Assembly: GCF_039555755.1 (NCBI RefSeq)
Contig: NZ_CP154631.1
Location: forward strand, 2,666,001 to 2,730,000
Origin: Pseudomonas sediminis
GTDB taxonomy: Bacteria > Pseudomonadota > Gammaproteobacteria > Pseudomonadales > Pseudomonadaceae
Reading direction: 5' to 3'
DNA: 64,000 bases
Shown: positions 1-64,000 of the stretch, piece after piece
Layout: the number at the start of each line of letters is the position of its first letter
Position numbering within the stretch: the stretch's first letter is position 1
Translations under genes and position numbers: made by a program
Notes under the pieces: generated by a model
What the model was told of the DNA's origin: nothing
The model's database searches: none
Seen by the model: only the letters and a program-made list of their open reading frames with translations

Positions 1-557
1 AGGTCAAGGTGATCTTCGAGCGCCTCAAGGAAGAGGACGGCATCACCCTGCAGATGATCAACATGGGTGGCGGCTTCCCGGCCAACTACATCCAGCGCAC
101 CAATGATCTGGAAACCTACGCAGCGGAAATCACCCGCTTCCTCAAGGAAGATTTCGGCGATGATCTGCCGGAAATCATCCTCGAGCCGGGCCGCTCGCTG
201 ATCGCCAACGCCGGTGTGCTGGTCTCGGAAGTGGTGCTGGTGGCGCGCAAGTCGCGTACCGCCGTCGAGCGCTGGGTGTATGCCGACGTCGGCAAGTTCA
301 GTGGCTTGATCGAAACCATGGACGAGTCGATCAAATTCCCGATCTGGACCGAGAAGAAGGGTGAGATGGAAGAAGTGGTGATCGCCGGCCCGACCTGCGA
401 CAGCGCCGACATCATGTACGAGCACTACAAGTACGGCCTGCCGCTCAACCTCTCCAGTGGTGACCGCCTGTACTGGCTGTCCACCGGTGCCTACACCACC
501 AGCTACAGCGCCGTGGAGTTCAATGGCTTCCCGCCGCTGAAGTCCTACTACCTGTAA
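1..557 (+). CDS. speC: Ornithine decarboxylase, PLP-dependent (3' part only)
   Basis: This is the C-terminal part (about 185 residues) of a fold-III PLP-dependent ornithine/lysine decarboxylase; the reading frame is open from the window edge, so the true start lies upstream. The enzyme converts ornithine to putrescine in the cytoplasm. Visible family motifs are the glycine-rich MGGGFPANY phosphate-binding loop, the EPGRSLIANAG segment, and GPTCDSAD, which carries the active-site cysteine contributed across the dimer. A strong intrinsic terminator follows 18 bases after the stop. From memory, the same gene (PA4519) neighbours the piu genes in P. aeruginosa, which supports the name. Confidence 0.9.
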   Translation, partial: VKVIFERLKEEDGITLQMINMGGGFPANYIQRTNDLETYAAEITRFLKEDFGDDLPEIILEPGRSLIANAGVLVSEVVLVARKSRTAVERWVYADVGKFSGLIETMDESIKFPIWTEKKGEMEEVVIAGPTCDSADIMYEHYKYGLPLNLSSGDRLYWLSTGAYTTSYSAVEFNGFPPLKSYYL

Positions 558-574
558 GCGCTACTCCCTCCAAG

Positions 575-597
575 AACCCGCCTTTCGGCGGGTTTTT
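575..597 (+). terminator. Intrinsic terminator of speC
   Basis: An 8-bp stem (AACCCGCC / GGCGGGTT) with a TTTC loop is followed by a T tract, just downstream of the decarboxylase stop codon. Confidence 0.9.
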
Positions 598-929
598 GCG
601 TTTTTGGCCGGCCATTTACCTGGCTGGGCCTGTCGTTGCGCGGGGCGTGTGAAACGTTGAGGTCTTTGTCGTGCGCTGGGTGGCATGCCTGCTGTCTTTA
701 CGGCAGCCCGCGTCGGCCTGTGGCACAAGAGGCTGTCTCCGTTTAGTTCGTGCCTGTGTAGCGGGGGGGGGGGGATGAGCGTCAAGGAAATGTAAAAATC
801 TAAATCTAGTTGTATTGCTATTGTATATAAGAGTTATTAGCATTCGCGCACTTTGTTAAGTATTTGTTACTTCCTGTTGCACTGCCGCTTGCAAGGCCAG
901 GACGTAGCCTTTCCAACCTGGGGACAACA
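598..929. other. Intergenic region with G12 tract and AT-rich promoter
   Basis: This is the only gene-free stretch above 300 bases. The first half carries no recognisable gene. A run of 12 G lies at 763-774. From about 785 to 865 the sequence becomes AT-rich and probably holds the promoter and Fur site of the downstream TonB receptor. Short reading frames here show no family features. Confidence 0.7.
826..844 (+). promoter_or_regulatory. Fur-box-like site upstream of the siderophore receptor
   Basis: TATAAGAGTTATTAGCATT resembles pseudomonad Fur boxes of the AATGAGAATTATTxGCATT type. It lies about 85 bases before the receptor start in an AT-rich promoter. The match is by eye; iron repression is inferred from it and from the gene's function. 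Confidence 0.5.
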
Positions 930-3200
930 ATGACAATCCGTAGTCGTAAGCATCATCACGTCAATCATCTTGCCGCACTTGTCGCGGCAACCCTGCCAGC
1001 CCTGGCAGTTGCACAGACCGCTGACAGCGAAAAGGGCGTGGACCTGCCCGAGATGGTGGTGACGTCCAAGGCCGAAATCCCCTACAAGGCCGACAAGAGC
1101 GCCAATACCAAGCTGACCCAGCCGCTGCTGGATACACCCAAGACCGTGCAGGTGATCAAGAAGGAGATGCTCCGCGAACAAGGCGCAGGCAGCCTGATGG
1201 AGGCGCTGCGCAATACCCCCGGCATCACCCTGCAGCTCGGCGAAAACGGCAATACCTCTGCGGGCGACACCTTCATGATGCGCGGCTTCTCCACCCAGCA
1301 ATCGACCTTCGTCGACGGTGTGCGTGACCTCGGCGCGGTCAGCCGCGATGTGTTCAACCTGGATCAGGTTGAGGTGGTCAAGGGGGCAGCCGGCTCCGAT
1401 ATTGGTCGTGGTGCATCCTCGGGTTACATCAATCTGATCTCCAAGCTGCCGACCCTGACTGACGAGACCTTCGCCACCCTCGGCTACGGCACCGCCGACA
1501 AGAGCAACCTCACCGCCGACATCAATCGTCAGTTGGGTGACAACTCGGCGCTGCGCCTGAACCTGATGCGTCGCGCTGGCGACGTCGATGGCCGCGACTA
1601 TGTGGACAACAGCAGCTATGGCGTTGCCCCGGCGATCGCATTCGGCCTGGATACGGCGACCCGCGTCTACCTCTACTCGCAGCATGTGCGCCAGGACAAC
1701 ACGCCAGACGGCGGCATCCCGACCATCGGCATGAGCGGCTTCTACAACGCCAATGCGGCGCTTAACGCTGCTGGCAAGGTCGACACGGAAAACTACTACG
1801 GGGCCAAGGGTGACTATGAGCGCATCGACGGCGACATGTTCACCCTCAAGGTCGAACACGACGTCAATGACGCCCTGACCCTACGCAACCTGTCGCGTTG
1901 GGGACGCAGCAATAACGACCGCATCCTCACCGGCATCAACGCGCTCAATGCCAATGGTTCGACCAATCCGGCAAACTGGACCGTTTCCCGCAGTCGTCAG
2001 GTGGTCGACCAGGAAAACCAGATCCTCGCCAACCAGAGCAGCCTGAACGCTCAGTTCGATACCTTCGGCCTGCGCAACGAGTTAGCGGCTGGCCTTGAGC
2101 TGATGAGCGAGAAGCAGCTCAACCGCAGCTATGCCACTGCCGCCCAGACCATCGATGGCGTGGCCTACCCGGCAGTGCCGCTGCCGCCAGCCAACCTGTA
2201 TGACCCGAACGCGCACGATGCTCTGGGTGACCCCTACAAGACCGGCGCCTATACCGATGGTGAAACCAAGACCGCCGCGCTTTACGTTTTCGATACCCTG
2301 CACCTGAACGAGCAGTGGGCGCTCAATGGCGGTGTGCGTTTCGAGCACTTCCGCACCGAGACCGACAGCGTCGCCATCACCTCCGGCGCACGTGTGCCGG
2401 GCAGTGGCTACGAGTCGGGCGACCTGACCAGTTGGAACACCGGCGTGGTATTCAAGCCCTTGCCCAACGGCAGCATTTACCTGTCCTACGCCAACTCGAT
2501 GACTCCGCCGGGGAGCAACAACTTCGCTCTGGTGGCGGACTCCGCGACTTCTTCGTCCAACGAACAGGTTGGTCTGGACCCGCAGGAAACCCGACACATC
2601 GAGCTCGGCACCAAATGGGATCTGCTGGATGAGCGCCTGGCGCTGACCCTGGCGGCCTACCGCACGGAGAACGAGAACCAGGTCAGCTACGACTCCTTCG
2701 CTGCCCGCTACTTCCAGGAAGGCAAGACCCGCGTCGACGGCGTCGAGCTTGGCGTGGTCGGCCAGCTGACCAACTTCTGGCAGGTTTCCGCCGGCGTGGC
2801 TCACATGAACACCAAGCAGCTCAATCAGGCCAGCTTCAGTGCCACCAACGGCGTCAGCAATAACACTGGCGTGCGCTGGTCACCGGATCTGACTGCGACA
2901 CTGTGGACTTCCTACACCCTGGGCGATCTGACCCTGGGCGGTGGCGCGCGCTACGTGTCCGAGCAGGACCGGGTGATCGTTTCCGGTGTCGACATGAGCA
3001 CGCAGAACATGCCGGTCATCCCGTCGTACTGGGTGGCCGATGCCATGGCAGCCTACCGTCTGAACAAGAACGTCAACCTGCGTCTGAACCTGTATAACCT
3101 GTTCGACAAGGAGTACATCGAGTCGCTGAACAACAGTGGTGCCCGTGCTCGTCTCGGCACGCCGCGTTCGGCGATGTTCACCACCGAACTGTCCTTCTGA
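930..3200 (+). CDS. piuA: TonB-dependent siderophore receptor (PiuA/Fiu-like)
   Basis: A 756-residue outer-membrane ferric-siderophore receptor. The start at 930 is preferred over the longer frame from 864 because it gives a clean signal peptide (basic n-region, hydrophobic LAALVAATLPALAVA, cleavage near AVAQ). A TonB-box-like EMVVTS follows, then the plug domain with MRGFSTQQSTFVDGVRD and VEVVKGAAGSDIGRG, and a 22-strand barrel ending in the typical C-terminal aromatic (ELSF). It is followed by a terminator hairpin and piuC. The order speC-piuA-piuC matches P. aeruginosa PA4519-PA4515-PA4514 from memory, where PiuA takes up catecholate-type siderophores and conjugates. The ligand here is not proven. 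Confidence 0.85.
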   Translation: MTIRSRKHHHVNHLAALVAATLPALAVAQTADSEKGVDLPEMVVTSKAEIPYKADKSANTKLTQPLLDTPKTVQVIKKEMLREQGAGSLMEALRNTPGITLQLGENGNTSAGDTFMMRGFSTQQSTFVDGVRDLGAVSRDVFNLDQVEVVKGAAGSDIGRGASSGYINLISKLPTLTDETFATLGYGTADKSNLTADINRQLGDNSALRLNLMRRAGDVDGRDYVDNSSYGVAPAIAFGLDTATRVYLYSQHVRQDNTPDGGIPTIGMSGFYNANAALNAAGKVDTENYYGAKGDYERIDGDMFTLKVEHDVNDALTLRNLSRWGRSNNDRILTGINALNANGSTNPANWTVSRSRQVVDQENQILANQSSLNAQFDTFGLRNELAAGLELMSEKQLNRSYATAAQTIDGVAYPAVPLPPANLYDPNAHDALGDPYKTGAYTDGETKTAALYVFDTLHLNEQWALNGGVRFEHFRTETDSVAITSGARVPGSGYESGDLTSWNTGVVFKPLPNGSIYLSYANSMTPPGSNNFALVADSATSSSNEQVGLDPQETRHIELGTKWDLLDERLALTLAAYRTENENQVSYDSFAARYFQEGKTRVDGVELGVVGQLTNFWQVSAGVAHMNTKQLNQASFSATNGVSNNTGVRWSPDLTATLWTSYTLGDLTLGGGARYVSEQDRVIVSGVDMSTQNMPVIPSYWVADAMAAYRLNKNVNLRLNLYNLFDKEYIESLNNSGARARLGTPRSAMFTTELSF

Positions 3201-3213
3201 TCCGACCCCGTGT

Positions 3214-3250
3214 CGCAAGAAGCCTGCGCCATGCGCGGGCTTCTTGCGTT
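3214..3250 (+). terminator. Long hairpin between piuA and piuC
   Basis: CGCAAGAAGCC pairs with GGGCTTCTTGCG and the stem extends inward through a GCGC/GCGC segment around a CAT loop. Only a short T run follows, so it may act as a partial terminator that lowers piuC relative to the receptor. Confidence 0.6.
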
Positions 3251-3270
3251 CAACGCAGGAGACTGCCCCG

Positions 3271-3948
3271 ATGTTGCTGCATATCCCGCAGGTTCTGAGC
3301 AAGCAGGAGGTCGCCGCCCTGCGCGCCGAGCTGGCGGCCCATGATTGGGTCGACGGCGCGCGTTCGTCCGGCGCCCAGGCTGCGGCGCTCAAGAGCAACC
3401 TGCAGTTCCCGGCAGAGTCACCAGCTTTCGCCGCGCTCTCGCAAAGCATCGCTGGCGCCTTGCAGCGTCACCCGCTGTTCGTCTCGGCGGTGTTGCCACG
3501 GCACATGCTGCCGCCGATGTTCAACCGTTACAGCGGTGGCGGGCGCTACGGCAACCATGTCGACAACGCCCTGCAGCGTGACCGTTTCAGTGGTTTGCAG
3601 GTGCGCACCGACGTTTCCACCACGGTGTTTCTCAGCGAGCCGGATGAGTACGAAGGCGGCGAGCTGATCATCGAGGACACCTACGGCGAGCATGAGGTGA
3701 AGCTGGCGGCTGGCGATGCCATCCTCTACCCGGCCACCAGCCTGCACCGCGTCGAGCCTGTGACCAGCGGCACACGTATCGCCTCGTTCCTGTGGACGCA
3801 GAGCTGGGTACGCGATGCCTGGCAGCGCAAGCTGCTGTTCGAGCTGGACATGAACATCCTCAAGCTGCGCGCGCAACTGGGTGACAGCCAGGAGGTGCTT
3901 GGCCTGACCAGCACCTACCACAACTTGCTGCGTCAATGGAGCGAGTGA
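3271..3948 (+). CDS. piuC: PKHD-type Fe(II)/2-oxoglutarate dioxygenase PiuC
   Basis: A 225-residue member of the YbiX/PiuC family of Fe(II)- and 2-oxoglutarate-dependent dioxygenases. The iron ligands are visible as the HxD motif in GNHVDNAL and the distal His in SLHRVEPV; the 2-oxoglutarate-binding Arg is in SGTRIASF. The ATG at 3271 gives the normal family length, while the frame upstream is a translated part of the hairpin. The gene usually sits next to TonB siderophore receptors, as here. Its substrate is unknown; a role in siderophore handling is inferred from context. Confidence 0.88.
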   Translation: MLLHIPQVLSKQEVAALRAELAAHDWVDGARSSGAQAAALKSNLQFPAESPAFAALSQSIAGALQRHPLFVSAVLPRHMLPPMFNRYSGGGRYGNHVDNALQRDRFSGLQVRTDVSTTVFLSEPDEYEGGELIIEDTYGEHEVKLAAGDAILYPATSLHRVEPVTSGTRIASFLWTQSWVRDAWQRKLLFELDMNILKLRAQLGDSQEVLGLTSTYHNLLRQWSE

Positions 3949-3950
3949 GC

Positions 3951-5048
3951 ATGAGCCTTCCGGCGCCGCTGAGTGAAATTCCTGCTGACCTCGTTTCTGC
4001 CCGCGACTATGAGCGCTATGCCCTCGAGCGGCTCGATGGCAATGCCCTGGCCTATCTGCAGGGCGGCGCTGGCGACGAGCTGACCTGCCAGGCCAATCTG
4101 CAGGCATGGCAGGAGTGGGCCTTGCTGCCGCGCATGTTGCGTGATCTGCGTGGTGGCCACACCCGTTGCCAGTTGCTTGGCGATGCACTGCAGCATCCCA
4201 TCGTGCTGGCGCCGATTGCTTATCAGCATCTGTTTCACGCCGAGGGTGAACGCGCCAGCGCGCTGGCTGCTGGTGTCATGGGCGGCGCGGCGGTGCTCAG
4301 CTCCTTCGCCTCCACGCGATTGGAGGAGGTGGCCGAGGTGGCGCAGGGGCCGCTGTGGTTTCAGCTCTACTGGCAGGGCAGCGGCCCGGCGACCTTGGCC
4401 CTGGCGCAGCGCGCCGAAGCGGCCGGCTATCGCGCCTTGGTGCTGACGGTGGATGCGCCGGTGTCCGGCGTACGCAACCGCGAACAGCGTGCGGGCTTTC
4501 GCTTGCCGCCGGATATCTCTGCGGTGAATCTCGAACAGGCGGTGCAGCTGCCGGCGTTGCCCGAGGGCGGCAGCGCGGTGTTCGATGGGCTGATGGCGGT
4601 GGCGCCGGGTTGGCAGGATGTCGCCTGGCTGTGTCAACGCAGCTGCCTGCCGGTGCTGCTCAAGGGCATCCTGCACGCTGACGATGCGCGTTTGGCCGTG
4701 GAGGCAGGGGCTGCCGGGGTGATCGTCTCCAACCATGGTGGCCGGGTGCTGGATTCGCAGTGGCCGGCGATTCGCTCGCTGGCGTCGATTCGCGCCGAGC
4801 TAGGCGCAGATGTGCCGGTCTTGGTCGATGGCGGCATACGTCGTGGCAGTGATGTGTTCAAGGCTCTGGCGCTGGGCGCCGACGCGGTGCTGATCGGCCG
4901 GCCTTACATCCATGCCTTGGCTACCGCCGGAGCGCTGGGTGTGGCGCACCTGCTCAGGCTGTTGCGTGAAGAACTGGAGGTGACCATGGCGCTATGCGGT
5001 TGCCGTGATCTTGCCAGCATCGCCCCCGAGATGCTGCAGCGTGCCTGA
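3951..5048 (+). CDS. FMN-dependent alpha-hydroxy-acid dehydrogenase
   Basis: A 365-residue FMN-dependent alpha-hydroxy-acid oxidase/dehydrogenase (lactate dehydrogenase LldD/glycolate oxidase family, TIM barrel). Visible motifs are LAPIAYQHLFH near the FMN, LTVDAPVSGVRNRE, the catalytic SNHGGR, and the phosphate-binding DGGIRRGSDVFKALALGA with IGRPY. ATG 3951 is spaced about 10 bases from GGAG inside the piuC 3' end and follows the piuC stop by 2 bases, so the two are translationally linked. An in-frame ATG at 3936 overlaps piuC. The substrate is unknown. Its place behind piuA-piuC suggests it serves iron-limited metabolism or processing of a hydroxy acid. Confidence 0.85.
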   Translation: MSLPAPLSEIPADLVSARDYERYALERLDGNALAYLQGGAGDELTCQANLQAWQEWALLPRMLRDLRGGHTRCQLLGDALQHPIVLAPIAYQHLFHAEGERASALAAGVMGGAAVLSSFASTRLEEVAEVAQGPLWFQLYWQGSGPATLALAQRAEAAGYRALVLTVDAPVSGVRNREQRAGFRLPPDISAVNLEQAVQLPALPEGGSAVFDGLMAVAPGWQDVAWLCQRSCLPVLLKGILHADDARLAVEAGAAGVIVSNHGGRVLDSQWPAIRSLASIRAELGADVPVLVDGGIRRGSDVFKALALGADAVLIGRPYIHALATAGALGVAHLLRLLREELEVTMALCGCRDLASIAPEMLQRA

Positions 5049-5075
5049 GGCGCTGCATGTGTCTTGATCGCAAAA

Positions 5076-5155
5076 GCTTCGCCCCGGGGCGGGGCTCCTA
5101 CATGAATTGCGCAGACATCGCGTCGCTCTGTAGCAGCCGCGCCGCGCGGCGAAGC
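5076..5155. repeat. Inverted pair of REP elements
   Basis: Two 27-base arms, 5076-5102 and 5129-5155, are inverted copies with about 23 of 27 positions matching. They begin GCTTCGCC and end CTCCTACA or its variant. This is the common Pseudomonas REP doublet layout. It lies between two convergent genes and may also act as a bidirectional transcription stop. Confidence 0.75.
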
Positions 5156-5157
5156 GG

Positions 5158-6729
5158 TTAGTAAAGGTCGCGCCGGTAACGTCCGGCTTCGCGCAATGCC
5201 GTCACCTGCTGCTGGCCGAGCAAGCCGCGCAGCAGCGCGTCGACTTCCTCACCCATACCCTTGAGGCTGCCGCACAGCAACAGGCTGGCGCCACGCTCGA
5301 TCCAGGTGCGCAGCTCATCAGCAGCGTCGCGCAGCAGGTGTTGTACGTAGACCGGTTGCGCCTGATCGCGGGAGAACGCCAGGTCGAGGCGGCTAATGTG
5401 GCCGCTGCGCTGCCAGGTGCGTAGCTCGTCGGTGAAGAACAGATCGCAGGCGGCGTTGCGTTCGCCGAACAGCAACCAGTGGCCATGCTGGCCCAGCCGC
5501 TCACGCTCACGCAGGTGGGCGCGCAGGCCGGCCAGGCCGGTGCCGTTGCCTATCAGGATCAGCGGGCCGCTGGTTGCCGGCAGGTGAAAGCTCGGGTTGC
5601 TGCGAATACGCAGTTCGACAGCCCCGCCGATGGGGGCGTATCGGCACAGCCAGCCGGAACCCAGGCCGGGCTGACCTTTGGCGTCCTGCTGCAGGCGGAC
5701 CAACAGTTCCAGCGCGCCGTCGTCAGGCAGCGAGGCGATGGAGTAGTCGCGATGCGTCAGCAGGGGCAGCGCCTGCAGCACGGTCTCGGCATCCAGGCCG
5801 TGCAGGCTTTGCAGGTCATCCGGCCATTGCCGACGGGCCAGTTGTGAGCTCAGGGATTGGCCGTCGCCAAGGCGTAGCTGGCCATCGAGCTGGAGCGCGC
5901 GCAGCAACGCTTCGACTCGCTCGGGCGGCTGGCAGGGGGCGACTTCGGCGATATCACCGGCTTGCCAGGCCGGCATGTCGTCTGTTGGCTGCAAGCGCAG
6001 GTGGAACGCGGGGCGCCCCTGGCTGGCGGGGTTCAGACATTGACGTGCGAGCAGTTGCCAGGGCTGGTAATCGGCTGCCTGCCAATCGGCGAAGTACTGC
6101 CCGCCAGCCAGCAGGCCGAGTTGCTGCTGCCATTGGCGCAGCACGGCCGGGTCGCCACGGTCGGCTTCCAGGCGGTCGAACAGGGGATTCGCGCCGAGGC
6201 GTTGCAGGCGCTGATCCAGTTGCCTGGCAAAACCACAGAAATGCTGATATTGGCGATCCCCCAGGCCGAGCAGGGCGAAGTTGAGCCTGCTCAGGTCTGG
6301 CTGGGCCTGGTCGAGCTCACGCAGCCAGCGAGCCGCGTGGTCCGGCGCTTCGCCTTCGCCGTAGGTGCTGGCTATCAGTAGCAGGCGGCTGCTGGAGGTC
6401 AGGCGTTCTGCGCGCAGGGTATCGCATGGCAGTGCCTGTGCATTGATGCCGCTGCTGCGCAGCTGTTCGGCACTCATTTCGGCCAGTGCCTGCGCCTGGC
6501 CGCTCTGGCTGGCGTAGGCAACGAATAAGGGCTCGCCTGTCTCGCTGGTGGTCGCGGCGCAGGCAGAGCGGGGACGCCAGCTTCGCACGCAGATCCCCAG
6601 CCAGGCGAGCACGGCTAGCGCGGCGCTGATGTGCCGTGGCGGCTGCAGCCAGAGCAGCAGGATGGCCAGGCTCAGGCAGGTAAGGGCGGGCCAGTAGCGC
6701 TGTAAGAAGGGGGCGAGTGGAGATGTCAT
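5158..6729 (-). CDS. Membrane-anchored NADPH flavoprotein reductase (flavodoxin + FAD/NAD domains)
   Basis: About 523 residues. Two hydrophobic N-terminal segments (roughly residues 7-25 and 30-50) anchor it in the inner membrane. A flavodoxin domain follows (FVAYASQSGQAQ, then ASTYGEGEAPDHA), then a sulfite-reductase/P450-reductase-like FAD domain (RDYSIAS) and an NAD(P) domain (LIGNGTGLAGLRAHL, LFGERN, LLCGS). ATG 6729 is chosen over the ATG eight codons upstream because it starts just before the membrane segments. It is the last gene of the TonB receptor-PepSY-DUF2271-DUF4198 group. It probably passes NADPH electrons through FAD and FMN to the PepSY partner. From memory, P. aeruginosa PiuB joins PepSY and flavoprotein parts in one chain. 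Confidence 0.85.
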   Translation of the reverse strand: MTSPLAPFLQRYWPALTCLSLAILLLWLQPPRHISAALAVLAWLGICVRSWRPRSACAATTSETGEPLFVAYASQSGQAQALAEMSAEQLRSSGINAQALPCDTLRAERLTSSSRLLLIASTYGEGEAPDHAARWLRELDQAQPDLSRLNFALLGLGDRQYQHFCGFARQLDQRLQRLGANPLFDRLEADRGDPAVLRQWQQQLGLLAGGQYFADWQAADYQPWQLLARQCLNPASQGRPAFHLRLQPTDDMPAWQAGDIAEVAPCQPPERVEALLRALQLDGQLRLGDGQSLSSQLARRQWPDDLQSLHGLDAETVLQALPLLTHRDYSIASLPDDGALELLVRLQQDAKGQPGLGSGWLCRYAPIGGAVELRIRSNPSFHLPATSGPLILIGNGTGLAGLRAHLRERERLGQHGHWLLFGERNAACDLFFTDELRTWQRSGHISRLDLAFSRDQAQPVYVQHLLRDAADELRTWIERGASLLLCGSLKGMGEEVDALLRGLLGQQQVTALREAGRYRRDLY

Positions 6730-6832
6730 GCAGATCCATAGCCTGGATGTCATCCAGGATGGTCGTGGTGCACATTCTCTGCGGCAGCTGCCTGATCGCA
6801 GTGGCTGCCGCAGGTGCAGCGTGCTGATCGAC

Positions 6833-7705
6833 TCAGGGCGCGAGCACTTCCAGGGTTGCGCTGTAGCTGGCGCGGCGGCGGGTGGCTGGCGCCTGTGCCT
6901 GATCGCTTTCCAGCTCGGCTTCCAGCCAGTACATGCCGGCCTCGGGCCAGGTGATGCTGATACGGCCCTGGGCGTCGCTCTTCAACTCGATCTCGCCGAG
7001 CTGGTCGCGGTAGCGGTTGCCGCCGGGGATCACGCTCACTGCCACATCAGCGGCAGGCTTGCCGTCGAGCAGCAGGATGAACTCGGCCGCTTCACCCGCG
7101 AACAGGTCATTGGGGTGGGTCACCGGCTGCAGCTCCAGACCCTTGCCGGTGGTGGCCAGCACGGTGTCGGTGGTTTTGCCGGAGGTGACGAAGACTTCCA
7201 TGCGGCTGGAGGTCTGGCTGACCTGCAAATCTTCGGCGGCCGCCGGGATTTCCTTGGCCAGGGCATCAGCGCTGCCCATCCAGCGCCGCTGCTGGCCGTT
7301 CTCCTTGTAGGAGGCGAACAGGCCGTGGTTGGCGATGCTCAGCTTGTAGGTGCCCTTCTGCGAGAGGGGCAGATCGAAGCTGCTGCGATAGCGACCGATA
7401 TGGCCATTTTTCGGTTGCAGCAGGCTGCCGTCCGGTGCCTGGATCTGCAATTGCGCGGCCGGGCGCGGACGCATGCCAGGCGGCCCACCGGCAGGCGTCT
7501 GGTCCACTGCGCCGACACCGGCGATACGCATCGGAAAGTGCTCGAAGTAGAACAGATCATTGGAGACAGCGGCGTCGACGGTGATCCACGGTGCTTCACC
7601 GGACAGTACGGTGGCCGAGGGCAGCATCCAGGCGCGGTGAGCCTGAGCGGAGAAAGGCAGGCACAGGGCCAGGGTCAGTGCGGCCCATTTGCAGGTCGTG
7701 TTCAT
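6833..7705 (-). CDS. Periplasmic DUF4198 protein
   Basis: A 290-residue protein with a clear signal peptide (WAALTLALCLPFSAQAHRAW). The mature protein begins with the HRAWMLPS segment typical of DUF4198, a family related to the periplasmic component of cobalt/nickel transport systems. The C-terminal part (AAEFILLLDGKPAADVAVSV...GMYWLEAEL) looks like an Ig-like beta domain. It lies 11 bases downstream of the DUF2271 gene, in one operon with the PepSY and flavoprotein genes. A metal-binding or adaptor role in the periplasm is inferred; the exact function is unknown. Confidence 0.8.
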   Translation of the reverse strand: MNTTCKWAALTLALCLPFSAQAHRAWMLPSATVLSGEAPWITVDAAVSNDLFYFEHFPMRIAGVGAVDQTPAGGPPGMRPRPAAQLQIQAPDGSLLQPKNGHIGRYRSSFDLPLSQKGTYKLSIANHGLFASYKENGQQRRWMGSADALAKEIPAAAEDLQVSQTSSRMEVFVTSGKTTDTVLATTGKGLELQPVTHPNDLFAGEAAEFILLLDGKPAADVAVSVIPGGNRYRDQLGEIELKSDAQGRISITWPEAGMYWLEAELESDQAQAPATRRRASYSATLEVLAP

Positions 7706-7716
7706 GATGATTTCCT

Positions 7717-8229
7717 TTATGGGGTGAGTTCGAGGGTAATGGCGCCCAGCTCGTGCTGGCCCTGGACGCTGGCCTGGCTGCGCTGCTGTGGCGGCCAGGT
7801 GAACGGCACACGTAGCAGTTCGCGGCCACCGACTTCGCGTGCAGCCTCTACGACCAGTTGGTATTTACCCGCCGCCAGGTTCTGCAACTGCGGGCTGTCG
7901 CTGGCGAAGCTCAGGCTGTGCTTGCCCACGGCGTGGGTGGCGCCGCTGATGCCATCGACCGGCATGTCCAGGTTGCGCCCGCTACGGCGCCACCACTGGC
8001 GCAGGTCCTTGAGCCATTTCTCGCCCTCGGCATCCTTCATCTTCATGTCGTACCACACCGCCAGATCGGCGGCATGACGGTTGCCCGCATCCTCCAGCCA
8101 GACGGCCACATAGGGGCGGTGATATTCGGCGACCTGCAGGCGCGGGATCTCGACCTCGACGGTCATCTGCGCCGCCAGCAGTGGGGCGCTGAGCAGGCTG
8201 GTAAAGGCGAACAACAAGGGTCTGGACAT
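7717..8229 (-). CDS. Periplasmic DUF2271 protein
   Basis: About 170 residues. Start 8229 gives a normal signal peptide (MSRPLLFAFTSLLSAPLLAAQ); the longer frame upstream overlaps the PepSY gene and is not protein-like. The body shows the DUF2271 pattern: VEIPRLQVAEYHRPYVAVWLED near the N-terminus, then RQWWRRSGRNLDMPVDGISGATH and KYQLVVEAAREVGGRE. DUF2271 is repeatedly found beside PepSY membrane proteins and flavoprotein reductases. The GATH segment recalls the flavin-attachment region of FMN-binding periplasmic proteins, but no flavinylation site can be asserted. Its biochemical role is unknown. Confidence 0.8.
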   Translation of the reverse strand: MSRPLLFAFTSLLSAPLLAAQMTVEVEIPRLQVAEYHRPYVAVWLEDAGNRHAADLAVWYDMKMKDAEGEKWLKDLRQWWRRSGRNLDMPVDGISGATHAVGKHSLSFASDSPQLQNLAAGKYQLVVEAAREVGGRELLRVPFTWPPQQRSQASVQGQHELGAITLELTP

Positions 8230-8239
8230 GGCCACCTCG

Positions 8240-8839
8240 TCAATGGATGAAAACAAGCGCCAGCAGCAGCGGCAGCAACAGGCCCAGACCAGTGAGTGGC
8301 CAGGTCGAGGGGCGGCTACCGGCATGGCGGTGCAGGAGCAACAGGCCGGTGAGGCTGAACATCACGCAGACTGCGGCGAAGATATCGATGAACCAGCTCC
8401 AGGCCGTGCCGGTATGGCGGCCCTTGTGCAGGTCGTTGAAGTAGGCGATCCAGCCTCGGTCGGTGGCTTCGTATTCCAGTGCGCCGGAACTCAGATCGAG
8501 GCTTAGCCAGGCGTCGCCGCCCGGGCGCGGCAGGGCGATATACAGCTCGCCATCCGACCATTCGGCGCTGCGTCCGTCGAGGCGCACATCCAGGCTCTGC
8601 TCCAGCCATTGACGCAAGGCCAGCGGCAAACCCTGATTGGGCGTTTGCTGCAGCAACTGCGCCTGCAATTCGGCGGGCAGTTGCGCCTGCTTCTGTTGTA
8701 CCTGCGGGCGTGCTTCGATCTGCCCGGCGTGGTTGAGGGTGATGCCGGTGATAGCGAACAGCAGCATGCCAGCCAGGCATAGCGCGGAACTGATCCAGTG
8801 CCATTGGCGCAGGGTGCCGAGCCAGGGGAGTCGGGGCAT
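8240..8839 (-). CDS. PepSY-associated transmembrane protein
   Basis: A 199-residue inner-membrane protein with an N-terminal helix (HWISSALCLAGMLLFAITGITLNH), a periplasmic PepSY-like domain of about 100 residues, and two C-terminal helices (AWSWFIDIFAAVCVMFSLTGLLLL and a final leucine-rich segment). Histidines sit at membrane edges: H14, H36, the LHKGRH pair, and LLHRHAG. Such pairs suggest heme-type electron transfer across the membrane, as in FoxB/FpvG-like ferric-siderophore reductases. It is the first gene after the receptor terminator and starts the reductase operon. Confidence 0.82.
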   Translation of the reverse strand: MPRLPWLGTLRQWHWISSALCLAGMLLFAITGITLNHAGQIEARPQVQQKQAQLPAELQAQLLQQTPNQGLPLALRQWLEQSLDVRLDGRSAEWSDGELYIALPRPGGDAWLSLDLSSGALEYEATDRGWIAYFNDLHKGRHTGTAWSWFIDIFAAVCVMFSLTGLLLLHRHAGSRPSTWPLTGLGLLLPLLLALVFIH

Positions 8840-8888
8840 GTGCAGCGTGCTCGAAGGAGGGAGGCGGCGGATTCTAGAGGGGAAATTC

Positions 8889-8908
8889 TTGCGGGTGGTT
8901 CTTATTTA
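8889..8908 (-). promoter_or_regulatory. Fur-box-like site before the PepSY reductase operon
   Basis: On the minus strand, TAAATAAGAACCACCCGCAA agrees at about 15 of 20 positions with pseudomonad Fur boxes of the TAAATGAGAATGATTCGCAA type. It lies about 50 bases upstream of the PepSY start, suggesting an internal iron-controlled promoter. Confidence 0.4.
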
Positions 8909-8950
8909 CACAGTCTATACGTTCGTTTGCCGATGCCGTTCACCAGAGAA

Positions 8951-8976
8951 GCCGCCGCTCCGGATGGAGCGGCGGC
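8951..8976 (-). terminator. Hairpin after the second TonB receptor
   Basis: A perfect 11-bp stem (GCCGCCGCTCC / GGAGCGGCGGC) around a 4-base loop lies just past the receptor stop. The following minus-strand sequence is only moderately T-rich, so some read-through into the PepSY operon is possible. Confidence 0.6.
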
Positions 8977-8983
8977 ATTGTGA

Positions 8984-11209
8984 TCAGAAGTCGATCACGG
9001 CAGACAGCCAGAGACGGCGGCCTTCTTCCACAGTGCCCGTGGTGGACTGGCCGGTTTGCATGTAGTCGGTGCCGTAGGCCGTGCTATCGACCGCTCCGCT
9101 GTTTGCATAGGTGGTATATGCCTTGCCTTTGACGAAGTCCTTGTCCAGCAGGTTGTAGATCGCTGCATTGAGCGTGACGTTTTCCGAGGCTTTGTACGAG
9201 CCACCCAGATGGAACAGGGTATAGGCCTTGGTGTTCTTGCCTAGGGTGTCGTAGATCGACTGATTGGTGGAGTAGCTGCCGTTGGCATTGGCCAGGTTTT
9301 CGTACTTCGAGGTAAAGCGAGCGCGTTCGCCCCGGTACTCGCTCTTCAGCCAAAGGTTGAGGCGGTCAGTGGTCTGCCAGGCGAGCTTGGCATTGGCCAG
9401 ATGTTCGGGAGTATTGGTCAGCGGTTGGCCCTTGTTGTCGCCGCTTTTCTGTTCGCTATCGGTATAGGTGTAGTTAGCCGACAGCGTCCAGGCCGGCGCG
9501 AAGTTCCAGCTGGCAGCAAGTTCCAGACCCTGGGTTACGGCTTCGTCGATATTGATCTGCTGCGAGCAGGTGCCAGCCGGGAGTCCGCCACTTGCTATGT
9601 TGCCGCTGCACAGCGGATCTGCAACCGGATCACCGCTGGCGATCTTGTCCTTGAACTTGTTGTGGAACAGTGTGGCGTTGGCATTGAAGCCGGACAGACT
9701 GTCGAAGTAGACGCCAAACTCGCTGCTGGTGGTTGTCTCAGGCTTCAGGTCTGGGTTGCCGATGGTCACGACCCGTCCCTGGCTGGTGACACCGTTTATG
9801 CCGCCATGCAGGTCGTTCAGATCCGGAGTCTTGTAGCCACGGCTGATACCACCTTTGAGTGTCCAGCTGTCCGTGGTATTCCATACCAGATAGGCACGCG
9901 GGCTGACATGGCCGCCGAAGGCTTCATGGTCGTCATAGCGCGCGCCCAACGTCAGGGCCAGATCATCACGCAAGCGCCATTCATCTTCGGCGAAGACTGC
10001 CCAGGTTTTCTGTTCGAAATCATCTAGGGCGATGCCGTCGGTCATTTCGGCTTTCCACCACTGACCGCCGAGGGTGGCAATGTGCGACTCACCTATTGGG
10101 GCTACGAGTTTGCTGTCGAAAACCAGGTTGGTTGTCTCCAGATCACGATCATCACCAATTAGCGTGCCTGGGATGCCGGAGCTATTGCCGATAATGTCAC
10201 CTGGAATGGTACGACCGATGGTTTCGGTGCGATTGTGCATCAGGCTGGAGTCCAGGGTCCCGAAGCCCAGGCGCGCGGTGTGGGTCAGGGCGATCTGCTC
10301 GCGTTCGAATCGTAGCTCGTCGGCATAGCCATTGGCGGAGGTAGCGCTGGCAGTACAGTCGCGGTTCTGGCCGTCGAGGCTGCCGAGCTGGCATTCGTCG
10401 TTGTTGTACTTCTGGCGGCCGCGTTCAATATCCAGGCCGAAATCGTGATTCTCATGAGGAGTTAGAGTCAGGCGTGCTCCCAGATTGTTGGTACGGCCAT
10501 CGACTGGAGAGGGGCCACGCTTGCTGACATCTACGCCGTTACCGTAGCTCAGGTCGGACTCCTCACGATTGAACAGGCTGCCCCGTACCTGCAGGCCGAG
10601 CAGGTCGTCGATCAGCGGGCCGCTCGCGTAGATGCTGGTGTTACGGGTATCACCGAAGTCGCGATTTTCCTGGTAGGTGTAATCCTGGGTCAAAGAGCCG
10701 GACCATTCCTTGCCGACTTTGCGGGTGATGATGTTGATCACCCCGCCCATGGCGTCGGAACCATACAGAGTCGACATCGGCCCGCGAATCACTTCGATAC
10801 GCTCGATGGCGGACATCGGTGGCATGAAGCTGGTGGACGTCTCACCGAAGCCATTGGGCGTGACGTTACCGGCAGCGTTCTGACGGCGGCCGTCGATCAG
10901 GATCAGGGTGTACTGGCTGGGCATGCCGCGGATGCTGATATTCAGGCCGCCGGTCTTACCGGTGCCCTGGCCAATGTCGATACCTTCCACATCGCCTAGT
11001 GCCTGGGCCAGGTTGTTGTAGCGCTTCTGCTGCAACTCCTCGCGGCTGATCACGCTGATGCTGGCGGGGGCTTCGGTGATCTTCTGCTCGAAGCCGGAGG
11101 CGCTGACGACCACGTCGCCTAGGGCGATGGGCTCGTTGGCCTGGGCGCCGAAGCTGGCGGCCAAGGCAATGGCGCTGGCTAAGGCGGTACGGGAATTAAG
11201 GGCGGACAT
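8984..11209 (-). CDS. TonB-dependent receptor (CirA/FepA-like)
   Basis: A 741-residue outer-membrane receptor. Start 11209 has an AGGAG site and gives a signal peptide ending AQA before the mature NEPIALG. The TonB box is around LGDVVVSASG. The plug domain contains ISVISREELQ, NISIRGMPSQYTLILIDGRRQ and IERIEVIRGPMSTLYGSDAMGGVINIIT, the usual CirA/FepA/catecholate-receptor signature. The last residue is Phe, as in barrel proteins. A Fur-like site lies upstream. Together with the downstream PepSY/flavoprotein genes it suggests uptake and then reduction of a ferric siderophore. The ligand is unknown. Confidence 0.87.
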   Translation of the reverse strand: MSALNSRTALASAIALAASFGAQANEPIALGDVVVSASGFEQKITEAPASISVISREELQQKRYNNLAQALGDVEGIDIGQGTGKTGGLNISIRGMPSQYTLILIDGRRQNAAGNVTPNGFGETSTSFMPPMSAIERIEVIRGPMSTLYGSDAMGGVINIITRKVGKEWSGSLTQDYTYQENRDFGDTRNTSIYASGPLIDDLLGLQVRGSLFNREESDLSYGNGVDVSKRGPSPVDGRTNNLGARLTLTPHENHDFGLDIERGRQKYNNDECQLGSLDGQNRDCTASATSANGYADELRFEREQIALTHTARLGFGTLDSSLMHNRTETIGRTIPGDIIGNSSGIPGTLIGDDRDLETTNLVFDSKLVAPIGESHIATLGGQWWKAEMTDGIALDDFEQKTWAVFAEDEWRLRDDLALTLGARYDDHEAFGGHVSPRAYLVWNTTDSWTLKGGISRGYKTPDLNDLHGGINGVTSQGRVVTIGNPDLKPETTTSSEFGVYFDSLSGFNANATLFHNKFKDKIASGDPVADPLCSGNIASGGLPAGTCSQQINIDEAVTQGLELAASWNFAPAWTLSANYTYTDSEQKSGDNKGQPLTNTPEHLANAKLAWQTTDRLNLWLKSEYRGERARFTSKYENLANANGSYSTNQSIYDTLGKNTKAYTLFHLGGSYKASENVTLNAAIYNLLDKDFVKGKAYTTYANSGAVDSTAYGTDYMQTGQSTTGTVEEGRRLWLSAVIDF

Positions 11210-11263
11210 CGATCGACTCCTGGCAGTAAGAGGGTGCAGTCGTAATGCGTGCAAACGGTCGGG

Positions 11264-11282
11264 ATGATAGTGATTTGCATAT
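11264..11282 (-). promoter_or_regulatory. Fur-box-like site of the CirA-like receptor
   Basis: On the minus strand ATATGCAAATCACTATCAT matches the classical Fur pattern ATGCAAATGATTATCAT with few changes. It lies about 55 bases upstream of the receptor start. Confidence 0.58.
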
Positions 11283-11437
11283 AAGGTTCAATTGCGGATG
11301 ATATCGATGGGCATGGCATCCGGCTGGAGAGGCCGTGGCGATTGGCCTGCAGGCAGATGTAAATTTTGTAAATACGATTAATTCTCGAGTTTTGAGTGCG
11401 CTTTGCGCTGGCTTTCCTGGCGTTCTAAGCTGCCGGC

Positions 11438-12173
11438 ATGAACCCTATTCTCCTGAACTGCGACATGGGCGAGGGCTTCGGCGCCTGGCGTATGGGCGAT
11501 GATGAACTGGCCATGCCGCTGATCGATCAGGCCAACCTGGCGTGCGGCTTCCATGCAGGCGATCCGCTGATCATGGCGCGCTGTGTCGAGCTGGCCGTGG
11601 CGCATGACGTGAGTATTGGTGCGTATCCTTCCTATCCGGACCTGCAAGGCTTTGGTCGGCGTCACCTGCAGTGCTAGCCGGAGGAGGTCTGCGCACTGGT
11701 GCTGTATCAGGTGGGGGGGCACTGGATGCCTTTTGCCGAGCGCGCGGTTGCCAGCTGGCCTATGTCAAACCGCATGGCGCGCTGTACAACGATCTGGTGC
11801 GTTGCTGATGGCGGTGCTGGATGCCTGTGTCAGCTATCGCAAGGGCCTGCCGCTGATGGTGTTGGCGCTGGCTGACAATGACCGGGAGCTGCGTCTGGCT
11901 GACGAGGCCGATGTGCCGCTGATGTTCGAGGCGTTCGCCGACCGCGCCTACCTGTCAGATGGGCAGCTGGCACCACGCCGCCTCAGCGGCGCGGTGCACC
12001 ATGATCCCGAGCGAATCCTTGGCCAGGCGCTGGCTATTGCCAGCGGCGAGCCGTTTGCCGATATCGATGGCAAGCCGCTGCGGTTGCGGGCCGACAGCCT
12101 CTGCGTGCATGGCGACAACCCCGAGTCCCTGGCGGTGTTGCGCCGTTTGCGCGCTCGGCTGGATGCGCTTTGA
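11438..12173 (+). pseudogene. pxpA: Decayed 5-oxoprolinase subunit A (LamB/YcsF family)
   Basis: The sequence encodes a recognisable YcsF-family protein (5-oxoproline ring opening to glutamate), but in three pieces. The N-terminal part ([17 protein letters not shown] ... [12 protein letters not shown]) stops at a TAG at 11675-11677. Translation homology resumes in the same frame up to a G7 run at 11713-11719, after which the protein continues in another frame ([17 protein letters not shown]). Around 11801 a short deletion shifts frame again, and the C-terminal part (VLDACVSYRKGLPLMVLALADN ... VHGDNPESLAVLRRLR) runs to a stop at 12173. No pxpB or pxpC lies nearby. Confidence 0.9.
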
Positions 12174-12177
12174 GGGA

Positions 12178-12468
12178 TCAGATGGGCTGCCAGTCCAGGG
12201 TCAATTCTTCCTGCCAGGCAAAACGTTCGAAGTGACTGCCGACGACGCCTTCCAGGCGTTGCAGGTCTTCGCTGCTGGCGCTTTCCACCTGTAGGCGCAG
12301 GCCCTGGTTTTCCGCTTTCAGGGTCGCCAGGCCAGCGCCGAACTCGATGCGCCCCTGTTGTTCATCGAAGCTGACCGGGATCTTGTGTGCGAAGTGCTTG
12401 CACAGCCGGCTGATATAGCGTGCCGGGGTGTCGGTTGCGACGAAGGCACTGCTGCTGAATGGAGTCAT
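12178..12468 (-). CDS. DUF2218 domain protein
   Basis: A 96-residue cytoplasmic protein of the DUF2218 family, recognised by the N-terminal TPARYISRLCKHFAHKIPV and the segment GRIEFGAGLATLKAENQGLRLQVE. Members are small alpha/beta proteins often found near siderophore or iron genes; their function is not established. ATG 12468 is preferred because AGAGGA lies six bases upstream, while the ATG at 12474 abuts it. The gene is convergent with the decayed pxpA, with only a few bases between them. Confidence 0.8.
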   Translation of the reverse strand: MTPFSSSAFVATDTPARYISRLCKHFAHKIPVSFDEQQGRIEFGAGLATLKAENQGLRLQVESASSEDLQRLEGVVGSHFERFAWQEELTLDWQPI

Positions 12469-12523
12469 GGACATTCCTCTGGGTTATTGGCGTTCGGAGC
12501 GGCCGCCCGCGTGAGCGCTCGGT

Positions 12524-13165
12524 TCAGTACGCCACGGTGAAACGCTGGCGGATATGCTGCGGTCGCTCGGTTTCATCGATCAGCGCCACGGCGAGGTCGG
12601 CAACCGAAATGCTGCCCGGCTCATCGCCATTCATCAGCAACTCGTCGCGGGCCAGACGAAATTTGCCTGTGCGCGGCCCCGGAACGAGCAGGGCGGCGGG
12701 CGAGAGAAAGGTCCACTCCAGCTGTGCTTCCTCGTGCAGCATATTCAGCGCCTGGCGTGCGCCCTCGGCGCCTTCCTTGTACTCGGCAGGAAAGTCCGGG
12801 GTGTCGATCAATTGCACGCCAGGGGCGACATAAAGGCTGCCCGCACCGCCGACAACCAGCAGGCGTTTGATGCCAGCCTGCTTGCTCGCCGCGATGATCG
12901 AGCGGCTGCCGGCTATGAACTGTTCACGAATCTCTGTCACGCCCCAGCCCGGGTTGAAGGCGCTGATCACCGCGTCATGTCCACGCAACTGCTCGGCCAG
13001 CGCTGTGCTGTCGTGAACGTCCGCCTCAATGGCGCTCAGCTGCGGATGTGCGCTCAGCTTTTGCGGGTGGCGTACCAGAGCGGTGATCTGATGGCCGCGG
13101 TTCAATGCTTCTTGCAGCAGCGGTGCGCCCACATAACCAGTGGCGCCGATCAGAGCGATCTTCAT
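12524..13165 (-). CDS. NAD(P)-binding oxidoreductase (NmrA/YwnB-like SDR)
   Basis: A 213-residue atypical short-chain dehydrogenase. The N-terminus MKIALIGATGYVGAPLLQEAL is a Rossmann nucleotide-binding motif (GATGYVG). Later segments ALVRHPQKL, HDAVISAFNPG and LLVVGGAGSLYVAPG are typical of the NmrA-like NAD(P)H-binding family, which contains flavin reductases and redox sensors. Start 13165 is chosen because the motif begins there; the upstream frame is the shadow of the intergenic region and the LysR gene. It is divergent from a LysR regulator 100 bases away, which probably controls it. The substrate is unknown. Confidence 0.85.
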   Translation of the reverse strand: MKIALIGATGYVGAPLLQEALNRGHQITALVRHPQKLSAHPQLSAIEADVHDSTALAEQLRGHDAVISAFNPGWGVTEIREQFIAGSRSIIAASKQAGIKRLLVVGGAGSLYVAPGVQLIDTPDFPAEYKEGAEGARQALNMLHEEAQLEWTFLSPAALLVPGPRTGKFRLARDELLMNGDEPGSISVADLAVALIDETERPQHIRQRFTVAY

Positions 13166-13265
13166 GAAGTAATCCTTGGTAGGTGATGGTTGATACATGA
13201 TCGCCGCTGGATAAAGCCTGGAAAAAGTGGCCTGATGTACTTGGATAGTTAAGCGAGGCTTCATA

Positions 13266-14153
13266 ATGGAGCAGCTCAAACGCATGGCGTTGTTCGCCAC
13301 GGTGGTGCAAAAGGGCTCGATGGTGGCAGCTGCCCAAGTCATGGGCATGACGGCTTCGGCGGTCAGTCAGCAGATGCGCCGGCTGGAGGAGGCCACTGGC
13401 GTCACGCTGCTGCACCGCACCACACGCAAGCTGACCCTGACCGAGGCCGGCGCGCAGTTCTATGAAAGCTGCCGGCAGATAGTCGAACTGGCCGAGCGAG
13501 CCGAGCAGCGCCTGGCCGAGCAGCGTGATGCGCCGGTGGGCGAGTTGCGTGTCGCCGCGCCGGTCGGGTTTTCCGGGCCGTTGCTGAGCGAAGCGCTGGC
13601 GCCGTTGCTCAGTGCCCATCCGGGGTTGAGCCTGAGCCTGTTCTTTCACGATGAACAGATCGACCTGATCGAATCACGTATCGACCTGGCCATCCGTGTC
13701 GGCCGCCAGGAGGACTCCAGTCTGGTGGCTCGTTACGTGACCGACTGGCGCATGATCCTGTGCGCAGCTCCAGCCTACCTGGCCCGCGTTGGTTTACCCG
13801 TCGAACCGTCGCAGTTGCTCAAGCTCGACTGGATCAGTCTGCATCTGGAGCGTAGCCAGCACCTGACCTTGCATGGCCCCGGTGGAGCACAGCAGCGCCT
13901 GCGGCTGGAGACGCGCATCAGCTGCAACAACATCCTGGCCGCGCGCCAGTTCACCCTCGCGGGTATGGGCATGTCGTTGCAGCCTGAGCCGGAAATCCGT
14001 GAACTACTGGCTCGCGGCGAGCTGTTGCCGCTGCTGCCGGATTGGAAACTGGAACCCATCGGCCTGCATATCGTCACCCCTCGACGCGACGCTCAGCCGG
14101 CCAAAGTGCGCTACGCCATCGAGGCGCTCAGGCGTCATCTGGTCAGTGCCTGA
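13266..14153 (+). CDS. LysR-family transcriptional regulator
   Basis: A 295-residue LTTR of the AaeR/CrgA-like group. The N-terminal winged helix is clear (QLKRMALFATVVQKGSMVAAAQ, then ASAVSQQMRRLEEATGVTLLHRTTR), followed by a linker helix and a periplasmic-binding-like effector domain (GELRVAAPVGFSGPLL, LAIRVGRQEDSSLVAR). It is divergent from the NmrA-like oxidoreductase and its binding site is expected in the 100-base gap between them. The inducer is not predictable. Confidence 0.88.
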   Translation: MEQLKRMALFATVVQKGSMVAAAQVMGMTASAVSQQMRRLEEATGVTLLHRTTRKLTLTEAGAQFYESCRQIVELAERAEQRLAEQRDAPVGELRVAAPVGFSGPLLSEALAPLLSAHPGLSLSLFFHDEQIDLIESRIDLAIRVGRQEDSSLVARYVTDWRMILCAAPAYLARVGLPVEPSQLLKLDWISLHLERSQHLTLHGPGGAQQRLRLETRISCNNILAARQFTLAGMGMSLQPEPEIRELLARGELLPLLPDWKLEPIGLHIVTPRRDAQPAKVRYAIEALRRHLVSA

Positions 14154-14241
14154 ACAGTGGGAGTCGGCATCTGCCCCGCGCTGTGAGAGGATGGCCCCTG
14201 AAAGTCCGCCTCTGGCCAAAAAGGACCCGTGATCCACACCG

Positions 14242-15129
14242 ATGAAGACGCCCAAACGTATTGAACCCCTGGTCGAAGACGGCCTGGTGGACGAGGTGCT
14301 GCGACCGCTCATGAGCGGCAAGGAAGCAGCGGTTTATGTGGTGCGCTGCGGCGACGAGCTGCGCTGCGCCAAGGTCTACAAGGAAGCCAACAAACGTAGC
14401 TTTCGCCAGGCTTCCGAGTATCAGGAAGGCCGCAAGGTGCGTGGCAGCCGTCAGGCGCGGGCCATGGCCAAGGGCAGCAAATATGGTCGTAAGGAGCAGG
14501 AAAGCGCATGGCAGAACGCCGAAGTCGCCGCGTTGTTCCGTTTGGCCAATGCCGGCGTGAGGGTGCCCAAGCCTTACGATTTTCTCGACGGCGTACTGCT
14601 GATGGAACTGGTGGGCGACGGCGAGGGCGACGTGGCACCACGGCTCAATGACGTCGACCTGCACCCGGATGATGCGCGTGAATTTCACGCCTTCATGATC
14701 CAGGAGATCGTCAAGATGCTCTGCGCCGGCCTGGTGCACGGCGACTTGTCGGAATTCAACGTGCTGCTCGGCCCTGAGGGCCCGGTGATCATCGATCTGC
14801 CGCAGGCCGTGGACGCCGCCGCCAACAACCACGCCTTCAGCATGCTCGAGCGCGACGTGCGCAACATGGCTGAGTACTTCGGCCAGTTCGCTCCCGAGCT
14901 GAGATACACCAAGTACGCCAAGGAAATGTGGGCGCTCTACGAGGCCGGCAAACTGCTGCCCGATACGCAGCTGACCGGCGAATTCGCCGAGCCCGAGGAC
15001 GCTGCCGATATCGACGCGGTGATGCGCGAGATCAAGGCCGCCCTGGCCGAGGAAGCGAAGAAGCAGGCCCTGCTCAACGCCGAAGACGAACCCAAGGACG
15101 CCGAACCGATACCGCCCTGGATGCGCTGA
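14242..15129 (+). CDS. RIO1-type serine protein kinase
   Basis: A 295-residue protein of the RIO kinase family. The catalytic loop is visible as LVHGDLSEFNVLL and the metal-binding motif as VIIDLPQAVD. The ATP-binding region includes SGKEAAVYVVRCG and CAKVYKEANKRSFRQ. A basic insert (GSRQARAMAKGSKYGRKEQ) is characteristic of the bacterial members. The C-terminus is acidic and ends PPWMR. From memory, P. aeruginosa has this gene (PA4780) near cueR as well, so the adjacency is conserved. The bacterial substrate is unknown. Confidence 0.88.
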   Translation: MKTPKRIEPLVEDGLVDEVLRPLMSGKEAAVYVVRCGDELRCAKVYKEANKRSFRQASEYQEGRKVRGSRQARAMAKGSKYGRKEQESAWQNAEVAALFRLANAGVRVPKPYDFLDGVLLMELVGDGEGDVAPRLNDVDLHPDDAREFHAFMIQEIVKMLCAGLVHGDLSEFNVLLGPEGPVIIDLPQAVDAAANNHAFSMLERDVRNMAEYFGQFAPELRYTKYAKEMWALYEAGKLLPDTQLTGEFAEPEDAADIDAVMREIKAALAEEAKKQALLNAEDEPKDAEPIPPWMR

Positions 15130-15154
15130 TAAAGCTTTTGCCGGGCTCTGCTCC

Positions 15155-15174
15155 GTAGGGTGCGCCGTGCGCAC
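15155..15174 (+). repeat. Single REP element, GTAGGGTGCGCC type
   Basis: GTAGGGTGCGCCGTGCGCAC contains a small palindrome (GTGCGC / GCGCAC) after a GTAG foot. Related copies occur at 30605 and 44588. Confidence 0.6.
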
Positions 15175-15232
15175 ATCCTCACGCTGCGCCCGGTGCCATG
15201 GGAGGGGCTTTAGAACCGGCAGCGCCACTGAC

Positions 15233-15285
15233 GTAGGGCGGGTGCAACCCGCCGTTGTCGGTCTGGCGGGTTTCACCCGCCCTAC
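15233..15285. repeat. REP doublet overlapping the cueR stop
   Basis: Arms 15233-15253 and 15265-15285 are near-perfect inverted copies that start GTAGGGCGGGTG and end with its complement CTAC, around an 11-base spacer. Each arm is itself a small palindrome (GCGGGT / ACCCGC). The right-hand CTAC contains the cueR stop codon (TAG on the minus strand, 15282-15284). Confidence 0.85.
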
Positions 15286-15709
15286 GGCTGACGGTGCGAC
15301 GAACATCCCGCCGCGCCGCAACTCACTCCTTCCTCCAGCCCCTGCAGAATCGGACAATCCGGCCGGCTATCGCCCTGGCAACTGTTTGCCAGATCCACCA
15401 GCGTATCGCGCAAGGCGCTCATCTCGGCAATCTTGCGTTCCAGTTCGGCGATATGGCCCTCGGCCAATGCCTTCACATCGGCACTGGCGCGCTGCTTGTC
15501 CTGCCAAAGGGCCAGCAGCTTGCCCACCTCCTCCAGCGAAAACCCCAGATCCCGTGCCCGCTTGATGAATGCCAGGCGGTGCAGGTCGCTGCTGCTGTAC
15601 TGCCGATAGCCGCTCTCCGAGCGCCCGGCATGGGGCAGCAGGTCGATGGACTCGTAGTAGCGAATCATCTTTGCACTGAGGCCGGTGTGCTTGGCGGCTT
15701 GGCCGATGT

Positions 15710-15713
<4 letters not shown>
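15282..15713 (-). CDS. cueR: Copper-responsive MerR-family regulator CueR
   Basis: A 143-residue MerR-family activator of copper efflux genes. The helix-turn-helix ([49 protein letters not shown]) is followed by a dimerisation helix and the metal loop with Cys112 and Cys120 ([13 protein letters not shown]), the same numbering as E. coli CueR. The C-terminal tail carries two further cysteines (SCGAAGC). Its start overlaps the copA stop by 4 bases, so copA and cueR form an operon. The TAG stop falls inside a REP element, so the last residues may have been altered by repeat insertion. Two CueR boxes are visible nearby. Confidence 0.92.
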
Positions 15714-18079
<2,366 letters not shown>

Positions 18080-18089
18080 GGTTCGGCTC

Positions 18090-18111
18090 CCTGTAGCTTT
18101 ATGGCTACAGG
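18090..18111 (-). promoter_or_regulatory. Second palindrome overlapping the copA promoter -10
   Basis: CCTGTAGC and GCTACAGG form an 8-bp inverted repeat around a 6-base loop. It covers the expected -10/start region of the copA promoter and the beginning of its mRNA. It could be an mRNA hairpin or a second operator resembling CadR/MerR half sites. Confidence 0.5.
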
Positions 18112-18139
18112 ATCAACCTTGACCCCATGGCAAGGTCAA
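18109..18139 (-). promoter_or_regulatory. CueR-controlled promoter of copA-cueR
   Basis: On the minus strand a TTGACC -35 (18139-18134) overlaps the CueR box at 18136-18116 (ACCTTGCCA then TCAAGGT). A 19-base spacer, the long spacing typical of MerR-family promoters, leads to a weak -10 GATCCT at 18114-18109. Confidence 0.82.
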
Positions 18140-18143
18140 GCCT

Positions 18144-18536
18144 TCAGTTCAGTGTTGGCGCGGCATGCAGTCGCAGGCCATCGCTGCCCATGGCGATGCG
18201 GTAGCGGCGCACCTCGCCCGATTGCAGTTCCAGCGACTGACCGGCGAGCTGGTTGATACCGTCCTGACATGAACCGGTGCCGGTCAGGCCGAGGCGCAGC
18301 GAGACCTTGCCTGGCGGCAGGTTGAAGGACACCGACTGGCCCTGGTGCAAGCGTGCGGCCATCTGGTCATGCAGGTACAGCGCAACCTCGCAGGTGGTGG
18401 CCACTTCCAGGCGTTCGCGCGAGACGATCAGCACCGCATAACCTTCGCCCTGGCTGGTCGAGGGCAGCGGGGCCAGCGGTTCGGCCTGGGCCGGAGGCGT
18501 CAGCAGCAGGGCAAGGGCGGAGCAGAGCAGGCGCAT
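18144..18536 (-). CDS. Small secreted protein of unknown function in copper cluster
   Basis: A 130-residue protein that I do not recognise. The start at 18536 gives a convincing signal peptide (MRLLCSALALLLTPPAQAEP); the longer frame runs through the MITE-like element and is unlikely. The mature protein looks like a single beta-rich domain (CEVALYLHDQMAARLHQGQSVSFNLPPGKVSLRLGL) with two cysteines (TTCEVALY and GSCQDGINQ) that could form a disulfide in the periplasm. It lies between copA and copZ, and the CueR box at 18588-18608 is about 50 bases upstream on the opposite strand. A copper-linked role is possible but unproven. Confidence 0.65.
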   Translation of the reverse strand: MRLLCSALALLLTPPAQAEPLAPLPSTSQGEGYAVLIVSRERLEVATTCEVALYLHDQMAARLHQGQSVSFNLPPGKVSLRLGLTGTGSCQDGINQLAGQSLELQSGEVRRYRIAMGSDGLRLHAAPTLN

Positions 18537-18584
18537 GGTGATGACCCTCGTACGGGAACGCGGCAAATGACATGACGCAAGGGC

Positions 18585-18615
18585 TTGACCTTGCCATTGT
18601 GGCAAGGTCGAGACT
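18585..18615 (+). promoter_or_regulatory. copZp: CueR-controlled promoter facing copZ
   Basis: TTGACC (18585-18590) is followed by a perfect 9+3+9 CueR dyad at 18588-18608 (ACCTTGCCA-TTG-TGGCAAGGT). A 19-base spacer leads to a -10-like GAGACT at 18610. The design matches the copA promoter. The site points toward copZ, but 145 bases of repeat DNA now lie between them. Confidence 0.88.
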
Positions 18616-18627
18616 ACTCCCATCGAC

Positions 18628-18772
18628 CAGCAGGCCGTTGAAAACGTAGGCGAGGTAGCCAATGCAAGGCAAAAATAGGCGAAAAAGCGGAGTTTACGAG
18701 CCGTAAATGAGCATTTTGAGCCTGTTTTTAACGCTGCAGTGGCAACGTAGGTAGTTTTCAATAGCCTGCTAT
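18628..18772. mobile_element. MITE-like palindromic element between CueR promoter and copZ
   Basis: The ends CAGCAGGCCGTTGAAAAC and the complement of GTTTTCAATAGCCTGCT form an approximately 17-base terminal inverted repeat with two mismatches. The interior is also palindromic around about 18697 (GAGTTTACG / CGTAAATGAG and AAAAATAGGC / GCCTGTTTTT). It has no coding capacity and no clear target duplication. Similar 140-150 base elements are, from memory, scattered in Pseudomonas genomes. It starts about a dozen bases after the predicted -10 of the CueR promoter. Confidence 0.7.
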
Positions 18773-18790
18773 AGGTTCAAGGAGTCAGTC

Positions 18791-18988
18791 ATGCAACAGT
18801 TCAAAGTTAGCGGAATGTCCTGCGGTCATTGCGTGCGCGTCGTCACCCAGGCAATCCAGGCGCTGGACCAGGCGGCCAGCGTCGAAGTCGATCTGGCCGC
18901 TGGGCTGGTACGAGTGCAGGGCAATCTGGACGCTGCGCAGATCCAGGCCGCCATCCGTGAAGAAGGTTACGAGGTTGCGCCCGCCTAG
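18791..18988 (+). CDS. copZ: Copper chaperone (heavy-metal-associated domain)
   Basis: A 65-residue single HMA domain with the ferredoxin-like fold and the metal site GMSCGHC (Cys11 and Cys14). Such proteins bind Cu(I) in the cytoplasm and hand it to CopA. The ribosome-binding site AAGGAGT lies just upstream. A CueR-type promoter is present at 18585-18615, but a MITE-like element occupies the leader. The gene is convergent with a TetR regulator. Confidence 0.92.
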   Translation: MQQFKVSGMSCGHCVRVVTQAIQALDQAASVEVDLAAGLVRVQGNLDAAQIQAAIREEGYEVAPA

Positions 18989-19000
18989 AACTCGGATCGG

Positions 19001-19621
19001 CTATGGCCACTGCCGCAGCAGGCCGCGAAAGCAGCTGTCGATCATCGCTGGCGTGTCGGTCTGGGCGTCGAACAGATTGGGATCGCGCAGCCAATCGCTG
19101 AACAGGCCGACGATTAGCGCGTGCAGCGTGCGCGAGGCCAGGCGTGGGGTGATGCCGGGGTGCAGGTGCGGTTGCACCTCTGGCAGGGCGAACTGTTGTT
19201 CGCACAGGGCGATGAACTGATTGACGAAGGCTTCGTGGCGCTCTTCGGCTTCGCGTAAATCCTCGGTGAACTCGCAGCGGCGCAGCAGCACGGTGAGGAT
19301 GCGCCGGCGTTGCTCATCCAGCACCAGATTGGCCATGGCTTCTATGCACAGGTCGCGCAGTAACTGCAGCGACGCCAGGCCGTCGACTGCGGCCAACTGT
19401 TCGGCCAGTGGCTCCAATGGCAGGCGTACCTGATTGAGCATTTCGTGGAACAGGTGCGCCTTGTTCTGGAAATGCCAATAAACCGCGCCGCGCGTGACCC
19501 CAGCATGCCGGGCGATATGCTCGAGGCTGGTATGGGCGACCCCGCGCTCGAGGAACAACTGTTCCGCAGCGGCGAGGATGGCGCAGCGGGTTTTCTCCGC
19601 ATCTTCTTTGGTTCTACGCAT
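19001..19621 (-). CDS. TetR-family repressor of the RND operon (TtgR/AcrR-like)
   Basis: A 206-residue TetR-family regulator. The DNA-binding domain is typical of AcrR/TtgR repressors: MRRTKEDAEKTRCAILAAAEQLFLERGV, then IARHAGVTRGAVYWHFQNKAHLF. The C-terminal domain follows the same family (MNQVRLPLEPLAEQL, RRRILTVLLRRCEFTEDL). It is divergent from the membrane-fusion/RND genes, with about 125 bases between them, the usual layout for a local repressor that releases on binding drugs. The operator was not identified. Confidence 0.87.
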   Translation of the reverse strand: MRRTKEDAEKTRCAILAAAEQLFLERGVAHTSLEHIARHAGVTRGAVYWHFQNKAHLFHEMLNQVRLPLEPLAEQLAAVDGLASLQLLRDLCIEAMANLVLDEQRRRILTVLLRRCEFTEDLREAEERHEAFVNQFIALCEQQFALPEVQPHLHPGITPRLASRTLHALIVGLFSDWLRDPNLFDAQTDTPAMIDSCFRGLLRQWP

Positions 19622-19745
19622 GGCGATCCGGTTAATTGGAACTAGGCTCAGATTGTGCCGAGTTTACCGATTTTGCCCCGCCTGCTGGTGGCGGGCTTGG
19701 TTGTCCTGCTTCTGCCCTGTGTCTAGCCAAGGAGAGGAATGCCTC

Positions 19746-20897
19746 ATGCCCTTCGTTCGTCTGGTCGGAGTCTGTCTGCCCTTCAGCCTGGTCCTGCTGG
19801 CCGCGAGCGTCGAGGCCGCCGAGGCGCCACCGACGGCGGTGACGGTCGAGCAGGTCAAGGCCGGCGAACTACCTATCGTGCTGGAGTATCCGGCGCGAAC
19901 CGCTGGTTACCGCGAAGTGCAGGTTCGAGCCCAGGTCGGCGGCATTCTGCAGGAGCGCACCTACCAGGAGGGTAGTCGGGTGCAGAAGGATCAGGTGCTG
20001 TTTCGCATCGATTCGCGCCCCTACGAGGCGGCTCTGGCCCGTGCCAAGGGCGCGCTGGCGCAGGAGCAGGCGCGTTTCCGGCAGACCGATCGTGACCTCA
20101 AACGCATCCGCGAATTGCAGAAGAAGGGCTTCGCCAGCGAGAGTGAACTGGACAACGCCATCTCCAACTTCGAACAGAGCAAGGCCAATATCGAGGCGGC
20201 CCAGGCCGAGGTGCAGTCGCGCCAGATTGACCTCGACTACACCACGGTCAAGGCGCCGATCACCGGCATCACCAGCAAGGAAAGCGTTTCCGAAGGCAGC
20301 CTGATCGTCGCCGGTGATCCCAGTGCCAGCCTGCTGACGCAGATCACCCAGCTCGACCCGATCTTCGTCAACTTCGCTTACCCGGATGCCGAGGCCGAGC
20401 GTCTGCGCCGTGAAGTGTCCGAAGGCAGCCTGGCGCTGCCGGCCAGCGGCAAACTCAGCGTGGAAGTGCATTTTGGTGATGGCTCGGCCTATCCGACAGC
20501 GGGCGAAGTGGACTTCACCGACAGCCTGATCGATCGCGGTACCGGCACCGTCAGCGCCCGTGGCGTGGTGCCGAACCCCGATCAGAAGCTGTTGCCCGGG
20601 CAGTTCGTGCGTGTGCAGGTCAAGGGGCTGACCCGTCCCAACGCCATCACCGTACCGGAGCGCGCCGTCGCTCAGGGCCCGCGCGGGACCTTCGTCTACG
20701 TAGTGGACGAGCAAGGCCTCGCGCGCATGCGTCAGGTCACCACCGGTGATACGGCCAGCGGGCGCTGGGTGATTCTGGCTGGCGTCAGCGATGGTGAACG
20801 GGTGATCGTCGACGGCCTGGCCAAGGTGCGACCGGACAGCCCGGTCAAAGTCGAGGAGGCGAAGGCAGCCACGCCAGCCAGCCCGGCGCAGGAGTAA
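19746..20897 (+). CDS. RND efflux periplasmic adaptor (membrane fusion protein)
   Basis: A 383-residue HlyD/AcrA-family adaptor. Start 19746 has AAGGAGAGG eight bases upstream and gives a signal peptide ([21 protein letters not shown]). Domains in order are the beta-barrel and lipoyl halves ([21 protein letters not shown] ... [11 protein letters not shown]), a coiled-coil hairpin ([22 protein letters not shown]) and the membrane-proximal domain ([25 protein letters not shown]). No lipobox cysteine is seen, unlike MexA/AcrA. The stop is 5 bases before the RND gene, so they form an operon. The sequence resembles MexP/MexE-type adaptors; the match was not tested. Confidence 0.88.
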
Positions 20898-20902
20898 CGG
20901 CC

Positions 20903-23900
20903 ATGATCTCGCGCTTTTTCATCGACCGCCCGGTATTTGCCACCGTCATTTCCATCGTCATCGTGCTCGCCGGCTTGGCGGCGATGCGCGCGCTGCCCAT
21001 TGCTCAGTACCCGGAAATCCTGCCGCCGCAGGTATCGGTCAGCGCCGCTTACCCCGGTGCTAGCTCGCAGGTCATCGCCGAAACCGTGGCGGCACCGCTG
21101 GAGCAGGAGATCAACGGTGTCGAGAACATGATCTACCAGCTGTCCAACTCCTCCAGCAGTGGGGCGATGAGCTTGACGGTGTACTTCGCGGTCGGCACCG
21201 ACCCGGACCAGGCCACCATCAACGTCAACAACAAGGTGCAAGCAGCGTTGGCCAAGCTGCCGGAAGAAGTGCGCCGCCAGGGTGTGAAGGTGGAGAAGAA
21301 GTCTTCCGACATCCTCCAGGTGATCACCCTCTATTCGCCGGATGGTTCGCGCGACCCGATCTTCATCAGCAACTACGCGCTGATCAACGTCATCGACGAA
21401 CTCAAGCGTCTCAAGGGCGTTGGTGATGCCAGCCAGTTCGGTTCCAAGGACTACTCCATGCGCATCTGGCTGCGCCCGGACAAGCTGGCGCAGTACAACC
21501 TGACGCCCACCGACGTGGTCAATGCCATTCGCGAGCAGAACTCGCAGTTCGCCGCCGGTAGCTTCGGCCAGCAGCCGCTGAAGGAGCCACAGGACTTCAC
21601 CTACACCGTCACCACGCAAGGGCGTTTCACCGACCCGAAGGAGTTCGAGAGCGTCATCCTGCGTACCGACGATACCGGTGCCAGCCTGCTGCTCAAGGAT
21701 GTGGCGCGGGTCGAGCTGGGCGCCCAGGACTACTCGCTGGTCACTACCCTCAATGGCCAGCAGAACGCCGCTTTCGGCATCTACCTGCAGCCCGGCGCCA
21801 ACGCCCTGGACACCGCCGAAGCGGTCGAACGCACCATGCAGCGTCTGGCCAAGCGCTTCCCCGAGGGCATCGCCTACAAGATCCCCTACGACACCACCAA
21901 GTTCGTTCAGGTCTCGATCACTGAGGTGATCCACACTTTCTTCGAGGCGCTGGTGCTGGTGGTGTTGGTGGTGTTCATCTTCCTGCAGAACTGGCGCGCC
22001 ACGCTGATTCCGGTGCTGGCGATTCCGGTATCGCTGGTCGGCACCTTTGCCGGCATGTACCTGCTGGGCTTCTCCATCAACCTGCTGACGTTGTTCGGTA
22101 TGGTGCTGGCCATCGGCATCGTGGTGGACGATGCCATCGTGGTGATCGAGAACGTCGAGCGGGTGATGCGCACGCAGGGGCTGAATGCGCGAGATGCCTC
22201 GATCAAGGCGATGGAAGAGGTGACCGGGCCGATTATTGCCATCGTTCTGGTGCTGTGCGCGGTGTTCGTGCCGGTGGGCTTTCTCGGCGGCCTGGCGGGG
22301 CAGATGTACAAGCAGTTCGCGATCACCATCGCAGTGTCGGTGGTGATTTCCGGCATCGTCGCCCTGACGCTTTCCCCCGCGCTTTGCGCGCTGTTGCTCA
22401 AGCCAGGCCATCACGAACCGGCGGCGCCTTTTCGCGCCTTCAACCGCTTCTTCGACAAGGCCACCGCAGGCTACGGCGCCGGCGTGCGTTTCTTCCTCAA
22501 GCGTTCGCTGGTCGGCCTGCTGCTGTTCGGCGGCATGATCGCGCTGATCATGCTGCTGTTCTCACGGGTGCCCGGCTCGCTGGTGCCCGATGAGGATCAG
22601 GGCTACGTGATCAACGCCTACTACCTGCCGCCGGCCGCTTCGCTCAATCGCACCGAGGCGCTGAGCGGGGCGGTGAGCCAGCAGTTGATTGAGCATCCGG
22701 CAGTGGCGGATGTGGTGACTTTCGCCGGTTTCGACGTGCTCACCTTCGGCGTGCGCAGCAACGCCGGGGTGTCCTTCGTGCCGCTCAAGGACTGGAGTGA
22801 GCGCACCACGGACGAGCTCGATGCACGCAATCTGACGCGCGAGTTCATGGGCATGGGCGCTGCGCAGAAGGATGGCCTGGTGTTGTCGTTCAATCCACCA
22901 CCGATCACCGGCATGAGCACCACCGGTGGCTTCGAGTCCTTCATTCAGGACCGCTCCGGCGGCAGCGTCGAGCAGCTCGGCGAGAAGGTCCAGGCCTTCG
23001 TCGCAGCCGCCAGCAAGCGGCCGGAGCTGGCCGGCATTCAGAGCACCTTCAGCGCCAACGTGCCGCAGTACTACATCGACCTGGATCGCACCAAGACGCG
23101 GGCGCTGGGCGTCAGCGTCAGCGATGTGTTCACCGCGATGCAGGCGACCTTCGGCAGTTACTACGTCAACGACTTCACGCTCTACGGGCGTACCTGGCAG
23201 GTCAGTCTGCAGTCCGAGTCGGAGTTCCGCCGCAAGCCGGAAGACCTCGGCCAGGTCTACGTGCGTTCCAGCAGTGGCGATCTGGTGCCGCTGTCGACCT
23301 TGCTGCGGGTGCGGCGCATCCTCGGGCCGGATTCCTACGACCGTTTCAACGTCTATCCCTCGGCCAAGGTGCTTGGTGGCCCGGCGCCAGGCTACAGCTC
23401 CGGGCAGGCACTGGCGGCGATGCAGGAAGTGGCCGATGAGGTATTGGGCGAGGACTACAGCCTCGGCTGGATCGGCTCCGCGTATCAAGAGCTGGCGACT
23501 CAGGGTTCGGGCACTCAGGCCTTCGTCTTCGGCCTGATTCTGGTGTTCCTGATTCTCGCCGCGCAGTACGAGCGCTGGACGCTGCCGTTGGCAGTGGTCA
23601 CCGCCGTGCCGTTCGCCGTGTTCGGCGCGATTCTCGCGGTGTGGCTGCGCGGCATTCAGAACGACGTGTACTTCCAGGTCGGTCTGGTTACCCTGATCGG
23701 TCTGGCGGCGAAGAACGCTATCCTCATCGTCGAGTTCGCCGTGTTGCTGCGTGCCGAGGGCAAGAGCATCTTTGAATCGGCGCTGGAGGCGGCCAAGCTG
23801 CGTTTCCGTCCCATCGTGATGACTTCGCTGGCGTTCATTCTCGGCTGCGTACCGCTGGCCATCAGCTCCGGCGCCGGCTCGGCCAGTCGTCACTCCATCG

Positions 23901-24040
23901 GCACCGGGGTGATCGGCGGCATGCTCGCGGCAACCCTGCTGGCCACGTTCGTTATCCCGATGTTCTATCTGCTGGTGGAAACGGCAGCGCAACGGGTGAG
24001 CCGGCGCGGCAAGGCCAGGGAGGAAGAACAACCGCATTGA
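20903..24040 (+). CDS. RND multidrug efflux transporter (HAE1 family)
   Basis: A 1045-residue inner-membrane proton-driven pump of the AcrB/MexB family with normal length. Visible signatures are the N-terminal [18 protein letters not shown], the periplasmic porter start [14 protein letters not shown], the TM4 proton-relay acids ([16 protein letters not shown]), and the TM10 lysine segment ([16 protein letters not shown]). It pairs with the adaptor directly upstream and a divergent TetR. No outer-membrane channel gene is present, so it probably borrows an OprM/TolC-like protein. Proximity to copZ recalls MexPQ in P. aeruginosa, but assignment as MexQ is only suggestive. Confidence 0.9.
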
Positions 24041-24100
24041 GTCATCCGGGCCGTCCCTCGGCGGCCCACGCTTTCGCAAGCTGCCCGGTCGATGAGATGA

Positions 24101-24112
24101 TTAGCCGGCTAA
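24101..24112. promoter_or_regulatory. MarR/SlyA-like palindrome before the Bcr/CflA gene
   Basis: TTAGCCGGCTAA is a perfect 12-base palindrome (14 with flanks), like the SlyA consensus TTAGCAAGCTAA. It overlaps an AT-rich -10-like TAATAAT about 20-30 bases before the transporter start. Confidence 0.45.
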
Positions 24113-24130
24113 TAATTCTCCGGATCATTC

Positions 24131-25300
24131 ATGAACCTGCGAACCCTCCTGATTCTGGGCGCGCTCAGCGCTTTCGGCCCCCTGGCCATCGATTTCTACC
24201 TGCCTAGTTTCCCTACCCTGGCGCAGCAGTTCGGCACCGACGTCGAGCATATTCAGCTGTCGCTGGCGGCTTATTTTGTTGGCATCGCCATCGGCCAACT
24301 GTTCTACGGGCCGCTGGCGGATCGTTTCGGGCGCCGAATGCCGCTACTGGTCGGGGTGACCCTGTTCACCTTGGCATCGCTGACCTGCGCCCTGGCTCCC
24401 AGTCTGGAATGGCTGGTGGCCGCGCGCTTCGTGCAGGCCCTCGGCGGTTGCGCCGGCATGGTCATCACCCGCGCGGTAGTGCGCGATCTGTGCGACCCAC
24501 TGGCCTCGGCCAAGGTGTTCTCGCAACTGGTGCTGGTGATGGGGCTGGCGCCGATTCTCGCGCCCCTGGGCGGCGGACTACTGCTCAATACCCTGGGCTG
24601 GCCGTCGATCTTCCACAGCCTGGCAATCTTTGCCGGGTTGTGCCTGCTGGCCGTGCTGTTGTGGTTGCCGGAGACGCGTCCGCAGCATCTGCCACCGGCC
24701 CCGCTGAATGGTGCCTTCGGCCAATACCGCGCGCTGTTGGGCAATGCACCGTTCATGGGTTACAGCCTGGCCGGCGGTGTGGCGATGGCGGGCATGTTCG
24801 CCTACATCGCCGGCTCGCCCTTCGTGTTCATCGAGTTGTACGGTGTGCCGCCGGAGCACTATGGCTGGCTGTTCGGCAGCAACGCAGCGGGCTTCGTGAT
24901 CATGGCGCAGGTCAATGCGCGTCTGGTGCGCAGTGGTGGCCCGGCGCTGTGGCTGCGGCGCATGGTGCTGGTGTACCTGGCCAGTGGCCTGTGTCTGCTG
25001 GTGCTGGCGTTGTGGCAACCGGCGCAGCTGTGGCCGCTGATGATTCCGCTGTTCATTTGCGTGGCCAGCCTCGGCTGCGTGTTGCCCAATGCCACGGCTT
25101 GCGCCATGGCTGGGCAGGGCCGTCATGCCGGCAGCGCATCCGGGTTGCTGGGCAGCATGCAGTTCAGTGTGGCGGCCAGCGCTTCGGCTTTGGTGGCCTT
25201 CCTGCATGATGGTTCGGCCATGCCCATGGCGCTGGTGATCGCCCTGTGCGGCGCTGCCGCCTGCGGCTTTGCCTGGTGGAGCAAGCGCTTCGTGGTGTAA
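24131..25300 (+). CDS. Bcr/CflA-family MFS drug exporter
   Basis: A 389-residue major-facilitator transporter with about 12 hydrophobic segments. The first helix FGPLAIDFYLPSFPTLAQQ with the conserved Asp is diagnostic of the Bcr/CflA drug:H+ antiporter group. The loop 2-3 motif is FYGPLADRFGRRMPLL and the TM5 signature region includes GLAPILAPLGGGLL. It lies 90 bases downstream of the RND gene with its own promoter-like AT-rich stretch and palindrome. Substrates cannot be read from sequence. Confidence 0.88.
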   Translation: MNLRTLLILGALSAFGPLAIDFYLPSFPTLAQQFGTDVEHIQLSLAAYFVGIAIGQLFYGPLADRFGRRMPLLVGVTLFTLASLTCALAPSLEWLVAARFVQALGGCAGMVITRAVVRDLCDPLASAKVFSQLVLVMGLAPILAPLGGGLLLNTLGWPSIFHSLAIFAGLCLLAVLLWLPETRPQHLPPAPLNGAFGQYRALLGNAPFMGYSLAGGVAMAGMFAYIAGSPFVFIELYGVPPEHYGWLFGSNAAGFVIMAQVNARLVRSGGPALWLRRMVLVYLASGLCLLVLALWQPAQLWPLMIPLFICVASLGCVLPNATACAMAGQGRHAGSASGLLGSMQFSVAASASALVAFLHDGSAMPMALVIALCGAAACGFAWWSKRFVV

Positions 25301-25309
25301 GCCGGCGTG

Positions 25310-26170
25310 TTACAGGCGCGCCGCCTTGAAGGTTTCGCAACGCCCTGGCTGACCGCTTTCAAAACCGCTGCTGAACCAGCGCACGCGCTGCTCTGAGGTG
25401 CCATGGGTGAAGGCGTCCGGCACCACTTGGCCGCGCGCTTGTTTTTGCAGGCGGTCATCGCCGATGGCGCTGGCGGCGTTCAGCGCTTCTTCAAGGTCAC
25501 CCGCCTCCAGCCAGTCATGCCGGCGTTGCGCGTGATGCGCCCAGACCCCGGCCAGGCAGTCGGCCTGCAGTTCCTGGCGCACCAGCAGGCCGCCATCACC
25601 CTCGACGCGTTCGCCACGTTGGCGCGCCGCATTGACCTTGGCCGAGACGCCGAGCAGCGTCTGCACGTGGTGGCCGACCTCATGGGCGATCACGTAGGCC
25701 TGGGCGAAGTCGCCGGCAGCGGAGAAACGCTGCTCCATCTCGCGGAAAAACGCCATGTCAAGATACACGCGCTGATCGCCAGGGCAGTAGAAGGGGCCGA
25801 CCGCCGAACTGGCGAAACCACAGGCGGAATTGACGCCGCCGGAGAACAGTACCAATTGCGGGTCGCGATACTGCTGGCCGGCCTGCTGGAACAGTTCGCG
25901 CCAAGTGTCTTCGGTGTCGCCAAGAATGGCGCGGACGAACTCGCTCTGTTGGTCGTTGGCCGGTGGTGCGCTCTGTGTCTGCGCGACCTGAGGCTGGGTA
26001 GCCTGGCCGGCGATCTGGCCAAGAATCTGCAGCGGGTCCTGGCCCATCAGCAGGCCGACGATGACGATCACCGCCACGCCACCGAGGCTCAGGCCACCAC
26101 CGAGGCGCCGGCCGGAGCGGCCGCGCGCATCCACCACGTTGTCACTGCGTCTACCGCGTTGCCAGCGCAT
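25310..26170 (-). CDS. YpfJ-family neutral zinc metallopeptidase
   Basis: A 286-residue inner-membrane-anchored protein of the YpfJ/neutral zinc metallopeptidase family. The N-terminus MRWQRGRRSDNVVDARG precedes one membrane helix (LSLGGVAVIVIVGLLMG, about residues 28-44). The periplasmic domain includes the conserved SACGFASSAVGPFYCPGDQRVYLD and the zinc motif HEVGHHVQ (His163, Glu164, His167). ELQADCLAGVWAHHAQ supplies the third ligand region. Length is normal. The proteolytic substrate of this family is unknown. The gene is convergent with the MFS exporter. Confidence 0.9.
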   Translation of the reverse strand: MRWQRGRRSDNVVDARGRSGRRLGGGLSLGGVAVIVIVGLLMGQDPLQILGQIAGQATQPQVAQTQSAPPANDQQSEFVRAILGDTEDTWRELFQQAGQQYRDPQLVLFSGGVNSACGFASSAVGPFYCPGDQRVYLDMAFFREMEQRFSAAGDFAQAYVIAHEVGHHVQTLLGVSAKVNAARQRGERVEGDGGLLVRQELQADCLAGVWAHHAQRRHDWLEAGDLEEALNAASAIGDDRLQKQARGQVVPDAFTHGTSEQRVRWFSSGFESGQPGRCETFKAARL

Positions 26171-26222
26171 GGCTGCACTCCCTGGTTGGTTATCGCAGCA
26201 GTGTAGCTGCGTCCGTGCCGGC

Positions 26223-26657
26223 TCAGTTGGCGGGATAGTCGCTCAGCAGCTGATCGTTGCGTTGGTTATCCAGGCCGATGACCTGATAGGCGTCGACACG
26301 ACCACCGTACTCCATGCCTGGCGAGCCCATGGGCATGCCGGGTACGGCAGCGCCGATCAGATCGGGACGTTGACGCAGCTTGAGAATGTCGGCCGCCGGC
26401 ACATGGCCTTCGACGAACTTGCCGTCGATCACGCCGGTGTGACAGGACGCCAGGCGCGGCGGAACGCCAAGTCGCTGTTTGACCGCACTCATGTCGGCCT
26501 CGACATGGTCATTGACGGTGAAACCATTGTCCTGCAGATGGCTGATCCACGCCTTGCAGCAGCCACAATTGGCATCGCGGTGCACATCGATGGTCAGGGG
26601 CTCGCTGGCGTGAGCCAGGCTGGTGAACAGGCAGAGGGCGAGCAGGGAACGACGCAT
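26223..26657 (-). CDS. DUF411 metal-binding periplasmic protein
   Basis: A 144-residue protein with a signal peptide (MRRSLLALCLFTSLAHA). The DUF411 signature is complete: HRDANCGCCKAWISHLQDNGF with Cys31, Cys33 and Cys34, CHTGVIDGKFVEGHVPAADI, and AVPGMPMGSPGMEYG, a methionine-rich segment suited to Cu(I). DUF411 proteins are related to CopG and occur in copper and silver resistance clusters. The copper block lies about 7 kb away. A copper-binding role is likely; the mechanism is unproven. Confidence 0.85.
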   Translation of the reverse strand: MRRSLLALCLFTSLAHASEPLTIDVHRDANCGCCKAWISHLQDNGFTVNDHVEADMSAVKQRLGVPPRLASCHTGVIDGKFVEGHVPAADILKLRQRPDLIGAAVPGMPMGSPGMEYGGRVDAYQVIGLDNQRNDQLLSDYPAN

Positions 26658-26770
26658 GGCAAGGCTCCAGATAATCGAGCGCTTAGCATAGCGCCGGCAT
26701 CACGCCCGCCCAAGCCATTGCGACTATGCGTCGCGACTGGCGACAGTCGATCACTGTCCGGTACTCGCCG

Positions 26771-27154
26771 ATGCTGTTTGCCCGAATCATCTTGCTGATC
26801 CAGATCGCTGCCCTGCTCGTGCTGGGGCTGGCCTACTTCATTCGGCCCGAGGAAATGGCCAGCTTCAGCGGCGCGTTGCTGATGGGAAGCGCCGCCGTGA
26901 CTGAAGTGCGTGCCTATTACGGCGGCCTGCAACTGGGGCTGGCGGCTTACCTGGCGATGGCTCTGCTGCGCCAGGATCTGCTGCGGCCGGCGCTGATTCT
27001 GCTGGTGCTGCTGTACAGCGTGCTGGCGTTGGCACGCGCAGCCGGGCTTTGGCTGGACGGTAGTTCGCAGCAGACCTTCAACCTCTACGCATTGCTGCTC
27101 GAAGTGGCATCGACCGGGTTGGCCTGGTGGGCGTTGCGCGGTTTGTCTCGCTGA
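26771..27154 (+). CDS. Small four-helix membrane protein (DUF4345-like)
   Basis: A 127-residue inner-membrane protein with four predicted helices (ARIILLIQIAALLVLGLAYF; YYGGLQLGLAAYLAMALL; ALILLVLLYSVLALARAAGLWL; LYALLLEVASTGLAWWAL). The RAYYGGLQLGL segment and layout fit the DUF4345 family, which has no known function. ATG 26771 is chosen over the frame start 45 bases upstream because it directly precedes the first helix. Confidence 0.75.
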   Translation: MLFARIILLIQIAALLVLGLAYFIRPEEMASFSGALLMGSAAVTEVRAYYGGLQLGLAAYLAMALLRQDLLRPALILLVLLYSVLALARAAGLWLDGSSQQTFNLYALLLEVASTGLAWWALRGLSR

Positions 27155-27177
27155 GTCGGGCCAAGGGCGAAAACTAC

Positions 27178-28266
27178 TCAGCGCCGCTCCAGCAGCACAC
27201 CCGCTTCCATGTGGTGGGTGTAGGGGAACTGGTCGAACAGCGCGCTGCGCGTCACCTTGTGGGTGTCGCTCAACTGGGCGATGTTGGCGGCCAGGGTCTC
27301 CGGGTTGCAGGAGATGTACAGGATGCGCTCGAAGCGGCGGGTCAGCTCGCAGGTGTCCGGGTCCATACCGGCGCGCGGGGGGTCGACGAACACACTGCCG
27401 AACTCATAGCTCCTGAGATCGATACCGGCCAGACGGCGGAACGGGCGCACCTCGTTCAGCGCCTGGGTCAGCTCCTCGGCGGACAGGCGCACCAGCTCGA
27501 CGTTGTTCACGCCGTTGTCAGCCAGGTTGGCCAGGGCGGCGTTCACCGAGGTCTTGCTGATCTCGGTCGCCAGAACCTTGCGCACGCGGGTGGCCAGCGG
27601 CAGGGTGAAGTTGCCGTTGCCGCAGTACAGCTCCAGCAGGTCGTCGTCGCGCTGGCCTAGGGCATCATGGGCCCAGTTCAGCATCTTTTCGCAGACCTTG
27701 CCGTTGGGCTGGGTGAAGGCGCCTTCCGGTTGGCGATAGCGAAAGCTGCGCCCGGCTACGGTCAGTTCTTCTTCCACATAGTCGCGACCGATCACCAGGC
27801 GCTGACCGCGGGAGCGGCCGACCAGGCTGACGTTCAGCTCGGTGGCCAGCTTTTCCGCCTCAGCTTGCCAGACGTCGTCCAGCGGGCGGTGGTAGGCCAG
27901 GGTGATCAGTGCATCACCGGCCAGGGTGGTGAGGAACTCGACCTGGAACAGCTTGAACGACAGCGCTTCGCTGGCCTGCCAGGCAGCGCGCAGGCGCGGC
28001 ATCAATTCGTTGATGCGCAGGCTGGCAATGGGGAAGTCGTCGAGCAGGATCGGCGTGTGCTTGTCGCCTGGCGCGAACATCGCGTAGTGGCGCTGGCCGT
28101 CTTCACGCCACAGGCGAAATTCGGCGCGCATGCGGTAGTGCTCGCGCGGCGAATCGAACACCGCAGGCTCCGGCGCGCCGAAGGGCGCCAGCAGTTCGAC
28201 CAGGCGGGCCTTCTTCTCGGCGAGTTGGGCGTCGTAGGTGGCAGGGTCGAATGCGGGGCGGCTCAT
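27178..28266 (-). CDS. trmA: tRNA (uracil-5-)-methyltransferase TrmA
   Basis: A 362-residue SAM-dependent enzyme that makes ribothymidine at position 54 of tRNA. The SAM-binding motif is [16 protein letters not shown]. The catalytic nucleophile cysteine is in [14 protein letters not shown] and the general-base glutamate in [13 protein letters not shown] at the C-terminus. DPPRAGMD is also conserved. The N-terminus lacks the TRAM domain of RumA-type enzymes, which fits TrmA. It is single and starts next to a repeat-rich gap. Confidence 0.95.
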
Positions 28267-28351
28267 CGGTCACTCATGGGGCAGGAAAACGGGGCGCCAT
28301 TGTAGCGACTCCGTTGCCGATGTGCCGTTGTCGTCGATCATTGGTGGCGCT

Positions 28352-28501
28352 GGACGCGGAGCGTCCCGAGGAGGCGTTCCCACGTGGAGCGTGGGAACGA
28401 TCATGACGAGGCCGATGGTAGGCTGAAGCGGAACGTCGTCCGGCCCACCCTACGCAGGTTGTCCGGGTGCGGCGTAGGGCGTACTCGCGAAGCAGTACGC
28501 C
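28352..28501. repeat. Cluster of three different palindromic repeats
   Basis: The gap between trmA and the purine permease holds GGACG-CGGAG-CGTCC (28352-28366), CGTTCCCACG-TGGAG-CGTGGGAACG (28375-28399, perfect 10-bp stem) and GGCGTACT / AGTACGCC (28478-28501). CTAC and GTAG feet at about 28450 and 28474 are in divergent orientation. The second motif is a common Pseudomonas repeat family. Confidence 0.7.
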
Positions 28502-28513
28502 GTTATCGGCTGA

Positions 28514-29806
28514 TCAGGCGAAGTAGGCCAGCTTGACCACGAACAGGGCCGAGAGCACCCACATCGCCGGGTTCAGTTCGCGCCAGCGGCCGGCCAGTAC
28601 CTTGACCGCGGTCCAGGCGATGAAACCGAACGCGATGCCGTTGGCGATGGAGAAGGTCAGCGGCATGGCCAGGGCGGCGATTACCACCGGGGCGGCGACA
28701 GTCAGGTCGTCCCAGTCGATCTGCGCCAGGCTGCTCATCATCAGTACGGCGACGAACAGCAGCGCAGGCGCGGTGGCATAGGCCGGAACGGCGCCAGCCA
28801 GCGGGGCGAAGAACAGGGCCAGGAGGAACAGCGCGGCGACCACGCAGGCAGTCAGGCCGGTACGTCCACCGGCACTGATGCCTGCGGCAGATTCGATGTA
28901 GCTGGTAGTGGTGCTGGTGCCCAGCGCGGCGCCGGCCATGGTCGCGGTGCTGTCGGCCATCAGGGCACGGCCGAGGCGTGGCATCTTGCCGTCCTTGTCC
29001 AGCAGGTCGGCTTTTTGCGCCACGCCGACCAGGGTGCCAGAGGTGTCGAACAGGTCGACGAAGAGGAAGGCGAAGATCACGCTGATCAAACCGATATCCA
29101 GCGCGCCGGCTATGTCCAGCTGCAGCAGGGTCGGCATCAGCGACGGTGGCATCGACATCACGCCTTGCAGCTCGGACAGGCCGAGGGCAATGGACAGGCC
29201 GGTGACCAGCAGGATGCCGATCATCACTGCGCCGGTGACCTTGCGATAGGCCAGTGCGGCGATGACGAAGAAGCCCAGGCAGGCCAGCAGTGCGCCGCCG
29301 TTGCTCATATCGCCGAGGCCGACCAGGGTGGCTGGATGATCGACCACGATGCCCGCGTTCTTCAGTGCGATGATCGCCAGGAACAGGCCGATACCGGCGG
29401 CGATACCTGCGCGTAGCGCCAGCGGGATGCTGTTGATGATCCACTCGCGGATCTTGAAGATCGACAGCAGGAAGAAGATTGCGCCGGAGAGGAACACCGC
29501 GCCCAGAGCGGTCTGCCAGCTGTAGCCCATGGTCATCACCACGGTATAGGTGAAGAAGGCGTTGAGGCCCATGCCGGGCGCCAGGGCGATCGGGTAGTTG
29601 GCCAGCAGGCCCATGATCAGCGAGCCGATGGCGCCAGCCAGACAGGTGGCGACGAATACTGCACCGTGGTCCATGCCGGTCTTGGCGAGCATTTCCGGGT
29701 TGACGAAGAGGATGTAGGCCATGGTCAGGAAGGTGGTGATCCCGGCCAGTACCTCGGTGCGCACCGTGGTGTTGTGGGCTTTGAGTTGGAACAGTCTTTC
29801 CAGCAT
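28514..29806 (-). CDS. NCS2-family purine permease (AzgA-like)
   Basis: A 430-residue membrane transporter for purine bases. The start at 29806 gives the typical beginning MLERLFQLKAHNTTVRTE. Family motifs are NPEMLAKTGMD, the N-terminal GLLANYPIALAPGMGLNAFFTYTVV, and the DLFDTSGTLVGVA and TSTTTSYIESAAGISAGGRTGL segments, which are signatures of adenine/guanine/hypoxanthine AzgA-type carriers in the NCS2 group. About 12-14 hydrophobic segments are present. The upstream frame extension has no homology. It is divergent from the broken yajL gene. Confidence 0.9.
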   Translation of the reverse strand: MLERLFQLKAHNTTVRTEVLAGITTFLTMAYILFVNPEMLAKTGMDHGAVFVATCLAGAIGSLIMGLLANYPIALAPGMGLNAFFTYTVVMTMGYSWQTALGAVFLSGAIFFLLSIFKIREWIINSIPLALRAGIAAGIGLFLAIIALKNAGIVVDHPATLVGLGDMSNGGALLACLGFFVIAALAYRKVTGAVMIGILLVTGLSIALGLSELQGVMSMPPSLMPTLLQLDIAGALDIGLISVIFAFLFVDLFDTSGTLVGVAQKADLLDKDGKMPRLGRALMADSTATMAGAALGTSTTTSYIESAAGISAGGRTGLTACVVAALFLLALFFAPLAGAVPAYATAPALLFVAVLMMSSLAQIDWDDLTVAAPVVIAALAMPLTFSIANGIAFGFIAWTAVKVLAGRWRELNPAMWVLSALFVVKLAYFA

Positions 29807-30005
29807 GGTGGCTCCCCGAGGCGCAACCGCGCCTGAATTGGTCTGCACAAAGCAAAGCACATCCGTCCATGCAGGCCGGAAAATTGCTCGATTTCGCAAA
29901 AGCCGCGCATCATAACAGCAAGGTTTTGCCGGGTGAATTCAAGGTCTGTCGTGTCCTTTTATGACCAGGTGGACAGTTTCATTTTCTGTCTGAAGGAGTA
30001 GTGAG

Positions 30006-30557
30006 ATGAGCAAGCGAGCACTGATTACAGTCGCTGATGGTGTCGAAGATCTCGAATGCGTGACCCTGATCGATGTGCTGCGCCGCGCCGATGTCGAGGT
30101 ACTGGTGGCGAGTATCGAAGAGCGCAGGATGATCACCTGCGCCCGCGGTACCCGGCTGACCGCTGATGCCATGCTGGTGGACGTGCTGGCGCAGGATTTC
30201 GATCTGATCGTCCTGCCTGGTGGCATGCCTGGCGCGCAGCGTCTGGCTGACTTCGAACCACTGGCCGAGCGCGTACGCTAGCAGGCCAAGGCGGGCGAGC
30301 TGTTCGCCGCGATCTGCGCCGCGCCGGCGTTGGCCCTGCAGCAGTACGGGGTGCTCAGGCAGCGAAGGTTGACCTGCTATCCGGCGTTCAGTGATCGACT
30401 GAGTGGCTGCACCTTCGTCGATGAGGCTGTGGTGGTCGATGGCAACTGCATCACCAGCCAGGGCCCGGGAACGGCACTGGCGTTCGCCCTGACCCTGGTG
30501 GAGCAACTGGTCGGGCGTGGCACGCGCAGCGACGTGGCCAAGGCGATGCTGGCCTAG
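30006..30557 (+). pseudogene. yajL: YajL/DJ-1-family protein interrupted by an amber codon
   Basis: The frame encodes a DJ-1/PfpI-superfamily protein of about 183 residues (YajL-like chaperone or deglycase): MSKRALITVADGVEDLEC, LIVLPGGMPGAQRL, the nucleophile-elbow AICAAPALAL and SQGPGTALAFALTLVE. A single TAG at 30279-30281, in frame, splits it between the PGGMPGA segment and the catalytic cysteine. There is no frameshift; restoring one base (for example CAG or GAG) would give a full-length protein. A truncated 91-residue product would lack the active site. Confidence 0.85.
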
Positions 30558-30604
30558 AGACCGATGGCGCCCCCTACGGGTGTCAGCATGCAGCGAAGCA
30601 AAGC

Positions 30605-30636
30605 GTAGGGTGCGCCGTGCGCACCGACAGCGCTAC
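30605..30636. repeat. REP element containing the ada stop codon
   Basis: The 32-base element begins GTAGGGTGCGCCGTGCGCAC and ends CGCTAC. The terminal CTA is the TAG stop codon of ada on the minus strand (30633-30635). Confidence 0.7.
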
Positions 30637-31655
30637 GACTGTTCCTGCTCCAGCAACCGCCGTTTGCGCTGCAACCCCCAGCGATAGCCGCTGAGGCTGC
30701 CATCGCTGGCCACCACACGATGGCAGGGTAGCAACAGACCGATGGCGTTGCTGGCACAGGCGCGGGCAATCGCCCTTGGGTGACTGTGCAGCTGTCTGGC
30801 CAGGTCAGCGTAGCTGCGGGTTTCGCCGCTGGGAATATGCTGCAGCTCCAGCCAGACGCGTTGCTGAAAGGCCGTACCGCGAATGTCCAGGGGCAGATGG
30901 GCGGCGCGTTCGGGTTCCTCGAGTTGTGCCAGCACCTGCTGCAGCCAGTTGCGCAGACCTTGTTCATCTTCTTCTAGCTGGGCGGCGGCGAAGCGTTGTT
31001 GCAACTCGTCACGCAGGGCAGTCGGCTCGTCGCCGAACAGCAATGCACAAACGCCCTTGTCACTGGTTGCCAGCAGCACCTGGCCGAGTGGGCTGGGGGC
31101 GATGCTGTAGCGCAGTCGTTCGCCCGCACCGCGTAGGCGGCGCTGCGCCGGGCTCATGGCCTGGGGTTTTTCATACAAAGCGCGGGTGCCAGAGTAGCCA
31201 GCGGCCAGGGCCGCCTCGAGCACGTTATCTGCCAGTGGCAACTGGGCGTCCAGACGCTGGCGGCGTTGCGCCGCCGCCCAGGCATTGGGCGTCATCCCGG
31301 TACGCGCCTTGAACGCACGGGCCAGGTGTGACGGCGACAAGCCAATGCGCGCTGCCAGTTGCGGCAGCGTCAGGCGCTGTTCACCGCGCAGAAGCTCACA
31401 GGCGGCCGCAACCAGTGCGTCGAGCTGCTGCGCCGGGCTTTGCCCCTGTGGCGAGCAGCGCTTGCACGGGCGAAAGCCAGCGGCCTCGGCACTGGCTGCA
31501 TCGACATGGAAACTGACATTGTCGCGCCGTGGCCGCCGCGCAGGGCAGTTCGGCCGACAATAGATGCCGGTGCTGCGTACGGTGAAAACGAAGCGTCCGT
31601 CGAACGCCCCATCACGTTCGCAAACGGCCTGCCAACAGCGTTCCGGGTCGAGCAT
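30633..31655 (-). CDS. ada: Bifunctional Ada: DNA methylphosphotriester/O6-alkylguanine repair and regulator
   Basis: A 340-residue three-part protein. The N-terminal zinc domain has Cys33, Cys37, Cys64 and Cys67 (IYCRPNCPARRPRRDNVSF ... FRPCKRC), equal to the E. coli Ada methyl-acceptor and its zinc ligands. An AraC-type DNA-binding domain follows (ARIGLSPSHLARAFKARTGMTPNAW). The C-terminal alkyltransferase carries the acceptor cysteine in LLPCHRVV (about Cys311) and the Arg-finger region. Start 31655 is the expected MLDPERCW. No alkB or alkA gene is adjacent. The TAG stop lies in a REP element. Confidence 0.94.
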   Translation of the reverse strand: MLDPERCWQAVCERDGAFDGRFVFTVRSTGIYCRPNCPARRPRRDNVSFHVDAASAEAAGFRPCKRCSPQGQSPAQQLDALVAAACELLRGEQRLTLPQLAARIGLSPSHLARAFKARTGMTPNAWAAAQRRQRLDAQLPLADNVLEAALAAGYSGTRALYEKPQAMSPAQRRLRGAGERLRYSIAPSPLGQVLLATSDKGVCALLFGDEPTALRDELQQRFAAAQLEEDEQGLRNWLQQVLAQLEEPERAAHLPLDIRGTAFQQRVWLELQHIPSGETRSYADLARQLHSHPRAIARACASNAIGLLLPCHRVVASDGSLSGYRWGLQRKRRLLEQEQS

Positions 31656-31826
31656 GGCGCAGCCCTTCTGGTCACGGTTTTGCTGACGATTGTCGGCTGC
31701 TCGCGTTGCGCTGCCAATCCGCATTGCACTTTCAAACCGCTGCCGAGGTCATTTGTATGTCGGCCTGAGCGCAAATACAGCCCAGCGCCTTTAATGATGA
31801 CTAGGCAGGTGCCAGTGGAGGTCGCC

Positions 31827-32999
31827 ATGCGCGGGATGCTCGATAGGCCGGAGCAGGAACTGATTCTGGTGGTGGACGATGCGGTGGACGCGCGCCAGCG
31901 CCTGGGCGCGCTATTGGTCGACCGCTACCAGGTGCGCCTGGTCGGCAGTGAGGAAGCGCTGCACGCTGCCAGGTCGCGACCGCAACCGGACCTGATTCTG
32001 CTCGACTGGCAGAACGACTATGCACTGTGTCGCGGGCTCAGCACCGACCCGCAGACCCGCCATATCCCGCTGATCCTCATCACGGCTCATAGCGATGCGG
32101 CCGACGAGCAACTGGGCTTCGACCTTGGCGCTGCCGACTACATCATCAAACCGGTCAGCGCGCCCATCGTGCTCGCGCGCGTTCGGGCGCAACTGCAGCT
32201 CAAGGCGGCCACCGATTACCTGCGTGACAAGAGCGAGTATCTGGAGCTTGAGGTCAAGCGCCGCACGCGCGATATCCAGAACCTGCAGGACGTCACCATA
32301 GAGGCCATGGCCAGCGTTGCCGTCATGCGTGACAACCCGCGCAGCCGTCGTCTGGAGCGTATCGAACGCTACATGACCTGCCTGGCTGCTGCGTTTGCAC
32401 GGCAGCAGCCGGCCTTGTCCGAGTCTCTGAACGAGGAGCGCATCGCTCAGTTGGGCAAGTCGGCCATGCTGCATGTGATCGACCGGCTGACCCTGCCAGA
32501 TCGCGTACTGCTCAGCCATGGTGAGCCGGATGAAAATGATCTGCGCCTGCTGAGCGAGGGCGTGATCGCCGGACGTGATGCGCTCGAACGCGCCGAGCGC
32601 AAACTGGGCAGCATCACCGACTTTCTCTCCGATGCCAAAGACATCGTCTACGGCCAGCACGAGCGCTGGGACGGCAAAGGCTATCCGCAGGGGTTGTTCG
32701 GCGAGCAGATTCCGCTGTCAGCGCGGCTGATGGCGCTGGTGGGCCACTTCGAAGAACTGAGCTGTCGGCATCCTTACCTGCCGCAGATCAGCCCGGCGCA
32801 GGCAGTGGCGCAGATCAGCGCGGCCAGCGGCACACGCTTCGATCCCATGGTGGTATTGGCCTTCGTCGAAGCCACGACGGAGTTTCTGCATATCGCCGAA
32901 ACCCTGGCCGATGACGCTGCTGCGGTCGGCGTCGAGTTGCAGCGGCTGGAGGACTCGCTGGCCGAGAGCATCGAGCTGACCCTGCCACCAACGGCATAG
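31827..32999 (+). CDS. Response regulator with degenerate HD-GYP domain
   Basis: A 390-residue protein. The ATG at 31827 has GGAGG five bases upstream; longer frames reach into ada. Residues 12-125 form a receiver domain with the acidic pair Asp17/18, the phosphoacceptor Asp60 (LILLDW) and Lys108 (IIKPV). A coiled coil (about 130-155) leads to an HD-GYP fold in which GKGYP and GLFGEQIPLSARLMAL remain. The catalytic HD is HV (residues 216-217) and other metal-ligand histidines are also changed (SRRLERIERYM, EGVIAG, YGQHERWDG). It is therefore probably a non-catalytic c-di-GMP-related signalling protein. Confidence 0.85.
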   Translation: MRGMLDRPEQELILVVDDAVDARQRLGALLVDRYQVRLVGSEEALHAARSRPQPDLILLDWQNDYALCRGLSTDPQTRHIPLILITAHSDAADEQLGFDLGAADYIIKPVSAPIVLARVRAQLQLKAATDYLRDKSEYLELEVKRRTRDIQNLQDVTIEAMASVAVMRDNPRSRRLERIERYMTCLAAAFARQQPALSESLNEERIAQLGKSAMLHVIDRLTLPDRVLLSHGEPDENDLRLLSEGVIAGRDALERAERKLGSITDFLSDAKDIVYGQHERWDGKGYPQGLFGEQIPLSARLMALVGHFEELSCRHPYLPQISPAQAVAQISAASGTRFDPMVVLAFVEATTEFLHIAETLADDAAAVGVELQRLEDSLAESIELTLPPTA

Positions 33000-33022
33000 G
33001 CGCGTCGTCAGCCTAGGCAGCG

Positions 33023-33048
33023 CCGCGACGCTCTAAGGAGCGCCGCGG
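33023..33048. terminator. Hairpin between convergent response regulator and dppF
   Basis: CCGCGACGCTC pairs with GAGCGCCGCGG (one mismatch) around TAAG. It lies between two convergent genes and could stop transcription from either side, although T runs are short. Confidence 0.5.
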
Positions 33049-33061
33049 TCTTTGCCGTGAG

Positions 33062-34033
33062 CTAGTCGACGATCCGCTCCACATGATGGCAGGCCACCTG
33101 CCGTGCATCGATCAGGCGCAGCTCCGGGCGCTCGCCACGGCAGCGCTCGTCGGCATGAGGGCAGCGCTTGTGGAAGGCACAGCCGGAGGGTGGATTCAGT
33201 GGATTGGGCAACTCACCGCTGATCTTCATCCGCGGCTTGTCCGGATCGGGATGAGTCGCCGGCGTCGCCGATAGCAGGGCGCGGGTGTAGGGGTGCAGCG
33301 GGCGGGTGTAGAGCGCCTCGGCCGGGCCCATTTCCACCGGACGGCCTAGGTACATCACCAGCACGTCGTCGGCGACATGGCGCACCACCGAGAGGTTGTG
33401 CGAGATGAACACGTAGCCGGTCTGGTACTGCTCCTGCAGGTCCATGAACAGGTTCAGCACCTGGGCCTGGATCGACACGTCCAGCGCCGAGGTCGGTTCG
33501 TCCGCCACCAGTACCTGCGGCTGCAGCATCATGGCGCGGGCCAGGGCGATGCGCTGGCGCTGGCCGCCGGAGAACATGTGTGGGTAGCGCTGGTAATGCT
33601 CGGGGCGCAGGCCCACCTGCTGCATCATCGCTTGCACTTTCTCGCGGCGTTCGGCGCGCGACAGGCGGGTGTTGATCAGCAGCGGTTCGGCCAACTGATC
33701 ACCGATCTTCTGCCGCGGGTTGAGTGAGGCGTAGGGGTTCTGGAACACCATCTGCACATCGCGGCGCAGTTGCTTGCGCTCGGCATGGCTGGCGCCAGCC
33801 ACTTCGTGCCCGGCGATCTGCAGGCTACCGGAACTGGGTGTTTCGATCAGAGTCAGGGCGCGGGCCAGGGTGGACTTGCCGCAGCCGGACTCGCCGACCA
33901 CGGCCAGGGTCCTGCCGGACTGCAGGCTGAAGGACACACCATTGAGCGCCTGGACCGTGGCCGCTGGCTTGAACAGGCCGCGCGAGACACTGTAGTGACG
34001 GGTCAGCTCACGGGCTTCGAGTACGGTACTCAT
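33062..34033 (-). CDS. dppF: Dipeptide ABC transporter ATP-binding protein DppF
   Basis: A 323-residue ATPase of the OppF/DppF group. Walker A is VGESGCGKSTLAR, the Q loop is MVFQNPYASLNPR, the signature is MFSGGQRQRIALARAM and Walker B is VLVADEPTSALDVS. The C-terminal extension carries the oligopeptide-type cysteine-rich motif (CAFHKRCPHADERC), which binds a 4Fe-4S cluster in related DppD/F proteins. Its start overlaps the dppD stop. It is the last gene of the dppAABCDF operon and energises dipeptide import. Confidence 0.93.
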   Translation of the reverse strand: MSTVLEARELTRHYSVSRGLFKPAATVQALNGVSFSLQSGRTLAVVGESGCGKSTLARALTLIETPSSGSLQIAGHEVAGASHAERKQLRRDVQMVFQNPYASLNPRQKIGDQLAEPLLINTRLSRAERREKVQAMMQQVGLRPEHYQRYPHMFSGGQRQRIALARAMMLQPQVLVADEPTSALDVSIQAQVLNLFMDLQEQYQTGYVFISHNLSVVRHVADDVLVMYLGRPVEMGPAEALYTRPLHPYTRALLSATPATHPDPDKPRMKISGELPNPLNPPSGCAFHKRCPHADERCRGERPELRLIDARQVACHHVERIVD

Positions 34034-34989
34034 CAGGCCACCTCCAGCGGGAAGAAGCAGCGCGCGGCGCCACGGTCATGTGGTTCCAGGGCTGGGCGTT
34101 GCTGGTGGCAGCGCTCCTGCACGTAGGGGCAGCGGGGTGACAGCAGGCAGCCCAGCGGGCGGTCATAGCGGCCGGGCACGATACCGGGCAGGGTGGCCAG
34201 GCGGCTGGCACCGGCGCTGTGCTCGGGGATGGCCTTGAGCAAGGCCTCGGTATAGGGATGACTGGGCGCGTCGAACAGAGCTGGCACATGACCCAGCTCC
34301 ACCGCTTGCCCGGCGTACATCACGCAGACGCGCTGGGCGGTTTCGGCGACCACGGCCAGGTCGTGAGTGATCAGCACCAGAGCCATGCCCTGATCGCGCT
34401 GCAGGTCGAGCAGCAATTCCATGATCTGCGCCTGAATGGTCACATCCAGCGCCGTGGTCGGTTCGTCGGCGATCAGCAGCTTGGGCTCGGCGGCAATCGC
34501 CATGGCGATCGCCACTCGCTGGCTCATGCCCCCGGACAGCTGATGCGGATAGGCGTCGAGGCGACTGGCGGCACCAGGGATTTCCACCCGTTCCAGCAGT
34601 TCGAGGGCGCGGGCCCGCGCCGCCTTGCCTTTCAGACCGAGGTGCTGCTGCAGCACTTCCTCGATCTGGAAACCCACGGTATAGCTGGGGTTGAGCGCGG
34701 TCATCGGGTCCTGGAACACCATGGCCAGGTCCTTGCCGACGATGTGCCGGCGTTGGCGGCCCTTGAGGCGCAGCATGTCGGTGCCGTCGAACTGCAGACA
34801 GTCGGCCTGGACGATGCCGGGGGCGTCGATCAGGCCCATCAGCGCCATCATGGTCACGGACTTGCCGGAACCCGATTCACCGACGATGGCCAGCACTTCG
34901 CCCTGCTCGACGCTGAGATCGAGGCCATCGACCACCGGCATGGCGGGGCCGAAGCGTACGGAGAGATTGCGGATATTCAGCAGGCTCAT
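34033..34989 (-). CDS. dppD: Dipeptide ABC transporter ATP-binding protein DppD
   Basis: A 318-residue ATPase. Start 34989 ([14 protein letters not shown]) has GAGGAG six bases upstream and follows the dppC stop by 10 bases; a longer frame starts inside dppC. Walker A is [13 protein letters not shown], the signature is [16 protein letters not shown] and Walker B is [13 protein letters not shown]. The C-terminal cysteine motif ([14 protein letters not shown]) is present. It pairs with DppF under the DppBC membrane channel. Confidence 0.93.
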
Positions 34990-34999
34990 TCCTGGCTCC

Positions 35000-35902
35000 T
35001 CACTGCGCATTCTTCAATTTCGGGTCGAGCGCATCGCGCAGGCCGTCGCCCATCAGGTTGATCGCCAGCACGCTGAGCAGAATCGCCAGGCCGGGCAGGC
35101 TCACCACCCACCAGGCGCGCTCGATGTAGTCGCGCGCCGAGGCCAGCATGGTGCCCCACTCGGGCGTCGGCGGTTGCACGCCGAGGCCGAGAAAGCCCAG
35201 TGCGGCCGCGTCGAGAATCGCCGAGGAAAAGCTCAGGGTGGCCTGCACGATCAATGGCGCCATGCAGTTGGGCAGCACGGTGACGAACATCAGCCGTGGC
35301 AGGTTGGCGCCGGCCAGCTGCGCAGCGGTGACGTAGTCCCGGTTCAGTTCACCCATCACCGCCGCGCGGGTCAGGCGCACATAGGAAGGCAGCGAGACGA
35401 TGGCGATGGCGAAGATGGTGTTGATCAGCCCTGGGCCGAGGATGGCGACGATGGCGACCGCCAGCAGCAGCGAGGGCAGCGCCAGCATGATGTCCATCAG
35501 GCGCATGATGCCGGGGCCGAGCAGACGCGGGAAAAAGCCGGCGACCAGGCCCAGCAGGATGCCGGGAATCAGCGACAGCAGCACCGATGCCAGGCCGATC
35601 AGCAGCGACAGGCGTGCACCGTGGATCAAGCGCGAAAGCAGATCGCGGCCCAGTTCGTCGGTGCCGAGCAGGAACTGCCATTGGCCGCCTTCCAGCCACA
35701 CCGGTGGGGTGAGCAGGAAGTCGCGGTACTGCTCGCTGGGATCGTGCGGTGCGACCCAGGGGGCGAATAGTGCGCAGAACACCAGCAGGATCATGAACGC
35801 CAGGCCGCCGAGGGCGCCGGTGTTGTGGGCGAAGGCTTGCCAGAACTCTTTCAGCGGCGAGGGGTAGAGCAGGCTCTGGTCGAGTGGGGTGGAGGTGGTC
35901 AT
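35000..35902 (-). CDS. dppC: Dipeptide ABC transporter permease DppC
   Basis: A 300-residue inner-membrane permease with an N-terminal OppC-type segment, then the transport domain. Visible are [51 protein letters not shown] and the EAA-loop region ([23 protein letters not shown]) that contacts the ATPases. A REP doublet lies in the 117-base gap from dppB, unusual inside an operon. Confidence 0.93.
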
Positions 35903-35915
35903 GGGCGCACCTCTT

Positions 35916-35988
35916 GTAGGGTGGACGACGCTTCACCCGTCCACCGACGTGTTTTCACGGTGGATGAAAAGCGCGTCATCCACCCTAC
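35916..35988. repeat. REP doublet between dppB and dppC
   Basis: Arms start GTAGGGTGGACGACGC and, at the right end, the complement of GTAGGGTGGATGACGC. Each about 30-base arm has an internal palindrome and the two face each other around a GACGTGTTTTCA centre. It would form a large hairpin in the dpp mRNA, separating dppB from dppCDF. Confidence 0.8.
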
Positions 35989-36019
35989 GCAAACGATGTG
36001 GCTATGCATGGCGCCTTCC

Positions 36020-37030
36020 TTACTTCTGATGGCGAATACGTGGATTGGCCAGGCCATAGAGGATGTCCACGATGAAGTTGACCAGGATCACCAGGCAGGC
36101 GATCAGCAGGATGCCGTTCTGCACCACCGGGTAGTCGCGGGCGCCGATGGCTTCGATCAGCCATTTGCCAATGCCTGGCCAGGAGAAGATGGTTTCGGTC
36201 AGCACTGCACCGGCCAGCAGCGCACCGACCTGCAGGCCGAACACCGTCAGTACCGGGATCAGTGCATTACGCAGAGCGTGCACGAACACCACGCGTGTCG
36301 GCGACAGGCCTTTGGCCCGCGCGGTGCGGATGTAGTCCTCGCGCAGCACTTCGAGCATGGCCGAGCGGGTCATCCGGGCGATCACCGCCAGCGGGATGGT
36401 GCCCAGCACGATGGCGGGCAGAATCAGATGGCGCAGGGCGTCGACGAAGGCGCCTGGCTCATCGCTGAGCAGGGTGTCGATCAGCATGAAACCGGTGACC
36501 GGCGGGATGTCGTAGAGCAGGTCGATGCGCCCGGACACCGGCGTCCAGCCTAGGCCGACCGAGAAGAACATGATCAGCAGCAGGCCCCACCAGAAGATCG
36601 GCATGGAATAGCCGGTGAGGGCGATGCTCATTACGCCATGGTCGAGCAGCGAGCCGCGCTTGAGTGCCGCGACCACGCCGGCAATCAGCCCCAGGGTGCC
36701 GGCGAACAGCAGGGCGGCCAGGGCCAGTTCGACGGTGGCCGGGAACAGGGTGAGGAACTCGCTCCACACACTTTCGCGCGAGCGCAGCGACTCGCCCAGG
36801 TTGCCCTGGGCGAGTTGGCCGATGTAGTCGAAGTACTGCTGGTACAGCGGCTTGTTCAGCCCCAGACGCTCCATGGCCTGGGCGTGCATTTCCGGGTCGA
36901 CGCGGCGTTCGCCCATCATCACTTCCACCGGGTCGCCGGGGATCAGGCGGATCAGCGCGAAGGTCAGCAGGGTGACGCCGAAGAAGGTGGGGATCAGCAG
37001 CCCCAGGCGTCTGGCGATAAATGACAGCAT
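36020..37030 (-). CDS. dppB: Dipeptide ABC transporter permease DppB
   Basis: A 336-residue permease very close in pattern to E. coli DppB (MLSFIARRLGLLIPTFFGVTLLTF, RLIPGDPVEVMMGER, LTGYSMPIFWWGLLLIM, DYIRTARAKGL, ETIFSWPGIGKWLIEAI). The start at 37030 matches the usual N-terminus; an ATG six codons upstream is an alternative. It forms the membrane channel with DppC. REP elements separate it from the upstream binding-protein gene. Confidence 0.94.
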   Translation of the reverse strand: MLSFIARRLGLLIPTFFGVTLLTFALIRLIPGDPVEVMMGERRVDPEMHAQAMERLGLNKPLYQQYFDYIGQLAQGNLGESLRSRESVWSEFLTLFPATVELALAALLFAGTLGLIAGVVAALKRGSLLDHGVMSIALTGYSMPIFWWGLLLIMFFSVGLGWTPVSGRIDLLYDIPPVTGFMLIDTLLSDEPGAFVDALRHLILPAIVLGTIPLAVIARMTRSAMLEVLREDYIRTARAKGLSPTRVVFVHALRNALIPVLTVFGLQVGALLAGAVLTETIFSWPGIGKWLIEAIGARDYPVVQNGILLIACLVILVNFIVDILYGLANPRIRHQK

Positions 37031-37099
37031 CAGGCGTTTTGACTCCATGACGGTATGTACTCACCGGACTGCATGGCCCGGTGTCGTTTTGGATAGTGC

Positions 37100-37120
37100 G
37101 TAGCCCGGATGCAATCCGGG
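37100..37120 (+). repeat. REP element GTAGCCCGGATGCAATCCGGG
   Basis: The 21-base unit begins with a GTAG foot followed by a CCCGGAT / ATCCGGG palindrome. The same unit appears, in both orientations, at 46575-46628. Together with the element at 37145 it makes a repeat cluster between dppA and dppB. Confidence 0.7.
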
Positions 37121-37144
37121 GCATTCGCGGAGTGACCGGTGCCT

Positions 37145-37195
37145 TGTGGGAGGCGCTTCAGCGGCGACAGGTTCGCGGCTAAAGCCCCTCCCACA
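37145..37195. repeat. Classical REP doublet TGTGGGAG between dppA and dppB
   Basis: Arms 37145-37167 and 37173-37195 are inverted copies with 20 of 23 positions matching; the consensus arm is TGTGGGAGGGGCTTTAGC followed by CGCGA. This is the widespread Pseudomonas REP, also present singly at 43463. Confidence 0.85.
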
Positions 37196-37214
37196 AAAGC
37201 GTGGCGCGGACGGC

Positions 37215-38810
37215 TCACGGCAGTTTCACCCGGGCAAAGTTGTTCGAGCCCAGCGGGCTGAGCACGATGCCCTCGACGCCTTTGCGCAGCGCAACGAACT
37301 GTTTTGGGTGAGCGAGGGCGATCCACGGTGCCTGCTCATGGAAGATCGCCAGGGCCTGGCGGTACAACGCGGCGCGTTTGTTCTGCGCGGGCTCCTGGCG
37401 GGCCTGGGTGATCAGCGTATCGAAGGCCTTGTCGCACCAGCCCGCCTGATTCTCGCCGCTTTCGGCGGCGGCGCAGGAGAGGTTGGGCGTGAGGAAGTTG
37501 TCCGGATCGCCGTTGTCGCCAGCCCAGCCCATGAACACCAGGTCGTGCTCGCCGTTCTTGGCGCGCTTGATCAGCTCGCCCCACTCAAACACGCGGATGT
37601 CGCTTTGAATGCCGATGGCGGCGAGGTCGGCCTGCAGCATCTGCGCGCCGATACCCGGATTTGGATTGGTCGGCCCGCCGCCGGGGCGAGTCCAGATCGA
37701 CAGCTTGAAGCCGTCGGCGTGACCGGCTTCGGCCAGCAACTGGCGAGCGCGTTCGGGATCGTGCGGCCAATCCTTCAGCGTCGCGTCGTGGCCCCACAGA
37801 GTGGCCGGATAGGGCGCCACGGCCGGCGTGGCATTGCCTTCGCCGAACTGCGCACGAATGTAGGCGGCCTTGTCGAAGGCCAGGTTCAGCGCCTGGCGCA
37901 CGCGCACGTCGTCCAGCGGTGGGTGACGGGTGTTGATGCCAATATAGGCGGTCAGCAGCGAATCCAGTTCCAGCACCTGCAGCCTGGGGTCGGCCTTGAG
38001 TGCCGGGATATCCACCGGGCGGGGGAACAAGGTGATCTGGCAGTCACCGGCCTTGAGCCGTTGCTGACGCACGTTGGGCTCGGGGGTGATGGCCAACACC
38101 AGACGCTTGATCGCCGGTGCGCCATTCCAGTAATCGGGGTTGCCGCGAAAGCGCACCTGGGCGTCCTTGGCATAACGCTCAAAGATGAACGGCCCGGTGC
38201 CGATGGGCTTGTTGTTCAGCCGCTCCGGAGTGCCAGCCGCGAGCAGGTGATCGGCGTATTCGGCCGAATAGATGGAGGCGAAGCCCATGGCCAGGTTGGC
38301 CAGGAAGGGCGCTTCCGGGTGTTTGAGGACGAAGCGCACGCGATGATCGTCGAGCTTGTCGATGCGCTCGATCAGCTGCGCCAGGCCCATCGCCTCGGCA
38401 TAGGGGAAGCCGCGCAGCGACAGCTTGTGCCAGGGATGTGCCGGGTCGAGCTGGCGCTGGAAACTCCACAGCACGTCATCGGCATTGAGCTCGCGAGTCG
38501 GGCTGAATCCCTGGTTGGCATGGAATTTCACTCCCTGGCGCAGGGTAAAGGTGTAGCTCAGACCGTCATCGGCTATTTCCCAGCTTTCTGCCAATGCCGG
38601 GACGATTTCGGTGCTGCCGGGGGCAAAGTCCACCAAGCGTTCGAACAGGGTTTCCGCCGTTGCATCGGCGGTAGTGGCTGCGGTGTATTGAACGATGTCG
38701 AACCCTTCCGGGCTGGCCTCGCTGCAAACCACCAGGTTGGCCGCCTGGGCCTGAGCAGCGAGCAGCGCGGCAAACAGCAGACTGCCGCGCAGAAGGGGAA
38801 AGGTAGGCAT
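37215..38810 (-). CDS. dppA: Dipeptide-binding protein DppA, second copy
   Basis: A 531-residue periplasmic solute-binding protein (SBP family 5). Start 38810 is preceded by AGGAG and gives a signal peptide (LLRGSLLFAALLAAQAQAA). The mature start NLVVCSEASPEGFDIVQY matches DppA. The two-lobed domain includes TYTFTLRQGVKFH, the Cys-containing AGDCQITLFPRP, and FMGWAGDNGDPDNFLTPNLSC. It lies directly after another dppA copy and before the REP cluster and dppB. It probably has a different peptide specificity. The DppB-proximal copy may be less expressed because of the hairpin upstream. Confidence 0.9.
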   Translation of the reverse strand: MPTFPLLRGSLLFAALLAAQAQAANLVVCSEASPEGFDIVQYTAATTADATAETLFERLVDFAPGSTEIVPALAESWEIADDGLSYTFTLRQGVKFHANQGFSPTRELNADDVLWSFQRQLDPAHPWHKLSLRGFPYAEAMGLAQLIERIDKLDDHRVRFVLKHPEAPFLANLAMGFASIYSAEYADHLLAAGTPERLNNKPIGTGPFIFERYAKDAQVRFRGNPDYWNGAPAIKRLVLAITPEPNVRQQRLKAGDCQITLFPRPVDIPALKADPRLQVLELDSLLTAYIGINTRHPPLDDVRVRQALNLAFDKAAYIRAQFGEGNATPAVAPYPATLWGHDATLKDWPHDPERARQLLAEAGHADGFKLSIWTRPGGGPTNPNPGIGAQMLQADLAAIGIQSDIRVFEWGELIKRAKNGEHDLVFMGWAGDNGDPDNFLTPNLSCAAAESGENQAGWCDKAFDTLITQARQEPAQNKRAALYRQALAIFHEQAPWIALAHPKQFVALRKGVEGIVLSPLGSNNFARVKLP

Positions 38811-38838
38811 GCTGGCTCCTGGTTGAACGTCTTGCAAT

Positions 38839-38860
38839 CGGCGCCCCTTCAAGGGCGCCG
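38839..38860 (-). terminator. Hairpin between the two dppA genes
   Basis: CGGCGCCC / GGGCGCCG form an 8-bp stem around a CTTCAA loop, without a T tract. It is better explained as an mRNA-stabilising or attenuating hairpin downstream of the highly expressed first binding-protein gene than as a full terminator. Confidence 0.5.
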
Positions 38861-38870
38861 ATGCAGATTG

Positions 38871-40469
38871 TTACTTGCCGATACCTACACCATAGAACGA
38901 GTTGATGCCGAACGGGCTGATACGGAAGTCCTGCACTTCCTTGCGCATCGGCTGGTACACGGTGGAGTGGGCCAGCGGAGTGATCGGTACCTCGCGCTTG
39001 AGGATCACCTGCGCCTGCTTGTACAGCTCGGTGCGTTCGGCTACGTCGGTGGTGCGTTTGGCGGCCTTGACCAGCTTGTCGTAGTCCTCGAAGCACCATT
39101 TGGAGAAGTTGTTGCCGTCGACCGCGTCGCAGCCATAAAGGGTGCCGAGCCAGTTGTCGGGATCACCGTTGTCGCCGCTCCAGCCGATCAGCATGGCGTC
39201 GTGCTCGCCGGCCTTGGCGCGCTTGAGGTATTCGCCCCACTCGTAGGTGACGATGCGTGCCTTGATGCCAATCTTGGCCCAGTCAGCCTGCAGGATCTCG
39301 GCGATCTGCTTGGCGTTGGGGTTGTACGGGCGCTGTACCGGCATGGCCCATAAGGTGATCTCGGTGCCTTCCTTGACGCCTGCAGCTGTGAGCAGCTCCT
39401 TGGCTTTTTTCGGATCGAAGGCCGGGTCCTTGATGTCTTCGTCATACGACCACTGGGTTGGCGGCATACCGTTGACGGCCAACTGCCCGGCGTTCTGGTA
39501 AACGGCGTCGAGAATTGCCTGCTTGTTCACCGCCATGTCCAGCGCCTGGCGCACTTCCAGTTTGTCGAACGGTGGGTGGGTAACGTTGTAGGCGATGTAG
39601 CCGACGTTGAAACCGGCCTGCTCGGGCATCTTCAGCTTGGCGTCCTGCTGCAGCGAGGCGATGTCGGCCGGGCGCGGGAACAGGGTGACATGGCATTCGC
39701 CGGCACGCAGTTTCTGCATGCGCACGGACGAGTCGGTATTGATGGCGAAGATCAGGTTGTCGACCTTCACATCCTCGGGCTTCCAGTAGTCTTGGTTACC
39801 CTTGTAACGGATCACCGCGTCCTTCTGGTAACGGCTGAACACGAAGGGGCCGGTGCCGATGGGTTTCTGGTTGATGTCAGCGGCCTTGCCAGCTTTGAGC
39901 AACTGGTCGGCGTACTCGGCAGACTGGATCGAGGCAAAGCTCATCGCCAGGTTCTGCACGAAGGCGGCGTCCACTTCGTTGAGAGTGACGCGCACGGTCA
40001 TGTCATCGAGCTTCTCCAGCTTGGCGATGTTGCTGTCCATGCCCATGTCGGTGAAGTAGGGAAACTCGGTGGGGTACGCCTTGCGGAACGGGTGGTCCTT
40101 GTCGAGCATGCGGCCAAAGGTGAATAGCACGTCGTCGGCATTGAACTCGCGGCTGGGCTTGAAGTAATCGGTGGTGTGGAATTTCACCCCGGGGCGCAGC
40201 TTGAAGGTGTAGGTCAGGCCGTCGTCGGACACTTCCCAGCTTTGCGCCAGGCCGGGCTCGACCTTGGTGCCGCCACGCTCGAACTGGGTCAGGCGGTTGA
40301 AGATGGTTTCCGCGGCGGCGTCGAAATCGGTTCCGGTGGTGTACAGGCCAGGGTCGAAGCCGGCGGGGCTGCCTTCGGAACAGAACACCAGGTTGGCGGC
40401 GCTGGCGAGGGGGGCGCTGGCGATCAGCCCAGCGGTAAGTAAAGCCTGGATAACGGCGTTCTTGCGCAT
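38871..40469 (-). CDS. dppA: Dipeptide-binding protein DppA, first copy
   Basis: A 532-residue periplasmic binding protein. Start 40469 (MRKNAVIQALLTAGLIASAPLASAA) has GAGGTC upstream and a standard signal peptide; the longer frame covers the leader. The mature protein begins NLVFCSEGSPAGFDPGLY and contains TYTFKLRPGVKFH, GECHVTLFPRPAD and IGWSGDNGDPDNWLGTLYGCD, the DppA pattern. It is the first gene of the dpp operon. Its product delivers dipeptides to DppBC. Confidence 0.93.
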   Translation of the reverse strand: MRKNAVIQALLTAGLIASAPLASAANLVFCSEGSPAGFDPGLYTTGTDFDAAAETIFNRLTQFERGGTKVEPGLAQSWEVSDDGLTYTFKLRPGVKFHTTDYFKPSREFNADDVLFTFGRMLDKDHPFRKAYPTEFPYFTDMGMDSNIAKLEKLDDMTVRVTLNEVDAAFVQNLAMSFASIQSAEYADQLLKAGKAADINQKPIGTGPFVFSRYQKDAVIRYKGNQDYWKPEDVKVDNLIFAINTDSSVRMQKLRAGECHVTLFPRPADIASLQQDAKLKMPEQAGFNVGYIAYNVTHPPFDKLEVRQALDMAVNKQAILDAVYQNAGQLAVNGMPPTQWSYDEDIKDPAFDPKKAKELLTAAGVKEGTEITLWAMPVQRPYNPNAKQIAEILQADWAKIGIKARIVTYEWGEYLKRAKAGEHDAMLIGWSGDNGDPDNWLGTLYGCDAVDGNNFSKWCFEDYDKLVKAAKRTTDVAERTELYKQAQVILKREVPITPLAHSTVYQPMRKEVQDFRISPFGINSFYGVGIGK

Positions 40470-40648
40470 CTTGACCTCATCGTTGTTGTGGTTGTGGTCC
40501 TTGAGGAGTCTCTTGTAGAAACCACCAACGAAACTATGCAGGCCTTGTGCCTGAGGCAAGAGGGGCGCCGTGTGGAGAATGGTTAGCGCTACAGCGCTGT
40601 AATTTGCTGTCGCATTTATGAAAAAATTGCAGAGAAAAGATGGCAAAA

Positions 40649-40672
40649 CGCCGTTATCTGGTGATAACGGCG
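40649..40672 (-). terminator. Intrinsic terminator between SIMPL gene and dpp leader
   Basis: CGCCGTTATC / GATAACGGCG is a perfect 10-bp stem with a TGGT loop. On the minus strand it is followed by TTTTG, so it ends the SIMPL-protein transcript before the dpp promoter region (40470-40640). Confidence 0.85.
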
Positions 40673-40694
40673 CTGCTTTGTTGCGGAGCGTGGT

Positions 40695-41408
40695 TCAGGG
40701 CATCTGCACTTCGATGACGCCATCGGCGCTGACCGTGACCTGGCTGGTACCGGCTTCGATCTGCGGTGTGGGGGCTGAGTCCATCATCGCCATGCCCTTG
40801 GCTTCGAAGTTGCGCATGGCCATTGGTGGCTGGAAGCCACCGGTGTTGAGGTTCAGGCTGACCAGCTTGTAGCCCTTGCCGCCAAGCGCTTCGGTGGCCA
40901 GTTGCGCGCGCGCCTTGAAGGCATTCACGGCGTCCTTGAGCATGGCGTCTTCACGGGTTTTGCGGGTGTCGGTGGCGATGCTGAAATCCATGCCGGCTAT
41001 CTTCATCGATTGCAGCAACTCACCGGTGAGGGTGGACAAGCGGGCGAAGTCAGCGCTTTCCAGGCGCACCTCGGCGCGCTCGCGCCAGGCGGTGATCTTC
41101 TGGCCCTTGTCGTCATACACCGGGTAGCTGTTGCGGCTGCCGAGTTTGACTGCCACGCCCTTGACCTGACGCACCTGCTCCAGCGTCTTGTTGAGGGTAG
41201 TGGTGATCTCGGCGGCCAGTTTGGCCGGGTCGCTGTGCTGCGCTTCGGTATAGAGGGTGACGTGCATCAGATCGTGCGCCACTTCCTGATTGACCTCGGC
41301 GCGCAGGGCGATCTGGTTGTAACGCGCCTCGGCGGCCAGCAGGCCGGTGCTGGCGAGACTGGCGGCGGTCAGGGCGAGGGCGGTGGCGATACGGGTCATG
41401 GTGCGCAT
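40695..41408 (-). CDS. Periplasmic SIMPL-domain protein (DUF541)
   Basis: A 237-residue secreted protein of the SIMPL (DUF541) family. The signal peptide (TRIATALALTAASLASTGLLAAE) is followed by YNQIALRAEVNQEVAHDLMHV and the tandem alpha/beta repeat fold (LEQVRQVKGVAVKLGSRNSYPVYD; DAMLKDAVNAFKARAQLATEALG). AAGGAA precedes the start. The function is unknown, though relatives are called oxidative-stress defence proteins. From memory the equivalent P. aeruginosa gene also lies between dpp and roxSR. Confidence 0.85.
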   Translation of the reverse strand: MRTMTRIATALALTAASLASTGLLAAEARYNQIALRAEVNQEVAHDLMHVTLYTEAQHSDPAKLAAEITTTLNKTLEQVRQVKGVAVKLGSRNSYPVYDDKGQKITAWRERAEVRLESADFARLSTLTGELLQSMKIAGMDFSIATDTRKTREDAMLKDAVNAFKARAQLATEALGGKGYKLVSLNLNTGGFQPPMAMRNFEAKGMAMMDSAPTPQIEAGTSQVTVSADGVIEVQMP

Positions 41409-41604
41409 GTGCGGTTCCTTTTTCGATGGCCTTGTGGCCGTTTCCCGAGGTTAGACGAAGGCGAGTCGCGATCCGGGTTAATGCCGTGCAATTTTTTTCA
41501 TCCTGCCCACCGAGCGGGCTACGGCGAAGTGTGCGTCCGGTTGCCGCAGCGGCGGAAGGCCGCGTCGGGCTTGGTTATACTCGCTCCCAGTCAAGGGAGT
41601 CTTC

Positions 41605-42858
41605 ATGCTCGAACCCGTGCAGTTATTGTCCGCCAGTCGCCAGAATCTCTGGCGTCTGACTCTTATCCGTATTCTGGTGCTGGCAGCTCAGGCGGGCTCG
41701 GTCGGTCTCGCCTACAAGTCGGGCATGCTACCGCTACCCTGGTTGCAATTGTCGGTCACCCTCGGCGTTTCTCTGCTGTTGTGCCTGGGCACGGCCTTGC
41801 GCTTGCGCGGCCCCTGGCCGGTGACCGAGGTCGAGTACGCCGTGCAGCTGGGCTGCGACCTGATCATCCACAGCGTGCTGCTGTACTACTCGGGTGGTTC
41901 GACCAACCCCTTCGTTTCCTATTATCTGGTGCCACTGACTATTGCCGCCGCAACGCTGCCGTGGATGTTCACCATCGTCCTGGCCGGTATGGCGCTGGCC
42001 GGCTACACATTGCTGCTGGTGTGGACGCATCCACTCGAGTTGCCGGCGGCGCGTGAGAGCCTGCTGGTCTATGGCATGTGGCTGAGCTTTGCCCTGTCTG
42101 CTGCGTTGATCACCTTCTTCGTTGCCAAGATGGCCGAGGAACTGCGCCGCCAGGACGAGCTGCGCGCCGAACGCCGCGAGGAAAGCCTGCGCGACCAGCA
42201 ACTGCTGGCCGTGGCCACTCAGGCCGCTGGCGCCGCGCATGAGCTGGGTACGCCGCTGGGCACCATGAGCGTGCTGCTCAAGGAGCTGCGCCAGGAATAC
42301 CGTGACAAGCCGGCGCTGCAGGACGACCTGGCCTTGCTGCAAGAGCAGGTCAAGTTGTGCAAGTACACCCTGCAGCAGCTGGTGCGTGCTGCCGAGAATG
42401 ATCGGCGTCAGGCAGTGGTCGAGCAGTCCTGCGTCGAATGGTTGGAAACCACCCTCAATCGCTGGCACCTGATGCGCCCGGAAGCCAGCTACCGCTACCA
42501 GTGCCTGGGCCGTGGTACGCCGCCGCGCATTATGCCACCGGCCGATCTCACTCAGGCGCTGCTCAACCTGCTCAACAATGCTGCCGATGCCTGCCCGGAC
42601 AAGCTCGATATCCGCCTGGACTGGGATCATCAGTGGCTGCGTCTGAGCATTCGCGATCATGGTGCCGGCGTACCGCTGGCCATCGCCGAGCAGCTTGGTC
42701 GCCCCTTCTTCACCACCAAGGGCAAGGGCTTCGGGCTTGGACTGTTCCTCAGCCAGGCCAGTGTGACGCGTGCCGGTGGTACGGTTAAGTTGTATAACCA
42801 TGAAGAAGGCGGCACCCTCACCGAATTGAAGTTGCCGCGAGCCTATGGCGCGGCCTGA
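41605..42858 (+). CDS. roxS: Redox-sensing histidine kinase RoxS (RegB/PrrB family)
   Basis: A 417-residue inner-membrane kinase with six N-terminal helices. The quinone-sensing motif GGSTNPF (97-103) lies in the membrane domain. The phosphoacceptor His212 is in AAGAAHELGTPLGTM, which is the highly conserved RegB/PrrB H-box. Cys252 (KLCKYTL) is a candidate redox cysteine corresponding to that of RegB. The ATPase has LLNLLNNAADA, DHGAGVP and GKGFGLGLFL. It is followed by roxR 15 bases on. The pair reads respiratory redox state and controls terminal oxidase genes in Pseudomonas. Confidence 0.93.
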   Translation: MLEPVQLLSASRQNLWRLTLIRILVLAAQAGSVGLAYKSGMLPLPWLQLSVTLGVSLLLCLGTALRLRGPWPVTEVEYAVQLGCDLIIHSVLLYYSGGSTNPFVSYYLVPLTIAAATLPWMFTIVLAGMALAGYTLLLVWTHPLELPAARESLLVYGMWLSFALSAALITFFVAKMAEELRRQDELRAERREESLRDQQLLAVATQAAGAAHELGTPLGTMSVLLKELRQEYRDKPALQDDLALLQEQVKLCKYTLQQLVRAAENDRRQAVVEQSCVEWLETTLNRWHLMRPEASYRYQCLGRGTPPRIMPPADLTQALLNLLNNAADACPDKLDIRLDWDHQWLRLSIRDHGAGVPLAIAEQLGRPFFTTKGKGFGLGLFLSQASVTRAGGTVKLYNHEEGGTLTELKLPRAYGAA

Positions 42859-42873
42859 CAAGGAATACCCAGC

Positions 42874-43434
42874 ATGAGCGACGAGTCCCTGTTCGAAGGT
42901 GAGGAGCATCCCCATCTGCTGCTGGTCGACGACGACCCCACCTTTACCCGCGTGATGGCGCGCGCCATGAGCCGCCGCGGTTTGCGCGTATCCACCGCCT
43001 CCAGCGCCGAAGAAGGCCTGGCGCTGGCCAAGGGCGACCTGCCGGATTACGCCGTGGTCGACCTGAAGATGGAAGGCGACTCCGGCCTGGTGCTATTGCC
43101 CAAGCTGCTGGAGCTGGACGCGGAGATGCGTGTGGTGATCCTCACCGGCTATTCCAGCATCGCCACCGCGGTGGAGGCCATCAAGCGCGGTGCGGCCAAC
43201 TACCTGTGCAAGCCGGCCGATGCTGACGATGTGCTCACTGCGCTGCTCTCCGAACACGCCGACCTGGACAGCCTGGTGCCGGAGAACCCGATGTCGGTGG
43301 ACCGCCTGCAATGGGAGCACATCCAGCGCGTGTTGGCCGAGCACGAGGGCAACATCTCCGCCACCGCACGCGCCCTGGGCATGCACCGCCGCACGTTGCA
43401 GCGCAAATTGCAGAAGCGCCCGGTTCGCCGCTGA
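42874..43434 (+). CDS. roxR: Response regulator RoxR (RegA/PrrA family)
   Basis: A 186-residue two-domain regulator. The receiver domain has the acidic pocket LLLVDDDPTFT, phosphoacceptor Asp63 (YAVVDLKMEGDSGL) and Lys in YLCKPADADD. The C-terminal Fis-type helix-turn-helix is NISATARALGMHRRTLQRKLQKR, nearly invariant in RegA/PrrA/RoxR. It is cotranscribed with roxS and phosphorylated by it. Confidence 0.95.
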   Translation: MSDESLFEGEEHPHLLLVDDDPTFTRVMARAMSRRGLRVSTASSAEEGLALAKGDLPDYAVVDLKMEGDSGLVLLPKLLELDAEMRVVILTGYSSIATAVEAIKRGAANYLCKPADADDVLTALLSEHADLDSLVPENPMSVDRLQWEHIQRVLAEHEGNISATARALGMHRRTLQRKLQKRPVRR

Positions 43435-43462
43435 GGCGCTGCAGCGTATCGAGCGTGCTTTT

Positions 43463-43485
43463 TGTAAGAGCGGCTTTAGCCGCGA
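43463..43485 (+). repeat. Single REP element after roxR
   Basis: The unit TGTAAGAGCGGCTTTAGCCG with three further bases CGA matches the REP arms at 37145. It contains the CGGCTTTAGCCG stem and lies after the roxR stop. Confidence 0.75.
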
Positions 43486-43582
43486 AACATCTGGCTCAGC
43501 GGCCTGACCGCGGCTGAAATGTAATGCCCCAGCGATCTGCGCGAGCGAATATTGGTGTCCTGTGCCCATGGCCGATAAATGC

Positions 43583-43594
43583 TTAGCCAGCTAG
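43583..43594. promoter_or_regulatory. MarR/SlyA-like half-palindrome before the AEC transporter
   Basis: TTAGCCAGCTAG resembles the palindrome TTAGCCGGCTAA found before the Bcr/CflA gene. It lies about 30 bases upstream of the AEC start. Confidence 0.35.
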
Positions 43595-43623
43595 CATAGG
43601 TCGTCAGACAACTCTGGTGCCCT

Positions 43624-44565
43624 ATGTTCGCCGTCGCAGCACAAACCCTCGCCATCACTGCGCCCGTGTTCGCCATGTTGTTTCTCGGCGTGATACTCAA
43701 GCGTGTACGCTGGATCGATACCCCCTTCATCGATACGGCCTCGAGCCTGGTGTTTCGCGGCACCATGCCGGCCCTGCTGTTTCTTGGCGTGGTCAAGGCC
43801 GACCTGGATGCGGCCATGCAGCCGCAACTGCTGACCTACTTTTTCCTGGCTACCGTGGCCTCGTTCTTCGTTGCCTGGGCCTGGGCGATCTGGCGGGTAC
43901 CGTTCGAGGACCGTGGTATCTACACCCAGGGTGCCTTCCGTGGTAACAACGGCATTGTCGGTCTGGCGCTGGCCACCAGCATGTATGGCGACTACGGTCT
44001 GTCGGTCGGCTCACTGCTCGCGGCGCTGGTGATCCTCTGCTACAACGCGCTCTCGGCCGTCGTGTTGGCCATCTACAGCCCAGGCGTGAAGCCTGGTGCC
44101 AAGGCCATCGTACGCAGCATCGTGACCAATCCGATGATCATCGGCGTGCTGTTGGCCGTACCGATCGCCTACTGGAAGATCCCGCTACCGCAGTGGTTTC
44201 TGACCTCGGCCGAGTACTTCGCGCAGATGACCTTGCCGCTGGCGCTGATCTGTATCGGCGGCACGCTGAGCCTGGCGTCGCTGCATCGCAGCAGCGGCAC
44301 CGCGATCGGCTCGGGCATGATGAAAATGGTCTGGCTGCCCCTGCTGAGTACCTCTGGCGCCTGGCTGTTGGGCTTTCGCGGCGCGGACCTGGCGATCCTC
44401 TTCCTCTATTTCGCCAGCCCCACGGCGGCGGCCAGCTTCGTCATGGCCCGTGCAGTGGGCGCCAACCATGAGCTGGCTGCAGCCATCATCGTGATCACCA
44501 CGCTGGCGGCGGTGGTCACCACCAACATCGGTTTGTTGCTGTTGCAATGGGGTGGCTGGATCTAG
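43624..44565 (+). CDS. AEC-family (auxin efflux carrier-like) transporter
   Basis: A 313-residue membrane protein with ten hydrophobic segments of the AEC family. Typical segments are TAPVFAMLFLGVILKRVRWID near the N-terminus, YTQGAFRGNNGIVGLALATSMYGD in the middle, and the C-terminal KMVWLPLLSTSGAWLLGF and VVTTNIGLLLLQWGGWI. Such carriers export or import organic acids; the specific substrate is not indicated. It is an independent unit, followed by a REP element. Confidence 0.85.
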   Translation: MFAVAAQTLAITAPVFAMLFLGVILKRVRWIDTPFIDTASSLVFRGTMPALLFLGVVKADLDAAMQPQLLTYFFLATVASFFVAWAWAIWRVPFEDRGIYTQGAFRGNNGIVGLALATSMYGDYGLSVGSLLAALVILCYNALSAVVLAIYSPGVKPGAKAIVRSIVTNPMIIGVLLAVPIAYWKIPLPQWFLTSAEYFAQMTLPLALICIGGTLSLASLHRSSGTAIGSGMMKMVWLPLLSTSGAWLLGFRGADLAILFLYFASPTAAASFVMARAVGANHELAAAIIVITTLAAVVTTNIGLLLLQWGGWI

Positions 44566-44587
44566 AGGAAGTGGTCACCAGCTTTTA

Positions 44588-44643
44588 TAGGGTGCGCCGT
44601 GCGCGCCGATGGCTCTGACGGTTGGTGCGCACGGCACACACTA
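44588..44643. repeat. REP doublet overlapping the stop of the CMD-like gene
   Basis: The left arm starts TAGGGTGCGCCGTGCGCGCC and the right arm (44620-44643) is a near-inverted copy ending CACACACTA. The final CTA (44641-44643) is the TAG stop codon of the adjacent minus-strand gene. Confidence 0.78.
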
Positions 44644-45027
44644 CGAACTGGTGTTGTTCTGCCACTCGTCGATCACTTCCTGCGCCGCGCGGAAGGCATC
44701 GATGCTGGCTGGAACGCCAGCGTAAACCGCGCAGTGCAGCAGAGTTTCGCGAATTTCCTCGACGGTGCAGCCGTTGTTCAGCGCGCCACGCACATGGCCT
44801 TTGAGTTCCTGCGGGCATTTCAGTGCGGTCAGCGCAGCCAGGGTGATCAGGCTGCGTGTCGCGCGTGGCAGGCCGCTGCGTGTCCACACGCCGCCCCAGG
44901 CATGTTCGTTGACGAAGTCCTGCAATGGCTGGGTAAGCTCGGTGGCATTGTTCAGGGCGCGATCGACGAATGCATCGCCCATCACTTCACGACGTACCTG
45001 CAGACCGCGGTCATGGTTCTCGCTCAT
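44641..45027 (-). CDS. Carboxymuconolactone decarboxylase-like protein
   Basis: A 128-residue protein of the CMD/AhpD-like superfamily. The signature is NEHAWGGVWTRSGLPRATRSLITLAALTALKCPQELKGHVRGALNNGCTVEEIRE, with HVRGALNNG as the conserved helix. There is a single CMD cysteine near KCPQEL and not the CxxC of AhpD, so gamma-carboxymuconolactone decarboxylase (PcaC-like) is the closest description. Its real substrate is open because no pca genes are present. It starts 3 bases before the antiporter stop. The TAG stop is supplied by a REP element. Confidence 0.82.
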   Translation of the reverse strand: MSENHDRGLQVRREVMGDAFVDRALNNATELTQPLQDFVNEHAWGGVWTRSGLPRATRSLITLAALTALKCPQELKGHVRGALNNGCTVEEIRETLLHCAVYAGVPASIDAFRAAQEVIDEWQNNTSS

Positions 45028-45029
45028 GT

Positions 45030-46124
45030 TCACACCTGCTCGCCGCGTTGTTTGTGCCAGGCGCGCCCGGCGATGATTACCAGGGTGATGGCGGTCAATG
45101 GCAGCACGTAACCCAGCATGGCTTCGCCCATCACGTCAGCGAAGGGGCGCCCCGTGGAAGACAGGATCAGGTAGAGGGTGTAGGCCACGTAATACGCCAG
45201 AAACAGTAGACCTTCCCAACGGTTGATGCGGTAACCGGCGAAGAAGATCGGCAGGCATGCAACGGCGACGGCAATCATGACCGGGAAATCGAACGCCAGG
45301 GCATTGGGCGACACCGAAATGGCGGTCGGCGAGACCAGCGAGGCCAGGCCCAGCACGCAGAGCAGGTTGAAGATGTTGCTGCCGACGATATTGCCCACGG
45401 CGATATCGCGCTCACCCTTGATGGCGGCGATGATCGAAGTGGCCAACTCCGGCAGCGACGTGCCGACAGCGACAACCGTCAAACCGATGACCAGCTCCGA
45501 AATTCCCAGTGCTCGTGCAAGCGTCACTGCGCCTTCGACCAGGAAGTTTGAACCTGCCACCAACAGCACCAGCCCAGCGATGATTAGGCCCAGGTTGACG
45601 GCCCAGGCGTAGGGCTTGGGCGTCTCGTCGAGGCCGAATTCCTTGGCAAATTCGTCATCATCGCCGCCCTTGTCCTTGCGCGCGCTGTAGATCAGGAAGC
45701 CGGTGTAGGCCAGCACGCCACCGAACAGCAGAGTGCCGTCGAGGCGACTCAGTTCGCCGTCCCAGGCCAGGCCAAAGGTGACCAGGCTGGCGCCGATCAT
45801 GATCGGCACGTCGAGGCGGATCAGCTGGCGCGAGACGACCAGCGGTGCGACCAGGGCAGTCACACCGAGAATCAGCAGGACGTTGGCGATATTGCTGCCG
45901 ATCACGTTGCCGATGGCCAGATCGCCACTGCCGTTGAAGGCCGATTGCACGCTGACTGCGGTTTCCGGCGCGCTGGTGCCGAAGGCCACCACGGTCAGGC
46001 CGATCACCAGTGGCGGAATGCCGAACTGTGCGGCCAGCTTGGCGGCGCCGCGTACCAATACCTCGGCGCCGGCAACCAGCAGCACCAAGCCGGCGATCAG
46101 GTAGACATAGGTCATCAGGGTCAT
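45030..46124 (-). CDS. Calcium/sodium antiporter (CaCA family, YrbG-like)
   Basis: A 364-residue inner-membrane exchanger with two inverted alpha-repeat halves. Each carries the hallmark pattern: VVAFGTSAPETAVSVQSAFNGSGDLAIGNVIGSNIANVLLILG and VVAVGTSLPELATSIIAAIKGERDIAVGNIVGSNIFNLLCVLG. The central cytoplasmic loop is acidic (GGDDDEFAKEFG). This fits K+-independent Na+/Ca2+ exchangers of the YrbG type. It is cotranscribed with the CMD-like gene. Confidence 0.9.
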   Translation of the reverse strand: MTLMTYVYLIAGLVLLVAGAEVLVRGAAKLAAQFGIPPLVIGLTVVAFGTSAPETAVSVQSAFNGSGDLAIGNVIGSNIANVLLILGVTALVAPLVVSRQLIRLDVPIMIGASLVTFGLAWDGELSRLDGTLLFGGVLAYTGFLIYSARKDKGGDDDEFAKEFGLDETPKPYAWAVNLGLIIAGLVLLVAGSNFLVEGAVTLARALGISELVIGLTVVAVGTSLPELATSIIAAIKGERDIAVGNIVGSNIFNLLCVLGLASLVSPTAISVSPNALAFDFPVMIAVAVACLPIFFAGYRINRWEGLLFLAYYVAYTLYLILSSTGRPFADVMGEAMLGYVLPLTAITLVIIAGRAWHKQRGEQV

Positions 46125-46215
46125 TGCAGGGTAGCTCCGAAAAAAGTGCGGTTAGTGTAGCGATGGCATTATTGGCCGCTAGATGCGCCAGAAAGATTTT
46201 GTTGCCAATTGTTCC

Positions 46216-46638
46216 TCAGTCCAGTGCTTCGACCCTGACCGGCACCACGCCTGCGCGCAGCATGTCCAGTTGCGTTGCGGCGGCCCGGGAAACATCGATA
46301 ACCCGGCCGCGCACGAAGGGGCCGCGGTCGTTGATGCGCAGTACCACGTTGCGGTTGTTGTTGAGGTTGGTCACCCGCACGCGTGTGCCAAAGGGCAGGG
46401 TGCGATGCGCGGCGGTCAGCGCGTTCTGATCGAAACGTTCGCCGCTGGCCGTACGCTGGCCGTGGTGGCGGTCACCGTAGTAGGAGGCCTTGCCGGTTTC
46501 GCTGCCGCCTGGGCCGCCGCCGAACGTGGAGCAGCCGCCGAGCAGGGTGAGAGCGCCGAGCAGGGCAAGGGTCTGTAGCCTGGATAAAATCCGGGGCAGT
46601 GAAGGTTCCCGGATTGCATCCGGGCTACGGATCATCAT
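46216..46638 (-). CDS. RlpA-like lipoprotein with REP-derived signal sequence
   Basis: About 140 residues. A lipobox LLGGC is followed by a double-psi beta-barrel domain ([61 protein letters not shown]), the lytic-transglycosylase fold of RlpA without a SPOR domain. The start is uncertain. ATG 46638 has GGAG nine bases upstream; ATGs at 46653 and 46644 precede it. The n-region [21 protein letters not shown] is encoded by the REP doublet at 46575-46628, so the original signal peptide was altered. The gat-operon terminator ends directly before the start. Confidence 0.82.
46575..46628. repeat. REP doublet inside the rlpA start region
   Basis: Arm 46575-46595 (GTAGCCTGGAT followed by an imperfect complement) faces arm 46608-46628, which reads GTAGCCCGGATGCAATCCGGG on the minus strand, identical to the 37100 copy. 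The arms match at 18 of 21 positions. The element lies within the coding sequence of the lipoprotein signal peptide. Confidence 0.82.
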
Positions 46639-46653
46639 GTTCATGGACTCCAT

Positions 46654-46679
46654 AAAAAAACGCCGGGCGAGCCCGGCGT
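46654..46679 (-). terminator. Intrinsic terminator of the gatCAB operon
   Basis: ACGCCGGGC / GCCCGGCGT stem with a two-base loop and a following run of seven T on the minus strand. It lies 33 bases after the gatB stop. Confidence 0.9.
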
Positions 46680-46711
46680 CGTTGCAGCTAGCGTAAGCGA
46701 GCCGGTCCGGC

Positions 46712-48160
46712 TCAGCCTTCGAGCTTTTTCTTCAGCAGTTCGTTCACTTGCCCCGGGTTGGCCTTGCCCTTGGAGGCTTTCATGGCCTGCCCGACGAAGA
46801 AGCCGAACATCTTGCCGCGCTTGGCTTCGTCGCTGGTGCGGTACTGCTCGACCTGTTCGGCGTTGGCCGCCAGCACTTCGTCGAGCATCTTCTCGATGGC
46901 GCCGGAATCGGTGACCTGCTTGAGGCCCTTCTTCTCGATCACTTCATCAGCCGTTGCGCCTTCACCGGCAGCCAGGGCTTCGAAGACCATCTTGGCGATC
47001 TTGCCGCTGATGGTGTTGTCCTTGATGCGAAGGATCATGCCGCCCAGTTGCTCGGCGGACACCGGCGACTGGTCGATCTCCAGGTTGTCCTTGTTGAGCA
47101 GGCTGGACAGCTCGCCCATCACCCAGTTGGCGGCCAGCTTGGCATCGCCACAGGTCTTGGCGACCACTTCGAAATAGTCGGCCAGCTCGCGGCTGGCGCT
47201 CAATACACTGGCATCGTAGGCTGACAGCGCGTACTGGTTCTCGAAGCGCTCGCGCTTCTGCGGCGGCAGCTCGGGCAGGGCCGCGCGCAGTTCGTCGAGG
47301 AAGCTGCGCTCGATGACCACCGGCAGCAGGTCCGGGCAGGGGAAGTAACGGTAGTCGTTGGCTTCTTCCTTGCTGCGCATGGAGCGGGTCTGATCCTTGT
47401 TCGGATCGTACAGGCGGGTTTCCTGAACCACCTTGCCACCGTCCTCGATCAGCTCGATCTGGCGCTGCACTTCATGGTTGATGGCTTTCTCGATGAAGCG
47501 GAACGAGTTGACGTTCTTGATTTCGGCGCGGGTGCCGAACTCGGCCTGGCCCTTCGGGCGTACCGACACGTTGCAGTCGCAGCGCAGCGAGCCTTCGGCC
47601 ATGTTACCGTCGCAGATACCCAGATAGCGCACCAGGGCGTGGATGGCTTTCACGTAGGCGACCGCTTCCTTGGCCGATCGGATGTCCGGCTCGGAGACGA
47701 TTTCCAGCAAAGGCGTGCCGGCGCGGTTCAGGTCGATGCCGCTCATGCCTTGGAAGTCTTCGTGCAGGCTCTTGCCTGCGTCTTCTTCCAGGTGCGCACG
47801 GGTGATGCCAATGCGCTTGACGGTGCCGTCTTCCAGGGCGATGTCGAGGAAACCCTTGCCGACGATGGGGTGCTCCATCTGGCTGGTCTGGTAACCCTTC
47901 GGCAGGTCCGGGTAGAAGTAGTTCTTGCGTGCGAAGATATTACGCTCGGCGATCTCGGCATCGATGGCCAGGCCGAACTGGCAGGCCATGCGCACGGCTT
48001 CGGCGTTAAGCACCGGCAGGGTGCCGGGCATGCCGAGGTCGACCAGGCTGGCCTGGGTGTTGGGCTCAGCGCCAAAGGTGGTGGCGCTGGCCGAGAAAAT
48101 CTTCGATTGGGTGCTGAGCTGAGCGTGAATCTCGAGCCCGATGACTGTTTCCCACTGCAT
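46712..48160 (-). CDS. gatB: Asp/Glu-tRNA amidotransferase subunit GatB
   Basis: A 482-residue subunit that activates mischarged Glu-tRNA(Gln)/Asp-tRNA(Asn) for amide transfer. Characteristic sequences are [69 protein letters not shown] and [13 protein letters not shown]. The C-terminal YqeY-like tail domain is present ([26 protein letters not shown]). It is the last gene of gatCAB and ends before a strong terminator. Confidence 0.97.
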
Positions 48161-48171
48161 CTTTATCGTCC

Positions 48172-49623
48172 TCAGAAGCCGCTCGGTGCTTGTTTGTGCC
48201 AGTCGCTGACCTGCTGGTACTGGTGTGCGACATTGAGCAGACGACCTTCCTGGAAGTAGTTGCCGAGCAACTGCACGCCTACTGGCAGACCATCGACGAA
48301 GCCGGCCGGCATCGACAGGCCGGGAATGCCGGCCAGGTTGGCGGTGATGGTGTAGATGTCTTCCAGGTAGGCGGACACCGGGTCGGCGTTCTTCTCGCCG
48401 AGTTTCCAGGCCAGGTTCGGCGTGGTCGGGCCGAGGATCACGTCGACCTCCTTGAAGGCCGCGACGAAGTCGTTCTTGATCAGCCGGCGGATCTGCTGGG
48501 CCTTGATGTAGTAGGCATCGTAGTAACCGGCGGACAGCGCATAGGTGCCAACCATGATGCGGCGCTTCACTTCGGCACCGAAGCCTTCTTCCCGCGAGCG
48601 CTTGTACAGATCCTGCAGGTCTTTGGGGTTTTCGCAGCGGTAGCCGAAGCGCACGCCGTCGAAACGCGACAGGTTGGAGCTGGCTTCTGCTGGCGCGATC
48701 ACGTAGTAGGCCGGGATGGCGTGCTGCATGTTCGGCAGGTTGATGTCCTTGACGGTGGCGCCGAGCTTTTTCAACTCCTCGACCACAGTCATCACCTTCT
48801 CACCGATGCGCGCATCGAGGCCAGTGCCGAAGTATTCCTTGGGCAGGCCGATGCGCAGGCCGGCCAGCGGCTGGGCGAGGGCGGCGAGGTAGTCATCGAC
48901 CGGCTGATCGACGCTGGTGGAATCCTTGGTATCGAAGCCGGCCATGGCGCCGAGCAGCAGTGCGCAGTCTTCGGCGGTGCGGGCCAGCGGGCCACCCTGA
49001 TCGAGGCTGGAAGCATAGGCGATCATGCCCCAGCGCGAGACGCGGCCGTAGGTCGGTTTGATGCCGGTAAGGTTGGTCAGCGCGGCTGGCTGGCGAATCG
49101 AGCCGCCAGTGTCGGTGCCGGTAGCGGCTGGCAGCAGGCGCGCAGCAACGGCGGCGGCCGAACCACCCGAGGAACCACCCGGTACGCGGCTGGTGTCCCA
49201 AGGGTTCTTCACCGGGCCGTAGTGGCTGGATTCGTTGGCCGAGCCCATGGCGAATTCGTCCATGTTCAGCTTGCCCAGGGTGACAGTGCCAGCGGCGGCC
49301 AGCTTCTCGACCACGGTGGCGTCATAGGGGGCCTTGAAGCCGGTGAGAATTTTCGAACCACAGGAGGTCAGCACGCCGTTGGTACAGAACAGATCCTTGT
49401 GCGCGATCGGCGCGCCGAGCAGTGGACCGTTTTCACCGGCGGCGCGGCGTGCGTCAGCGGCCTTGGCCTGCTCGATGGCCAGATCCTCGGTGACGGTGAT
49501 GAAGCTGTTGAGCTGCGGGTCGAGTTGCGCGATGCGCGCAAGCAAGCTGCGGCTCAGCTCTTCGGCGGAGAATTGCTTGTCGGCGAGGCCGCGGGCGATC
49601 TCGGCCAAGGTCAGTTGATGCAT
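48172..49623 (-). CDS. gatA: Asp/Glu-tRNA amidotransferase subunit GatA
   Basis: A 483-residue amidase. The Ser-cisSer-Lys catalytic triad is visible: Lys in [10 protein letters not shown], cis-Ser in [13 protein letters not shown] and the nucleophile Ser in [14 protein letters not shown]. It releases ammonia from glutamine for the GatB partner. It lies 11 bases upstream of gatB and 15 bases downstream of gatC. Confidence 0.97.
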
Positions 49624-49638
49624 GTCGGGCCCTTTCCT

Positions 49639-49926
49639 TTATTCGATGACTTTCGGCACGAGGTACAGACCGCTTTCCACGGCCGGGGCGATAGCCTGAT
49701 AGGCGTCGCGCTGGTTGCTCTCGGTGACCACGTCGGCACGTAGACGCTGGGTGGCTTCCAGCGGGTGGGCCAGGGGTTCGATGCCCTGGGTGTCGACCGC
49801 CTGCATCTGGTCGATCAGGCCGAGAATGCTGTTCAGGGTCTCGGTGGTTTGCGGAATATCGCGTTCGTTCAGACCCAGGTGGGCCAGGTGGGCGATTTTT
49901 TCCACCTCGGAGCGTTCAAGCGCCAT
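49639..49926 (-). CDS. gatC: Asp/Glu-tRNA amidotransferase subunit GatC
   Basis: A 95-residue stabilising subunit. Start 49926 gives [24 protein letters not shown], the standard N-terminus; the extended frame upstream is not conserved. The body ([27 protein letters not shown] ... [20 protein letters not shown]) matches GatC. It is the first gene of the operon and divergent from mreB; the shared intergenic region (49927-50154) holds both promoters. Confidence 0.95.
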
Positions 49927-50142
49927 CGGGGGTTCTCCAGTGGAAGTGTGACAGAGAGGGCATGCAGGGAACGGATGTCGCGAGCCAGTGGTCAAAGGCC
50001 GCGATGTGCAGCTACAAGGCCCGGAAAAACAGGCAATCTACCATATTGCCGCCTTGCTCAAAATCCCTGCCGTTGTTAGAGTTTGCCGCACTTTTTACCC
50101 GCGCGTTTTTCCGCGTCTGACTTTTACCCACGCGTTGCCTAG

Positions 50143-51192
<1,050 letters not shown>

Positions 51193-51215
51193 GCCCCGCG
51201 GCTGTGGACGCTTGC

Positions 51216-51237
51216 CGTGCCGCCTCCGGGCGGCACG
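51216..51237 (+). terminator. Hairpin between mreB and mreC
   Basis: CGTGCCGCC / GGCGGCACG is a perfect 9-bp stem around TCCG, with no T tract. It may attenuate transcription so that MreB is made in excess over MreCD. Confidence 0.5.
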
Positions 51238-51323
51238 CGAATATTCGAGCATTGCAGTACACTCGGCCCAACCTTCGCCAGACCGGTTCGCCCTTCGCAT
51301 GAATTCGCGCGCTTTCCGCCCTC

Positions 51324-52334
51324 GTGGCGCACAAGGAGCAGCTCATTAAGCCGCTCTTCGCCAAAGGTCCCTCGCTGGGCATTCGCATGTTGGTATTTGC
51401 CGTTTTGTCGGCAGTGCTGATGGTGGTCGACGCCCGCTTCGATACGCTCAAACCTGTGCGTAGCATGATGGGCATGGTGTTGACGCCCCTGTACGAACTG
51501 GCCGAGATGCCTGTGCGAGCCTGGGAAGGCGCGACCCAGCAAATTTCCTCGCGAAGCGAATTGCTGGCCGAAAACGAGAAGCTCAAGGCCGAAGCCCTGT
51601 TGCTGCAGCGCCGCCTGCAGAAGTTGGCGACCCTTACCGAGCAGAACGTGCGCCTGCGCGAGCTGCTCAACTCTGCAGCGTTGGTGGACGAGGAAGTGCT
51701 GGTCAGCGAACTGATCGGCGTCGATCCCAACCCCTACACGCACCGCATCCTGATCGACAAGGGTGAGAAGGACTGCGTCGACGAGAGCAAGAAAAACTGC
51801 GTGTTCCTCGGTCAGCCGGTGCTCGATGCCCGCGGCCTGATGGGGCAGGTGGTGGAAGTCATGCCCTATACCTCGCGCGTACTGCTGCTTACCGATAACA
51901 CCCACAGTATTCCGGTGCAGGTCAACCGTAACGGCCTGCGCGCCATCGCTGTCGGCACCGGCAACCCGGAGAGCCTCGAACTGCGTCACGTCGCCGATAC
52001 CGCCGATATCAAGGAAGGCGATCTGCTGGTCAGCTCCGGCATGGGCCAGCGTTTCCCAGCTGGCTATCCGGTAGCCACGGTCAAAGAGGTCATCCATGAC
52101 TCCGGCCAGCCATTCGCCATCGTTCGCGCCACGCCGACCGCGGCGCTCAATCGCAGTCGTTACTTGCTGCTGGTGTTCTCCGATCGTCGCAGTCCCGAGC
52201 AGCGTGCCACCGATTCGGCCCAGGCTCAGGAGGCCGCCGACCGCGAGGCCGTACAGGAACGTATCCAAGGTGAACAGGCGCCAGAGTCGAGCGTCGCTCC
52301 GGCCGCGGACACGCCCGCACAGGAGGCGAACTGA
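51324..52334 (+). CDS. mreC: Rod shape-determining protein MreC
   Basis: About 330 residues: one membrane helix (IRMLVFAVLSAVLMVVD), a coiled coil (LLAENEKLKAEALLLQRRLQKLATLTEQNVRLRELL), then two six-stranded beta-barrel domains (VFLGQPVLDARGLMGQVVEVMPYTSRVLLLTD) in the periplasm. It links MreB to the wall synthases. The first in-frame start of usual type is GTG 51324, which has no ribosome-binding site. AAGGAG at 51333-51338 is six bases before ATT 51345 (ATT AAG CCG CTC), giving MIKPLFAKGPSLG, so ATT 51345 is the more likely true start. The C-terminal 45 residues are acidic and Ala/Glu-rich. Confidence 0.93.
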   Translation: MAHKEQLIKPLFAKGPSLGIRMLVFAVLSAVLMVVDARFDTLKPVRSMMGMVLTPLYELAEMPVRAWEGATQQISSRSELLAENEKLKAEALLLQRRLQKLATLTEQNVRLRELLNSAALVDEEVLVSELIGVDPNPYTHRILIDKGEKDCVDESKKNCVFLGQPVLDARGLMGQVVEVMPYTSRVLLLTDNTHSIPVQVNRNGLRAIAVGTGNPESLELRHVADTADIKEGDLLVSSGMGQRFPAGYPVATVKEVIHDSGQPFAIVRATPTAALNRSRYLLLVFSDRRSPEQRATDSAQAQEAADREAVQERIQGEQAPESSVAPAADTPAQEAN

Positions 52335-52822
52335 TGGTCGGTGTAAGGCCCCGTAATGGCTGGGTGATCTGGCTGACCCTGGCCTTCGCGCTGCTGCTCA
52401 GCGTGGCGCCGATGCTCGAGTTCATGCAGGTCGGTCGTCCGCTGTGTGTCGCCCTGATTCTCACCTACTGGGTGCTGGCGCTGCCGCACCGGGTTGGCCT
52501 GACCACTGCCTGGGTGCTTGGTTTGGCGCAGGATGTGCTGCTCGGCACGTTGCTCGGGCAAAACGCGTTGATCCTCACCCTGATCACCTTCCTGGTGCTG
52601 AGCCTGCACCAGCGTCTGCGCATGTTTCCCATGTGGCAGCAGAGCATGGTGCTGATGGTGGTGTTCGGTCTCGCCCAGTTGGTTCAACTGTGGCTCAACG
52701 CCTTGACCGGCAGCCGTCCGCCAACCCTGGCCTTCATCCTTCCAGCACTGGTCAGCGCCCTGCTGTGGCCCTGGATCTGCGTCATCCTGCGTGGATTGCA
52801 CCAGCGCCTCAACGTCAACTGA
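52334..52822 (+). CDS. mreD: Rod shape-determining protein MreD
   Basis: A 162-residue inner-membrane protein with about five hydrophobic segments ([70 protein letters not shown]). The [17 protein letters not shown] segment is the MreD family hallmark. Its ATG overlaps the mreC stop by one base, so it is translationally coupled. Confidence 0.95.
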
Positions 52823-52871
52823 ACGCGGCCTGCCGCACGGCTGGCCGCGGTTCGCCAAGGGAGATACCCGC

Positions 52872-53474
52872 ATGGCCGAGCTGTTTCTGGCCTCCGCCTC
52901 GCCCCGTCGCCGTGAATTGCTGGCTCAGATCGCTGTGCCTTGCGTCACGCAAATCGCCTCGATAGATGAAAATCCGTTGCCAGCCGAGCCGGCGGCAGCC
53001 TATGTAGAGCGTTTGGCGCGTGAGAAAGCGCGCGCCGGTCTGCTCGCCTTGGGCGGGCACAAGGATGTCGTGGTGTTGGGCGCCGATACCGCTGTGGTGC
53101 TCGATGGACGCATTCTGGGTAAGCCAGCGGATTTCGCCGAGTCACGTGCGATGCTGCAGGCTCTGTCGGGGCGTAGCCATCAGGTGATGACGGCCGTGGC
53201 GCTGGTCGGTGGCGATCGTGAGGCGGCGCGAGTGGTCAGCAGTGAGGTGAGCTTTCGTCCTATCAGCGAGGCGGAAATCGAAGCGTACTGGGCCAGCGGC
53301 GAGCCATGTGACAAAGCGGGAAGTTATGGTATCCAGGGGTTGGCGGCCGTGTTCGTCAATCGATTGCAGGGTAGCTATTCAGCAGTGGTCGGCCTGCCGC
53401 TGTGCGAAACTGCGGAGCTGCTTGGCGAATTCGGTATTGCCTGTTGGCAGTTGCCGGCGAAAGGGCCGCGTTAA
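52872..53474 (+). CDS. maf: Maf-family nucleoside triphosphate pyrophosphatase
   Basis: A 200-residue house-cleaning nucleotide pyrophosphatase acting on modified or non-canonical dTTP/UTP. The N-terminal phosphate loop is [15 protein letters not shown]; the metal- and catalysis-related segments are [19 protein letters not shown] and the [18 protein letters not shown] substrate loop. Start 52872 follows GGAGAT; a longer frame overlaps mreD. It sits between mreD and rng, its usual place. Confidence 0.95.
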
Positions 53475-53579
53475 GAACCCAGGCGGTGGCAGCATAGAGT
53501 AGTTTTTTGGACGTGCCCGAAAGCTTGAGTCCGCGGGGCGTTGCAGTAGCCCGGCCGGCATGATCACCAGGATGGATGC

Positions 53580-55037
53580 ATGAGCGAAGAGATTCTGATC
53601 AATATCACGCCGATGGAGTCGCGCGTGGCGGTGGTGGAAAATGGCGTGCTGCAGGAAGTGCACGTCGAGCGTACACAGAAGCGCGGCATCGTAGGCAACA
53701 TCTACAAGGGTAAAGTGGTGCGCGTGCTGCCCGGCATGCAGGCGGCCTTCGTCGATATTGGCCTGGAGCGTGCGGCCTTCATTCATGCTTCCGAGATTTC
53801 CACCCGCGAAGGAGCGGCGGTGGAGCCGATCAGCGCCCTGGTTCACGAAGGGCAGAGCCTGGTGGTGCAGGTCACCAAGGACCCCATCGGCAGCAAGGGG
53901 GCGCGTCTGACCACGCAGTTGTCCATCCCTTCGCGGTATCTGGTGTACATGCCACGCACCAGTCATGTCGGTATTTCCCTGAAGATCGAAGATGAAGCCG
54001 AGCGCGAGCGCCTCAAGCAGGTAGTCGCCGATTGCGTCGCCGCCGAAGGCATCGAGGAGGCCGGCGGCTTCATCTTGCGCACCGCAGCTGAGGGTGCTGG
54101 CGCTGATGAAATTCTGATCGACATCCGTTATTTGCGTCGCCTCTGGGACCAGATCGGCGCGCAGATCCAGAATGCCAAGGCGCCTGTGGTGATCTACGAG
54201 GATCTGTCCCTGGCGCTGCGTACCTTGCGTGACCTGGTCAGCCTACGTACCGAGAAGATTCGCGTGGACTCGCGGGAAACCTTCCAGAAAATCACCCAGT
54301 TCGTCGCCGAGCTGATGCCGGAGATTGCCGACCGCCTCGAGCATTACCCCGGTGAGCGGCCGATCTTCGACCTGTACGGTGTCGAGGATGAAATCCAGCG
54401 CGCACTGGAGCGCAAGGTGCCGCTAAAGTCCGGCGGCTATCTGGTGGTCGACCCTGCCGAGGCGATGAGCACCATCGACGTCAACACCGGCGCCTTCGTC
54501 GGCCATCGCACGCTTGAGGAAACCATCTTCAAGACCAACCTCGAGGCCGCTACCGCGATTGCCCGTCAGCTACGCCTGCGCAACCTGGGCGGCATCATCA
54601 TCATCGACTTCATCGACATGGAAGATGAAGAGCATCAGCGCCAGGTGCTGCGCACCCTGGAAAAGCAGCTCGAGCGTGATCACGCCAAGACCAACATCAT
54701 CGGCATCACCGAGCTCGGCCTGGTGCAGATGACCCGCAAGCGCACGCGCGAAAGTCTCGAGCAGATTCTCTGCGAGCCCTGCAGCGCCTGTCAGGGACGC
54801 GGCAAGCTGAAGACGCCGGAGACCATCTGCTACGAGATCTTCCGCGAGATTCTGCGCGAAGCCCGTGCCTACCAGGCGGAAAGCTACCGGGTGCTGGCTA
54901 ATCAGAAGGTGGTTGATCGCCTGCTCGATGAAGAGTCGGGCAACGTCGCCGATCTGGAAGCCTTCATCGGACGTACCATCAAGTTCCAGGTGGAAACCAT
55001 GTATTCCCAGGAACAGTACGACGTGGTGCTGCTCTGA
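53580..55037 (+). CDS. rng: Ribonuclease G
   Basis: A 485-residue endoribonuclease of the RNase E/G family. The S1 RNA-binding domain spans about 38-125 (GNIYKGKVVRVLPGMQAAFVDIGLERAAFIHASEI). The DNase I-like catalytic part has Mg ligands in STIDVNTGAFVG and IIIDFIDMEDE. The zinc-link is CEPCSACQGRG. RNase G matures the 5' end of 16S rRNA and degrades mRNA. It lacks the long C-terminal scaffold of RNase E. Confidence 0.97.
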   Translation: MSEEILINITPMESRVAVVENGVLQEVHVERTQKRGIVGNIYKGKVVRVLPGMQAAFVDIGLERAAFIHASEISTREGAAVEPISALVHEGQSLVVQVTKDPIGSKGARLTTQLSIPSRYLVYMPRTSHVGISLKIEDEAERERLKQVVADCVAAEGIEEAGGFILRTAAEGAGADEILIDIRYLRRLWDQIGAQIQNAKAPVVIYEDLSLALRTLRDLVSLRTEKIRVDSRETFQKITQFVAELMPEIADRLEHYPGERPIFDLYGVEDEIQRALERKVPLKSGGYLVVDPAEAMSTIDVNTGAFVGHRTLEETIFKTNLEAATAIARQLRLRNLGGIIIIDFIDMEDEEHQRQVLRTLEKQLERDHAKTNIIGITELGLVQMTRKRTRESLEQILCEPCSACQGRGKLKTPETICYEIFREILREARAYQAESYRVLANQKVVDRLLDEESGNVADLEAFIGRTIKFQVETMYSQEQYDVVLL

Positions 55038-55063
55038 GCGCGGGGGCTGCCGAGGCGAGCGCC

Positions 55064-58000
55064 CTGGCGCGCCTCTTTTCCGCGCTGCTGCGCTGGGGCT
55101 TGGGCTTGTGCGCCGCTGTGTTGGTGCTGGCGGCGCTGTACGTCAGTCTGGGCCGTGAGCTGGTGCCGTTAGTAGCCGAATATCGGCTCGAGCTGGAAGA
55201 CCGTGTCACGGCGCAGTTGGGTGTGCCGGTGCGCATCGGTCGCCTCGAAGGCCGTTGGCAGGGTTTTGCCCCGGTACTGGAGGCGCATGACGTGCGTCTG
55301 GGTAGCGACGAGGAAGGCTTGAGCCTGGAGCGAGTACAACTGGTGCCGGACGTGGGCGGTAGTCTGCTGGCCCGCCAGCCGCGCATCGCCCACCTGCAGT
55401 TCGACGGTCTGCAGCTGAACGTACTGCAGAACGCCGAAGGTGGCTGGCAGTTACAAGGGATGCCACAGCGCAGCGGTCCCGAGGTGAATGTCGAGCAGCT
55501 ACTGGAACAGTTGCAGATCGTGCATCGCATCAGCCTGCTCGACAGTCGTGTGGTGGTGCAGCCGCTGGATCAGGAGCCGCTGCTGCTCAGCTACGTCAAC
55601 CTGAGCCTGCGCTATGGCAACAACACTCAGCGTCTCGACGGCCGCCTGCTGCTGCCTGATGGGCAACCGGTGGCGCTGCGTTTGCGCACGCGCATGCAGC
55701 CCGAGAGTTGGCGCGAGGCACAATCCGAGCTTTATCTAAGCCTGCCGCAGAGCGACTGGGCTGCCTGGCTGCCGAAATCGCTGCTCGGTGACTGGCAGTT
55801 ACAGCGTCTGCAGGCTGGTGGAGAGCTGTGGCTGGAGGGCCATGGCCTGACCCTGGACAAAGGTGCCTTACGCCTGCATGCCCCCGAGTTGGTCGGCGGC
55901 CAGGCCAAGCATGAAGCGGTGACGCTCAAGGACCTTGCCTTCAACGCCTTTTTCACTCAAGACAAGCAGGGCGTGCGGGCGCAGATCGACTCCCTGGCCC
56001 TGACCCATGGTGAGCAGCGCATCGGCGAATTGCACCTGAACCTGAAGCAAAAGGATGGGGGCGAGCCTGACGAGCGCTGGGCGCTGACGGCTGATCGTCT
56101 TGATCTTGCGGCCTGGGCGCCGCTGGTGCAGGCGCTGGTGCCGATGCCCGATAAAGCCCGCGATGTCTTGGGCGAGCTGGCGCCGGTTGGTGCGATCAAC
56201 AACCTGCTGCTCGATTACTACCCCCGGCATGAAGGCGCCGAACGCCTGCAATTCGCCGCCAATCTGGACAAGGTGGGCATTCAGGCCTATCACGGCGCGC
56301 CGGCCGCCGAGAACGTCACTGGCAGTGCCTCGGGCAATATGTTCCAGGGCGAGCTGCGCCTGAACAGCGAAAATTTCGCCCTGCACCTCGATCAGCTGTT
56401 TCCCAAGCCCTGGCGCTACCGCCATGCTCAGGCCCGGTTGAGTTGGGACTGGAGTGAAACCGGCCTGACCTTGTACAGCCCCTACATGCGTGTTGATGGC
56501 GAGGAGGGGCAGGTCGCCGGTGACATGCTGATCCGCCTGTTGAGCGATCCTGAGGCCGAAGACTACATGGACCTGCGCGTCGGTATGCGCGACGGCGATG
56601 CGTCCTACACTGAGAAGTACCTGCCGAGCCGCGCGCCCGGCATGAGCGCCGAGCTCGATCATTGGCTGAAGACGGCCATCCGTGCGGGGCACGTCGAAGA
56701 AGGCTACTTCCAGTATCAGGGCTCGTTGAACAAGGGCGCACCGTTGGGCGCGCGCAGCCTCAGTCTGTTCTTCAAGGTCAGGGATGCCGAGCTGGCCTTC
56801 CAGCCCGGTTGGCCTGCGTTGCGCGAGGGCGTGGGTGAGGTGCTGATCGAAGATGATGCAGTGCGCGTGCGCCTACAGAGCGGGCGCTTGCAGGAAAGCC
56901 AGGTCAGCGATGTCGTGGCCAATATTCCGCTGTTGCACGACGGCAAACCACCACGTCTGCAGCTCGACGGCAAGGTGCAGAGTAGCCTGACTGACGCCAT
57001 CAAACTATTGCAGGAAGCGCCTCTGGGGACCGCAGAAATCTTTGCCGGTTGGCAAGGTGAGGGGCCTCTGGCTGGCCGTCTGCAGCTGGATATTCCGCTG
57101 CAGAAAGGGCAGCCGCCTGGTGTGGTGGTGGACTTCGCCACTGAGGGCGCAAGCCTCAAATTGGCCAATCCCGATCTGCAACTGAGCAAGGTTCAAGGCG
57201 CGTTTCGCTTCGACAGCGCTGCCGGGCTGAGCGCGCCGGATGTTCGCGCCGAGGTCTTCGGGCGTCAGGTGCGCGGCAAGATCAGCGCCGAGGGCGCAAG
57301 TGGGCAGGCGCGTACGGTTTTCGATCTGCGTGGACGGGTCCAGGTCGATACCCTCAGCCAGTGGCTGGGTGGGCCGCAGAAGCTGCCAGTCAGCGGACTG
57401 CTGCCTTATCGCCTGCGCCTTACCCTGGATGGCGATGACAGCAAGCTGCGTGTCGACTCCAACCTGCGCGGTGTGGTGGTCGACCTGCCCGCGCCTTTCG
57501 GTAAGACGGCGCAGCAGGAGCGGGATACCGATTGGCGCATGACCCTCTCCGGGCGTGAGCGCCGTTACTGGGCGAACTATGGCGAGCTTGCCAGTCTGAG
57601 TCTGGCCGCACCTCCGGGGGCGCTGGCAGACGGCCGCGGTGAGCTGGTGCTTGGCGGTGGCGCGGCCGGTCTGCCGCCCGGCCAGGGGCTGCGAGTGCGT
57701 GGGGGTCTGGACGAGCTGGACCTGGACGCCTGGAAGCAGCTCGGCAGCAATCATCCGGTCAAGGTGGATGCCGACAGCCAGCGCCTGTTTCGCAGTGCGC
57801 GACTGGATATCGGGCGTTTCCGCGGCTTTGGCCAAGAGGTCGAACAGCTGACCCTTGGTCTGGCGCGAGAAGGCCAGGGCTGGGCCTTGCAACTCGACAG
57901 CGAGCTGGCGGCCGGACGTGTGCTGTTGGCCGATGCCGAGGGTGTGCCTATACGTATCGATCTGCAGCACGTGCGGTTGCCGGCGCCAGATCCTGAGGCG

Positions 58001-58876
58001 ACCAAGGCCAGCGATGCGCCTGATCCTATGGCCGATATCGACCCTCGACAGATTCCGGCGCTGGATATCGCCATCCAACGCGTGCAGCGCGGTGACAAGG
58101 TGCTGGGCGCCTGGTCGCTCAAGGTACGCCCGGAAGCGCAGGGCGTGCGTTTCGATGAGCTCGACCTTGACCTGCAGGGGCTGAAAATCGGCGGTAGCGC
58201 CGGTTGGCGAGGCACGCCAGGCAACACGCAGAGCTGGTACAAGGGGCGTCTGCAGGGCAAGGATCTCAGCGATATTCTCAAGGCCTGGGATTTTGCCCCC
58301 AGCGTCACCAGTGAAAACTTCCGGGTGGATGCCGACGGTAACTGGCCTGGTTCGCCGGCCTGGTTCTCGCTCAAGCGTTTCTCTGGCAACCTCGACCCCT
58401 CGCTGCGCAAGGGGCAGTTCGTCGAAGTGCAGGGCTCGGCTCAGGCGCTAAGGGTGTTCGGCCTGCTCAACTTCAACTCCATCGGCCGCCGCCTGCGCTT
58501 GGACTTTTCCGACCTGCTGGGCAAGGGCCTGAGTTACGACCGGGTCAAGGGTAACCTGCAGGCGACCAATGGCCTGTTCGTCACCCATGAGCCGATCACC
58601 CTGACCGGGCCGTCGAGCAATCTGGAGCTCGACGGTAACCTGGACATGCGTGAAGAACGTATCAATGCCAAGCTGCTGGTGACCCTGCCGGTGACCAACA
58701 ACTTGCCGCTGGCGGCGTTGATCGTCGGCGCTCCAGCGATTGGCGGGGCGCTGTTCGTGGTGGACAAATTGCTCGGCGACAAGGTCGCTCGCTTTGCCAG
58801 TGTGCAGTACGACGTCAAGGGCCCGATGCAGGACCCGGAGATCAGCTTCGACAAGCCCTTCGAAAAACCGCAATGA
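55064..58876 (+). CDS. yhdP: YhdP-family large AsmA-like protein
   Basis: About 1,270 residues, normal for YhdP. One N-terminal membrane helix (WGLGLCAAVLVLAALYVSLG) is followed by a long periplasmic beta-rich domain of the AsmA/bridge-like type and the YhdP C-terminal region (GNLQATNGLFVTHEPITLTGPSSNLELDGNLDMREERI). It is implicated in phospholipid transport to the outer membrane. No ATG, GTG or TTG lies upstream of TTG 55100 in frame, yet the frame encodes LARLFSALLRWG just before it, which fits the conserved N-terminus. CTG 55064, eight bases after GAGG, is the proposed start. Confidence 0.9.
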   Translation: MARLFSALLRWGLGLCAAVLVLAALYVSLGRELVPLVAEYRLELEDRVTAQLGVPVRIGRLEGRWQGFAPVLEAHDVRLGSDEEGLSLERVQLVPDVGGSLLARQPRIAHLQFDGLQLNVLQNAEGGWQLQGMPQRSGPEVNVEQLLEQLQIVHRISLLDSRVVVQPLDQEPLLLSYVNLSLRYGNNTQRLDGRLLLPDGQPVALRLRTRMQPESWREAQSELYLSLPQSDWAAWLPKSLLGDWQLQRLQAGGELWLEGHGLTLDKGALRLHAPELVGGQAKHEAVTLKDLAFNAFFTQDKQGVRAQIDSLALTHGEQRIGELHLNLKQKDGGEPDERWALTADRLDLAAWAPLVQALVPMPDKARDVLGELAPVGAINNLLLDYYPRHEGAERLQFAANLDKVGIQAYHGAPAAENVTGSASGNMFQGELRLNSENFALHLDQLFPKPWRYRHAQARLSWDWSETGLTLYSPYMRVDGEEGQVAGDMLIRLLSDPEAEDYMDLRVGMRDGDASYTEKYLPSRAPGMSAELDHWLKTAIRAGHVEEGYFQYQGSLNKGAPLGARSLSLFFKVRDAELAFQPGWPALREGVGEVLIEDDAVRVRLQSGRLQESQVSDVVANIPLLHDGKPPRLQLDGKVQSSLTDAIKLLQEAPLGTAEIFAGWQGEGPLAGRLQLDIPLQKGQPPGVVVDFATEGASLKLANPDLQLSKVQGAFRFDSAAGLSAPDVRAEVFGRQVRGKISAEGASGQARTVFDLRGRVQVDTLSQWLGGPQKLPVSGLLPYRLRLTLDGDDSKLRVDSNLRGVVVDLPAPFGKTAQQERDTDWRMTLSGRERRYWANYGELASLSLAAPPGALADGRGELVLGGGAAGLPPGQGLRVRGGLDELDLDAWKQLGSNHPVKVDADSQRLFRSARLDIGRFRGFGQEVEQLTLGLAREGQGWALQLDSELAAGRVLLADAEGVPIRIDLQHVRLPAPDPEATKASDAPDPMADIDPRQIPALDIAIQRVQRGDKVLGAWSLKVRPEAQGVRFDELDLDLQGLKIGGSAGWRGTPGNTQSWYKGRLQGKDLSDILKAWDFAPSVTSENFRVDADGNWPGSPAWFSLKRFSGNLDPSLRKGQFVEVQGSAQALRVFGLLNFNSIGRRLRLDFSDLLGKGLSYDRVKGNLQATNGLFVTHEPITLTGPSSNLELDGNLDMREERINAKLLVTLPVTNNLPLAALIVGAPAIGGALFVVDKLLGDKVARFASVQYDVKGPMQDPEISFDKPFEKPQ

Positions 58877-58913
58877 CGTGGTGTCTTGGCGTACGCTGTT
58901 ACACCGGGAACCG

Positions 58914-59774
58914 ATGAGTACTGCCATGAATCTCGCTGTAATCCAGATGGTCAGTCAGGACGACGTGCAAACCAATCTGCGTCTGGCTCGCCGTATGCTG
59001 GAGCGCGCCGCGCAGGGTGGTGCGCGCCTAGCCGTGCTGCCCGAGAACTTCGCGGCCATGGGGCGTCGAGACCTGGCCGCCATCGGCCGTGCCGAGGCAG
59101 TGGGCGAGGGGCCGATCCTGCCCTGGTTGAAACGGGCCGCGCGTGACCTCAGTTTATGGATAGTGGCCGGCACTTTGCCGTTGCCGCCGGATGACGATGC
59201 CGAGGGCAAGCCGCGTGCATGCTCGCTGCTGATCGACGACCAGGGCGAACGCGCGGCTCGCTACGACAAACTGCACCTGTTCGATGTCGACGTCGCCGAC
59301 AACCGTGGCCGTTATCGTGAGTCCGATGATTTTTCCCACGGCCAGCGTGTGGTGGTTGCTGATACGCCGGTGGGGCGCTTGGGGTTGAGCGTGTGTTACG
59401 ACTTGCGCTTTCCTGAACTGTTCGGGGCGCTGCGGGAAGCCGGCGCGGAGCTGATCAGCGTACCCGCCGCGTTCACGGCAGTGACTGGCGCGGCGCACTG
59501 GCAGGTGCTGACGCGCGCCCGCGCCATCGAAACCCAGTGCTATGTGCTGGCCGCCGGGCAGGGCGGTGAACATCCGGGGCTGCGCCTGACCTTCGGTCAT
59601 TCGGCAATCATCGACCCTTGGGGCAGCGTTCTGGCCGAGCAGGATCAAGGCGAAGCCGCATTGCTGGCTTCGCGCGATGCCGCCGAACAGGCGAGCATTC
59701 GCCAACGCATGCCGGTGCAGCAGCACCGCCGTTTCTTTTTATCGGGCGCACCGCGTCCGATCGTTGTGGAGTGA
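58914..59774 (+). CDS. Nitrilase-superfamily amidohydrolase (Nit-like)
   Basis: A 286-residue carbon-nitrogen hydrolase. The Glu-Lys-Cys triad is visible: Glu in [12 protein letters not shown], Lys in [12 protein letters not shown] and Cys in [13 protein letters not shown]. The pattern fits the Nit1/YbeM group, which includes deaminated-glutathione amidase; the real substrate here is inferred. Start 58914 ([12 protein letters not shown]) directly precedes the fold; a longer frame overlaps yhdP. It lies between yhdP and tldD. Confidence 0.9.
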
Positions 59775-59776
59775 TC

Positions 59777-61219
59777 ATGAATACGATGTTGCAATCCGTC
59801 AGCGAGCACCTGCTGGCGCCTGGGAACCTGACTTTCAACAGCCTCAGCAGCGTGCTGGGCGACGTCGCAGGGCCTGGCATCGATGCCGCCGATCTGTACT
59901 TTCAAAGCCAGGTCTCGGAAACCTGGGGGCTGGAGGATGGCATCGTCAAGGAAGGCAGTTTCAACCTCGATCAGGGGGTTGGGGTGCGTGCCCAGTCCGG
60001 TGAGAAAACCGGCTTCGCCTACAGCAATGCCATCAGCCTCGATGCGCTGACGCAAGCCGCCCAGGCCGCACGTTCGATCTCGCGCGCCGGCCAGCAGGGC
60101 CGCGTGCAGGCTTTCGTCAGCCCGCAAGTGACCCAGTTGTATGCCGAGGGCAACCCGTTGGACGTCATGGGCCGGGCCGAGAAGGTCGAACTGCTGCAAC
60201 GCATCGACCGCGCCACGCGTGCTCTGGATCCGCGTATCAAACAGGTGACCGTGAGCCTGGCTGGAGTCTGGGATCGTATTCTGGTGGCGGCACATGACGG
60301 CAGCCTAAGCGCCGATATCCGCCCGTTGGTGCGTTTCAACGTCAGCGTCATCGTCGAGCAGAACGGTCGTCGCGAGCGCGGCGGGCATGGAGGTGGCGGA
60401 CGCACCGACTACCGCTATTTCCTCGATGAGGATCGCGCCATGGGTTACGCCCGCGAGGCGCTGCGCCAGGCGCTGGTCAACCTGGAGGCTATCGCTGCGC
60501 CTGCCGGCAGCATGCCGGTGGTGATGGGCGCGGGCTGGTCCGGCGTCCTGTTGCATGAAGCGGTCGGTCATGGTCTGGAAGGCGACTTCAACCGTAAAGG
60601 CAGCTCGGCCTACAGCGGCCAGGTCGGCCAAAAGGTCGCCTCCAGCCTGTGCACCATCGTCGACGACGGCACCCTGGCTGGGCGTCGCGGTTCACTTAGC
60701 GTCGATGACGAAGGCACGCCAACCCAATGCACCACGTTGATCGAGAACGGCGTGCTCAAGGGTTACATGCAGGACAAGCTCAACGCGCGCCTGATGGGCG
60801 TGGCCGCCACCGGCAACGGTCGTCGCGAGTCATACGCGCACCTGCCGATGCCACGCATGACCAACACCTACATGCTGGCCGGTGAGAGCGACCCGGAGGA
60901 GATCATCCGTTCGGTGAAGAAGGGTATCTACTGCGCCAATCTGGGTGGCGGCCAGGTCGATATCACCAGCGGCAAGTTCGTGTTCTCCACCAGCGAGGCC
61001 TACCTGATCGAGGACGGCAAGATCACCGCGCCGGTCAAGGGCGCCACTCTGATTGGCAATGGTCCGGAGGCGATGAGCCGCGTGTCCATGGTCGGCAATG
61101 ATCTGGCGCTGGACAGCGGCGTCGGTACTTGCGGCAAGGATGGTCAGTCGGTGCCGGTGGGCGTCGGGCAGCCGACGCTGAAGATCGACGCGATCACCGT
61201 AGGCGGCACCGGTGCCTGA
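59777..61219 (+). CDS. tldD: Metalloprotease TldD
   Basis: A 480-residue zinc protease subunit. The HExxxH motif appears as [14 protein letters not shown], and the glycine-rich barrel and C-terminal part include [20 protein letters not shown] and SAGK-like segments ([40 protein letters not shown]). TldD forms a heterodimer with PmbA (TldE) that cleaves unfolded and modified peptides, including microcin B17 precursor. It starts 3 bases after the nitrilase stop, and its partner gene pmbA is 660 bases downstream. Confidence 0.97.
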
Positions 61220-61231
61220 TGCGATGCAGGC

Positions 61232-61750
61232 TCAACGCAAGCCGCGGTGGGTTTCATCGAGCTCGCGGATGTACTTGAACACCTTGCGCGCCGCAGCCGG
61301 CGGCTTGTTGCGCGCGGCTTCGTGCTGCGCGTGACGAACCAGGCCGCGCAGGTGCTGGACGTCAGCGTCCGGATAGAGCTCGACGAAGCTCTCCAGCGCG
61401 CTGTCGCCCTCGGCGATCAGGCGGTCGCGCCAGCGTTCGAGAGCGTGGAAACGCTCGTTGTACTCGCGGGTGGAGCTGTCCACCTGGTCGAGCATGGCAA
61501 CGATTGCGTCGACATCCTGTTCACGCATCAGCTTGCCGATGAACTGGATGTGGCGTTTGCGCGCGGCATTGGCGGTATGTTTCGGCGCTTCGGCGAGCGC
61601 GCGGCGTAAGGCATCGGTCAGCGGCATCTTGGCCAGCAGATCCGCCTTGAGCGTGGTCAGTCGCTCGCCAAGGTCCTGCAGGGCATGCAGTTCGCGTTTG
61701 ACCTGGGATTTGCTCTTCTCCAGGGAGAAGTCGTCGTAGGAATCAGACAT
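61232..61750 (-). CDS. darP: Ribosome-associated protein DarP/YjgA (DUF615)
   Basis: A 172-residue protein of the YjgA/DarP family that acts in late 50S ribosomal subunit assembly. The conserved sequences [36 protein letters not shown] and [19 protein letters not shown] are all present. The start at 61750 is that of the family. It is transcribed against tldD and pmbA, which flank it; the same arrangement is conserved in pseudomonads. Confidence 0.93.
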
Positions 61751-61879
61751 GGGGTGGGTCCAGAGGGAAACGCCGCCATGATAGCAGTAACCGTGACTGC
61801 CGGCCCGTGGGCGGGGAGTCGAGAGCAGGCCTTGGGTTTCGCATAAAGAGTGCCTGCGCCAAGAGAATCGGGAGTGGTT

Positions 61880-63226
61880 ATGAGTGAAGTAGAACGTATC
61901 GGGCCGCAGGCCTTGCCAGTGCTGCAAGAGCAGGTCGAGGCCATTCTCGCCGAAGCCAGGCGCCAGGGCGCGAGTGCCTGCGAGGTGGCGGTTTCGGCTG
62001 GTCAAGGGCTTTCTACCACGGTGCGTCAGGGCGAGGTGGAGACCGTCGAGTTCAATCGCGACCAGGGTTTTGGCATCACCCTGTACGTAGGCCAGCGCAA
62101 GGGCTCGGCCAGCACCTCGGCCACCGGTATCGAGGCCATTCGTGAGACTGTGGCAGCGGCCCTGGCGATTGCCAAACATACCAGCGAGGACGAGTGCTCC
62201 GGCCTGGCCGATGCCGCGCTGATGGCGCGCGAGCTGCCCGAGCTGGATCTCTATCATCCCTGGTCGATCACTCCAGAGCAGGCGGTGGAGCAGGCACTGA
62301 CCTGTGAGGCCGCGGCTTTTGCGGCAGACAAACGAATCAAGAATGCTGACGGTACCAGCCTCAATACCCACCAGGGCTGTCGTGTGTATGGCAACAGCCA
62401 CGGTTTCGTCGGCGGTTACGCCAGCACCCGTCATAGCCTCAGCTGCGTGATGATCGCCGAGGGCGATGGGCAGATGCAGCGCGACTACTGGTACGACGTC
62501 AATCGTCAGGGTGAACTGCTGGCCGATGCCAAAGGCATCGGCCAGCGCGCCGCCGAGCGCGCGGTCAGCCGTCTTGGTGCGCGCCCGGTACCGACTTGCG
62601 AAGTACCGGTGCTTTTCGCCGCCGAGCTGGCTGGTTGTCTGTTCAGCCACCTATTGGCGGCAATCTCGGGTGGCAACCTGTATCGCCAGTCCTCCTTCCT
62701 CGAAGGTGCCCTCGGCCAGCGCTTGTTCCCCGAGTGGCTGAGCCTCGACGAGCGCCCGCATCTGCCGCGCGCACTGGGCAGTGCCACCTTCGATGGTGAC
62801 GGCCTGGCCACCTACGCCAAACCGTTCGTGGAAAAGGGCGAGCTGGTGTCCTACGTGCTCGGCACCTATTCCGGGCGCAAGCTGGGTTTGCCGAGTACCG
62901 CCAACTCCGGTGGCGTACACAACCTGTTCGTCACCCATGGCGATGAGGATCAGCAGGCGCTGATTCGCCGCATGGATCGTGGCTTACTGGTTACCGAGCT
63001 GATGGGCCAGGGGCTGAATCTGGTGACGGGCGATTACTCGCGGGGTGCGGCAGGCTTCTGGGTCGAGAATGGCGAAATCCAGTTCCCGGTTCAGGAAGTA
63101 ACCATCGCCGGTAATCTGCGCGACATGTTCCGTCAGGTCGTTGCAGTCGGTCGTGACCTTGAGCGTCGCGGCAATATCTGCACTGGCTCGGTGCTGATCG
63201 AGAAAATGACTGTCGCCGGCAGTTGA
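61880..63226 (+). CDS. pmbA: Metalloprotease subunit PmbA (TldE)
   Basis: A 448-residue partner of TldD. The family pattern is clear ([72 protein letters not shown]), and as expected it lacks the HExxxH motif. GGAG lies seven bases before ATG 61880. A strong terminator follows its stop. Confidence 0.95.
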
Positions 63227-63237
63227 GTTGGCAGAAA

Positions 63238-63272
63238 CGACAAGGCCACCTGCGGGTGGCCTTGTCGTTTTT
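63238..63272 (+). terminator. Intrinsic terminator of pmbA
   Basis: CGACAAGGCCACC / GGTGGCCTTGTCG is a perfect 13-bp stem around TGCG followed by five T. It lies between convergent pmbA and ptsO and could also serve the minus strand. Confidence 0.93.
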
Positions 63273-63283
63273 GTCAGGAGGGG

Positions 63284-63556
63284 TTACTCGCCTTCGTCGA
63301 AGTAGTTCTCTATCAGGCCTACCAGGGCGGCCATCGCTTCTTCGTCCTGCTCGCCCTCGGTCAGCAGGTGCACGTTGGAGCCCTTGCCGGCCGCCAGCAT
63401 CATGACTGCCATGATGCTCTTACCGTCCACCAGACTTTCGGTGCTGCGACCGATGCGCACCTGGCAGGGGTAAGTGCTCGCCACGCCGACGAACTTCGCA
63501 GCGGCGCGGGCATGTAGACCAAGCTTGTTGATGATGGTGATTTCACGTGCGGGCAT
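63284..63556 (-). CDS. ptsO: Phosphocarrier protein NPr (nitrogen PTS HPr)
   Basis: A 90-residue HPr-like protein. The phosphorylated histidine is His15 in NKLGLHARAAAKFV, and KSIMAVMMLAAGKG is the conserved central helix. Position next to rapZ identifies it as the nitrogen-related PTS NPr, which links rpoN-associated regulation to carbon and potassium signals. Start 63556 (MPAREITIINKLGLHARA) is chosen over a longer frame extending into rapZ. Confidence 0.95.
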   Translation of the reverse strand: MPAREITIINKLGLHARAAAKFVGVASTYPCQVRIGRSTESLVDGKSIMAVMMLAAGKGSNVHLLTEGEQDEEAMAALVGLIENYFDEGE

Positions 63557-63570
63557 CGCGGCATGGCTCC

Positions 63571-64000
63571 TTAGCTGAGGTCGCGGTGACGCACCTGGAC
63601 ATTCTTCAGCGAATCTTTGAGCGCCTGGCTCAGGCGATTGGCCAGATACACAGAGCGGTGGTGACCACCGGTGCAACCGATGGCGATTGTGACGTAGGCG
63701 CGGTTGCTGGCGGCGAAGCGCGGTAGCCATTTTTCCAGATAGGCGAGGATATCCTGATACATTTCCTCGACCTCCGGCTGCGCAGCCAGGTAGTCGATCA
63801 CAGGTTGATCCAGGCCGGAGTAGTCGCGCAGTTCAGGCTTCCAGTAAGGATTGGGCAGGCAGCGTGCATCGAACACCAGATCGGCGTCGACCGGCATGCC
63901 ACGCTTGAAGCCGAAGGACTCGACGAGAAAGGCGGTGCCCGTTTGCGTCTGGCCCAGCAGGCGCAGTTTGAGCGTGTCGCGCAACTGATAAAGGTTCAGT
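63571..64000 (-). CDS. rapZ: RNase adapter RapZ (C-terminal part only)
   Basis: This is the last ~140 residues of RapZ; the rest of the gene runs off the window. The conserved C-terminal half is visible: [43 protein letters not shown] and [17 protein letters not shown], which binds GlcN6P and small RNA in enterobacteria. The N-terminal P-loop ATPase lies outside. It sits upstream of ptsO on the same strand, the usual rpoN-cluster order. Confidence 0.93.

What the first reader, a model, noticed from the sequence alone, without database searches (positions are those of the whole stretch)
5158..11209. Split PiuB-like trans-membrane reductase module: TonB receptor, PepSY, DUF2271, DUF4198 and flavoprotein
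Five minus-strand genes appear to form a path from outer membrane to cytosol. A receptor imports the ferric complex. A His-rich PepSY membrane protein could carry heme across the inner membrane. DUF2271 and DUF4198 are exported. A membrane-anchored flavodoxin/FAD/NAD(P) protein supplies electrons from NADPH. FoxB/PiuB-like proteins reduce ferric siderophores with parts of this set, but the roles of DUF2271 and DUF4198 are not described to my knowledge. Fur-like sites precede the receptor and the PepSY operon.
Basis: partly seen in the sequence, partly recalled or inferred. Interest (0 to 1): 0.75.

Follow-up and report, generated by a model that had tools for sequence, protein, structure and literature searches.

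The report
Flavin-relay ferric reductase gene cluster
A Pseudomonas gene cluster encodes a receptor and a four-protein electron path that probably frees iron from imported carriers; the kind is already described, but this version lacks its own flavin-attaching enzyme and probably borrows the one that serves a respiratory sodium pump.

Summary
The five minus-strand genes are real: TonB receptor, PF16357 PepSY membrane protein, DUF2271, DUF4198, flavodoxin/FAD/NAD protein. A DUF4198 was shown to bind nickel through an N-terminal histidine (PMC12537917); this one has that histidine and fold. 'Split PiuB' needs correcting: a fused PiuB lies 1 kb upstream of the window. The Fur sites do not beat shuffles here. 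What my searches did not find in print: the cluster lacks apbE, and clusters with PepSY, DUF2271 and DUF4198 but no apbE sit in genomes with the sodium pump NQR (17 of 17 in a phylum draw), those with apbE do not (0 of 32), over at least 4 changes on a tree. One of three blind predictions failed (G842), and L118 is a further exception. The only ApbE found in this genome is in its nqr operon. Most likely: ferric-chelate reduction through a flavinylated relay matured by NQR's ApbE.

The parts
8984..11209 (-). TonB-dependent receptor; nearest solved structure by sequence the colicin I receptor Cir (2hdf, 340 bits); all NCBIfam models listed are below their cut-offs
11266..11284 (-). weak Fur-like match (12/19) overlapping a promoter-like pair TTGAAC-16-TATCAT; the same 19 bases lie before the receptors of G064 and G012; not above shuffles
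8951..8976 (-). terminator-like hairpin after the receptor (11-bp stem, loop ATCC, tail TTCTCT)
   Evidence: read; not listed by the scan
8240..8839 (-). PepSY_TM_like_2 (PF16357) three-helix membrane protein, predicted haem conduit (H14, H37, H138; H199 in 70 of 98)
7717..8229 (-). DUF2271 exported protein, predicted covalent FMN carrier
7936..7956 (-). ApbE flavinylation motif DGISGAT (residues 92-98; acceptor Thr98)
6833..7705 (-). DUF4198 exported protein, predicted metal binder
7637..7639 (-). codon of His23, the predicted first residue of mature DUF4198 (AQA|HRAW)
6754..6832 (.). 79-base gap at the place where apbE stands in most apbE-bearing relatives; no apbE here
5158..6753 (-). flavodoxin / FAD / NAD(P) protein with two N-terminal hydrophobic segments (about residues 22-36 and 42-56)
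864..3200 (+). second TonB receptor, PiuA-like by place and similarity
3271..3948 (+). PiuC-like PKHD-type dioxygenase
3936..5048 (+). FMN-dependent dehydrogenase family protein

Best explanation
A ferric-siderophore (or other ferric chelate) reduction module. The receptor brings the ferric complex into the periplasm. In the cytosol the membrane-anchored flavoprotein takes electrons from NAD(P)H through FAD and FMN and passes them to haem in the three-helix PepSY protein, which carries them across the inner membrane to the covalent FMN on DUF2271, which reduces Fe(III). DUF4198 binds metal through its N-terminal histidine, perhaps holding the freed iron for a ferrous importer. The FMN on DUF2271 is attached by the ApbE of the nqr operon, because the cluster has none of its own. 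Shown here: the genes, the motif, the conserved histidines, the DUF4198 fold, the single ApbE match of the genome beside nqr genes, and the apbE/NQR pattern. Shown by others in relatives: flavinylation of a DUF2271, nickel binding by a DUF4198, Fur control and lower fitness under EDTA in Caulobacter. Inferred: haem, order of electron steps, substrate, and the use of NQR's ApbE.
For: Domains. Exact Dxx[ST]GA[ST] motif (motif as given in PMC12052999, passages). The same cluster with ApbE in Caulobacter is iron-responsive and Fur-controlled (PMC3751524), and insertions in it lower fitness under EDTA (PMC12004947); DUF2271 and DUF4198 genes are iron-responsive in Alteromonas (PMC7190382). G000 has one ApbE match, beside nqr genes. 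No ApbE within 8 kb in 17 of 49 loci with PF16357, DUF2271 and DUF4198; NqrC over cut-off in 17 of 17 of those genomes and 0 of the 32 with local ApbE; in 15 of 17 a distant ApbE lies with nqr genes. Named genomes: 24 of 24 against 0 of 4. On a PepSY tree the label changes at least 4 times.
Against: No biochemical test. The blind prediction failed for G842 (no local ApbE, no NqrC). L118 also breaks the rule (no NqrC), though its genome has another DUF2271-DUF4198-ApbE run. The other kind of Pseudomonas DUF2271 locus keeps local ApbE in 11 of 11 genomes tested, 3 of them with NqrC (G014, G069, G075). No family holds both states in the phylum draw, so the pattern rests on few independent changes. 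ApbE is common anyway: in 65 of 65 DUF2271 genomes but also in 14 of the 18 Pseudomonas genomes without any DUF2271 match put; the NQR rate of genomes without the cluster was not measured. FoxB is not among the listed fold matches of the PepSY model. Fur sites unconvincing in the window. 17 of 49 loci have no such flavoprotein on the same strand within 6 kb, so another donor can serve.
Confidence: 0.65

Rival explanations
1. The same electron path, but for copper, nickel or another metal chelate rather than iron.
For: The studied DUF4198 binds Ni with Kd 18 nM (PMC12537917); the nearest fold is Zcp, solved with zinc, copper and cobalt; a PepSY_TM protein, CrpH, is induced by copper starvation and supports haem-copper oxidases in Bordetella (PMC13038864, passages).
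Against: The same cluster is Fur- and iron-controlled in Caulobacter and its DUF genes are iron-responsive in Alteromonas; the receptor is nearest to Cir and ferric enterobactin receptors; PiuA-, PiuC- and PiuB-like genes are neighbours.
Confidence: 0.15
2. DUF2271 is not flavinylated here; electrons pass directly from PepSY haem to the ferric complex, as is proposed for FoxB, and DUF2271 is a docking or chaperone protein.
For: No apbE in the cluster; many DUF2271 proteins depart from the strict motif (8 of 17 apbE-less and 13 of 32 apbE-bearing loci keep it).
Against: The window's motif is exact; 47 of 49 keep a relaxed motif with the acceptor, and the other two (L174, L178) have TGAT or SGAT without the Asp; a DUF2271 has been shown to take FMN at this motif.
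Confidence: 0.12
3. The receptor is not part of the module; the reductase serves several receptors, PiuA-like ones included.
For: The receptor is 70-71% identical to those of G012 and G064, whose four reductase genes are 92-99% identical to the window's; hairpin after it; a same-strand receptor within 600 bases of PepSY in only 15 of 49 loci.
Against: A receptor lies within 4 kb on either strand in 29 of 49 loci, and a related receptor lies beside the cluster in G064, G012 and G069; in G069 receptor and reductase genes alike are 57-79% identical to the window's.
Confidence: 0.4

Closest known systems
PepSY-like flavinylation systems (Meheust et al. 2021, PMC8238504, passages)
   Same: Three-helix PepSY-like protein, DUF2271 with the flavinylation motif, secreted DUF4198; some clusters with NAD-binding domain or TonB receptor
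   Different: No ApbE in the cluster; the genome's only ApbE match is 2.6 Mb away on the contig, with nqr genes
Caulobacter CC3059-3063 / CCNA_03155-03159 (PMC3751524, PMC12004947, passages)
   Same: PepSY-family membrane protein, DUF2271, DUF4198, flavoprotein; Fur-controlled
   Different: Caulobacter has ApbE between DUF4198 and the flavoprotein
Fused PiuB near piuC in Pseudomonas (12 of 12 loci fetched; own copy)
   Same: PepSY membrane part plus flavodoxin and NAD domains; flavoprotein half about 48% identical (window against G027)
   Different: One chain of about 850 aa, PF03929 type; present in addition to the split module in this genome
FoxB (7ABW; PMC11334425 and PMC13038864, passages)
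   Same: PepSY membrane protein expected to hold haem between conserved histidines
   [quoted passage not shown] its electron donor is unknown
IsDUF4198 (9GCB) and Zcp (9MHI-9MHO)
   Different: 16% identity; metal and further ligands of the window's protein unknown

Membership tests
PepSY-like flavinylation system | PF03929 or PF16357 protein encoded in a flavinylation-associated cluster | tested here: met
   PF16357 285.3 bits, 10 bases before DUF2271
PepSY-like flavinylation system | Flavinylation substrate with [S/T]GA[S/T] | tested here: met
   DGISGAT, residues 92-98
PepSY-like flavinylation system | Three transmembrane helices | tested here: met
   model helices 5-36, 144-173, 179-198 and hydropathy
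PepSY-like flavinylation system | ApbE in the cluster (frequent, not required by the paper's definition) | tested here: not met
   single ApbE match at G000:C1:49671-50513
PepSY-like flavinylation system | Covalent FMN on the substrate | not testable with these tools
   needs protein
PiuB/FoxB PepSY_TM reductase | PF03929 over its cut-off | tested here: met
   37.1 bits against 28.8, covering profile 177-291 only
PiuB/FoxB PepSY_TM reductase | One chain with membrane and flavodoxin/NAD domains (PiuB) | tested here: not met
   separate genes; a fused PiuB is elsewhere
PiuB/FoxB PepSY_TM reductase | FoxB fold | tested here: inconclusive
   no FoxB row among the matches shown
PiuB/FoxB PepSY_TM reductase | Haem between conserved histidines | not testable with these tools
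   H14, H37, H138 conserved; no spectrum
DUF4198 metal-binding proteins | N-terminal His after signal peptide cleavage | tested here: met
   A-H at 22-23 in 84 of 85 rows, the other row a gap; cleavage itself inferred from AxA
DUF4198 metal-binding proteins | Fold of 9GCB | tested here: met
DUF4198 metal-binding proteins | Equivalent of the Ni ligand His18 | tested here: inconclusive
   no residue-level superposition available; H56 (65 of 85) and H197 (81 of 85) are candidates
DUF4198 metal-binding proteins | Metal bound | not testable with these tools
   needs protein
Fur regulon | Fur box at the promoter | tested here: inconclusive
   12/19 and 10/19, not above shuffles; 17/19 in G042 of the same genus

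The most novel reading that the evidence does not exclude
In NQR-bearing gammaproteobacteria the iron-reduction module has lost its own flavin transferase and depends on the one of the sodium-pumping respiratory complex, so that one ApbE matures both NqrB/NqrC and the periplasmic iron-reducing flavoprotein. Iron release from siderophores and NQR assembly would then compete for, and fail together without, the same enzyme and periplasmic FAD.
Probability: 0.6. Interest if true: 0.5.

Novelty: new member of a known kind. Interest (0 to 1): 0.4.

Why it matters
It gives a defined route for electrons from NAD(P)H to iron in the periplasm of pseudomonads, with a covalent flavin as the last carrier. 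The apbE/NQR pattern gives a one-gene test: deleting apbE should hit both the sodium pump and iron use. It also shows that a cluster search that requires a nearby apbE would miss about a third of the loci with these three genes (17 of 49).

Tried and rejected
Split PiuB as a replacement of the fused one: rejected for this genome, which has both; of the 12 genomes with the split cluster searched (two of them, G064 and G862, the same), 7 have a fused PiuB and 5 (G042, G376, G413, G141, G864) gave no full-length match. Folding the natural PepSY-DUF2271 fusion of L118 to see the flavin-haem distance: dropped, because it lacks the third helix and the DUF2271 signal peptide and looks like a deletion. 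FoxB by fold: not among the listed rows, although the model is good (pLDDT 93.9). Solved relatives by sequence: none for the PepSY protein or DUF2271. The class-wide PF16357 draw (369 genomes) added only three full clusters (G772, G842, G847). Flavoprotein loss does not explain the NQR pattern: it is absent from 8 of 17 apbE-less and 9 of 32 apbE-bearing loci. One search labelled four rows 'fused' by frame length alone (L154, L162, L168, L171), so its count of label changes is not used. In one search my two ApbE queries were read from the wrong strand; replace them. A paper on Zcp: none seen in the listing.
Full report
Observation. PepSY and DUF2271 are separated by 10 bases, DUF2271 and DUF4198 by 11, DUF4198 and the flavoprotein by 79, the receptor and PepSY by 144, where an 11-bp perfect hairpin follows the receptor stop.

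Relation to PiuB. A PiuC match was found in 30 of 40 Pseudomonas genomes. I fetched 12 loci from 12 of them; in 12 of 12 a frame of 812-896 aa with a flavoprotein half like the window's (360-427 bits) lies within about 3 kb of piuC, and in 11 of 12 a PiuA-like receptor too. Two of these, and the fused protein beside the split cluster in L094, were scanned in Pfam: PF03929, flavodoxin, NAD domain. The window's own genome has such a protein at G000:C1:2662409-2664958, about 1 kb before the window. The window's split flavoprotein is 48% identical to the C-terminal half of the fused protein of G027. On a tree of 50 flavoproteins the 12 PiuB halves form one clade (100/100) among split ones, unrooted. 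So this genome carries a fused and a split reductase side by side; of 12 genomes with the split cluster, 7 have the fused one and 5 do not by this search (G064 and G862 are the same genome).

The missing apbE. In the genus draw 20 of 119 genomes have DUF2271 over cut-off, at 21 loci. Five are the window's kind without local ApbE; 16 are a different kind with ApbE about 2.3 kb away. The 14 of these 16 that I fetched have a flavoprotein frame of 730-871 aa; the one scanned is a fused PepSY-flavodoxin-NAD protein (L054). In a phylum draw 65 of 398 genomes have DUF2271 over cut-off, at 68 loci; 49 of them have PF16357, DUF2271 and DUF4198 within 8 kb, 32 with and 17 without ApbE within 8 kb, and 19 lack PF16357 or DUF4198 nearby. 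ApbE is somewhere in all 65, but also in 14 of 18 Pseudomonas genomes without a DUF2271 match. A further ApbE exists in 5 of the 32. NqrC is over cut-off in 17 of 17 apbE-less and 0 of 32 apbE-bearing genomes. In 15 of 17 a distant ApbE is beside nqr genes; in G243 and G325 the one fetched is not. In the window's genome it follows the nqr genes directly (NqrC by TIGR01938; NqrF by place and flavin-reductase match only). Named loci: 24 of 24 apbE-less against 0 of 4 apbE-bearing; L116 repeats G483, leaving 23 new to the phylum draw. Three genomes from a class draw were predicted in writing before their ApbE was searched: G772 and G847 came out as predicted, G842 did not. L118 is apbE-less without NqrC, but its genome has another DUF2271-DUF4198-ApbE run. 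Over 79 PepSY rows (L116 left out as a repeat, L118 as a fusion) 41 of 42 apbE-less and 0 of 37 apbE-bearing are in genomes with NqrC over cut-off, and the label changes at least 4 times. Ottowia (L103), the one apbE-less row in a clade of 10, is NqrC-positive, though its ApbE is 235 kb from nqrC. The other kind of Pseudomonas locus keeps local ApbE in 11 of 11 genomes tested for NqrC, 3 with NqrC, so NQR allows but does not force the loss. No family holds both states in the phylum draw.

Iron control. No Fur-like site in the window beats shuffles. Of 95 upstream regions of PepSY genes, close repeats included, 14 reach 15/19 or better, the best 17/19 in G042 of the same genus; these were not shuffled. 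The weak site before the receptor has the same 19 bases in G064 and G012 and overlaps a promoter-like pair.

Literature on the apbE point. Searches: 'PepSY DUF2271 DUF4198', 'ApbE NqrC PepSY', 'VciB, iron reduction, PepSY, ApbE', 'ApbE NQR Pseudomonas flavin transferase'. In the passages read I saw no statement that NQR's ApbE serves the PepSY modules; PMC12052999 does not mention DUF2271 in its main text. Supplements were not read.

Verdict. Real, iron-linked with good probability, a member of a described kind. The apbE-less form tied to NQR is the part worth testing.

Noticed in passing
window 8984-11209 against L045 (G064, same species): The receptor is 71% identical while the flavoprotein, DUF4198, DUF2271 and PepSY genes next to it are 94-99%, as if the receptor had been exchanged.
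   Followed up: partly
G000:C1:926863-927453 (L201): A second, distant DUF4198 gene about 3 kb from a TonB receptor; its sequence matches Zcp and the Ni-binding 9GCB.
   Followed up: partly
L118:8350-9426: Sphingobium in-frame fusion of PepSY and DUF2271 without the third helix and signal peptide, with a changed motif (ISRPT).
   Followed up: partly
L124, L128, L129, L182, L183: Single frames holding both ApbE and DUF2271 matches, in three Planctomycetes and two Pseudomonadota outside the window's class.
   Followed up: no
L204-L207 (G391, G403): DUF2271+DUF4198 at one place and PepSY+flavoprotein at another, the latter about 11 kb from the nqr-linked ApbE.
   Followed up: partly
window 12178-12474: DUF2218 protein (112 bits) just beyond the cluster.
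   Followed up: no
window 15710-18079: Heavy-metal P-type ATPase with HMA domains.
   Followed up: no
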